From a virus, in IMG/VR virus record IMGVR_UViG_3300035698_001800, positions 1-27,787 of that record: a stretch of 27,787 nt of DNA. One strand, written 5' to 3'. Both the position numbers and the translations under genes were made by a program. Below are positions 1 through 27,787 of this stretch, in pieces. A model generated the notes under the pieces. It was not told the origin of the DNA. It saw nothing but the letters and a program-made list of their open reading frames with translations, and searched no databases. Each line of letters opens with the position of its first letter. Within the stretch, counting starts at the first letter, position 1.

Positions 1-39
1 CGGCATTTCTGCCCACTTATTAATATGTTTTAGACACAT
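1..39 (-). CDS. Start of the next leftward gene, cut by window edge
   Basis: An ATG at 39-37 lies inside the last codons of the HNH gene in another frame, and the 13 codons to the window edge are open (MCLKHINKWAEMP). Overlapping starts are normal in this operon, which is the main support. No good Shine-Dalgarno site is visible, and 13 codons can be open by chance. Its product cannot be guessed. Confidence 0.3.
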   Translation of the reverse strand, partial: MCLKHINKWAEMP

Positions 40-521
40 GTCCATTTTTTACGATTGCAAATATCATTAATGTTACTCGGAGATATTCTAAATATTTTTG
101 CTAAAAGATTCTGCTTCACTCTCAATTTATTAAGACGTCTTATCTCAAGTACTTCGCATTTGTGAAGTTTACTCTGTCCATTTCTCTCTCCCGCACTACT
201 TGTGCCATGCCTTATTTTTCTTCGTTCATTATCTGTATGGCTCTCCCAAATTAGATTTTCAATTCGGTTGTCGAGACGATTGCCATTTAAGTGAGATGAT
301 TCCATTCCCTCTGGGCAATCTCCTATAAATGACCCTAAAACTAATCTGTGAACCAAAAACGTCTTTCCCTTACCGTTTTTGTATAAGTTTATTTGCAAGC
401 GCCCATAAGGACTTTTTGTTGGATTAAGCAATGTCCACTCCCCACTCCATTTGCTTCTTATTCTTCCTTGATTAGAAACTTGATAATTTTCGTAATCTTT
501 AACTTTCTTCCATTTATTCAT
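30..521 (-). CDS. HNH homing endonuclease with NUMOD4 domain
   Basis: This 163-residue protein has the plan of free-standing or intron-borne phage HNH nucleases. Residues 1-48 match NUMOD4 (W-K-V-x-Y-E-N-Y-Q-V-S-N-x-G-R-I-R-S). Residues 54-100 form an HNH_3 core with H58, the S-H-L-N-G motif around H77, and D-N-R-I-E-N-L-I-W. The C-terminal third (KLHKCEVLEI to the end) is a small DNA-binding segment ending in the usual I-C-N-R-K-K-W. Such proteins cut a DNA target so that their own gene is copied in. The SD AGAGG (530-526) sits only 4 nt from the ATG and touches the base of a 22-bp RNA stem (529-610), so translation may be controlled. An extended -10 promoter lies just upstream. The interrupted target is not visible. 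Confidence 0.9.
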   Translation of the reverse strand: MNKWKKVKDYENYQVSNQGRIRSKWSGEWTLLNPTKSPYGRLQINLYKNGKGKTFLVHRLVLGSFIGDCPEGMESSHLNGNRLDNRIENLIWESHTDNERRKIRHGTSSAGERNGQSKLHKCEVLEIRRLNKLRVKQNLLAKIFRISPSNINDICNRKKWTCV

Positions 522-528
522 ATTACCT

Positions 529-634
529 CTAACAAAATAGCACTGATTAGGATTTCTTAGCGTCTGTTTCTGTCAGGAAGTGGGCGCTCTAATCAGTGCT
601 ACTCTGTTAAGAAACAAACACCCAACCACCTGAC
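529..634 (-). ncRNA. Structured 5' leader of the HNH gene, 22-bp stem
   Basis: Read as minus-strand RNA, 610-589 pairs with 550-529 over 22 bp with no mismatch. Three of the pairs are G-U and would be A-C mismatches if the plus strand were transcribed, so the structure fits minus-strand RNA. The 3' arm ends at the first bases of the HNH Shine-Dalgarno site. Two further complementarities cross this stem: 634-621 with 584-572 (GUCAGG/CCUGAC plus GUGGG-type pairs), and 619-610 with 571-562 (10 pairs, one G-U). Their order is A-B-C-A'-B'-C', so they cannot all form in one simple fold. The 22-bp stem is far beyond chance; helix A is plausible; helix B is U/A-rich and may be chance. Confidence 0.6.
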
Positions 635-649
635 AAGATCATTATACCA
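634..649 (-). promoter_or_regulatory. Extended -10 promoter for the HNH transcript
   Basis: The minus strand reads TGGTATAATG: a perfect TATAAT (646-641) preceded by TG-n, the extended -10 arrangement. No convincing -35 is seen. The predicted start is G at about 634, exactly where the complementary arm GUCAGG of the leader begins. Confidence 0.55.
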
Positions 650-723
650 TACATTTTAGTTGTAATATTATTGGTTTCATTGAAAAGAAGTGTTTTTTAT
701 ATAGCGTTATTAACGTGCGTGAG

Positions 724-987
724 TTAATTGCTCTTGTTTTCTTCCCATTGATTGCAACTGAAGTTTGGTGGCGGTTCAAATATCATAACCTTGTCGCTCC
801 TGCATTGAAATCCTACGGTTACTCCATCATCAAATACTTGCCACCATTTGCAAGTCTCACAAGTGCGATCGCTTTGCTCCAGCCAGTCAGCACACAAGCC
901 AATAATGATACTGTCATAACCGCGTTTGTATGTTGAGTTTTCTGAATCGTCCTTGAACATCTCAACCTGTTCTTTGGTAAACTTCAT
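724..987 (-). CDS. Small four-cysteine phage protein, possible zinc site
   Basis: An 87-residue protein. I start at ATG 987, which forms a TGATG overlap with the stop of the upstream gene; a GTG at 990 is the alternative. AAGGTGGAG precedes it. C43 and C46 (T-C-E-T-C-K-W-W), C62 and C78 (N-F-S-C-N-Q-W-E) are spaced like a small zinc-binding domain common in phage early regions, with P-P-P before the last Cys. The function is unknown. It is the last gene of a five-gene overlapping run (1689-724) before the HNH promoter. Confidence 0.75.
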   Translation of the reverse strand: MKFTKEQVEMFKDDSENSTYKRGYDSIIIGLCADWLEQSDRTCETCKWWQVFDDGVTVGFQCRSDKVMIFEPPPNFSCNQWEENKSN

Positions 988-1202
988 CACTCCACCTTCA
1001 CTATAAATAGATTACTTTTGTGAATATAGATCGTGCCGGGTTCTCCGTACTTCTGCCTGTATTCCAATAATGAGCAGCGGATCGCAAACTCTTCTTCTGT
1101 CTCATTGTCAGTCTTGGTAATCGTGAAATATGGGGCATGATAGAGTACCATAAGAGTATTATGAGGGAGTTCATTTATTGAATTTATACGTTTGATTTTC
1201 AT
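987..1202 (-). CDS. Hypothetical early-region protein, 71 aa
   Basis: Residues 1-71 show no family I recognise. The ATG at 1202 overlaps the upstream stop as ATGA, and GAGGAGAA gives a good ribosome site. The centre is acidic (D-N-E-T-E-E-E-F) and the ends are beta-like. It is supported by tight operon packing on both sides. Confidence 0.7.
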   Translation of the reverse strand: MKIKRINSINELPHNTLMVLYHAPYFTITKTDNETEEEFAIRCSLLEYRQKYGEPGTIYIHKSNLFIVKVE

Positions 1203-1411
1203 TTCTCCTCCAACTTCTTTATTCTTTTAGCAAGCGCATTTATTGCCCTTACTATAACAAGCTCGTTGTCATCTACATACTGCACGGCATCAATGCCAAG
1301 TATTTTCACTGCCGAAGACAGCTCAGCAAATACTTCATCCTCTTCATCAAGTCGCTCCCTTAGCTTATCTTCCCATCCTTTTCCTAATACAAGATCGTTA
1401 ATCCAGCTCAT
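1199..1411 (-). CDS. Hypothetical acidic helical protein, 70 aa
   Basis: I start at ATG 1411, not the in-frame ATG at 1447, because AAAGGAGGAGAA lies directly before it and it overlaps the stop of the upstream mini-gene as ATGA. The sequence begins M-S-W-I-N-D-L and is charged and helical (E-D-K-L-R-E-R-L-D-E-E-D), ending in A-L-A-K-R-I-K-K-L-E-E-K. It could be a small regulatory or coiled-coil protein; no family is recognised. Confidence 0.75.
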   Translation of the reverse strand: MSWINDLVLGKGWEDKLRERLDEEDEVFAELSSAVKILGIDAVQYVDDNELVIVRAINALAKRIKKLEEK

Positions 1412-1473
1412 TTCTCCTCCTTTTGCGCTCTTCCAACGCCCCTCCAATTTGGATTTGCTGCTTCTGTTCTCAT
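1408..1473 (-). CDS. Possible 21-residue mini-gene, coupled to its neighbours
   Basis: ATG at 1473 directly follows the TAA of the upstream gene (TAAATG) and has GGAGGAATAA before it. The frame runs 21 codons and ends in TGA overlapping the next ATG as ATGA. The peptide begins M-R-T-E-A-A-N-P-N-W. It may be a real micro-protein or only a translational coupling leader for 1411-1199. Confidence 0.45.
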   Translation of the reverse strand: MRTEAANPNWRGVGRAQKEEK

Positions 1474-1689
1474 TTATTCCTCCTTGTCGCTATGTAACGC
1501 TATAACATCTTCTATATCATTGAGTATGTCTTTATATCGCTTTTTTACTTTCCGCAATTCTTGGAGTTCTTGTAACACAGACATTATTGGCACTTGAAAG
1601 CTACTGTGACCCCATATCACAGGAGTAATTGCATCATCCTTGAAAATTCTATCTATCAAATACTGCAATCTCTTGTCTGTTATTTTCAT
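1474..1689 (-). CDS. Hypothetical coiled-coil protein, 71 aa
   Basis: Start chosen at ATG 1689 with GGGAGG five bases upstream; the in-frame GTG at 1692 is less well spaced. The C-terminal half (L-Q-E-L-Q-E-L-R-K-V-K-K-R-Y-K-D-I-L-N-D-I-E) is an evident amphipathic coiled coil. It resembles the 74-aa gene at 25832-25608 in its opening pattern (xxxRLQxxID.I) and its helical layout, but I would not claim homology. Function unknown. Confidence 0.75.
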   Translation of the reverse strand: MKITDKRLQYLIDRIFKDDAITPVIWGHSSFQVPIMSVLQELQELRKVKKRYKDILNDIEDVIALHSDKEE

Positions 1690-1697
1690 CACTTCCT

Positions 1698-1739
1698 CCC
1701 GTGAAACAATTAGTCAATTTTTACTATCCCTGTGAAACA
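1698..1739 (-). repeat. Short direct repeat in the leader of 1689-1474
   Basis: The plus strand carries CCCGTGAAACA (1698-1708) and CCCTGTGAAACA (1728-1739), differing by one inserted T. They lie between the hairpin at 1751-1781 and the start of the next gene. They could be protein binding sites or a local duplication. Confidence 0.4.
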
Positions 1740-1750
1740 TTTTATAAGTT

Positions 1751-1781
1751 GGGCGGTAGAAACCCCCGAAAGCTACCGCCC
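1751..1781 (-). terminator. Strong hairpin after the bet operon, possible terminator
   Basis: GGGCGGTAG (1751-1759) pairs perfectly with CTACCGCCC (1773-1781) around a 13-nt loop. It lies 16 nt past the stop of the gene after bet. On the minus strand it is followed by AACUUAUAAAAUG rather than a U-run, so it may be a weak or factor-assisted terminator, or an mRNA processing or stability hairpin. Confidence 0.45.
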
Positions 1782-1796
1782 TTTAGGAGAAAAGAA

Positions 1797-2024
1797 TTAT
1801 CCTTGATCTATTTTCTTGAAGAGGTCTGTCAAATCATTAGCAATACTTTCAACCAATACATTAAAATTATCACGAAGTAATCCCACTAATTTTTCTGAAC
1901 AGCCAAGCTCTTTCGCTAACTCCTTTTCGCTAATATCCCTTCCTATTACCTCATATCTTTCACCATCATAATAAGCAAATCTGGTGTCTTTGACTTCGCC
2001 CTCAATCGTTATTTTCTTTTTCAT
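1797..2024 (-). CDS. Hypothetical protein downstream of bet, 75 aa
   Basis: The ATG at 2024 overlaps the bet stop codon as ATGA, so translation is probably coupled. Residues 33-52 ([20 protein letters not shown]) look like a helix-turn-helix, and the rest is helical. It could be a recombination accessory or a small regulator; position beside bet is the only functional hint. Confidence 0.75.
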
Positions 2025-2863
2025 GCTTCCTCTTTTCTATATTCTTGTATCGTTAATATTGCGTCTCGCTTCAATAAATCTCTTTCTTGTTCATCTGCGG
2101 TTTGCTTTTTATTCAGCCTTTTTGAAATCCCAGCCATGTGACCTGCCAATTCTTTATCAACCAAACCCATGTACAGGATGCCATCAGAATCTTTTATTGT
2201 ATTTGCCATTGATAACGCCATTGGGGTATCCAGTTTCTTTGTGGATTTCTTAGCGGGCGGATCTTCTGTCTCTGATTTAGTAACTTCCGCTTCTACAACC
2301 CCATTACTTGCCTGCCCCATTTCATCAATAGTATAAAGCCCAGATAGCTCTTGAGGAAATGCTTTTCTTAATGCAAGCGATTCAGCACATTTAGCTAACA
2401 TCAACGCTGGCATTTTCTTCCACATACCCATTAATACTATTTGATTGTCCTTTTTGTAGGTCTGTTTGTATTGATTCCATGTAGCAACTGCCCATAAAGG
2501 TTCTGTAAAGTCTTTCCTTAATACCGCTACTTTAGCAGCAGCTGGAAATTCTGCGGATAGCCATACCTCTTTCCACTCACCGTCTGATCCGCACCAGAAC
2601 GGGCCAAGCTGTCCCGCATATTTATCCGTTCTTTCAGCAACCAGGCGGAAGCCATCAATACTAACTTGTACTCCCATCACGTCCCGCTTCTCTTTACGAT
2701 CATATCTCTTGATTGCGTAAATCTGGCGGGAGAACGGGTCTAACCCTGTTCTCTGCGCCTGCATGATGAATAACTGTAACTCATCGTCTGTTGCACCTTT
2801 GCATATCGTCCTTTTCACAAGCTCAATCTGTTCATTTGAATACTTTACTAATTCTTTAGTCAT
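2021..2863 (-). CDS. bet: Bet/RecT-family single-strand annealing protein
   Basis: A 280-residue member of the lambda Bet (Red beta) branch of the RecT family, which binds single-stranded DNA and anneals complementary strands in phage recombination. The family pattern is clear: [16 protein letters not shown]-x-R-Q-I-Y near residues 29-49, [16 protein letters not shown] near 64-79, and [18 protein letters not shown] near 153-170. The charged C-terminal tail after about 190 is variable, as usual. Length is close to lambda Bet. GGAGG precedes the ATG. The usual partner exonuclease is not in this window; it may lie to the left or be absent. Confidence 0.95.
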
Positions 2864-2987
2864 TTCGTTCCTCCTTTTCCCATATATCTGACATATTATC
2901 TCTTATCATTTTATTATGGTCATCAATAAACAACCTATCACCTGGAATATGTTGCGTACACCATTCTGGAATTTTAGTGTATGGCAT
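2856..2987 (-). CDS. Small hypothetical protein before bet, 43 aa
   Basis: ATG at 2987 has GGAGGAAGGATAA upstream. The 43 codons end in TAA overlapping the bet start by 8 nt. The peptide ([16 protein letters not shown]) is unlike random coding, and the next Shine-Dalgarno (AAAGGAGG) lies in its last codons. No family recognised. Confidence 0.65.
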
Positions 2988-3014
2988 TTATCCTTCCTCC
3001 ATTATTCTTTTCTC

Positions 3015-3224
3015 TCAATATTCTTCATAACGCCAACTTGGCACAATATCACCCATTAATAGTTCTTCATCTTCCTCCTCTGAATATAATTCTTTCTTGA
3101 TCTTTTTCAGTTCATTATTCAATACCGGATAATCTTCAAACCTTGTACTGTGGTCCCTGATTCCCCTCATTACAATCGTGTCAATCAATTCTAATTCCCG
3201 TAACTGCATTTCTTTTCTATCCAT
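3015..3224 (-). CDS. Hypothetical acidic protein, 69 aa
   Basis: I start at ATG 3224, overlapping the previous gene by 8 nt. The frame is open further up to a TTG at 3314, but that has no ribosome site. The protein is helical with an acidic run (S-E-E-E-D-E-E-L-L) and an aromatic end (P-S-W-R-Y-E-E-Y). The ribosome site (CAGAAG) is weak, so ATG 3209 is also possible. Function unknown. Confidence 0.65.
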   Translation of the reverse strand: MDRKEMQLRELELIDTIVMRGIRDHSTRFEDYPVLNNELKKIKKELYSEEEDEELLMGDIVPSWRYEEY

Positions 3225-3408
3225 CTTCTGTATGCCCGCATGATTCACAATGCCAAACCCAGCCCAAATCTTCTTCAATATATTCCCCTGCCTGGATGGA
3301 TTGATTGACCCCAAGATCGAGCTGGATCATCTGCTTTCCGCATTTACAGGTTGCCTCTCGGGTTCCATCTTCATGCTGAACCATTAATATTGATTTAGTT
3401 TTCATCAT
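3217..3408 (-). CDS. Small zinc-ribbon protein, 63 aa
   Basis: C21-K-C23-G and C54-E-S-C57-G-H make a C-x-C...C-x2-C pattern typical of a zinc ribbon. GAGGTAAA precedes ATG 3408, which overlaps the upstream stop as ATGA. A short nucleic-acid binding or host-takeover protein is likely, but nothing shows its partner. Confidence 0.8.
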   Translation of the reverse strand: MMKTKSILMVQHEDGTREATCKCGKQMIQLDLGVNQSIQAGEYIEEDLGWVWHCESCGHTEDG

Positions 3409-3632
3409 TTTACCTCATAGTATTTGACTACTTGGCTTCCGGCTTTTCTACTATGCTTTTTCCGCATCTTGAAATCAATAGAGTTCATTGGAGAACCTGA
3501 GCAGATAACCTTTCGTCTAAACTTTCGTACAATCGTCTTCGCAGGATAGACAACACTATTAATCACACGTCTTGGTAACGATATTATTCTGTCTTTTCCC
3601 GTTGGTAATTTGTCAAGTAATACTGTTTTCAT
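3405..3632 (-). CDS. Basic 75-aa protein; N-half duplicated at 27261-27157
   Basis: Start chosen at ATG 3632 with GAGGAGGAAGAA upstream; the ATG at 3674 lacks a site. The protein is very basic (R-K-F-R-R-K, M-R-K-K-H-S-R-K), which fits nucleic-acid binding. Its first 29 codons recur just before the large terminase with 81 of 87 bases identical by my alignment, after which the copy diverges and stops. The full-length form here is presumably the parent. Family not recognised. Confidence 0.75.
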   Translation of the reverse strand: MKTVLLDKLPTGKDRIISLPRRVINSVVYPAKTIVRKFRRKVICSGSPMNSIDFKMRKKHSRKAGSQVVKYYEVK

Positions 3633-3657
3633 TTCTTCCTCCTCTTTTGTTATACTA

Positions 3658-3840
3658 TTAATTGAGTGGGCCATCCCGTTTTGGATTCGATAAGTTTCTT
3701 CTGTAAACAGGATTATATTCCTTCTCGATGATCCGCTCCAGTTCTGCAGTCATTGACCGGTGCCCTTCTTTTGCAAGTTCGCGGAGCATGTCCTTATGCT
3801 CCTGGCTTAGTGAAAACTGGCTTCCTTTTTTCATTTTCAT
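3658..3840 (-). CDS. Ribbon-helix-helix (Arc/CopG-type) regulator
   Basis: A 60-residue protein. ATG 3840 has AGGAGAA before it; the ATG at 3879 would overlap the -10 box and is not usable from that promoter. Residues 6-10 (G-S-Q-F-S) can form the DNA-contacting strand, followed by two helices (S-Q-E-H-K-D-M-L-R-E-L-A-K-E, S-M-T-A-E-L-E-R-I-I-E-K-E-Y), the Arc-like plan with the turn G-H-R-S. Such dimers often repress their own promoter. It is the first gene behind a consensus promoter flanked by inverted repeats, which fits autoregulation of the early operon. Confidence 0.85.
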   Translation of the reverse strand: MKMKKGSQFSLSQEHKDMLRELAKEGHRSMTAELERIIEKEYNPVYRRNLSNPKRDGPLN

Positions 3841-3859
3841 TTCTCCTGATTTATTTGTT

Positions 3860-3913
3860 AGTCTAATACAATTATACATACTTATACATATATGTCAAGT
3901 ACTAATTTAGACT
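3860..3913 (-). promoter_or_regulatory. Inverted repeats flanking the early promoter, candidate operator
   Basis: On the plus strand AGTCTAA (3860-3866) and TTAGACT (3907-3913) form an inverted repeat that brackets the promoter. Inside the spacer, TATACATA-type repeats and the palindrome ACATATATGT occur. RHH dimers bind short repeated sites of this kind, so the product of 3840-3658 is the natural candidate. No binding is shown. Confidence 0.4.
3871..3898 (-). promoter_or_regulatory. Consensus sigma-70/sigma-A promoter of the early operon
   Basis: The minus strand has a perfect TTGACA (3898-3893) and perfect TATAAT (3876-3871) with a 16-bp spacer. Transcription would start near 3864, giving a leader of about 24 nt to the RHH gene. 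This is the best promoter in the window and should be read by the unmodified host polymerase early in infection. Confidence 0.85.
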
Positions 3914-4005
3914 TATTAAGGTTAAGGAATTATGTTGAAATCCACCCAAGATGTGATAAAATAGAAACTGATGCAGGATCGTTTTCAGTCCTGTATCCCT
4001 CCTTA

Positions 4006-4028
4006 GGAGGGCGCTTCATTCGCCCTCC
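4006..4028. terminator. GC-rich hairpin between late and early regions
   Basis: GGAGGGCG (4006-4013) pairs with CGCCCTCC (4021-4028) around a 7-nt loop, and A4005/T4029 adds a pair. On the plus strand it is followed by TTTCATTT; on the minus strand no U-run follows. It may back up the terminator at 4066 or stop stray plus-strand transcription. Confidence 0.45.
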
Positions 4029-4034
4029 TTTCAT

Positions 4035-4066
4035 TTAAAACAAAACATAATCCCGCCGTAACGGGA
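4035..4066 (-). terminator. Rho-independent terminator of the lysis operon
   Basis: On the minus strand UCCCG (4066-4062) pairs with CGGGA (4055-4051), a short 5-bp stem, followed by the U-rich run UUAUGUUUUGUUUU. It lies about 45 nt beyond the stop of the last lysis gene. The stem is short, so strength is uncertain, but stem plus U-tract fit the standard form. Confidence 0.55.
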
Positions 4067-4109
4067 CTATGTCATCACTGTCGATCATTCAGCGATTCAA
4101 TTTATTATA

Positions 4110-4406
4110 CTATAATTTGGCAAGTAAATCGTGAATAAAATTCGATCCTTTGCTCACAAGCATACCGGTAATTACATAGCCAACTTCTACCCATGCAAAA
4201 GGAATGCCAGCCACTTCAAAGATGTTTAACTTTGCTCCAAATGCAAGCGCAATCCCAATCACAAGAGCTACAATTAAATCAATCTCAACTGGTACTTCCC
4301 TGTTCTTTATGATCGCATCCAACCACACATAAAGAGGTTTTATAATCTCTACGATGGTCTCAACCAAAAGTGCTACTAATCCAAATACTAATGCTGCTTC
4401 ACCCAT
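4110..4406 (-). CDS. Putative holin, three hydrophobic segments
   Basis: This 98-residue protein is nearly all membrane segments: about 3-26 (A-L-V-F-G-L-V-A-L-L-V), 43-60 (D-L-I-V-A-L-V-I-G-I-A-L-A-F-G) and 63-84. A short charged loop (I-I-K-N-R-E-V-P) lies between the first two. Size, topology and place in a lysis cassette with an endolysin fit a holin, the pore former that times lysis. I do not recognise a particular holin family, and a phage-encoded membrane protein of another role remains possible. Confidence 0.6.
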   Translation of the reverse strand: MGEAALVFGLVALLVETIVEIIKPLYVWLDAIIKNREVPVEIDLIVALVIGIALAFGAKLNIFEVAGIPFAWVEVGYVITGMLVSKGSNFIHDLLAKL

Positions 4407-4421
4407 ATTATCTCCTTTCAG

Positions 4422-5273
4422 CTAATCAATAGCCAATGTTATTTCGTGCTTTAGTTCTTCATTATACCAATAAAATCTTAACCAGGCTGCACCACGAGGG
4501 CGCGGACTTTTACCCGACTCAACCCAATATCCTTCGTACCCATCTTGGTAATCATCTGAGTATGTTCCCAAATTCAGATACCTACAATTATACGGCGTGA
4601 TCTTTCCTTTCCGATTCAGCTTGATTTTCTTTATAGGAACATCCCAACTATCGTGAGTATGACCCATAACAACAAAGTCAGCACCTTCTACATAAACGCC
4701 AACTCTCGCAGTTCTGATCACGCCTCTTGTAACTTCACCGCCACCGCCGGATCCATGAAAATACCATAATACTCTTCTTATCCTTTCCTTGCCTCGTTTG
4801 AATTGGAATCTGACCCAACCACTGTATCCACCTAATTGAATCTTTGCTCCTGGTTCTTCGTTCATCTTACCAGCCAGTAAGCTCATTGTGTCTATGCTGT
4901 TATGCTTCTTGACTGCCTGGTCGTGATTACCTCTGCCCAATAAAACAAACCGATCAGCATAAGGTTTTAATTGTTTGTGTGCATCCGTAACAATTTCACC
5001 CAAGTAGTTATCAAAAAGATATTCAGGGCGCATATTACTAAAGTTCCTTCGTGGATCAAAACGCCCTTGCATCATATCGAAGAAGTCTCCTGTGTCAATA
5101 ATATGTGCATCTCTTTCCTTCGCCTGTTCTAAGTGCTGGAACATTAGTTTTCTATCACACTTGATTGAATCCCAGTGTCGATCTGAGCTGAGGAGAAACC
5201 ATTTCTCCCAGCCTGATTTTACGTCATCCATTTGCAAGGTAAGAACATTCCTGCTGTTATGCGAGATTTCCAT
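4422..5273 (-). CDS. Calcineurin-like metallophosphoesterase
   Basis: All metal-binding motifs of the family are present in order in this 283-residue protein: D31-x-H33 (S-S-D-R-H-W), G-D63-x-x-D (T-G-D-F-F-D), G-N116-H117-D118, H173 (W-Y-F-H-G) and G-H205-T-H207. The enzyme should hydrolyse a phosphodiester or phosphomonoester with two metal ions. A Gly-rich loop (G-S-G-G-G-G-E) follows H173. It sits between the holin-like and XhlA-like genes, so it is expressed late with lysis genes, which is not the usual place for a DNA-repair type phosphoesterase. Possible substrates include nucleic acid, cyclic nucleotides or cell-wall polymers; the sequence does not decide. Confidence 0.9.
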   Translation of the reverse strand: MEISHNSRNVLTLQMDDVKSGWEKWFLLSSDRHWDSIKCDRKLMFQHLEQAKERDAHIIDTGDFFDMMQGRFDPRRNFSNMRPEYLFDNYLGEIVTDAHKQLKPYADRFVLLGRGNHDQAVKKHNSIDTMSLLAGKMNEEPGAKIQLGGYSGWVRFQFKRGKERIRRVLWYFHGSGGGGEVTRGVIRTARVGVYVEGADFVVMGHTHDSWDVPIKKIKLNRKGKITPYNCRYLNLGTYSDDYQDGYEGYWVESGKSPRPRGAAWLRFYWYNEELKHEITLAID

Positions 5274-5290
5274 TACTCTCCTATTCGATT

Positions 5291-5331
5291 ATTAAAGTTC
5301 AGATAATATTAAAGTTCAGATAATATTAAAG
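5291..5331. repeat. 17-bp tandem repeat, 2.4 copies
   Basis: ATTAAAGTTCAGATAAT occurs at 5291-5307 and 5308-5324, followed by a partial copy ATTAAAG. The stop codon of the gene 5606-5316 lies in it (ATTATCTGA on the minus strand), so the repeat forms the 3' end of that gene and the spacer to the next. Slipped-strand expansion is the likely origin. Confidence 0.9.
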
Positions 5332-5606
5332 ATACTCCCGGCTGCCATCAGTCCATTGACAATACTAAGTATTATTGCCATTTTCACCTCTGATGCCATT
5401 TTCTTTTTTTCTCCACGTTCAGACCACATAGTTTTGGTTTTGAATTGGATGCCTCCTTCTTCGCTGTGATTGTAAATATCATTTCTAACCTCACCGATCT
5501 TTTTACCTTGCTCAGTTATTAATCCGAGATGCGATACAAGTTTTTTATCAAGCTGGTGGATCGCCTCTAATAAGTCCGCGTTATAAATTCTTTTCTCACC
5601 GGTCAT
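5316..5606 (-). CDS. XhlA-like coiled-coil membrane protein of the lysis cassette
   Basis: The 96-residue product has a helical, heptad-like N-terminal half (D-L-L-E-A-I-H-Q-L-D-K-K-L) and one C-terminal membrane segment from about residue 75 (M-A-I-I-L-S-I-V-N-G-L-M-A-A-G). This plan, next to an endolysin, matches XhlA/haemolysin-type proteins that help holin-dependent lysis. Sequence identity to XhlA was not tested, so this is a call from architecture and context. Its last codons fall in a 17-bp tandem repeat. Confidence 0.6.
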   Translation of the reverse strand: MTGEKRIYNADLLEAIHQLDKKLVSHLGLITEQGKKIGEVRNDIYNHSEEGGIQFKTKTMWSERGEKKKMASEVKMAIILSIVNGLMAAGSIFNII

Positions 5607-5633
5607 GTATTACTCCTTTATGCCCTCCGGCTA

Positions 5634-6506
5634 TTATTGTTCCTTTATGTATTTCTCGTCCGCTGAAACATAAACGATTCTTTCCGGCACCTTTATTGGT
5701 TGCCAGGTTATCCCGCTTGCTTGTTCATAAACCTTATCACCTGCCTTGTCGTATAGTTCACCCTTCCTGACAATAACTGAATGAGTCCTTGATTCAAAGA
5801 CCGGTTCACTCCTGCCCCACAACTGATCAACTAAAATTAGTACATCTTCTGTAGGTGTAACTGGCAGTTGTATCCCATCTCCTTTTATATATTTATTGAA
5901 TGCTGTAGAATCCCCATTGAACCAGTTGAGATCCATGTATTTAGAATTCCCCCCATAAGCCACACAATCCGCCGTTGATGTGTATTGCCAGAATGTGAAC
6001 GGCACTCCATCTGCAGCCCAAACAGATGGCATTCTCGGTTGTGAAGCAGAGGTATAATTAGCAACCCACAGATGATAATTCAACGCCCATAATTGGCTGT
6101 TGTGATTCGGTCTCCCGTTCCAATATCCCTGAGAGGTGTAAATAATCGGCCTTATTCCTGACAACCGCTCTACCTCATTTAGGAATCTTTTTAGTTCATC
6201 GAATGTGGCATTACCGTGATAAGTAGTACCTTCAAAATCTGCAACAGGCGGAAGTTCACCTGGGTCTTTTTTCCATCGGTTTACAAACCGCCTTGCTATT
6301 TCTTCCTGTTTCATCCCGTGAAGCGGCCAGCCATAGCACCCTCTTGGAATTCCTACCACTTTTGCTCCAGCCCAATTACGGTTAAATTCACCATCTTCCG
6401 TGTAGCCGAACATAGCACGAATGAATGAAAACTTAATCCCTTGAGACTTGGCTCTTGTCCAGTCCATTCTACCGTTGTGATGTGAGACATCGTTTCCTTT
6501 TATCAT
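5634..6506 (-). CDS. GH25 muramidase endolysin
   Basis: A 290-residue lysin. Residues 3-12 (K-G-N-D-V-S-H-H-N-G) are the GH25 opening strand with the conserved Asp, F-S-F-I-R-A follows, and P-V-A-D90-F-E92 is the catalytic D-x-E strand. I-I-Y-T-S-Q-G-Y-W, L-W-V-A-N-Y and F-W-Q-Y-T-S are the later family strands, with D-L-N-W-F closing the barrel. GH25 enzymes cut the MurNAc-GlcNAc bond of peptidoglycan. The last 75 residues form a separate segment with V-I-V-R-K-G-E-L-Y-D, perhaps a small wall-binding module. No signal peptide is seen, so release should depend on the holin. Confidence 0.95.
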   Translation of the reverse strand: MIKGNDVSHHNGRMDWTRAKSQGIKFSFIRAMFGYTEDGEFNRNWAGAKVVGIPRGCYGWPLHGMKQEEIARRFVNRWKKDPGELPPVADFEGTTYHGNATFDELKRFLNEVERLSGIRPIIYTSQGYWNGRPNHNSQLWALNYHLWVANYTSASQPRMPSVWAADGVPFTFWQYTSTADCVAYGGNSKYMDLNWFNGDSTAFNKYIKGDGIQLPVTPTEDVLILVDQLWGRSEPVFESRTHSVIVRKGELYDKAGDKVYEQASGITWQPIKVPERIVYVSADEKYIKEQ

Positions 6507-7430
6507 TTAATCCTCTCTTATGTATTTATATCTGGCTATAAATCTACCTGAGCTACCTGCGCCACCTACATTGTTTCCTGACCCTCCGCCTCCTGCTCCA
6601 AAGTTTGCTGTTCCAGCAACTCCGTTACCGCCGTTATTTCCAGCTCCGCCTCCGCCCGCTCCTCCAGCACCAGCCCCATCCACCCCCGAACCACCACCGC
6701 CACCGCCATAATCCACCGCACCACCAGTAATATCAAAAGAAAGCCCATCTCCACCGTCCCCGCCTTCTCCGTTCACTGCCTGAACGCCATTTTCCCCGAC
6801 TTCTTTTGTGCCACTGCCACCCCCACCGCCAGCGTCTCCGACTATGTCACCCGTAATAGACCTGCCACCAGCGAAGCCGTCTCCCATAATACACCGTTCC
6901 CCGGTGTCAGTAATTCGAGTAAGTCCGTTAGCGGTTGTAGTACCTCCAGACGTTGTATCTCTGCCACCGCCACCGCCACCACATCCACCTGCTCCGCCAG
7001 AGTCTCTAAAATCTCCGCCATAACCACCACCGTCCGCAGTAATTCCTGCGAATGTGCTATCTTCACCAACAACGCCTACACCATCTCCAGCGGCAGGGCC
7101 TCCTGCACCACCAGCACCGATAACAATGGCTAATGCAGCAACATCGACCCACATAACCCCACTTACGAGTTCTCCTGCCCCACCACCTCCTGACCCGGCA
7201 TCTGCTCCGACTGTCCCTTTTCCTCCTCCTCCACCACCCCCTGCAAGTAATAGAAATTCAATATATCCAGGCCGTATAACGTTGAGTGTATCATCGCTTG
7301 TAAAAGTATGAATTTTATAATCACCCGTATAGGTGATTGTTCCTCCCTCGCAAACAGGAGCAGACAAATCTAAAAGATTTCTTCCTCTGTTTCCTCTAAG
7401 AGAAAATGCTGAAAGTTTATTTATGCTCAT
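6507..7430 (-). CDS. Glycine-rich virion protein, likely fibre-tip adhesin
   Basis: The 307-residue protein starts with a short non-repetitive segment, then has a beta-rich domain (T-Y-T-G-D-Y-K-I-H-T-F-T-S) and about 200 residues with runs such as G-G-G-G-G-G-G and G-A-G-G-A-G-G. It matches the layout of glycine-rich phage proteins in which polyglycine helices carry exposed recognition loops, known from gp38-type adhesins. It ends with G-R-F-I-A-R-Y-K-Y. It overlaps the 7756-7427 gene by 4 nt and lies between fibre genes and the endolysin, so a receptor-binding role is plausible. Confidence 0.75.
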   Translation of the reverse strand: MSINKLSAFSLRGNRGRNLLDLSAPVCEGGTITYTGDYKIHTFTSDDTLNVIRPGYIEFLLLAGGGGGGGKGTVGADAGSGGGGAGELVSGVMWVDVAALAIVIGAGGAGGPAAGDGVGVVGEDSTFAGITADGGGYGGDFRDSGGAGGCGGGGGGRDTTSGGTTTANGLTRITDTGERCIMGDGFAGGRSITGDIVGDAGGGGGSGTKEVGENGVQAVNGEGGDGGDGLSFDITGGAVDYGGGGGGSGVDGAGAGGAGGGGAGNNGGNGVAGTANFGAGGGGSGNNVGGAGSSGRFIARYKYIRED

Positions 7431-7756
7431 GTAATCTCAACTCCGAACACGTTAAAGCTCAAGTTAGTATCGCTTGCATAAACACCAACGATTTTTGTTG
7501 CTTCTAATGAAATTCCCAAAGTCAAAGTAATTGTATCGTTTGCACCTATTTCTGCGTCATAGACGATATATTCTTCGTTTGCTACTGCACCTACATTATC
7601 TGTAATTTCAACACGAAACATATTAATTGCGCTTTCTCGGTTGCAAATAACGATTGTTGAAACAATCGCAGATGTTGCACCAGGTACGGTGTATGCTGCA
7701 GTATGCGTTGTTGCCGCTGGTGCTGATTGTCCTAAAACTTTATATGTATATGTCAT
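7427..7756 (-). CDS. Small beta-rich tail-associated protein, 109 aa
   Basis: The opening (M-T-Y-T-Y-K-V-L-G-Q-S-A-P-A-A) and the strand-rich body with V-S-T-I-V-I-C-N-R are of a kind often seen among phage tail-fibre accessory proteins. Predicted strands alternate throughout and there is no helix-rich part. Position between two fibre-like proteins suggests a virion component. The exact role is unknown. Confidence 0.75.
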   Translation of the reverse strand: MTYTYKVLGQSAPAATTHTAAYTVPGATSAIVSTIVICNRESAINMFRVEITDNVGAVANEEYIVYDAEIGANDTITLTLGISLEATKIVGVYASDTNLSFNVFGVEIT

Positions 7757-7759
7757 TTT

Positions 7760-8227
7760 TTATGCTCCCATTATTAAATATGAATGTAAATCATCGCTAC
7801 CGCCACCACCAAACGCCATCCACTTAACTAATGTTTCATCATAAACCAGGAAAGCAAAGTCGTGAGAATCATCAAGCGTAATATCAGCGTTTCCATTGCA
7901 CAGGATGTTTCCCTGATTATGCCTGACTACTATTGTTCTATTGGTATGATCAGGTCGGAGTATTAGAATAGACCCTTCCCCAATATTGCCACTGATTGTG
8001 ATTGTGTCCAGGTTATCACTTGCTGCATCTGCCAAAGTATCTACCGTGTGATAGTTCTGAGTTACCGTGATTGCTCCCGCAGCATCAATGGTTAATTCGG
8101 TTGCTTCAACAAATGCGAGCGTATTCCATATCTTCTCTTGGTTGGTTTGTAATGTGTTGACATGCTCAGCCATAACGTCATCTACATTATCTACTCTCGG
8201 TGTCAGTGCTAATGTACTTCGTGCCAT
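7760..8227 (-). CDS. Tail-fibre-like structural protein, 155 aa
   Basis: Residues 1-40 are helical (V-D-D-V-M-A-E-H-V-N-T-L-Q-T-N-Q), as in fibre attachment or trimer segments. The rest is beta-rich, with a strand pattern (G-S-I-L-I-L-R-P, R-T-I-V-V-R-H) and a C-terminal F-L-V-Y-D-E-T-L-V-K-W typical of short phage fibre or appendage domains. It begins MARS, like the neighbouring genes. Function is inferred from style and position. Confidence 0.7.
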   Translation of the reverse strand: MARSTLALTPRVDNVDDVMAEHVNTLQTNQEKIWNTLAFVEATELTIDAAGAITVTQNYHTVDTLADAASDNLDTITISGNIGEGSILILRPDHTNRTIVVRHNQGNILCNGNADITLDDSHDFAFLVYDETLVKWMAFGGGGSDDLHSYLIMGA

Positions 8228-8236
8228 CTTATCTCC

Positions 8237-8953
8237 TTATGATCCTGGTATTGCCCATGCTGTTATTTGTGCATTTAATATCACACCTTTTGTTACTGCG
8301 CCTTCGCCGTATATTTGTATGTCGCAGTCCATATTTCCAGCCGCGCACGCTTTCATGTGCGTTACCGATACCGCTTCTTGATACTGAGTCGTTTCTTTTA
8401 TTTGTATGCCATCTCCACCATGAGCATCAATACGAGTTCGGATAGCCGCAAAGTCTCCGCCTGCGTTTGAATTTAGGTTACAAGTAACTTCCGAATGAAC
8501 TACACATGGCACGGTCAGGGTTAATGTAATAGTTGAATTCGGTACGGTTTGATAAGCTCCTGCCGACCCTGATGTCCAGTCAGCTACCGTCAGCTCTTGC
8601 CAATCTTCCATGATCCCACGATACGCTGGAGCAGTTGCTCCAGCGTTCACCGCTGGTACTTGCCCTGCCGTTCCAATAGCCAACCATGCAGGAGTTGCCG
8701 CACCGTTATTATAGAAAAGTGAACCAGCCGCTCCTGCCGCAGACCATGCAGGGGCAGCTCCAGAAGATTCCATTATCCCGCCATCCGCACCAATAGCCAA
8801 GACTGCTAAAGCATCCACCGCAGACCTGTAGGCTATATCACCATTGGCAGCATACGGCCAGTGAGCCGCTTCATTGTCTTTCCAATAAGTATTCCCATGG
8901 GCAGCAGTCACCAGCATGTTGGTTACATAGAGAGGAATTGCTGTGCGTGCCAT
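8237..8953 (-). CDS. Tail fibre protein with A-P-A-W type repeats
   Basis: The 238-residue protein has a run of imperfect repeats at about 50-115 (L-A-I-G-A-D-G-G-I-M, A-A-P-A-W, A-T-P-A-W-L-A-I-G, A-T-A-P-A-Y), the style of phage fibre shafts. A beta-rich C-terminal domain follows from about 116 (W-Q-E-L-T-V-A-D-W-T). Its Shine-Dalgarno GGGGAGG is formed by the last codons of the GIY-YIG gene upstream, so the homing gene is tightly fitted into this operon. Confidence 0.75.
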   Translation of the reverse strand: MARTAIPLYVTNMLVTAAHGNTYWKDNEAAHWPYAANGDIAYRSAVDALAVLAIGADGGIMESSGAAPAWSAAGAAGSLFYNNGAATPAWLAIGTAGQVPAVNAGATAPAYRGIMEDWQELTVADWTSGSAGAYQTVPNSTITLTLTVPCVVHSEVTCNLNSNAGGDFAAIRTRIDAHGGDGIQIKETTQYQEAVSVTHMKACAAGNMDCDIQIYGEGAVTKGVILNAQITAWAIPGS

Positions 8954-9706
8954 CTAAGCCTCCCCCATTCTTTTATGGTAATTTCTTAAGCCAACACTAA
9001 TTTTTCTTTTTGTCTCTTCAGAAAACTCTCTACCAGTTGCAGCTATTCGCATTTTCTCTTTCGTTTCCTCTGATACTTTTCTTCCCCATGGTGCTATTTT
9101 TGCTTTATGTTCTTCTGTAAGTTTTCTGCCAAGATTAATATTGTTACCAACCATCCTGTTACTTCTTTTTTCTCTTAGTTCTTCACCAGCAGCAGTATCC
9201 CAAAATCTTGACCATGCCAAGCTCATATTCTTTTTGGTTTCTTCTGTGATCTTTGCTCTTGCCAGCCCCCCTTTACTGATATTTCTTTTATGCTCCTCTG
9301 TAAATGGTTTACGCTTCTTCCCTTTAGCCGCCTTGCTCAACTTTTGTCGAGTTTCATCAGAGCAATTAGAGCTTGCTATGCTCATTTTTCTTTTGGTCTC
9401 TTCAGTATGCTTATATCCTAACGTGTTACCAGCAACCGGACATATATTATATTCTGGCATAAATTTATCTATGAGTAATTGCTCATAGACCAAAACACTT
9501 TCTTTATCACAATATAAAAGAGCGTGAAATTCAAAGCTCTCTTTACCGTGTTTATTCCAAGCATTCTGTAAATGAGGATTACAATGGCAACTACGATTTA
9601 ACAAGCTTTTGTGCTCTCTAAATCTACTTCGTAAATCCACAGAGCTACCAATATATCTATAGGTATTTATTTTATTTCTAATTTCATATACTCCGCTACG
9701 AGCCAT
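8954..9706 (-). CDS. GIY-YIG homing endonuclease with NUMOD3 repeats
   Basis: Residues 1-90 form a GIY-YIG nuclease: G5-V-Y7, Y16-R-Y18-I-G20-S, R26, H32, E75 (V-Y-E75-Q-L-L-I-D-K-F) and Y-N87. From about 96 to the end there are seven or so NUMOD3-type repeats (H-T-E-E-T-K-R-K-M-S, F-T-E-E-H-K-R-N-I-S, V-S-E-E-T-K-E-K-M-R and others), which bind DNA along its length as in the phage T4 Seg family. The gene overlaps the end of 10226-9696 by 11 nt and stops one base before the fibre gene, so it is a free-standing homing gene in the tail operon, expected to drive spread of itself and linked DNA. Confidence 0.93.
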   Translation of the reverse strand: MARSGVYEIRNKINTYRYIGSSVDLRSRFREHKSLLNRSCHCNPHLQNAWNKHGKESFEFHALLYCDKESVLVYEQLLIDKFMPEYNICPVAGNTLGYKHTEETKRKMSIASSNCSDETRQKLSKAAKGKKRKPFTEEHKRNISKGGLARAKITEETKKNMSLAWSRFWDTAAGEELREKRSNRMVGNNINLGRKLTEEHKAKIAPWGRKVSEETKEKMRIAATGREFSEETKRKISVGLRNYHKRMGEA

Positions 9707-10226
9707 CTTTCAACCTCTTCTCAGTCTTTGCTTTTATAGACTGATTTTCCTTGCGCAAGTCTTTCACTGTCTCACCTGGAATCCAGCTTCTTGATAAGAC
9801 TCCTTTTTCATCTATTATAGCAGGGCAGGCATTTACTGTTCTTTCAATCATGTGCGTGCCACCCTTTACAATAACAGGTCTTTTCAGCAGCACGGTTTCA
9901 ATGTCTTTAATTTCCTTCTTGGATGGGAATATAACTTTTCTTGGTTTACCATGATTCGCATAATTACCGCATGAGCAGCAGTAGAATATAGGATCATCCG
10001 GAGTTACTGCTTCCGCTCCACCGCATTCACACTGAGCAATCCACTGTCCGAAGTTTACTTCTGCATGAACAGGTTTTCCAACAGGTTCACAGTCCACAAA
10101 AGGAGTTTCCATCACATTCCGCTTCATCATCTCTGCGCAAATATGCTGATAGCGTTCTTTCATGGTCTTATGTCTTTCCCTGAATAGATAATCGTTCGCG
10201 TTTATTATCCGCATTTTAGTATTCAT
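9696..10226 (-). CDS. Tail-region protein with a zinc ribbon, 176 aa
   Basis: C-E-C-G-G near residue 67 and Y-C-C-S-C-G-N near 82-88 form a zinc-ribbon pair in the middle (F-G-Q-W-I-A-Q-C-E-C). V-I-F-P-S-K-K-E-I-K-D-I-E-T-V-L follows. Similar proteins of unknown role occur between tail genes in many phages. The C-terminal end is overlapped by the start of the GIY-YIG gene, so its last residues may have been changed by that insertion. A virion or assembly role is possible but not shown. Confidence 0.7.
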   Translation of the reverse strand: MNTKMRIINANDYLFRERHKTMKERYQHICAEMMKRNVMETPFVDCEPVGKPVHAEVNFGQWIAQCECGGAEAVTPDDPIFYCCSCGNYANHGKPRKVIFPSKKEIKDIETVLLKRPVIVKGGTHMIERTVNACPAIIDEKGVLSRSWIPGETVKDLRKENQSIKAKTEKRLKDGS

Positions 10227-10227
10227 A

Positions 10228-11757
10228 TCACCATCCTAATATTGTTCCTACTCCTAATAAGTCCACACCTAATCGCCAGAATTCACCGCCGCCCACATCA
10301 TAGGTCGGCTCGAATTGAAGTTCTGTTCGTACTAATTGCCCTGATTTATCCAGCCATTTATGCCTTATTTTACTGAGTTGAAAAGCCGTGTCAATTCCCC
10401 ATGTATTCAAGTCTAATGTAACCTGGTCAAACAATTCAAGATCAAATTGAATGGTTGGTCTATCTTCTACAAATCCTTTAGGAAATATGGGGTTAGCCAG
10501 CATAAAACCACCCAAGAAAGTCGAGAAGTCTCGCGCAACATTCGTATCTTGAAGCCATGCAAGGTCTAAGTTAAACGCCTTTGGGTTTGTTAAATATCCT
10601 TCTCCCTCACTAATTATCTCTGCCACATCAGGAGACTCAATCGGCTTTCCTCTGACTTGTAAAAGAGTTAGATACCCTATATTAGCATTATTATTCGTTA
10701 TTGTTGTTTTAGATGTTTCAGCAAAGTCAGAAAACGAAACAGTACAATCTCCTGTAATATTTACTCCGCCGCCATCTTCCTGTGTGTTTACCGTCCAGTC
10801 GGTATTTGCTAACGGAGTAACTATATCAATAGCAGGCACATCGTTTCCATCGTAAGTATGATATGCCCAAACGGTGTAAGAATCTCCACTTCCGCTAATA
10901 GATGGTATCTCGTTCAGTGTCCATATAACCTGTAATGCTTGCTCTACTTTGGGATATGCTTGAATGCCAACAATATTCCTGGTAAACTTTCCTGGTTGTG
11001 GGATGCTAATGTCTTTTAATAATTCATCTTCTGTGAGTGTTGTTACCGGAGCAACATCTCGATGACGGCTGTAATAAGTCAACTTTCCGTCCCTTGCTAC
11101 AAATACAAAGCCCATTCCTGCTTCCGATAAGCTCTCAATCTCACCCTTAGCTTTTACCTTTGGTGCCCACCAATAGTCAATGTTATCCGGGCCAACATCT
11201 AATGCTCTGCCCCAAATAGTAGGCCATGCCACATAATCCAGTATTGCTCCAATCGCTGTATCAGCGGTTATATCTTCCTGAATTGCTGCCCGTACATCCG
11301 CTTCCTGAAGAAAACTCCATGCACCTTTTATGATAAGATCAACCGTTCCTCTTCTTCCATAAGGAATCATCTCGTCAAGTTTTCCAGTAAATACGGGATA
11401 GTTTTCTCCTGCCGTTCCGTTCTTTACTTTAATCTGTACTTTCTTTCCTGACTCCAAATTTCCGTATAAAGCACCCGCGGCATTATAAGGATCATACCTG
11501 CCAGTGTCGTTATAGAGTCTGATCACCGCCTCTCCGATGGGCATTCTTTCAAATCCGTCTGCTTTAGGTCTGATGTAATAATCTCTTCCTCTTGATGACT
11601 GGAAATCATAAGCGTAAGGCGCTTCATTCTGCCCATCAAATAAGTCGTCATCATCCCAATCAACTTCCATACTCCATAATAAGTTAGTGGTAGTAGTAAC
11701 TCCATATTTAAAAGTAGAATACTTGCTTGGCGTTGATCCCCAACCGTATTTCGTCAT
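10228..11757 (-). CDS. Tail tip or baseplate hub-like protein, 509 aa
   Basis: It directly follows the tape measure gene (ATGA overlap), where distal-tail and hub proteins are encoded. The sequence is beta-rich: V-F-T-G-K-L-D-E-M near 128 is the common strand of hub domains, and A-D-T-A-I-G-A-I-L-D-Y-V-A-W followed by G-M-G-F-V-F-V-A-R-D-G-K-L-T-Y-Y-S-R fits gp27/Tal-like domains that join tube to tip. Residues 310-385 look like an inserted beta domain. The N-terminal segment (W-S-M-E-V-D-W-D-D-D-D-L-F-D) is acidic. It could combine Dit and Tal roles; a structure search would decide. Confidence 0.7.
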   Translation of the reverse strand: MTKYGWGSTPSKYSTFKYGVTTTTNLLWSMEVDWDDDDLFDGQNEAPYAYDFQSSRGRDYYIRPKADGFERMPIGEAVIRLYNDTGRYDPYNAAGALYGNLESGKKVQIKVKNGTAGENYPVFTGKLDEMIPYGRRGTVDLIIKGAWSFLQEADVRAAIQEDITADTAIGAILDYVAWPTIWGRALDVGPDNIDYWWAPKVKAKGEIESLSEAGMGFVFVARDGKLTYYSRHRDVAPVTTLTEDELLKDISIPQPGKFTRNIVGIQAYPKVEQALQVIWTLNEIPSISGSGDSYTVWAYHTYDGNDVPAIDIVTPLANTDWTVNTQEDGGGVNITGDCTVSFSDFAETSKTTITNNNANIGYLTLLQVRGKPIESPDVAEIISEGEGYLTNPKAFNLDLAWLQDTNVARDFSTFLGGFMLANPIFPKGFVEDRPTIQFDLELFDQVTLDLNTWGIDTAFQLSKIRHKWLDKSGQLVRTELQFEPTYDVGGGEFWRLGVDLLGVGTILGW

Positions 11758-13361
11758 ACTGCTTGCCTCATGGCACTTAGAATAATTGGAGTTAATACCC
11801 TTTCGGCATTTGCCATATCAGATAAGGATACAACCGAGTGCATGTGAATTGTTATATTAGCACCACCAAGTTTATTATTAGGCGTGATATATCCAGAATT
11901 ACCCCCCATAGTAAGCATTTCCGGCCCTCTTTCGCCTACAAGATAACTACCGCCTGCTGATACAGAGCCGCCTGATGCACGACCCCAATGATAAGATTGC
12001 GCAGTGGTAAGAGCAACAGGTGCTGATGGGCCAGCATACGCTGCACCTGTAATAGAAACAGTCGGTAGATTTCGAGACGATACGCCAAGTGCGGTTCTTG
12101 CTGCAACAGCATCCGCAGCTAATCGCCCTAATTCTACACCAGCATTAATAAGAGACTGAGGAATTTTTATGTCTGGGATTTTAATCTCTGTTCCAAAAAC
12201 CGTATTAATTATATTTGCAATATCTGTCAATATGTTATGTATGCCAATTTTCAAATTGAACATAACTTCTAAAACATTGTTTTTCATATTGGCAAACCAC
12301 AATTTTACGTTAGTAATAACCACCTCGATTCCAAGCCAAACATTATGGATTGCCCAGCCAAATCTCTTTGTTGTATTCATAAAATCTGTATTGGCTCTAT
12401 CCATCCAGTCTCTTAGATTTAGAAACCACCCGTCAATTTTTGAAAACTCTTTTCCTACGTCATCAGATGAAGCATCACCGCCCAAAGCAATCTCCCAAGC
12501 TCTTTCCCAGTCTTTGGATAGTAATGCTGTCAATACCCCAATCACCCCACTCTCTTCATCTCCGATGATCTTTTCAAGTCCATCAAGTAAATCGGTTATC
12601 CCCTGCTGAACTTCTGGATTGTCCCATGCCTCCAAAAGTTTTTCTGTTATAGTTTCTAATACTGGGCGCAATCTGTCACCAATGGAAACCTTTAGATTAT
12701 CTACATTAGCCTTCAATCTTGCCATGTTAGCGGCAGCACCCTCACCTTGCTCGCCTACTATCTTCATTGTCTTTGCACCTTCTTCCATTGTGGCAGTCAT
12801 AAAGGCGGTTTCACGAGTCATTCCCGCTTCAGCCTCCATGAGTTCTAAAATACGCTCACGTACTTTTCCTGAAGAGATACCAAAGTTGTCAAGTCTGGGG
12901 ATGGATTGATTCGCTAACATGAGTGCAAATGCTTCTGCGGAATCTGTTGCAGTCATACCCATAGCAGATCCTAATTGCGTTGACATCTCAACCAATTTCG
13001 CTGACTCTTCAGATGTATCCGCAAGTCCCATAGCCACAAGTTTGTTGCTTGCTTGCATGAGGTCTGCGTCATTCAACATGCCACGAGAAGCGACCCGAAG
13101 GTCTTTTATCATTATGTCTGAGTTCTCACCTATGCTATCAGAAAGGGAGTCAAATGTCTTTCTCAGCTTCTCAACATTAGCAGATTCTTTTGCCAAATCA
13201 TAAGCTACTTTTCCGATAACAACACCACTTGCTATAACAGCAGCCCCAGCAGCGGCAGCACCAATACCCAACTTCTTAATAACACTATCAAGCCCCTTCA
13301 TTTTCTTAGAGGCTTTGTCGGTTGCTTTTATGACAACTTCAATTATGTTTTTACTTGCCAT
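11754..13361 (-). CDS. Tape measure protein
   Basis: 535 residues. It opens with a basic helical part (V-V-I-K-A-T-D-K-A-S-K-K-M-K-G-L) typical of tape measures, then a hydrophobic stretch at about 32-50 (I-G-A-A-A-A-G-A-A-V-I-A-S-G). Long helical and amphipathic regions follow, with more hydrophobic parts near 350-410. The C-terminal motif G-G-S-Y-L-V-G-E-R-G-P-E-M-L-T is a hallmark of the family. With the known ratio of about 1.5 A per residue, the tail would be near 80 nm, short for a siphovirus. It is preceded by the gpG/gpGT genes, the classic order. Confidence 0.92.
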   Translation of the reverse strand: MASKNIIEVVIKATDKASKKMKGLDSVIKKLGIGAAAAGAAVIASGVVIGKVAYDLAKESANVEKLRKTFDSLSDSIGENSDIMIKDLRVASRGMLNDADLMQASNKLVAMGLADTSEESAKLVEMSTQLGSAMGMTATDSAEAFALMLANQSIPRLDNFGISSGKVRERILELMEAEAGMTRETAFMTATMEEGAKTMKIVGEQGEGAAANMARLKANVDNLKVSIGDRLRPVLETITEKLLEAWDNPEVQQGITDLLDGLEKIIGDEESGVIGVLTALLSKDWERAWEIALGGDASSDDVGKEFSKIDGWFLNLRDWMDRANTDFMNTTKRFGWAIHNVWLGIEVVITNVKLWFANMKNNVLEVMFNLKIGIHNILTDIANIINTVFGTEIKIPDIKIPQSLINAGVELGRLAADAVAARTALGVSSRNLPTVSITGAAYAGPSAPVALTTAQSYHWGRASGGSVSAGGSYLVGERGPEMLTMGGNSGYITPNNKLGGANITIHMHSVVSLSDMANAERVLTPIILSAMRQAV

Positions 13362-13548
13362 GCGCTTTTAGCCATCCTCTTAATCGGTAGTACCACTCTT
13401 CAGTACACTCTTCCTCAAACTGCCATGGAGACATATTACATTCATCCGCCATCATTTTAGTAATCACCCACAATGGCACCTTTGCAACTAATCCTTTTCC
13501 GATGGCTCTGATTTCATTGATGGTTTCCCAGTCACAGTAGGGTTTCCT
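13351..13548 (-). CDS. gpT-like part of the tail chaperone, read by -1 frameshift
   Basis: In the -1 frame relative to gpG, 65 codons are open from just after a TGA to TAA at 13353-13351, overlapping the tape measure start. The encoded peptide (D-W-E-T-I-N-E-I-R-A-I, then M-S-P-W-Q-F-E-E-E-C-T-E-E-W-Y-Y-R-L) resembles gpT segments in sequence and place. It has no start codon with a ribosome site, so it is expected as a gpG-T fusion. The slip must happen after 13549. AGGAAAC (13548-13542) is the best candidate, but it is not the ideal heptamer because the first base is A, not G. A +2 shift would give the same frame. Confidence 0.7.
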   Translation of the reverse strand, partial: RKPYCDWETINEIRAIGKGLVAKVPLWVITKMMADECNMSPWQFEEECTEEWYYRLRGWLKAHGK

Positions 13549-13832
13549 TCACCTTCTTCACCCTCTTCTGTTTCATCTTCTTGTTTGCCAATTATCGCAT
13601 CTATCATATTGTTGTAATCTTCTTCGGTTGCATCCCATAAGGATTCTTTGGCTTCTTCCCTATCTTCTGGCTCAGTAATAAAGTTCACAAGGAAATCAAC
13701 CATTTTGTCAATCCATGCAGAATCAGACACATCAAAGTCTTTTAACTTCGCTCTAAATTCCAAACTCTTTTTTAGACGCCTTAAATATCCAGGCGTTTGC
13801 GGCGTTGGTGCTTCAAATACCAGCTTCTTCAT
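13488..13832 (-). CDS. Tail assembly chaperone gpG-like
   Basis: A 114-residue helical, acidic protein between tail tube and tape measure, the fixed position of lambda gpG. D-S-A-W-I-D-K-M-V-D-F-L-V-N-F and Y-N-N-M-I-D-A-I-I-G fit the helical chaperone core, and the tail (E-T-E-E-G-E-E-G-E-G) is low-complexity. In this family a fraction of ribosomes shift frame near the end to make gpGT, which holds tape measure and tube subunits. The -1 frame continues at 13548-13351. Confidence 0.8.
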   Translation of the reverse strand: MKKLVFEAPTPQTPGYLRRLKKSLEFRAKLKDFDVSDSAWIDKMVDFLVNFITEPEDREEAKESLWDATEEDYNNMIDAIIGKQEDETEEGEEGEGNPTVTGKPSMKSEPSEKD

Positions 13833-13846
13833 TTCGGTCCTTTCGA

Positions 13847-15088
13847 TTATGGTAATGTTGGAAGCGAATCTGCTACTACAATAATCGTGCAGTATTTTGC
13901 TTCGGTTGTGTTGTATTGTCCTCTGAACATTACATCTACAATATCGTTCCCATTATCTTCGCCAATCTTTTCAAACTTCTCATACTGCCCAGCAAGGTCA
14001 ATGTTTAGTGTCTTATGGGTATAAGCTCCAGCGGTTGCTAACGCCGATCCTTCAACCTTTATTCTGATCAACCGCCCTGCATGACCACCATCTTTCCATA
14101 ACTGCTTTTCGTCAGATGAATCACCGTTCCATTCAAGTGTCATACTAAGTCTGATAACTGGATTAACTAATGCCGCTCTTGGGAAGTATAGCTGTCCACT
14201 TGCAGCGGGCCTTGCCTGAATGCCTGTTTCAACATCAAGATCAAATCCCATCAGTAAAGCAGTCATAGCACCATCACCAAATGCTCCGGTATCTGGCCCA
14301 ATAGATAATGCCGCTTTAGAGAATAAAATATCTTCTACGTTTGGAAGTGCTGCGCTATCCGTGAAGTCCTGTTGGATAGTACATGCTTCAGCAGCCTGAA
14401 CTGATAGCGTATCACTTACCGTAAGTGCATCATCCGTAGTAACTGTTACTGTTTTCAGACCGTTGTTATTAGCAATAGTCGCGCCCTCAATCCTAACATT
14501 ACATCCAACTGGAAACGCTGGAAGTTGTCCAGCAACAGTAGGGGTAATGATTCCAGGAGGCCCAGCGGCAAATGCTGCGTCTGCTAAAGCAACCTTATTC
14601 CGTTCTGCCTGCCGCCCTTCAAAAGTGCCACTGACCATTATTGGTAATTTAGGTCTGCCAGATAGCTTGAAACTTCTCAAAAAACAGTATGGCAGGATTT
14701 CCATTTCCTCATTATCGCCAGCTTCAATAGCGAATGTCTGAAAGTCATTAACGGGTTCGATGTATGAGAATGGGTAAGTATAAATATCTCCAGTGCCGCC
14801 ATCCGCCACCGCTGTATTATGAAGCAACACGCCAGCAGTCAGGTAATAAGGTAGTTGCTCAAACGTAGCAGGGTTTTCCTCAATGTCTAATACCGCAGAC
14901 TTGTAAGGATTGCTTACACGTTCAACATCTACCAGATAACCAATATCTTCATCAGGGAAGTGCATCACCCGTTGGTCATCAACCGTACCAGTACATCGTA
15001 AAACAGCCGTAGACAGTCCTATTGTGCCTTTAGTTGCAGTTGCTTCTTGGAATAACTGTATTCGTCTTAATCTTTTAATCCCGCTCAT
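13847..15088 (-). CDS. Major tail (tube) protein with inserted domain
   Basis: The 413-residue protein precedes the tail chaperones, where the tube gene lies. The N-terminal part (R-I-Q-L-F-Q-E-A-T-A-T-K-G-T) and the strand G-Y-L-V-D-V-E-R fit tube proteins of long-tailed phages. About residues 180-245 (P-A-F-P-V-G-C-N-V-R-I-E-G, N-N-N-G-L-K-T-V-T-V) look like an extra beta domain, common in such tails and probably exposed on the outside. L-S-M-T-L-E-W-N-G-D and L-I-R-I-K-V-E-G are later core strands. It could be confused with a minor tail protein, but no other tube candidate is near. Confidence 0.8.
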   Translation of the reverse strand: MSGIKRLRRIQLFQEATATKGTIGLSTAVLRCTGTVDDQRVMHFPDEDIGYLVDVERVSNPYKSAVLDIEENPATFEQLPYYLTAGVLLHNTAVADGGTGDIYTYPFSYIEPVNDFQTFAIEAGDNEEMEILPYCFLRSFKLSGRPKLPIMVSGTFEGRQAERNKVALADAAFAAGPPGIITPTVAGQLPAFPVGCNVRIEGATIANNNGLKTVTVTTDDALTVSDTLSVQAAEACTIQQDFTDSAALPNVEDILFSKAALSIGPDTGAFGDGAMTALLMGFDLDVETGIQARPAASGQLYFPRAALVNPVIRLSMTLEWNGDSSDEKQLWKDGGHAGRLIRIKVEGSALATAGAYTHKTLNIDLAGQYEKFEKIGEDNGNDIVDVMFRGQYNTTEAKYCTIIVVADSLPTLP

Positions 15089-15278
15089 TCATCACCTCGC
15101 TTTTATTTTCCTTTCCGCCTAAGCTCATTTTGTTAGCTTTGGGCATTGGTTTTTTATATACACCATTCATAATCAGATAATCTTCTCCGCCGTATTTTTT
15201 AACTTCATCAACTGTTAGATTTCTCGCAGGTATTCCGCGAAGAGATCCACTAACATGAACCAATCCTATTTTCACCAT
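15075..15278 (-). CDS. Small protein between connector and tube genes, 67 aa
   Basis: Start chosen at ATG 15278 (AGAGGTGAGC before it), not 15353, which would overlap the upstream gene by 65 nt. Sequence V-S-G-S-L-R-G-I-P-A-R-N-L-T-V-D-E-V is followed by a Lys-rich tail. It overlaps the tube gene start by 14 nt. Similar small proteins of unknown role occur at this place in other phages. Confidence 0.7.
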   Translation of the reverse strand: MVKIGLVHVSGSLRGIPARNLTVDEVKKYGGEDYLIMNGVYKKPMPKANKMSLGGKENKSEVMNERD

Positions 15279-15288
15279 GCTCACCTCT

Positions 15289-15702
15289 TTATATTGTAAT
15301 TTTGCCCTTGACATCCAACTCCATTTGCCATCCAATTGTGCCCGTCCCGGCATATTCCATAAAACCGAATGTACCTCTTAGGTCTGTGAATGTGTCCACC
15401 GAGTCGCCTATTCTTGGGTCTGCAATCAGTTTTTCATGTATCTGTATTCTGTACGGCAATGCAGCTTTATAAGCAGTTGGTAAGTTCTGCCTTGTTAGAT
15501 GTATTTCAATGACAATCGTGTCAATACATTCGTCCCAATCCTTAGTGCCGCCCAATGTCTCAAACTCTTTAATATAAACAAGTGAGAACGGGTACTGGTT
15601 AATAGCTTCAGGCGGGCCAACCGGTGCAGCTTTAATATCAGCCGCAATAGTCTGCACCATCGTCTGAATGTTAGTCAGAGCAGTTTCAAGGTCATAACTC
15701 AT
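15289..15702 (-). CDS. Tail terminator/completion-like protein
   Basis: 137 residues with helix then strands (P-F-S-L-V-Y-I-K-E-F-E, T-I-V-I-E-I-H-L-T-R), and A-L-P-Y-R-I-Q-I-H-E-K-L-I-A-D-P. It matches the fold order of lambda gpU-like proteins that cap the tail tube, which bind at the head end. Gene order (after the connector, before the tube) supports this. Sequence similarity in the family is low, so the call rests on position and pattern. Confidence 0.65.
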   Translation of the reverse strand: MSYDLETALTNIQTMVQTIAADIKAAPVGPPEAINQYPFSLVYIKEFETLGGTKDWDECIDTIVIEIHLTRQNLPTAYKAALPYRIQIHEKLIADPRIGDSVDTFTDLRGTFGFMEYAGTGTIGWQMELDVKGKITI

Positions 15703-15703
15703 A

Positions 15704-16318
15704 TTAGATAGTAACCTTTCTTAAATAATCCACAATTATCTGAATGTCAGGATCCATCATTCTTGTGTATTTCAACTGACCCAATTCTGCAATCGCTCCG
15801 GTATCTTGGAATCCCTGCTGCCCTCTTTTAAACCAACGAGCGCATTGGATGATCGCACATTGTTTCACATCATCAGGAACAGTAGCAGAATAGCCAAACT
15901 TGCCGACTATCACTACTGACTTCTGAAACTTCGGCCAGTAATACCAATCGCCGTTCAAAGTGTCTAACCTGATGAAGTTATATGGCAATCCTTCCAGTAA
16001 TGAGTTAGCAGGCTCCATAAAATAATCAGTAGCAGCTAATGCCGTCATGTCTGTAATATCTCCTGCTTCTGCTATTGATACGGTTGTAGGAACAGCCGCC
16101 ATTTCGTTAATGTATAGATCAACTCCTGCCCCGGCAGTAAACCATCTGGTAGTATCCGCGTTCACATAATAAGCACCTGGCTCCCGCTTTGTATAGCGGT
16201 CTATTGCCCTTGACGCTCTTGTAGCAAGCAGGGCAATCAGGGCGTCATAAGTGGCGCCCCAGGTACCGTCTGGCATGGCTGCCTTTACTTCTGCGGAAGT
16301 GCAATAATCATTAGCCAT
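15704..16318 (-). CDS. Head-tail adaptor (gp6/gp15-like connector)
   Basis: The N-terminal segment C-T-S-A-E-V-K-A-A-M and the helix L-I-A-L-L-A-T-R-A-S-R-A-I-D-R-Y-T-K-R are typical of the phage connector family that extends the portal ring. V-I-V-G-K-F-G-Y and D-D-V-K-Q-C-A-I-I-Q-C-A-R-W-F follow as in the same family, and the length (204 aa) fits. It starts inside the end of the Lys-rich gene (8-nt overlap). Confidence 0.8.
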   Translation of the reverse strand: MANDYCTSAEVKAAMPDGTWGATYDALIALLATRASRAIDRYTKREPGAYYVNADTTRWFTAGAGVDLYINEMAAVPTTVSIAEAGDITDMTALAATDYFMEPANSLLEGLPYNFIRLDTLNGDWYYWPKFQKSVVIVGKFGYSATVPDDVKQCAIIQCARWFKRGQQGFQDTGAIAELGQLKYTRMMDPDIQIIVDYLRKVTI

Positions 16319-16553
16319 CGTCTACGTCCTCAAGCATGTCTGAGACATCCCCAGTCCATGCTTCTGGATTGTCCATTATCTCGTCCAGGGTGGCGTGTCT
16401 GCCACCCCTTCGGAGTTCTGATTTAATCCCATACCGGCGTTGTAATGCCTTTCTTATTTTAGGATCAACCTCTTTAACTTTCGCCTTTTTACGTGGTTTG
16501 GCAGTCTTTTTAACTACTGTTTTGGTAGTCTTTTTAGTTGCTGCTTTAGCCAT
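16311..16553 (-). CDS. Lys-rich head-region protein with histone-H1-like tail
   Basis: The first 28 of 80 residues are a Lys/Thr/Ala/Val tail (A-K-A-A-T-K-K-T-T-K-T-V-V-K-K-T-A-K), like eukaryotic or bacterial H1-type tails. The rest is a short helix with R-R-Y-G-I-K-S-E-L-R-R and an acidic end. It may bind DNA inside the head or help assembly. Nothing else indicates function. AGAAGG precedes ATG 16553. Confidence 0.7.
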   Translation of the reverse strand: MAKAATKKTTKTVVKKTAKPRKKAKVKEVDPKIRKALQRRYGIKSELRRGGRHATLDEIMDNPEAWTGDVSDMLEDVDDG

Positions 16554-16569
16554 TATTTACCTTCTCTCT

Positions 16570-17478
16570 TTATAACGTAGACTTAATCGGCCAGTCATTG
16601 TTGCATTCGTTGCTGGCAGAAATTATATTGCCTGCGCTAAGGAATGTAGTTCCAATGATGTTTCCAGCTCCGCTTGCGCCACTTGCTTGTAGTGTTATGC
16701 CGCGATTGTTTATGATTCTGGCTAATCCAGATGCATCGTTAATATTCTCTGTGGCGGTGCTGATTACATTATCTTCAATGTACATGAAGCGTTCTGTGTC
16801 GCCTGCTCCATCTGTGGTGTCTGCTGCCAATTCAATCCCAGATACTCCACCTTCAATGTGATTACCTTTGATAAGCAAACCACTTGAGTCACCTGTACCG
16901 AACTCTATCACTGCATCGGTAAACGGCCCATAGAATGAGCTGTCAATTATTTTTAGGTCAGGAGCTGCTACTGACACAATCGCCCCACCTGCATTTGTAG
17001 TTGCACTATCTGCGTCAAATTCACAGCCAACAAACATTAATCCACAACTGTAATGGTCGAGAGTAAACATATCCCCACCGTCAGCCGGTGCTTCAAATCG
17101 CATATTGTAGAATCGAGTTCCGTAAGAGCAAGTTGCCCCAGTAGGAACGTGATTCCCAATCAACCCAGCTTTTGCGAACCTATCCCAAGTTCCAACACCA
17201 ATAACGTCAGTTTTCTGTGCTAATAGCACAAGGTTTTCAGTTAAGGAATCGGCCTTCACATATATTTTATTTCGTGCCGCCCAACCAGCAGAACCGGATG
17301 CTATATCAGCGTTAGAAGCCGCTAAAGCAACAGCTAACGTAGCATAAGCTGTTTCGAAACTTTCCCCGCTATTGCCATCGTCTCCTGCATTTCCATCAAC
17401 GAAGAACTCAGTTCCGCCCCCATCTCCGCCAGGATATATTACCAGGTTTCCTGCTAACCATTTTGAGTATAATCTCAT
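16570..17478 (-). CDS. Right-handed beta-helix protein in the head module
   Basis: The 302-residue protein has the pectate-lyase-like opening F-F-V-D-G-N-A-G-D-D-G-N-S-G and A-Y-A-T-L-A-V-A-L, then ladders of short strands such as N-M-R-F-E, L-M-F-V-G-C-E-F, L-K-I-I-D-S-S-F, L-L-I-K-G-N-H-I-E-G-G and M-Y-I-E-D-N-V-I-S. This is the right-handed parallel beta-helix fold. Most phage examples are tailspikes; here it lies directly after capsid-type genes, so a head fibre or head decoration is more likely. No catalytic residues can be assigned. Confidence 0.75.
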   Translation of the reverse strand: MRLYSKWLAGNLVIYPGGDGGGTEFFVDGNAGDDGNSGESFETAYATLAVALAASNADIASGSAGWAARNKIYVKADSLTENLVLLAQKTDVIGVGTWDRFAKAGLIGNHVPTGATCSYGTRFYNMRFEAPADGGDMFTLDHYSCGLMFVGCEFDADSATTNAGGAIVSVAAPDLKIIDSSFYGPFTDAVIEFGTGDSSGLLIKGNHIEGGVSGIELAADTTDGAGDTERFMYIEDNVISTATENINDASGLARIINNRGITLQASGASGAGNIIGTTFLSAGNIISASNECNNDWPIKSTL

Positions 17479-17499
17479 ATCAAAACTCCTTTATTTATA

Positions 17500-17517
17500 G
17501 GGGGTATTTCTACCCCC
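17500..17517 (-). terminator. GAAA-loop hairpin between head genes
   Basis: On the minus strand GGGGGUA pairs with UACCCCC around a GAAA tetraloop. It follows the last decoration-like gene by 6 nt and precedes the beta-helix gene by 22 nt. The minus strand lacks a U-run after it (UAUAAAUAAAGG), so it may stabilise upstream mRNA or partly terminate; the plus strand side is followed by GUUUUGUU. Confidence 0.5.
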
Positions 17518-17523
17518 GTTTTG

Positions 17524-17997
17524 TTAGTCAATAATCACCGAAGGAACGCCATCTCCCTTGTAGCGATTTTCAATCAAGTAAGTTACAGCAACAAGGTTCG
17601 CCACATCTGATGCACCAACAACTGCAGCTATGCAGTCGAATCCCGGTAAGTACGAAGGATCAATCTGGAATATAACCATCTTGTTTGTCGCACCAACTGA
17701 AAGCGTATATGTTGCCGCATCGGTTGCCTGTGTATAACCGTCAGTGGTGCAATCCAGGTTATACCAAATCGGGAATGTTGCCGTTACAGCAACTGCGTCC
17801 GCTTCTGGAGTAACACCAGTCGATTTCATCAGGCTTAAAATCGCCTGATCAGCCGTAGTCTGCTGCATGTGAAATATAACGAAAACCTTATGCGCAGTTT
17901 TCATGCTGATATAGTCACCAGTTAATTCACCGGCGTTAGTCTGAGGCTCAAGAGCCTGCACAAGGTCTGCGCCTTGTGGAATTTGTAAATAACTCAT
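17524..17997 (-). CDS. Capsid-associated protein, copy 2 of a tandem pair
   Basis: 157 residues, the same length as its upstream neighbour and clearly paralogous: it shares M-S-x-L-Q-x-P-Q-G at the start, P-I-W-Y-N-L-D-C in the middle, Y-T-L and E-N-R-Y-K-G-D-G-x-P-S-V-I-I-D at the end. The protein is beta-rich. Placement right after the major capsid gene suggests a head decoration or stabilising protein. AAAGGAGAT precedes the ATG. Confidence 0.75.
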   Translation of the reverse strand: MSYLQIPQGADLVQALEPQTNAGELTGDYISMKTAHKVFVIFHMQQTTADQAILSLMKSTGVTPEADAVAVTATFPIWYNLDCTTDGYTQATDAATYTLSVGATNKMVIFQIDPSYLPGFDCIAAVVGASDVANLVAVTYLIENRYKGDGVPSVIID

Positions 17998-18016
17998 AAT
18001 TTATCTCCTTTATTTG

Positions 18017-18490
18017 TTAGTCAATGATCACCGAGGGAGGCCCATCACCCTTATAGCGATTCTCAAGTATGTAAGTGCATCCAATGATGTTCAGAATGTT
18101 TGAGGCTGCAGCATAACCCTTGATACAATCTAAACCACTGTTAAGAATCGAAGGATCAACCTGGAAGATCACAAACTTTGTTTTTAGAGCCACATCCAGC
18201 GTATAAGTTGCTGCGTTTGTTGCCTTCGTCATTCCATCTGAATCGCAATCCAAGTTGTACCAAATCGGCATTTTTTCTGTGATTTGTGCAGCGTCATCTC
18301 CAGCAACATTTGTTCCTTCGAATATACTCAACACCGCTTGAGCTGCATGACCTTGCGCCATGTGAAAAACCACAAACGCTCTATGAACAGTCTTACAGCT
18401 AATCCAATCTCCTAAAACCGCCGCAGTGTTTACCTGTGGCTTGAATCCGTTAATCAATAATCCGCCTTGCGGAAGTTGTAAATTGCTCAT
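18017..18490 (-). CDS. Capsid-associated protein, copy 1 of a tandem pair
   Basis: A 157-residue beta-rich protein immediately after the major capsid gene. It shares ends and core motifs with the 17997-17524 product, but the middle has diverged widely, so the duplication is old. Two related capsid add-ons could form mixed sites on the shell. The call as decoration protein comes from position; no family is recognised by sequence. Confidence 0.75.
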   Translation of the reverse strand: MSNLQLPQGGLLINGFKPQVNTAAVLGDWISCKTVHRAFVVFHMAQGHAAQAVLSIFEGTNVAGDDAAQITEKMPIWYNLDCDSDGMTKATNAATYTLDVALKTKFVIFQVDPSILNSGLDCIKGYAAASNILNIIGCTYILENRYKGDGPPSVIID

Positions 18491-18499
18491 AGTTTATCC

Positions 18500-19798
18500 T
18501 TATCTTGTTTCTAATGCAACAAACGGGCTTAATGTTAGCGCGCTGTTTGCTGGTGTTAATGTTCCTGGCCAGGCTGGTTGTCCATCAGCTCGATATACGA
18601 AACGGAATACAGTTTCGTCATATAAGAATTGAACGTGAATACTCTGTGCCTGTTGCATTCCACCTTTATCTATCATCCAGTACTGCGAGAGGTCTGCGAA
18701 GATAATATCTCCGAGAGTTCCAACAGTCTGACAATACTCAACAGGAATAACCGGGCGGCCATAAAGCTTTGCATAAGGTGATTCCGATAATCCACCTGCT
18801 GGCATATATACTGGAACGCCGGTTGCTCCAACTGCTGTGTACATAGCGTTAAGTTGTGGCTCACAGTCCTGATTTATAAACCATACTGCATCTTTGCGTG
18901 AAGGAGCCCACATACGGCTCCACATCTTTACAATGTTTTCACTAACGATAGTGTTTGCATCTTGTCCTGCTTCTTCTTCAACAGTAATAAGTGCTGGGGA
19001 ATTTATAATCCCAAGCGGCTGTCCTGCGCCCGTGCCATTGATAACTGCATCTTCTAATTTGTAAGTGAACTCCATCTGGAACGCATAATTGATGATAGCT
19101 TCTAGTGCTACAGCATCTTGAAGTAACTCATCAGTTGCATAACACAGACCAATCAATTTGTTTAGTTCGAGTAGCAACTGGCCAAAAGTCGGGTTGCTCG
19201 CTACCTTTAGTGCGCCTTCTGCTTTCCAATAAGCTTGTACGCCACCCCAACGAGAACCGTCTGCACGACTGCCCTCATCAAGATAGTTCGCCCGCAGGCT
19301 GTTTGAGTTTCCGCTAATCGGGAATCGTCTTACACGACCGAGGATTTCGCCCTGAGCAAATGTCAGTTTGAGCAATTCAGCAGCAAAATCTTCCTGAACC
19401 AAGAACCCACCATCAGCGGGTACTCCTTCGCTCATTCCTGTTTGCTTAGCTTCCATCAATCGTGGATCAGTATATCCGCCAGCAGATTTTGCAACGGCGG
19501 TAAGTTGATCGCCAAATGACTTAAAGCCCATTGTTGGTACAACTTCTTCCTCGCCTGCAGCCATTCCTGGTACTGCGGCTTTAGAACCTAACCCTTTAGT
19601 TAGGAATTCGTTTGCAGCATCCAGTTTCTTCGCGGTCTGGAATTTCTTTGTCAAATCTTCCGCTTCTGCAACAAGTGCGCTAATCTCATCAGCAACTTCT
19701 GAGGGCATTTCATCTTCTTTGCCTTCCCACTCACCGCTAATAAATTGCGCCTTTGCTACAACTGCTTCCAGTTGATCTCTTAATTTTTCAATATCCAT
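18500..19798 (-). CDS. HK97-type major capsid protein
   Basis: 432 residues. The first 95 or so are charged and helical (I-E-K-L-R-D-Q-L-E-A-V-V and a second coil), the delta/scaffold domain normally removed by the prohead protease. The mature part carries family strands: G-V-P-A-D-G-G-F-L-V-Q-E-D-F, T-D-E-L-L-Q-D-A, M-E-F-T-Y-K-L-E-D-A-V-I-N-G-T-G-A-G-Q-P-L-G-I then P-V-I-P-V-E-Y-C and I-I-F-A-D-L-S-Q-Y. It directly follows the protease gene. I do not see a marked crosslinking Lys/Asn pair. Confidence 0.95.
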   Translation of the reverse strand: MDIEKLRDQLEAVVAKAQFISGEWEGKEDEMPSEVADEISALVAEAEDLTKKFQTAKKLDAANEFLTKGLGSKAAVPGMAAGEEEVVPTMGFKSFGDQLTAVAKSAGGYTDPRLMEAKQTGMSEGVPADGGFLVQEDFAAELLKLTFAQGEILGRVRRFPISGNSNSLRANYLDEGSRADGSRWGGVQAYWKAEGALKVASNPTFGQLLLELNKLIGLCYATDELLQDAVALEAIINYAFQMEFTYKLEDAVINGTGAGQPLGIINSPALITVEEEAGQDANTIVSENIVKMWSRMWAPSRKDAVWFINQDCEPQLNAMYTAVGATGVPVYMPAGGLSESPYAKLYGRPVIPVEYCQTVGTLGDIIFADLSQYWMIDKGGMQQAQSIHVQFLYDETVFRFVYRADGQPAWPGTLTPANSALTLSPFVALETR

Positions 19799-19809
19799 TT
19801 TATTATCCT

Positions 19810-20880
19810 TTATAATGTTCTAATTTGATTCGTAATAAGTTCTAATCTCTTTAGCGTTAGTACAGTGAGTGCAGGATTAGATTTCTCTGTTTCCCACGGC
19901 TCGGCTGAAGTCAACAGCTCCCTTAAATTAGTGAATACTAACTCGACCCCGTTCACCCGACTATTGAAGTATCCGGCAAGTCCTCGCTTTATTTCCTCAT
20001 CGGTCAAAGCTAAGGTTTTACTAATGGCTTCAATAAACTTAAAATCTGGCGGTTCTTTGTCGAATTGTTTATAATGCTCTGCCAGGTGGTCATATACTCC
20101 TTTTCTATCAACCTCTGGAATATCACAACCCGGTTTCATCAATTCTGTCATGGAAATAGCCACGCCCTTCCATACTACTGGACCTATCCCACTATCAATT
20201 ACTTTATGATGAGCAAATTTCAACCCGTCAAAAGTATCTTGTCCAGCATAAGCATAGTGCTCCTTTACTCTGCTCTTTGCAGCTTCTGATAATACTTCCC
20301 ATCCTTCTTTAGTAAAATCATCAAGCTCTATCGGAACCCACTCACCATCATCTGTACCAGTGTCCTTATATTGGACGGCTGACTTAGATGCAATTGTGGC
20401 TGGGTTCATTCCCCAGTTTACGTCTGAGGTATCAAATAACCTCAGTTCACGTAAATTTCTAACTAATAAGCCTTGCCCTTTGATTTCCTCAAAATCATAT
20501 TTTATAGGGTCATAGGCAAATGACATTTCGTTGATAGCACCTTTTACGATGCCTTGTAGCACTTCTTCTCCGCGCGGAGTATCTAAGTATTCCCGTTCTA
20601 CAAGCAGTCCGCCAGTAGCTTCAGGGAATTTCTCTTTAATAGTGTCAGTCAACTTTCCTCTTGCCACCTCTTCAAGATTGATAATCGTTGCAATAGGAGG
20701 ATCACCGGATTTATGCTGCCATAGGTGGCGGATGTGATCCATGCCTTCTTTGATGGTTTTCTTAAACGCACCTTTATAAATCCGATCTGCGCCCAGATCA
20801 ATGTTGCCAAAGATGGCAGCAAATCCAGTGACCCTTCTGCCGTCAATTTCTTTCGTACTGACTAACGATTTATATTCCAT
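19810..20880 (-). CDS. HK97-family prohead protease with C-terminal extension
   Basis: Residues 1-160 are the prohead protease: G-F-A-A-I-F-G-N-I-D, A-F-K-K-T-I, H52-L-W-Q-H56 (a catalytic His), and N-E-M-S120-F-A-Y (catalytic Ser). It should mature the capsid by cutting delta domains. At 356 residues it is longer than typical (about 200). A second segment near 235-280 (V-A-I-S-M-T-E-L-M-K-P-G, D-R-K-G-V-Y-D-H-L-A-E-H-Y, K-E-P-P-D-F) is of a kind often fused to phage proteases and may help scaffolding. Confidence 0.93.
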   Translation of the reverse strand: MEYKSLVSTKEIDGRRVTGFAAIFGNIDLGADRIYKGAFKKTIKEGMDHIRHLWQHKSGDPPIATIINLEEVARGKLTDTIKEKFPEATGGLLVEREYLDTPRGEEVLQGIVKGAINEMSFAYDPIKYDFEEIKGQGLLVRNLRELRLFDTSDVNWGMNPATIASKSAVQYKDTGTDDGEWVPIELDDFTKEGWEVLSEAAKSRVKEHYAYAGQDTFDGLKFAHHKVIDSGIGPVVWKGVAISMTELMKPGCDIPEVDRKGVYDHLAEHYKQFDKEPPDFKFIEAISKTLALTDEEIKRGLAGYFNSRVNGVELVFTNLRELLTSAEPWETEKSNPALTVLTLKRLELITNQIRTL

Positions 20881-20888
20881 ATTTACTC

Positions 20889-21368
20889 CTAATGTAAGAA
20901 ATACCTAAAATGAACACTTAATGTTTTTGCCGCTGCCGTTGCACACATTGCCCTGTAATAAATGGTTTCGCCAGTAGGGATTAATGCTCCTCTACATCTT
21001 TGTGATTGTACGGTTGATAATTTCTTGTCTTCTGTTAAAATCCTATGCCTGCTAACAATAGTCTTATCATCTCCATAAGCAATCTCAATCATAAATCGAG
21101 TATCTATCTGGTCAGTATTCTCAATCAACAATCCGGCGATATGCCCATCATTACCAGCAAAAGCAGTTGATAATGCCGTTGCTCCGCTATCCACAATCTC
21201 CGCCCATCCGCTCCATGTGTTTGCATTTGCGTGCGCTGTTAAAGTACAAGTTAGATTAGTAGCCGTTGGAAATATTGCCGTTGTATGGTTTTCATGCTCA
21301 ACCAATACTTCTGTATCAGCTAATATTGCCGCTATATTTTGAGAAGTTCCAGGTGTATGTACTGTCAT
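20889..21368 (-). CDS. Hypothetical beta-rich head-region protein, 159 aa
   Basis: Start chosen at ATG 21368, overlapping the upstream mini-gene stop as ATGA; a GTG at 21383 is the alternative. The body alternates strands: T-N-L-T-C-T-L-T-A-H-A, F-M-I-E-I-A-Y-G-D-D-K and A-K-T-L-S-V-H-F-R-Y-F-L. G-E-T-I-Y-Y-R is close to the end. It is first in the capsid cluster after the new promoter, so probably a virion component. No known family assigned. Confidence 0.7.
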   Translation of the reverse strand: MTVHTPGTSQNIAAILADTEVLVEHENHTTAIFPTATNLTCTLTAHANANTWSGWAEIVDSGATALSTAFAGNDGHIAGLLIENTDQIDTRFMIEIAYGDDKTIVSRHRILTEDKKLSTVQSQRCRGALIPTGETIYYRAMCATAAAKTLSVHFRYFLH

Positions 21369-21451
21369 ACTCCAGCCGTACACTGCTCCGCTGTTCCTAC
21401 TATTGCTATTGCATTGTGCCCTGTTCTGAATGACGGTCTGTTACTTCCCAT
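21365..21451 (-). CDS. Possible 28-aa mini-gene in the capsid leader
   Basis: ATG 21451 has a strong AAGGAGAGATT before it and the frame ends in TGA overlapping the next ATG (ATGA). The peptide starts M-G-S-N-R-P-S-F-R-T-G and looks like the opening of a beta-rich phage head protein, so it may be the leftover of a truncated gene, or a coupling leader for 21368-20889. Confidence 0.45.
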   Translation of the reverse strand: MGSNRPSFRTGHNAIAIVGTAEQCTAGV

Positions 21452-21472
21452 AATCTCTCCTTAATAAATAAA

Positions 21473-21495
21473 GCCCACTCCATGAAGGAGCGGGC
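21473..21495 (-). terminator. Terminator or attenuator in the capsid leader
   Basis: In minus-strand RNA GCCCGCUCC pairs with GGAGUGGGC, nine pairs with one G-U, loop UUCAU, followed by UUUAUUUAUU. The G-U pair would be an A-C mismatch on the other strand, so it works on minus-strand RNA. It lies between the promoter at 21584-21544 and the capsid cluster. Confidence 0.7.
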
Positions 21496-21516
21496 AATTT
21501 GACGGCTCTTAATTAT

Positions 21517-21534
21517 GCGATCCCGAAGGATGGC
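21517..21534 (-). promoter_or_regulatory. UUCG-tetraloop hairpin in the capsid leader RNA
   Basis: GCCAUCC and GGAUCGC pair around a UUCG loop closed by C-G, with one C-C mismatch. It sits directly at the 5' end of the transcript from the 21584-21544 promoter and before the attenuator-like hairpin. Confidence 0.5.
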
Positions 21535-21543
21535 TGTCTAAAT

Positions 21544-21584
21544 ATTATATCATATATTATACCGTTTTTCTATCCATCTTACAA
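21544..21584 (-). promoter_or_regulatory. Promoter ahead of the capsid cluster
   Basis: TTGTAA (21584-21579), a 17-bp spacer and a perfect TATAAT (21561-21556) are seen on the minus strand. A second TGATATAAT (extended -10) follows at 21552-21544. Start points would be near 21549 or 21537. The -35 lies inside the small 30-aa gene. Whether it is used early, late or internally is not shown. Confidence 0.6.
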
Positions 21585-21642
21585 CCTGCAATAATGCCCT
21601 GCGCAGCATCTTGAAGAACTCCTCCCATTCTCTGTCATTCAT
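21550..21642 (-). CDS. Small amphipathic protein, 30 aa
   Basis: ATG 21642 overlaps the stop of the gp10-like gene as ATGA. The 30-residue product (M-N-D-R-E-W-E-E-F-F-K-M-L-R-R) is one amphipathic helix ending R-W-I-E-K-R-Y-N-I. Short proteins of this type occur after head genes in other phages. Its last codons coincide with the -10 region of the next promoter. Confidence 0.6.
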   Translation of the reverse strand: MNDREWEEFFKMLRRALLQVVRWIEKRYNI

Positions 21643-22058
21643 CTTATTATTCTCTTCACCATATTCTCAAAGAATTTATTTACTGCGTCTTGAGCTTTCC
21701 TGACAACCGCCTGCAAAGTATACCAACCAGTTGCCGTGTGTGTTCTTGTCTGAGGCCCACCCTTGCCCGGTACTTTCTTATCACTTATCACCCACGGAGC
21801 GTAAGGGGTTGGGGATCCAATCGTGCCAACAACATCCCTACCAATAGTTTTTACTTTCGTGTTTATCCCTCTTCCAAGATTGCCAGTTCTTTTATATGTG
21901 CTTCCAAATGGAGCCGCTGGATAAGACGGTACTTTTCCATGAACATAATGAGCAGCTTTCCTGGTTGTCTTTTCAATTTCCCTTGTTAGCTTAGGATGAG
22001 ATAATCGCATTAGCTTTGCTGTTAATTTCTTAACTCCGAATATTTTAAAGTAGTTCAT
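21639..22058 (-). CDS. HK97 gp10-like head-tail connector protein
   Basis: 139 residues, overlapping the minor head gene as ATGA. Family features are the basic N-terminal helices, T-R-K-A-A-H-Y-V-H-G-K-V-P, then P-A-A-P-F-G-S-T-Y-K-R-T-G-N-L-G-R-G-I and the strand V-V-G-T-I-G-S-P-T-P-Y-A-P-W-V. These proteins help finish the neck or tail attachment. The order portal, minor head, gp10 family is usual. Confidence 0.8.
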   Translation of the reverse strand: MNYFKIFGVKKLTAKLMRLSHPKLTREIEKTTRKAAHYVHGKVPSYPAAPFGSTYKRTGNLGRGINTKVKTIGRDVVGTIGSPTPYAPWVISDKKVPGKGGPQTRTHTATGWYTLQAVVRKAQDAVNKFFENMVKRIIR

Positions 22059-23473
22059 GGCTCATTCACCACTGGTTGAATCCAACAACGGCAGTTATGT
22101 GTTATAATCCCATTAGTAGAATATAAACCATAATCATCACATTGGAGGTCGTACACATGCCCGCTAAAATCGAAATTCCTAATCTTGACAATCTTCTCAA
22201 AAGATACGTTGCCGGAGAACCTGAGCAAAAACTTGCTCGTGAGACTGGTATCAATCGTGCTACTTTCAGGAGCAGACTCATTGAATACGGCATTAACCCC
22301 AGAGGAAACTCCGAAGCTGAAAAAATCAGATGGTCTAAAATGACACCTGATCAGAGATCTTATCAAGTTAATGCGGCGCATGATGCCGTCAGAGGAAAAA
22401 CCAAAAGTATTGAGTGGAAGCGCAAGCACGCTATTACCAGAGAGCGCACCTTGACTGGCGCAGTTCCTATTGAGGCTATCCTCGCGAATCAACTTATTGG
22501 TTCTGGATTTAGTATTACTCAGCAAAAGGCTCTTGGGATATATAACATTGATATCGCCGTGAATATTCCTTCCATCGCTATAGAAATCTTCGGGGGTGGA
22601 TGGCATGCTTACGGAGCTCATAAGATCAGATTTTTCAAACGCAGTAATTATATCTTCAATCATGGCTGGTCTTTGTTGGTCATTTGGATTGACAAGAGGC
22701 GCTATCCCCTCAACATCAACGGCATAGACAAGGTCATTTCTTTTATCAAGCAATCCAGCATTAACCCAACCTCTATTGGTCAATATGGGGTGGTTCTCGG
22801 TAACGGTAATATTGCTCCCGTTTCCAGTTGTTATCTCAACACACCCGCCATCGTAAAAAGACTTTGCTGCAGCTTTTACTTCACCGACTGGTAAAACTTC
22901 GTTTCCTGGCAATACACAATTAACATGTGCTGGTGGTCTATCATAAGAGCTACTATCATAATTACTAATGAACATAGCGTTGAGCGGTACTACCTGTCCA
23001 TCCAGACCCATACAAATAGGGCATACGTCCATCCCGGCAGTCATCCACTTCTTACTATCAACCACCTCACTTGCTTTCCACGTTTCCAGATTCCCGCCTG
23101 CATAAGCGTTAGTAACTTCTGTAACTGCGATTCTCTTTGCCCTGACCTTACCGAACACTTGAAGAAACTGCGGATCTTTTTCTAATGCGCTCAATGGCTC
23201 ACCACTCGCAACCCATTCGGAAACTTTGTCTTGAATCATCTTTTGTGTTGAAGAGCCTATTACTGATGTTTCTATTAATGTATGATCTTTTGCCCAATTT
23301 ACAACTGCATCATTGACCAGCCCCCAATGAACGCCAATTCCAACGGCGGCTTCTTTTCCCATCTTTACAGCCAGCGCGGTTATAAGCGGTAATAGGATCT
23401 CATACAGTATGTCGGCTTCATCCATCCAGAAGAAGCCATCAAAGACTGATTTTAGTTCAGGCTTATCGATCAT
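22055..23473 (-). CDS. Mu gpF-like minor head protein precursor with intein
   Basis: The 472-residue precursor consists of N-extein 1-185, intein 186-460 and C-extein 461-472. The extein belongs to the Mu gpF-type head morphogenesis proteins: K-R-I-A-V-T-E-V-T-N-A-Y, W-M-T-A-G-M-D-V-C-P-I-C, then D-R-P-P-A-H-V-N. After splicing, H-V-N joins C-R-C-W-I-Q-P, restoring the conserved H-x-N-C-R-C motif with the first of its two Cys at the splice point (C461 as +1). The mature protein would be 197 residues. It follows the portal and two small genes, the usual place. Unspliced protein would lack the motif, so splicing should be needed for function. A plus-strand nuclease gene overlaps the intein. Confidence 0.92.
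   Translation of the reverse strand: MIDKPELKSVFDGFFWMDEADILYEILLPLITALAVKMGKEAAVGIGVHWGLVNDAVVNWAKDHTLIETSVIGSSTQKMIQDKVSEWVASGEPLSALEKDPQFLQVFGKVRAKRIAVTEVTNAYAGGNLETWKASEVVDSKKWMTAGMDVCPICMGLDGQVVPLNAMFISNYDSSSYDRPPAHVNCVLPGNEVLPVGEVKAAAKSFYDGGCVEITTGNGSNITVTENHPILTNRGWVNAGLLDKRNDLVYAVDVEGIAPLVNPNDQQRPAMIEDIITAFEKSDLMSSVSMPSTPEDFYSDGRNIHGDINVIYPKSLLLSNTKSRTNKLIREDSLNRNCASQGALSGNSVLALPLNTFGFSSDGIMRRINLIRSLIRCHFRPSDFFSFGVSSGVNAVFNESAPESSTIDTSLTSKFLLRFSGNVSFEKIVKIRNFDFSGHVYDLQCDDYGLYSTNGIITHNCRCWIQPVVNEP
22100..22149 (+). promoter_or_regulatory. Promoter and SD of the antisense nuclease gene
   Basis: The plus strand reads TGTTATAAT at 22100-22108, an extended -10 with perfect TATAAT; no well-spaced -35 is seen. 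GGAGGT at 22144-22149 lies 7 nt before the ATG. On the intein strand the -10 is part of the codons for I-I-T of block G (G-I-I-T-H-N), and the SD is part of D-L-Q of block F. Thus the control signals sit in conserved protein motifs. Confidence 0.55.
22157..22894 (+). CDS. Vsr/DUF559-like homing endonuclease, antisense inside the intein
   Basis: The only plus-strand gene in the window, 245 residues from ATG 22157 (GGAGGT 7 nt upstream; a TTG at 22142 is the alternative). Residues 10-45 form a helix-turn-helix (Y-V-A-G-E-P-E-Q-K-L-A-R-E-T-G-I-N-R-A-T). A basic linker with N-S-E-A-E-K-I-R-W follows. Residues 110-178 form the nuclease: N-I-D132-I-A-V, I-A-I-E143-I-F-G-G-G-W-H150, then R-F-F-K-R-S-N-Y-I-F-N-H-G-W-S-L-L-V-I-W. 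This is the EDxHD/Vsr-like fold pattern, known in I-Bth0305I-type homing enzymes and in Vsr-like nucleases near split inteins. The 65-residue tail lies opposite intein blocks A-B and has no known domain. It lies fully inside the intein, so it is presumably the homing enzyme of this element. Confidence 0.85.
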   Translation: MPAKIEIPNLDNLLKRYVAGEPEQKLARETGINRATFRSRLIEYGINPRGNSEAEKIRWSKMTPDQRSYQVNAAHDAVRGKTKSIEWKRKHAITRERTLTGAVPIEAILANQLIGSGFSITQQKALGIYNIDIAVNIPSIAIEIFGGGWHAYGAHKIRFFKRSNYIFNHGWSLLVIWIDKRRYPLNINGIDKVISFIKQSSINPTSIGQYGVVLGNGNIAPVSSCYLNTPAIVKRLCCSFYFTDW

Positions 23474-23664
23474 TCAAAATATTCTTTAGTCAACTTTGCA
23501 ATTAGCTCTTTTTTGGTTATGTCTTTAGACTTTTCCCAATGATCATCTATTGGGTTGTCCTTGCTAACATTCATAGATTTTAGACCAACCTTAGTCATAT
23601 CACAAACATAAACTCGCTTGTCATCTACCAATCCAACAAACACACCTTTTATTACAGACATCAT
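23470..23664 (-). CDS. Hypothetical protein between portal and minor head genes, 64 aa
   Basis: The start is the first of two ATG codons and the stop overlaps the minor head start as ATGA. The N-terminal half is strand-rich (V-I-K-G-V-F-V-G-L-V-D-D-K-R-V-Y-V-C-D) and the end is helical and basic (K-K-E-L-I-A-K-L-T-K-E). No family recognised. Its place in the head cluster suggests late expression. Confidence 0.7.
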   Translation of the reverse strand: MMSVIKGVFVGLVDDKRVYVCDMTKVGLKSMNVSKDNPIDDHWEKSKDITKKELIAKLTKEYFE

Positions 23665-23665
23665 C

Positions 23666-23875
23666 CTATCCTTTCTTAATTAAATTAGTTAGCTTTACAA
23701 TCACGTTATTGAGAAAGTCTAATATAGCAGTAAACAACGGCTCTACTGATTTATAAAAAGCCCTCTTCAACTCGTCTACTGCTATTTCAGATTCACTTCT
23801 ACCGCTAAATAATCCTTCGCTATCCCAATATGCCACTTCCTTATCAGTCAAGCACCAAAATGGTTTCTTTGTCAT
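23666..23875 (-). CDS. Hypothetical protein after the portal gene, 69 aa
   Basis: ATG 23875 overlaps the portal stop as ATGA. The C-terminal half is an amphipathic to hydrophobic helix (S-V-E-P-L-F-T-A-I-L-D-F-L-N-N-V-I-V-K-L). It might bind membranes or pack in the neck; function unknown. Confidence 0.7.
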   Translation of the reverse strand: MTKKPFWCLTDKEVAYWDSEGLFSGRSESEIAVDELKRAFYKSVEPLFTAILDFLNNVIVKLTNLIKKG

Positions 23876-25254
23876 AATTTCTCGCTTTCTGCTTCGTCCA
23901 ATACCCGACCCTTCTGTTTCCTCAAGTGTGTGACCATCTTTTTCATTACCTTATTCTCGTCCTCCGTTCTATTTCCTTCGCCTAATAGCTTAGATTCCAG
24001 GATGTCGATTATCTGTTTAGTTGCGCCCTCTTCTAATACTGGTACGTCAAACTGATTAAGCGTTCTTATGAGGACATCCCCACCACTCAAGCGTGGTAAG
24101 TTGATCCCTGCTCTAAACTCATTGACCGTGATACCGCCTGCTGTTAGAGCAGCCTGATAACGCTCCCACAACTTCTGAGCCTCTTCCTGATAAGCAGCAA
24201 CCTTAGAGAAGTCCCACTTGACGTAGATGTTATCTCCAAAGTCTGGAACTAGTCTCGCATTGATCGTATCATCATAATGCTGGAACATAGCGGATAGTGT
24301 ATCCTGCCACCATGCTTTTCTTGCCTCCGCGTAATTAGAATATGTGCTTCGCTTCAATCCTACCGCAGCACCAACCAAAATAGGCGGCACATCCATGACC
24401 ATACAAATGCGAGCTTCGTTTCTCTCGTCAAGAGTTTCAAAACCCATCTCTGAGAATGAAAGTCCTGTTTTCTGGAATTCAGCATCAGCGTCCAACACTG
24501 CCGGGTCAATCCAATTCTTAGAGCCGCCATATCGCTTGCGCCATCTCCTGCGTATTGCCGTTACCTGTGCTTCCTGTAAGTGTTGTTTAGTCTTTAGGAT
24601 TCCCGGTGGTATGCCGCCACGTTCCCAGAACATCTTTATAAAGTCAGTTGTTGAATTATCCACATCCCCGACCCTTGCCGCTACTGCTGCAGGAGGCCAG
24701 CCCTGATACATATTCAACGGATCGAAGTTCTTGAATACCAGTACATCTTCTTTTGCTATCGGTATCTTTACATTCGTTCCTGCAATCTCATACTCATAAT
24801 AAGATATAAATTCAGTAGATGATTTTACTGGTCTGATCCAATCAGGTCTTAGTGGCCACAATCCAACCACACGTCCAGCAGCACTTCTTTCTTTCTCCCA
24901 ATACGCCGTGCCTGCCAAGTCTTCATAGATCACATTGGCAGACCAGAAATCATACTCAGCCATTTCACTATTAGGTTTCTGGATGAGTTGTCTAAGTGGA
25001 TGATCAGGAAGCTCCTGGTCAGTTCTCTTATCGTACACCTTCAACGCTATCTGACTTGCCGAGTTAGCAGTCTTAGCAACACATGCAAATATAAGTTCAT
25101 TCTTACGGTATCCCTCCGTTGCCATCGTTTTGAAATCAACCTCTGGATATGATGGCTTTCCTTCGTCCCACCCTTTTACCCGTGTTGCTTGTAATACCTT
25201 CTCCCCTCTCATTAGAATATCAAGCCCTAATCTTAACCGATCTATTATATTCAT
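23872..25254 (-). CDS. Phage portal protein (HK97 family)
   Basis: 460 residues with the family order: Y-R-K-N-E-L-I-F-A-C-V-A-K-T-A-N-S-A-S, H-P-L-R-Q-L-I-Q-K-P-N, G-T-A-Y-W-E, G-L-W-P-L-R-P-D-W-I-R-P, D-V-L-V-F-K-N-F-D-P, M-V-M-D-V-P-P-I-L-V-G, and Y-S-N-Y-A-E-A-R-K-A-W-W-Q-D-T-L. The dodecameric ring sits at one capsid vertex and is the DNA channel that docks the terminase. Near the end G-G-I-T-V-N-E-F-R-A is usual for the family. Confidence 0.93.
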   Translation of the reverse strand: MNIIDRLRLGLDILMRGEKVLQATRVKGWDEGKPSYPEVDFKTMATEGYRKNELIFACVAKTANSASQIALKVYDKRTDQELPDHPLRQLIQKPNSEMAEYDFWSANVIYEDLAGTAYWEKERSAAGRVVGLWPLRPDWIRPVKSSTEFISYYEYEIAGTNVKIPIAKEDVLVFKNFDPLNMYQGWPPAAVAARVGDVDNSTTDFIKMFWERGGIPPGILKTKQHLQEAQVTAIRRRWRKRYGGSKNWIDPAVLDADAEFQKTGLSFSEMGFETLDERNEARICMVMDVPPILVGAAVGLKRSTYSNYAEARKAWWQDTLSAMFQHYDDTINARLVPDFGDNIYVKWDFSKVAAYQEEAQKLWERYQAALTAGGITVNEFRAGINLPRLSGGDVLIRTLNQFDVPVLEEGATKQIIDILESKLLGEGNRTEDENKVMKKMVTHLRKQKGRVLDEAESEKL

Positions 25255-25257
25255 ACC

Positions 25258-25473
25258 TTACTCCTCAACTAACCTTTTCAATTCTCTAAAAAATGATAGT
25301 TCTAATTTCCACCTAATAACAAAATCCCCGTGATGTGGCTTTCCTGTATATGCCTTTATACGTTTAACATGCTCTTCAATTACCACGTCTAATAATTCTA
25401 AATCTAAATTAGTTCTCGCGGCGAGATTGTCCACTTCTATTACAGGATAACCTAATATTGTTGGATTGCTCAT
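25258..25473 (-). CDS. Hypothetical protein before the portal gene, 71 aa
   Basis: It lies in the terminase-portal interval and ends 3 nt before the portal start. Helical and charged (L-D-L-E-L-L-D-V-V-I-E-E-H-V-K-R), with H-H-G-D and a C-terminal L-S-F-F-R-E-L-K-R-L-V-E-E whose codons (GAGGAG) form the portal ribosome site. No family recognised. Confidence 0.7.
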   Translation of the reverse strand: MSNPTILGYPVIEVDNLAARTNLDLELLDVVIEEHVKRIKAYTGKPHHGDFVIRWKLELSFFRELKRLVEE

Positions 25474-25477
25474 ACGT

Positions 25478-25600
25478 TTATACTCCCATTAATTCAATAA
25501 CTTTCAGAATAATAAGTCCTGTCGTAGTGCTTATGCAAGCAAATATAATAAGCCAAGCTAAACAGGATGTTACCATTCTAAATACTTCGCCTCTATACAT
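25478..25600 (-). CDS. Small single-pass membrane protein, 40 aa
   Basis: ATG 25600 lies 7 nt after the upstream stop, with GAGGAGTAAGG before it. Residues 10-32 (V-T-S-C-L-A-W-L-I-I-F-A-C-I-S-T-T-T-G-L) form one membrane segment with a basic N-terminal side. Two such small membrane proteins lie around the large terminase gene; the role is unknown. Confidence 0.6.
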   Translation of the reverse strand: MYRGEVFRMVTSCLAWLIIFACISTTTGLIILKVIELMGV

Positions 25601-25607
25601 TTATGCC

Positions 25608-25832
25608 TTACTCCTCTACAATCTTATAACCGCTAAACCCGTGAACAGCAAGAAATAGCGCAACCCTATCTATTTCTTTACGTAGTGCTTTTAGTTCTTT
25701 GTGTACACTTATTGTCTCATCATATTCAAAAGGTAACAAATCCCCCATATCGCTAAGCTCAGGTGTTTGGTTATGGTATTTTTCTATATCGTCTATTATC
25801 TCCTGCAACCGTTCTTTCGATACCTTAGACAT
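25608..25832 (-). CDS. Hypothetical coiled-coil protein after terminase, 74 aa
   Basis: GGAGGTATAA precedes ATG 25832. It opens S-K-E-R-L-Q-E-I-I-D-D-I-E-K-Y and has V-H-K-E-L-K-A-L-R-K-E-I, both helical, joined by an acidic turn. It has the same general look as the 1689-1474 product. Function unknown. Confidence 0.7.
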   Translation of the reverse strand: MSKVSKERLQEIIDDIEKYHNQTPELSDMGDLLPFEYDETISVHKELKALRKEIDRVALFLAVHGFSGYKIVEE

Positions 25833-25911
25833 TTATACCTCCGCTAAAAAGAATGTCTGGCAAGTCATCAAACTCTACACCACCATTTTGCCATTAGACA
25901 TTGATACCTCC
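25825..25911 (-). repeat. Direct repeat of an 18-bp ribosome-site/start segment
   Basis: GGAGGTATCAATGTCTAA at the large terminase end (25911-25894) recurs as GGAGGTATAAATGTCTAA at 25842-25825, where it is the SD and start of the next gene. The terminase frame is open for 22 codons after its stop and ends with the second copy, again as F-S-G-G-I-N-V-stop. The first copy also gives an ATG with 8 codons. This looks like a tandem duplication or a decayed start site. Confidence 0.6.
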
Positions 25912-27144
25912 ATAAAGGGAAAATCCTATACCGCTTATATTATACCTTAATGCGTCAAGTCTGTGGTAATCGGCTTTATCTTTTATCTTCTCGGTTGGCT
26001 GACCGTATTCATTCAGCACCCGGCTATAAGTTCCAAGTTCGTCAAGTAGTCCCTTGCATGTGTTGAATACAAATAGCCTGCGTGTTTTGAATAGCTCAAT
26101 CACCCTATCGATGCCAGCTTCTACGCTGACAATCGGACTTTCCTGAACAGGCACACCTTCAGCGTTCCAGTCCATTCTCTCCTGCGTTTCAGACTTAGCA
26201 CCACCAATCCACCTTACTGTATTCTCATGTTTATAAGATAATGCAATCACAGCTTTCTCTTTGGTTGTCTTACCACCCATCATCATGCAGCGGTAGATAT
26301 AATAACAATGAGTATTTGGATCTTCTGCAATCCATAACACCGCCGTATGAACAGCACCAAAGTCAATACCTACGTATCGCGGCCACTCTGGGGGAATGTC
26401 AAACGGTTTTATCTTCTGTGTAGTTTCATCATAGTCTGAATAGATCAAGCCTGCAGGGCATTCAAACGTGCCATCATAGAACATGTGAAACTTCCATGCA
26501 GGCAGGATCCGCTTCATGCGCAAGTATTCTTTCATTGGAAATTGCGGATTCATTATTGACTTAAAGTTAATTACATCAAAGTCCTTATCGCCTGCCGCCC
26601 ACCTATCATACACTTCTTGTTTTAGCCAACCCAAGTTATAAGGAGTAGTTGTACCTAATACCCTGGCCCCATAAAGAGATCCACGCCTTTGCACCGCTTC
26701 CCATGCACCCAACTTGAATTTATCCTGACCGCACTCGTCCATCCACCCACCTTTGATTGTTGCAGCTTCAAGTCCCTCCTCTGATGAGGCAGATCGCAAT
26801 ATTATCCTTGTTTTCTTATCTTCTATTTTGTATAACACTCTATCTGATGCCTGATAATCCCATCCGGGTAAATAAACCCCAAATACACTCTTAAGCTCTG
26901 GTAACATCTTCATCTTGAAAAGATCGTATGTGGCTGTTACTGCCAGGTAGTCCCCTTGTCCGCGAGTTTCTATTTCTCTATTTAGCCACCATGGGCCATA
27001 ACAGGTTTTCCCTGACTGCGTTCCTGCAATAATGAATGGGAAACGCGCCTTGCTTTCGTGTGCGCTGGTCTGTCCAAGATGATACCTTATTTTATATTCA
27101 ATACCATCCGCTGTTTCTATTTGAGTTATAAACTCAGTTGTCAT
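25894..27144 (-). CDS. terL: Terminase large subunit
   Basis: 416 residues. Walker A is A40-G-T-Q-S-G-K-T47, the Walker B region is G-G-W-M-D136-E137, and the coupling segment is L-G-T-T-T-P-Y (163-169). The RNase-H-like nuclease begins at Y-V-G-I-D261-F-G, and the last acidic motif is D-A-L-R-Y near 400. It is therefore complete with ATPase and nuclease parts, cutting concatemers and pumping DNA through the portal. The Shine-Dalgarno before ATG 27144 is weak; it may depend on upstream translation. A 22-codon open stretch after the stop ends in a repeat of its last codons. Confidence 0.93.
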   Translation of the reverse strand: MTTEFITQIETADGIEYKIRYHLGQTSAHESKARFPFIIAGTQSGKTCYGPWWLNREIETRGQGDYLAVTATYDLFKMKMLPELKSVFGVYLPGWDYQASDRVLYKIEDKKTRIILRSASSEEGLEAATIKGGWMDECGQDKFKLGAWEAVQRRGSLYGARVLGTTTPYNLGWLKQEVYDRWAAGDKDFDVINFKSIMNPQFPMKEYLRMKRILPAWKFHMFYDGTFECPAGLIYSDYDETTQKIKPFDIPPEWPRYVGIDFGAVHTAVLWIAEDPNTHCYYIYRCMMMGGKTTKEKAVIALSYKHENTVRWIGGAKSETQERMDWNAEGVPVQESPIVSVEAGIDRVIELFKTRRLFVFNTCKGLLDELGTYSRVLNEYGQPTEKIKDKADYHRLDALRYNISGIGFSLYGGINV

Positions 27145-27156
27145 TTAATAATTACA

Positions 27157-27261
27157 TCAATGCAGGCAACTGGAATAGACAACACCATTAATCACGCGTC
27201 TTGGGAATGATCTTATTCTGTCTTTTCCCGTTGGTAATTTATCAAGTAATACTGTTTTCAT
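27157..27261 (-). CDS. Truncated copy of the 3632-3405 gene, 34 aa
   Basis: The 34 codons start M-K-T-V-L-L-D-K-L-P-T-G-K-D-R and match the first 29 codons of the early-region gene with 6 differences in 87 bases by my alignment. The sequence then turns into an unrelated short tail (S-S-C-L-H) and stops. GAGGGGGAAG lies before the ATG, so it can be translated. It is probably a remnant of ectopic recombination. The basic half of the parent is missing, so it may be non-functional. Confidence 0.65.
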   Translation of the reverse strand: MKTVLLDKLPTGKDRIRSFPRRVINGVVYSSCLH

Positions 27262-27373
27262 CTTCCCCCTCACGTATCCACTTTTGTACTTTACAACAAG
27301 TAATAAAAGAACCAACGCAATATCCTAAACCAAAAACTAATATAAACAACATCATTACCGTTACATCACTCAT
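27242..27373 (-). CDS. Small single-pass membrane protein, 43 aa
   Basis: ATG 27373 overlaps the small terminase stop by 8 nt and has GAGGAGGAAG before it. Residues 4-25 (V-T-V-M-M-L-F-I-L-V-F-G-L-G-Y-C-V-G-S-F) form a membrane span, followed by C-C-K-V-Q-K-W-I-R and an acidic end. It overlaps the start of the duplicated fragment by 20 nt. Role unknown. Confidence 0.6.
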   Translation of the reverse strand: MSDVTVMMLFILVFGLGYCVGSFITCCKVQKWIREGEDENSIT

Positions 27374-27787
27374 CTTCCTCCTCCTCGTGTTTTAGTATAT
27401 GGGTTATTGTTACTGGCTTTATCTCGTGCTCTACCTTCACATCAGTAAACAACCCCTGCGCCTTTGCAATAAGCTCCAATGCTCTTTGGGAGCTGTATAA
27501 CTCAACCTTCAGCCCGTTGGCTGTCGGCGTGATTGACTTGATTAAGTGTAGCTTGCCCGCCTCTTTTGCTTTATTGAAATTGAGCCTTAACTTTCCATCT
27601 TCTCCAACATCCATACAACCATCAAGCGTTCCCCTTGCCTGATCTGATAACAGCCCCATTGCCTCTTCCCCTGACATGCACATTTCTTTTACGCGTAAAG
27701 CTATTTCTTCTGCCACGTTATCATTTGTTATCAGGCGATGCCCGGCTACTCTTGCCGACTTCTCAGAATATCCGGCTTTTATAGCCG
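27366..27787 (-). CDS. terS: Terminase small subunit, N-terminus outside window
   Basis: The frame runs to the right edge with A-I-K-A-G-Y-S-E-K-S-A-R-V-A-G-H-R, the helix-turn-helix of the Terminase_2 family. The GTG at 27716 is thus internal. Further family segments are G-R-L-type D-G-K-L-R-L-N-F-N-K-A, then A-G-K-L-H-L-I-K-S-I-T-P-T-A-N-G-L-K-V-E-L-Y and A-Q-G-L-F. It binds the packaging site and feeds DNA to TerL. The acidic tail H-E-E-E-E-D-E carries the ribosome site of the next gene. Confidence 0.9.
   Translation of the reverse strand, partial: AIKAGYSEKSARVAGHRLITNDNVAEEIALRVKEMCMSGEEAMGLLSDQARGTLDGCMDVGEDGKLRLNFNKAKEAGKLHLIKSITPTANGLKVELYSSQRALELIAKAQGLFTDVKVEHEIKPVTITHILKHEEEEDE

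Follow-up and report, generated by a model that had tools for sequence, protein, structure and literature searches.

Canonical full-length inteins, such as PI-SceI, PI-PfuI and TliVMA, consist of a Hint domain inserted at a conserved motif of the host protein and carry a homing nuclease inside the intein DNA, as an in-frame LAGLIDADG or HNH domain. A different catalytic fold is found in I-Bth0305I and in the EDxHD/Vsr-like nucleases, which are associated with introns or inteins; the EDxHD/Vsr-like homing enzymes found in “fractured genes”, alongside split inteins, are reported to have been described by Dassa in 2009. These enzymes are encoded by separate genes that sit in introns or between the halves of split genes and are not known to overlap the splicing element. 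The closest precedent found for a hidden nuclease gene is provided by the ShiLan element and the Pacc40 insertion (Arsenault, Gosselin and Gogarten 2025, PMC11855218), in-frame, stop-free insertions into phage genes that encode an HNH homing nuclease on the same strand but in a shifted frame, carry a methylase gene and do not splice. Inteins in MuF or minor head proteins have been recognized as such in phages vB-Eco-KMB36 (PMC11162368), UPWr_S1-5 (PMC8425127) and Snoke (MK931441), and a polymorphic 0.8-kb minor-head intein with a homing nuclease has been described in a cryoconite phage (PMC7468147).

The locus described here lies in a 27,787-nucleotide stretch of viral DNA (IMG/VR record IMGVR_UViG_3300035698_001800, referred to below as the window). 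It shares with canonical inteins the Hint domain, the insertion into a conserved motif and the presence of a nuclease gene within the intein DNA, but that nuclease is a protein of its own, encoded on the opposite strand, and in no case a part of the intein. It shares with I-Bth0305I and the fractured-gene nucleases the fold of the catalytic domain and the association with a splicing element; it differs in that nuclease and splicing element overlap completely, in antisense, and that the intein is not split. Like ShiLan and Pacc40, it interrupts a phage gene in frame and without stop codons and conceals a homing-type nuclease in a different frame; it fails the ShiLan-type criteria, however, being antisense and codon-on-codon, with a Vsr-fold nuclease and an intact Hint intein. 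The mobile intein itself is of a known kind, and it is the antisense layout that appears new.

The interrupted gene (472 codons, positions 22055-23473, minus strand) encodes a MuF-like minor head protein, as judged from Pfam and PHROG head morphogenesis families. It is preceded on the same strand by the portal (23872-25254) and terminase (25894-27144) genes and followed by genes for an HK97-gp10-like protein, the prohead protease and the capsid protein. In the 472-aa product, Pfam recognizes Phage_Mu_F at residues 79-186 (2e-7) and Intein_splicing at residues 196-460 (9.4e-13). The N-extein (residues 1-185; 22919-23473) ends in PPAHVN at a junction that is kept throughout the family, the intein runs from Cys186 to Asn460 (275 aa; 825 nt, 22094-22918), and the C-extein CRCWIQPVVNEP with its stop codon occupies 22055-22093. 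All the hallmarks of an intein are met in a single frame as an in-frame insertion in the host protein: Cys186, block B (ITVTENHPILT, 22781-22813), block F (HVYDLQ, 22142-22159) and block G, which ends in GIITHN with Asn460 and is followed by the +1 residue Cys461 (together 22091-22111). The Hint assignment is further supported by profile comparison with solved inteins and by the AlphaFold model, in which the Hint part has pLDDT above 90 and is matched by VIA to the Mtu RecA intein with a Z score of 12.7. Within the linker, intein residues ~85-130 are confidently ordered and ~132-221 are disordered. Splicing itself is inferred, as no splicing data are available. Existing annotations of such genes can mislead: the phrog_15127 “head protein” profile matches MuF residues 56-399 and extends into the intein, an annotation artefact, and several Salmonella records label the MuF-intein gene as an NAD+--asparagine ADP-ribosyltransferase.

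The plus strand of the intein carries a gene for a 245-aa protein (22157-22894) that starts with an ATG at 22157, terminates at 22892-22894 and lies wholly within the intein, covering 738 of its 825 nt. A Shine-Dalgarno sequence, GGAGGT (22144-22149), is located 7 nt upstream of the start codon. The AlphaFold model (pLDDT 89.7) shows an N-terminal helix-turn-helix, further helices and a nuclease core of the beta-beta-beta-alpha-beta type. The helix-turn-helix region (nuclease residues 10-43; 22184-22285) was matched by VIA to that of the Hin recombinase (1ijw and others, Z scores of 4.4-4.8) and is recognized as HTH_7 in relatives. The catalytic domain (residues 101-180; 22457-22696) was matched to Vsr (1cw0, Z score of 11.5 over 115 residues at 2.6 A), 3hrl (10.3) and I-Bth0305I (3r3p, 10.1), and the family profile independently retrieved I-Bth0305I (6.4e-6) and the Vsr-like 3hrl (1.7e-5) among solved structures. 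For the window protein alone, Pfam yields only MTES_1575 REase at 1e-5, below the gathering score, and a weak HTH_7; among 103 relatives, MTES_1575 is detected in 74, HTH_7 in 41 and DUF559 in 20. In the same 103 proteins, Tyr129, Asp132 and Glu143 are invariant and Glu106 is nearly so. A Foldseek search with the nuclease model gave no match at E<0.001. The Vsr/I-Bth0305I fold with its conserved acidic residues is thus shown by fold and profile comparison, with the structure itself being predicted by a model. No consensus match to a sigma-70-like promoter was found in the plus strand of the 21400-23600 interval, an absence that says little; expression of the nuclease from an antisense transcript is inferred, there being no transcription data. 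A preliminary description of the window, made from sequence alone, had called the complete intein from C186 to N460 with its +1 Cys, the 245-codon plus-strand gene with its own Shine-Dalgarno sequence, and a helix-turn-helix joined to a Vsr-like, I-Bth0305I-type core; all three calls held, and the Hint match on the minus frame and the nuclease match on the plus frame were both looked for and both found.

The two frames are aligned codon on codon, so that nuclease residue h stands opposite MuF residue 440-h. The catalytic His228 of block B is paired with nuclease Val212, and the catalytic candidates Asp132 and Glu143 of the nuclease are paired with Ile308 and Phe297 of the minus frame. Such a register raises the possibility that the plus-strand frame is merely a by-product of the intein codons, a long chance antisense frame and no gene. 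In favor of this view, codon-on-codon antisense frames are common in GC-rich genes, as exemplified by a 1066-codon plus frame at a Pseudomonas locus. Against it, the window is AT-rich by codon usage: would-be antisense stops account for 27% of its Leu and Ser codons taken together, and the probability of a stop-free antisense frame of 246 codons, calculated from the codon usage of the minus-strand genes, is ~10^-9. For comparison, 22 other genes of the window, when read antisense in this register, stay free of stops for at most 44-183 codons. The chance explanation is also contradicted by the match of the plus-strand product to I-Bth0305I/Vsr in both profile and fold and by the conservation of its start codon and Shine-Dalgarno sequence. 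Elsewhere in the window, three consecutive plus-strand frames (146, 96 and 94 aa; 12169-13203) lie antisense to a 535-aa minus-strand frame (11754-13361) that has no Pfam match; these three are probably there by chance.

The codon-on-codon register allows each codon to be judged singly, and substitutions were counted in 15 close pairs of loci, with some shared ancestry remaining inside clusters. Relative to substitutions that alter the intein but are silent in the nuclease, those altering both proteins occur at a rate of 0.17 (0.13-0.22); relative to substitutions that alter the nuclease but are silent in the intein, their rate is 0.32 (0.29-0.37). In the N-extein of MuF, used as a control, the virtual antisense frame gave 1.34, i.e. 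no apparent constraint (albeit from small counts), compared with 0.05 for MuF itself. Because substitutions are constrained in each frame, unlike in the virtual antisense control, both frames encode real proteins, and purifying selection acts on the intein and the nuclease alike. Constraint on the intein varies along its length, from 0.19-0.21 in the Hint blocks and 0.43 opposite the helix-turn-helix to near neutrality in the linker opposite nuclease residues 61-100 (NN/NS of 0.82, 95% interval 0.58-1.25). Opposite the nuclease core, NN/NS is 0.29 (0.18-0.46). The suggestion that the linker is only the antisense shadow of the nuclease therefore held in part: it is a free shadow in its middle, opposite residues 61-100, and a pure shadow is ruled out opposite the nuclease core by this constraint and by the ordered model of intein residues ~85-130. 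The strong preference for nuclease-silent changes, together with the existence of free-standing homologs (described below), led to rejection of the chance-frame explanation, which can be considered all but excluded.

The two genes are also linked through block F. The reverse complement of HVYDLQ is the TTGGAGGT...ATG of the nuclease gene, and throughout the family this ribosome-binding and start sequence stands opposite block F (H-V-Y-D/N-L-Q/E). In 156 of 172 family loci, the start codon is placed exactly opposite the first residue of block F (ATG in 127, GTG in 24 and TTG in 5), and an SD-like motif precedes it in 150 of the 172. Read from the other strand, ATG and GTG become CAT and CAC, the codons for His, and His occupies the first position of block F in 190 of 215 distinct C-terminal blocks of the family compared with none of 19 ordinary, nuclease-less inteins from bacterial genomes (Fisher 3.5e-16; one further regex match was discounted), which have Q, E, R, D, S, P or K there.

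The layout extends far beyond the window. A tblastn search with the nuclease retrieved 129 public phage records; in those inspected, the nuclease lies opposite a MuF/head morphogenesis gene, mostly with no gene annotated on its strand. From IMG/VR, 80 of 381 relatives were retained, and 19 loci came from GTDB genomes. According to the record titles, the host taxa include Gammaproteobacteria, Alphaproteobacteria, Actinomycetota, Chloroflexota, Bacillota, Cyanobacteriota, Acidobacteriota, Gemmatimonadota, Patescibacteria and others. When loci were collected by their nuclease, the gene was antisense and in the same register in all 174 loci in which both intein halves could be read in one frame. 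In the reverse search, which started from the intein and relied in part on patterns drawn solely from the N-terminal Hint block, 156 of 157 loci had the nuclease intact and in this register; the remaining one has no intein that can be read in one frame across both halves. The two overlapping sets jointly comprise 226 distinct nuclease sequences, which come from phages and prophages spanning many bacterial phyla; the antisense layout claimed for the window has held well outside it. Since the N- and C-terminal blocks are contiguous and in one frame in the 174 loci, this is not a fractured-gene or split-intein arrangement, and with the nuclease on the opposite strand in all intein-bearing loci, it is not an in-frame homing domain either. 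A full nuclease alignment of 21 rows proved too diverse for pattern scans. No nuclease-less members were found among the 156 readable intein-first loci, although the full-length confirming query favors relatives that keep the linker, and mini-inteins may have been missed. A broken plus frame opposite a conserved intein, which would have counted against the nuclease gene, is rare (L050 and L174/L175); these few loci do not refute it, because decay is expected of a homing nuclease and the gene is otherwise conserved under selection. Two loci have unusual structures: one in a Scytonema MAG (L190) has two C-terminal blocks in one frame (IVYNLTVEQ...HNC and YVYNLETETG...HNC), possibly reflecting two inteins in one gene, and in L111 (3-290 and 253-2079, minus strand) the intein halves lie in different frames opposite an intact nuclease, owing to a frameshift or mis-assembly.

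Among close relatives, the intein is present in some genomes and precisely absent from others. Salmonella phage BPS11Q3 carries it, and phage wksl3 has an uninterrupted gene with a clean site HPN^CRS, the flanks being 93.5% and 91.9% identical. Such presence or absence at one exact site among near relatives fulfills one of the criteria for a homing endonuclease. Only 58 of the 428 phage records that match the MuF gene of the window extend over 80% or more of the intein-bearing query. In E. coli phage KMB36 and the Jerseyviruses, inteins are inserted at different sites of homologous MuF proteins, each lacking that of the other. Two Guernseyvirinae MuF genes (L008 and L007) carry related antisense-nuclease inteins at TSTT^C and HPN^C, respectively, each being an empty allele for the other. 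Phages S104, TUMS_E19 and ER16 were suspected of harboring other inteins, a possibility rejected on finding that their MuF genes are of intein-less length. Two of these, the Jerseyviruses S104 and TUMS_E19, both intein-less, carry an additional, possibly mobile, minus-strand gene just upstream of MuF (L200, 561-1211; L201, 564-1217).

Taken together, these data are best explained by a homing intein whose nuclease is encoded on the opposite strand, a reading considered very likely (probability of roughly 0.86). The two genes, their fold assignments, the family-wide layout and register, selection on both frames, the start site within block F and the clean empty sites are established, and splicing, nuclease expression, cleavage and homing are inferred. 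According to this model, the MuF protein with its Hint domain, made from the minus strand, would self-splice and restore the H-x-N-C-R-C motif. The helix-turn-helix/Vsr-fold nuclease made from the plus strand would cleave the HxN^CRC codons of MuF alleles that lack the intein, whether in a co-infecting phage or in a resident prophage, and recombinational repair would then copy the intein and the nuclease jointly, with the insertion destroying the target site. With the nuclease gene confined to the intein, any conversion of an empty allele would transfer both and remove the site. The proposal that the nuclease drives the spread of the intein, including its cutting of the empty site, remains an inference.

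One alternative regards the nuclease as an independent selfish gene that inserted itself into the intein at some point, a nested parasite that spreads the locus but has no functional tie to intein mobility. It is supported by free-standing copies of the nuclease, which show that it can live without the intein. Such copies were found in two lineages, one in Acinetobacter phages (L021, 413-1345; L162, 2213-3220; and L180, the Obolenskvirus BUCT629) and the other represented by L091 (2707-3696), just downstream of, and convergent with, an intact intein-less MuF gene. These relatives, in which no intein lies opposite the nuclease, show that it is an independent gene. In a midpoint-rooted tree, the two lineages fall within separate clades of embedded nucleases (support of 0.96-0.97 at the enclosing nodes, weaker elsewhere), a placement that fits two independent escapes from the intein. 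Several observations make the nested parasite very unlikely: intein and nuclease are almost universally associated in both search directions, they share the start/splice motif, and their divergence is correlated (r of 0.69 between nuclease and Hint distances, 0.57 given MuF, compared with correlations with MuF of 0.56 and 0.50). Moreover, any cut-and-repair at the site carries both, so the distinction is a small one.

Another alternative holds that the nuclease no longer serves homing and acts on competing phages or host DNA, with the intein as its safe harbor. Phage homing nucleases are indeed capable of excluding competitors (PMC7468147), and enzymes of the Vsr/DUF559 fold include non-homing nucleases; many Vsr-fold enzymes are not homing enzymes. 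This view, too, appears very unlikely, as presence/absence polymorphism of the intein site among near relatives is a mark of homing, although the two roles can coexist.

With the homing intein remaining the preferred reading, a bolder one is also probable: these elements would form an undescribed class of inteins, in which a splicing protein and a homing nuclease have long been locked codon-on-codon in antisense, a splicing motif doubles as the ribosome-binding site and start of the nuclease, and spread has proceeded via tailed phages across many bacterial phyla. The inteins annotated in KMB36, UPWr_S1-5 and Snoke are the same inteins, with no antisense nuclease in the annotations or sections bearing on them, and the sections of PMC7468147 dealing with the cryoconite phage intein make no mention of an antisense gene. 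The literature searched, which left out a 2025 preprint on actinophage inteins (Gosselin et al.), contained no report of a nuclease encoded antisense within an intein. The novelty suggested in the preliminary description thus seems likely to stand, with priority not fully established, as that preprint could describe part of the layout for Gordonia phages or mycobacteriophages.

This arrangement adds to the few known ways in which a splicing element carries a homing nuclease and reveals a large, almost unannotated nuclease family, which has 129 records among public phages alone. One prediction for inteins is that translation initiation on the opposite strand shapes the sequence of block F. It also represents an unusually well-supported case of two enzymes with unrelated folds being encoded by opposite strands of the same codons and kept across many phyla. 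Whether natural genes can maintain sense/antisense dual coding, the question raised by Rodin and Ohno, has so far been hard to test; the 226 natural variants, along with the broken-nuclease copies and the free-standing escapees, provide a comparative data set for addressing it.

Follow-up and report, generated by a model that had tools for sequence, protein, structure and literature searches.

The window analysed here, an IMG/VR virus record of 27,787 bases, contains two conserved genes that overlap on opposite strands. The minus strand encodes the 472-residue precursor of a MuF-like minor capsid or head morphogenesis protein (22055..23473 (−)), identified by matches to Pfam Phage_Mu_F (E 2e-7) and to PHROG head and packaging families. 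This precursor is interrupted by an intein of 275 residues that reaches from Cys186 to Asn460 (22094..22918 (−)), as delimited from the translation, a match to the NCBIfam model intein_Cterm above its cut-off and an AlphaFold model. The Pfam model Intein_splicing also scores above cut-off in the precursor (E 9.4e-13). The upstream extein ends in ...PPAHVN, and the downstream extein reads CRCWIQPVVNEP. All elements of a splicing domain are found: blocks A, B, F and G with C186, TVTENH as the TxxH motif of block B, IITHN, and C461 as Cys+1. The names and roles of these blocks follow in part general usage. They are also set out in the relevant portion of PMC5050341. Based on the motifs and the model, we predict that the intein excises itself from the capsid protein. 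Both splicing halves of the model reach pLDDT values of at least 90, and residues 130–163 and 167–222 of the intein fall below 50. Judged by this low pLDDT, the middle of the intein is predicted to be disordered, apparently carried along as a passenger of the nuclease that is encoded opposite.

The plus strand carries a gene for a 245-residue Vsr-like, putative homing endonuclease with an N-terminal helix-turn-helix (22157..22894 (+)), assigned from Pfam, relatives and the predicted fold. This gene lies wholly within the intein, and its codons face the intein codons one to one; including the stop, they stand opposite residues 194–439 of the minus-strand protein. A preliminary description of this DNA had held that blocks F and G are the only intein motifs free of nuclease codons. 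This statement is inexact. The first eight residues of block A (186–193, including Cys1) are also free, and block F is not: the CAT codon of His439 is the complement of the nuclease ATG, which the preliminary description had missed.

We assign the plus-strand protein to the Vsr-like nucleases because of structural re-alignment of its model, a weak Pfam match and a set of invariant residues. The AlphaFold model, built on an alignment of 72 sequences, has a mean pLDDT of 89.7. Foldseek alone gave no significant match to this model (E 0.03–0.09). Structural re-alignment returned Vsr itself (1cw0, Z 12.2, 116 aligned residues), NGO0050 (3hrl, Z 10.8) and the homing endonuclease I-Bth0305I (3r3p, Z 10.7, 96 aligned residues). 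The Vsr-type PD-(D/E)xK-like fold spans residues about 100–223, and the N-terminus aligns with Hin-type helix-turn-helix domains (Z 4.7). The family PF18741 (REase_MTES_1575) is matched by the window nuclease with E 1e-5 and 25.9 bits, under the curated cut-off of 38.2, and by 41 of 72 relatives at E ≤ 0.01, the best of them reaching 1.9e-10. Tyr129, Asn130, Asp132 and Glu143 are invariant in 92 nuclease sequences.

In 21 pairs, the counts of substitutions at positions 1/2/3 of the nuclease codons are 432/224/620 in the first segment of the gene, 414/199/648 in the second and 293/87/297 in the last, the one opposite the N-terminal splicing blocks of the intein. The bias toward the third position of the nuclease frame holds across its first three quarters. 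Conserved nuclease motifs stand opposite conserved intein motifs: xVIRGxG at the nuclease C-terminus is matched with block B, and the active-site Glu with the Phe of DFHGD. The latter motif (window 22574–22585; intein residues 112–115, alignment A10) lies on the intein strand opposite the active-site stretch V/I-A-V-E, and its Phe, His and Asp are each conserved in at least 90% of the sequences in that alignment. DFHGD is probably a shadow of the nuclease rather than a motif of the intein.

Distribution of the antisense nuclease

A tblastn search with the nuclease gave matches in 129 of 50,697 phage records, 120 of which cover at least 80% of the query. The hosts of these phages include Salmonella, Pseudomonas, Gordonia, Klebsiella, Escherichia, Vibrio and others. 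Together with related-locus searches and annotated records, the matches yielded 178 loci, which are partly redundant. The in-register frame is the longest frame opposite the nuclease in all 178, and it has the length of an intein in 177. An Acinetobacter phage (Obolenskvirus) carries a free-standing, annotated copy of the nuclease (L015:455-1348 (+)) with no intein opposite, the opposite frame measuring only 111 residues. Among the 26 annotated regions that we fetched, this is the only one in which the nuclease is shown as a gene. In the record of Salmonella phage PK1, exceptionally among those viewed, the antisense CDS (L319:1444-2253 (+)) is entered as a hypothetical protein with no name.

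The reverse search started from the N-terminal side of the intein with the pattern T[VI]TxNH[PM][IV]L. The C-terminal end was located in 75 of 80 cases, and all 75 carry an antisense nuclease (E 4.3e-23 or better); since the search pattern lies opposite a portion of the nuclease C-terminus, the sample retains some dependence on the nuclease. The 75 cases comprise 60 distinct peptides, 55 of which are new and form our second set. No intein of this class without a nuclease was found in these searches. In one locus (L308) the antisense nuclease looks decayed, with only 16 residues open and a score of 74 bits vs about 184–358 in the others.

Several loci lie in other surroundings. Two of them, L061:715-4113 (−) and L073:523-4056 (−), hold a like intein with antisense nuclease in a fusion of UDG and DNA polymerase A, not in a capsid gene. 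Plasmid III of Candidatus Promineifilum breve (L009; Chloroflexota, 40.8 kb) carries phage head genes along with the closest named relative of the nuclease (43%), and may be a phage-plasmid. A cyanobacterial genome (L183) contains two intein C-terminal motifs (IVYNLTVEQ... and YVYNLETET...) in one open frame, perhaps representing two inteins within one protein. As to search strategy, no pattern suitable for searching emerged from the wide nuclease alignment (A1), and subfamily alignments were used instead. A scan of genome contigs with a single nuclease protein returned nothing, and the same scan with subfamily alignment A2 returned four loci.

Codon choice was analysed in a main set of 104 non-redundant representatives at 70% nuclease identity, corresponding to 104 of 105 clusters after the L035 cluster was dropped. 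Twelve of the 178 loci have no block F/G count: nine lack a C-terminal profile match, L020 and L035 lack a recognised block F, and L015 is the free-standing copy. Expected numbers were derived from the codon use of each locus on its own minus strand outside the intein; since the loci are related, the counts are not fully independent. The definition of a Shine-Dalgarno (SD) sequence and the −10 weights used in these counts follow common usage. As controls we used 26 bacterial inteins without an antisense gene, after four of 30 had been removed as antisense loci. These controls are mostly cyanobacterial because few Actinomycetota control inteins were found.

Synonymous codon choice matches a start codon, an SD sequence and TATAAT

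The ATG formed opposite His439 (22157..22159 (+)) is preceded, at a distance of 7 nt, by the SD sequence GGAGGT (22144..22149 (+)). As the preliminary description had recognised, this SD lies over D442-L443-Q444 of block F (GAC CTC CAA). The same description had pointed out an extended −10 within the codons of block G, and T458-I457-I456 (ACA, ATA, ATT) indeed read as TGTTATAAT on the other strand (22100..22108 (+)). It had also reported no visible −35, and this is borne out in the window, where the 26 bases upstream of TATAAT are TGAATCCAACAACGGCAGTTATGTGT. The arrangement GGAGGT-N7-ATG occurs once in the window vs 0.28 expected, and TGnTATAAT occurs five times vs 2.06 expected. With this phage's codon use the probabilities are 0.017 for GAC CTC, 0.60 for CAT and 0.054 for ATT ATA ACA. 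Within the window by itself, none of these matches is more than mildly unusual and the −10 is weak on its own, so the weight rests on the comparison with relatives.

In the relatives, synonymous codon choice proved to be position-specific. Among the 104 inteins of the main set, the block F His is encoded by CAT, which provides ATG on the other strand, in 81 of 85 cases vs 40.5 expected. As an internal comparison, the His of block G in these inteins has CAT in 21 of 49 (Fisher 1e-11). The block F Leu is encoded by CTC, corresponding to the GAG of the SD, in 66 of 90 cases vs 16.7 expected; control inteins without an antisense gene use CTC in 1 of 18 (1.4 expected). ATG, GTG or TTG stands opposite the block F His position in 87 of 104 inteins, and 61 of these 87 have an SD core at the proper spacing vs 13.5 ± 3.3 in synonymous sampling. 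Where no start is found opposite block F, an SD is present at that place in just 5 of 17. In two loci (L109 and L040) the start is displaced 15 nt further on and is preceded by a new SD; start and SD shift together. The second set of 55 inteins gave similar numbers: CAT in 40/47, CTC in 36/48, and an SD in 36/48 with a start and in 1/7 without. The idea that codons of splice motifs act as control signals for the other strand is thus strongly supported for translation, in most of the 104 inteins and again in the 55.

Selection for expression of the antisense gene may reach beyond silent codon choice to the amino acids of block F, and we lean towards this view. Since one position of the block supplies the start codon of the nuclease, it would be kept as His (CAT giving ATG, CAC giving GTG) or Gln (CAA giving TTG); the following D/N-L would be kept as well, since they supply its ribosome-binding site. 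His occupies this position in 85 of 104 inteins of this class vs 0 of 26 control inteins. Inteins with Tyr, Pro, Lys or Trp at the position have their nuclease start at another site, and most of them show no SD in the usual place.

The proposal of a promoter in block G is supported in a subset. Exact TATAAT falls on the Ile-Ile of block G in 16 of 104 inteins of the main set and in 13 of 55 of the second; ATT-ATA, which reads as TATAAT, is used in 16 of the 35 inteins with Ile-Ile at this place vs 2.3 expected, and in 0 of 11 such controls. The Ile at −4 prefers ATT and the Ile at −3 prefers ATA (Fisher 9e-4; second set 1.2e-3). Of the 104 inteins, 37 contain an exact TATAAT in the stretch from block F to where block G ends, vs 15.0 ± 3.0 in a shuffle of codon positions (maximum 27 in 1000), and 15 contain TGnTATAAT vs 2.3 ± 1.5. 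The intein-coding strand of the same stretch contains TATAAT in 2 of 104. The inteins have a higher AT content at third positions than their exteins, which accounts for part of the TATAAT excess over a plain codon-use null (7.5 expected); this null was therefore considered too permissive and gave way to the position shuffle (15.0 expected). In the second set, ATT-ATA was found in 13/20, TATAAT in 22/55, TGnTATAAT in 10/55, and TATAAT on the coding strand in 4/55.

The main places of TATAAT, counted from the end of block G, are offset 9 (16 inteins), offset 26 (9) and offset 28 (10). Most copies outside block G, namely those at offsets 26 and 28, lie 29–32 nt before the start. At offset 28, the second −10 position of the relatives, the window has TATAAA, one mismatch from TATAAT (22122..22127 (+)). 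Escherichia phage Snoke (L008) carries TGCTATAAT on block G. A −35 at a spacing of 16–18 nt is not enriched in the relatives (mean best match 2.75 vs 2.51 of 6, p = 0.30). The comparison of codon choice in inteins with and without the antisense gene, also suggested in the preliminary description, gave an excess of CTC and ATT-ATA with the gene and none in the controls. Relatives that have the antisense gene without these signals do exist, with TATAAT absent in 67 of 104 and the SD core absent in 26 of 87, so the signals are common but not universal.

Synonymous divergence at conserved residues was examined in 20 pairs, one of the 21 (L168/L170) being omitted; pairs with unequal length between blocks F and G contributed extein codons only. 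Changes were found in 2/18 start His codons, 8/59 SD codons and 8/54 codons at block G −4 to −2, vs 48/166 codons between the signals, 11/39 codons of the V-Y spacer and 98/223 codons of the C-extein. The signal codons differ from the spacer and in-between codons with a Fisher value of 0.0014.

Proposed function and alternative readings

An intein-free allele exists for a relative of the window element (L024), and this finding concerns the capsid gene of L024, not the window's own. When joined, the L024 exteins match Salmonella phage FSL SP-101 unbroken with 98.6% identity; the capsid gene measures 1128 bp in FSL SP-101 vs 1860 bp with the intein. The unit of intein and nuclease fits a homing element, and the nuclease fold, its position and the empty alleles suggest that the enzyme cleaves DNA and promotes homing.

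We consider it very probable that the locus is a two-strand mobile intein, with splicing encoded on the minus strand, a Vsr-like nuclease on the plus strand, start signals in block F and, in a subset, a −10 in block G. The splicing domain (blocks A, B, F and G) would remove itself from the capsid protein. The separate helix-turn-helix and Vsr-like nuclease, encoded in codon register, would most likely cut intein-free alleles, into which the intein would then be copied. This nuclease would be translated separately, since the block F codons for H-V-Y-D/N-L-x read backwards provide an SD, 7 nt and ATG. In the subset that includes the window, transcription may depend on a promoter −10 within block G (I-I as ATT-ATA), as the letters of this motif suggest; in others, TATAAT would lie over the residues just before block G.

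Three other explanations must be weighed against this reading. It is conceivable, if unlikely, that the translation signals of block F are real and that AT-rich codons give rise to the −10 of block G as a by-product, another antisense promoter, further upstream or elsewhere, driving the nuclease. The region is AT-rich at third positions, a −35 is not enriched, and most relatives have no TATAAT on block G, all of which a by-product would accommodate. Against it stand the 37 inteins with TATAAT vs 15.0 ± 3.0 in a shuffle that keeps the codon pool of the region, the distinct preferences of Ile −4 for ATT and Ile −3 for ATA in both sets, the 15 inteins with TGnTATAAT vs 2.3, and the presence of TATAAT in just 2 of 104 coding strands. 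We give hardly any credence to the explanation that the antisense frame simply mirrors the intein, kept open and conserved through register complementarity with no nuclease being made. It is true that the shared register is open on both strands and that conserved motifs of the nuclease lie opposite conserved motifs of the intein, but the confident Vsr-like fold of the antisense product, the substitutions favouring the nuclease third codon position, the selected start and SD codons and the free-standing annotated copy in the Acinetobacter phage without an intein opposite all speak for a protein. Moreover, disorder is predicted in the middle of the intein and not in the nuclease.

The nuclease could also be real and expressed but no longer homing, and kept as a stand-alone defence or repair enzyme. 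The Vsr fold is common to repair and restriction-type enzymes, and cleavage by the present nuclease is something we infer. This alternative seems improbable in view of the strict association of the nuclease with inteins, the near-identical intein-free allele, the insertion of a like element in the unrelated UDG–PolA gene and the similarity to I-Bth0305I.

If the two-strand mobile intein is the correct reading, the coding of two proteins in exact register on both strands is widespread, and a splicing motif doubles as a translation start and partly as a promoter. The loci would then offer many natural replicates for the origin and constraint of overlapping antisense genes. Phage inteins that are listed without a nuclease, for example in the Jersey group of Salmonella phages, would gain a candidate mobility enzyme that annotation has almost always missed. 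It appears rather likely to us that these elements form a whole class of mobile inteins in which one set of codons serves splicing on one strand and homing on the other, with the nuclease strand also shaping the splice motif.

Relation to known mobile elements

In the accessible portions of the literature, our search found no antisense-coded nuclease in an intein; a preprint on Actinobacteriophage inteins with non-canonical architecture (10.1101/2025.01.02.630785), cited in PMC11855218, may cover part of the subject. For the UPWr_S Salmonella phages, a capsid-gene intein and a separate homing endonuclease (gp63) are named in PMC8425127, the relevant section of which mentions no antisense gene.

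Inteins with an in-frame endonuclease of the LAGLIDADG or HNH type likewise combine blocks A, B, F and G and a nuclease in one DNA element, and they too have intein-free alleles. In contrast to these inteins, the nuclease described here is a separate polypeptide on the opposite strand with its own start signals, and the insert of the splicing protein is predicted to be disordered. Vsr-like homing endonucleases such as I-Bth0305I, for which EDxHD is the catalytic motif, share the fold of the catalytic domain; the likeness seen here is one of fold. To our knowledge, genes for endonucleases of this kind run in the sense direction and lie in introns or between the genes of split inteins, whereas the present one is antisense and lies within an intact intein.

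Phages of the ShiLan type are known to conceal a homing nuclease in an overlapping reading frame. According to the relevant part of PMC11855218, an HNH homing endonuclease lies in an overlapping frame of the phage methylase on the same strand, with no ribosome-binding site found. Both cases concern a nuclease concealed in an insertion of a host gene. The ShiLan-type element as described in that part has no splicing domain, and the window element shares neither this feature nor the same-strand HNH nuclease: it has the opposite strand, the Vsr type, a complete-looking intein, and a ribosome-binding site and start within a splice motif. Opposite-strand coding has been reported for L2066 group I introns in nuclear rDNA, where an antisense homing endonuclease gene is expressed and active (PMC9548176, in the portion concerned). 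There, too, a homing endonuclease gene lies opposite a self-splicing element. However, that element is an RNA intron with no doubly coded protein, whereas the element opposite the present nuclease is a protein-coding intein.
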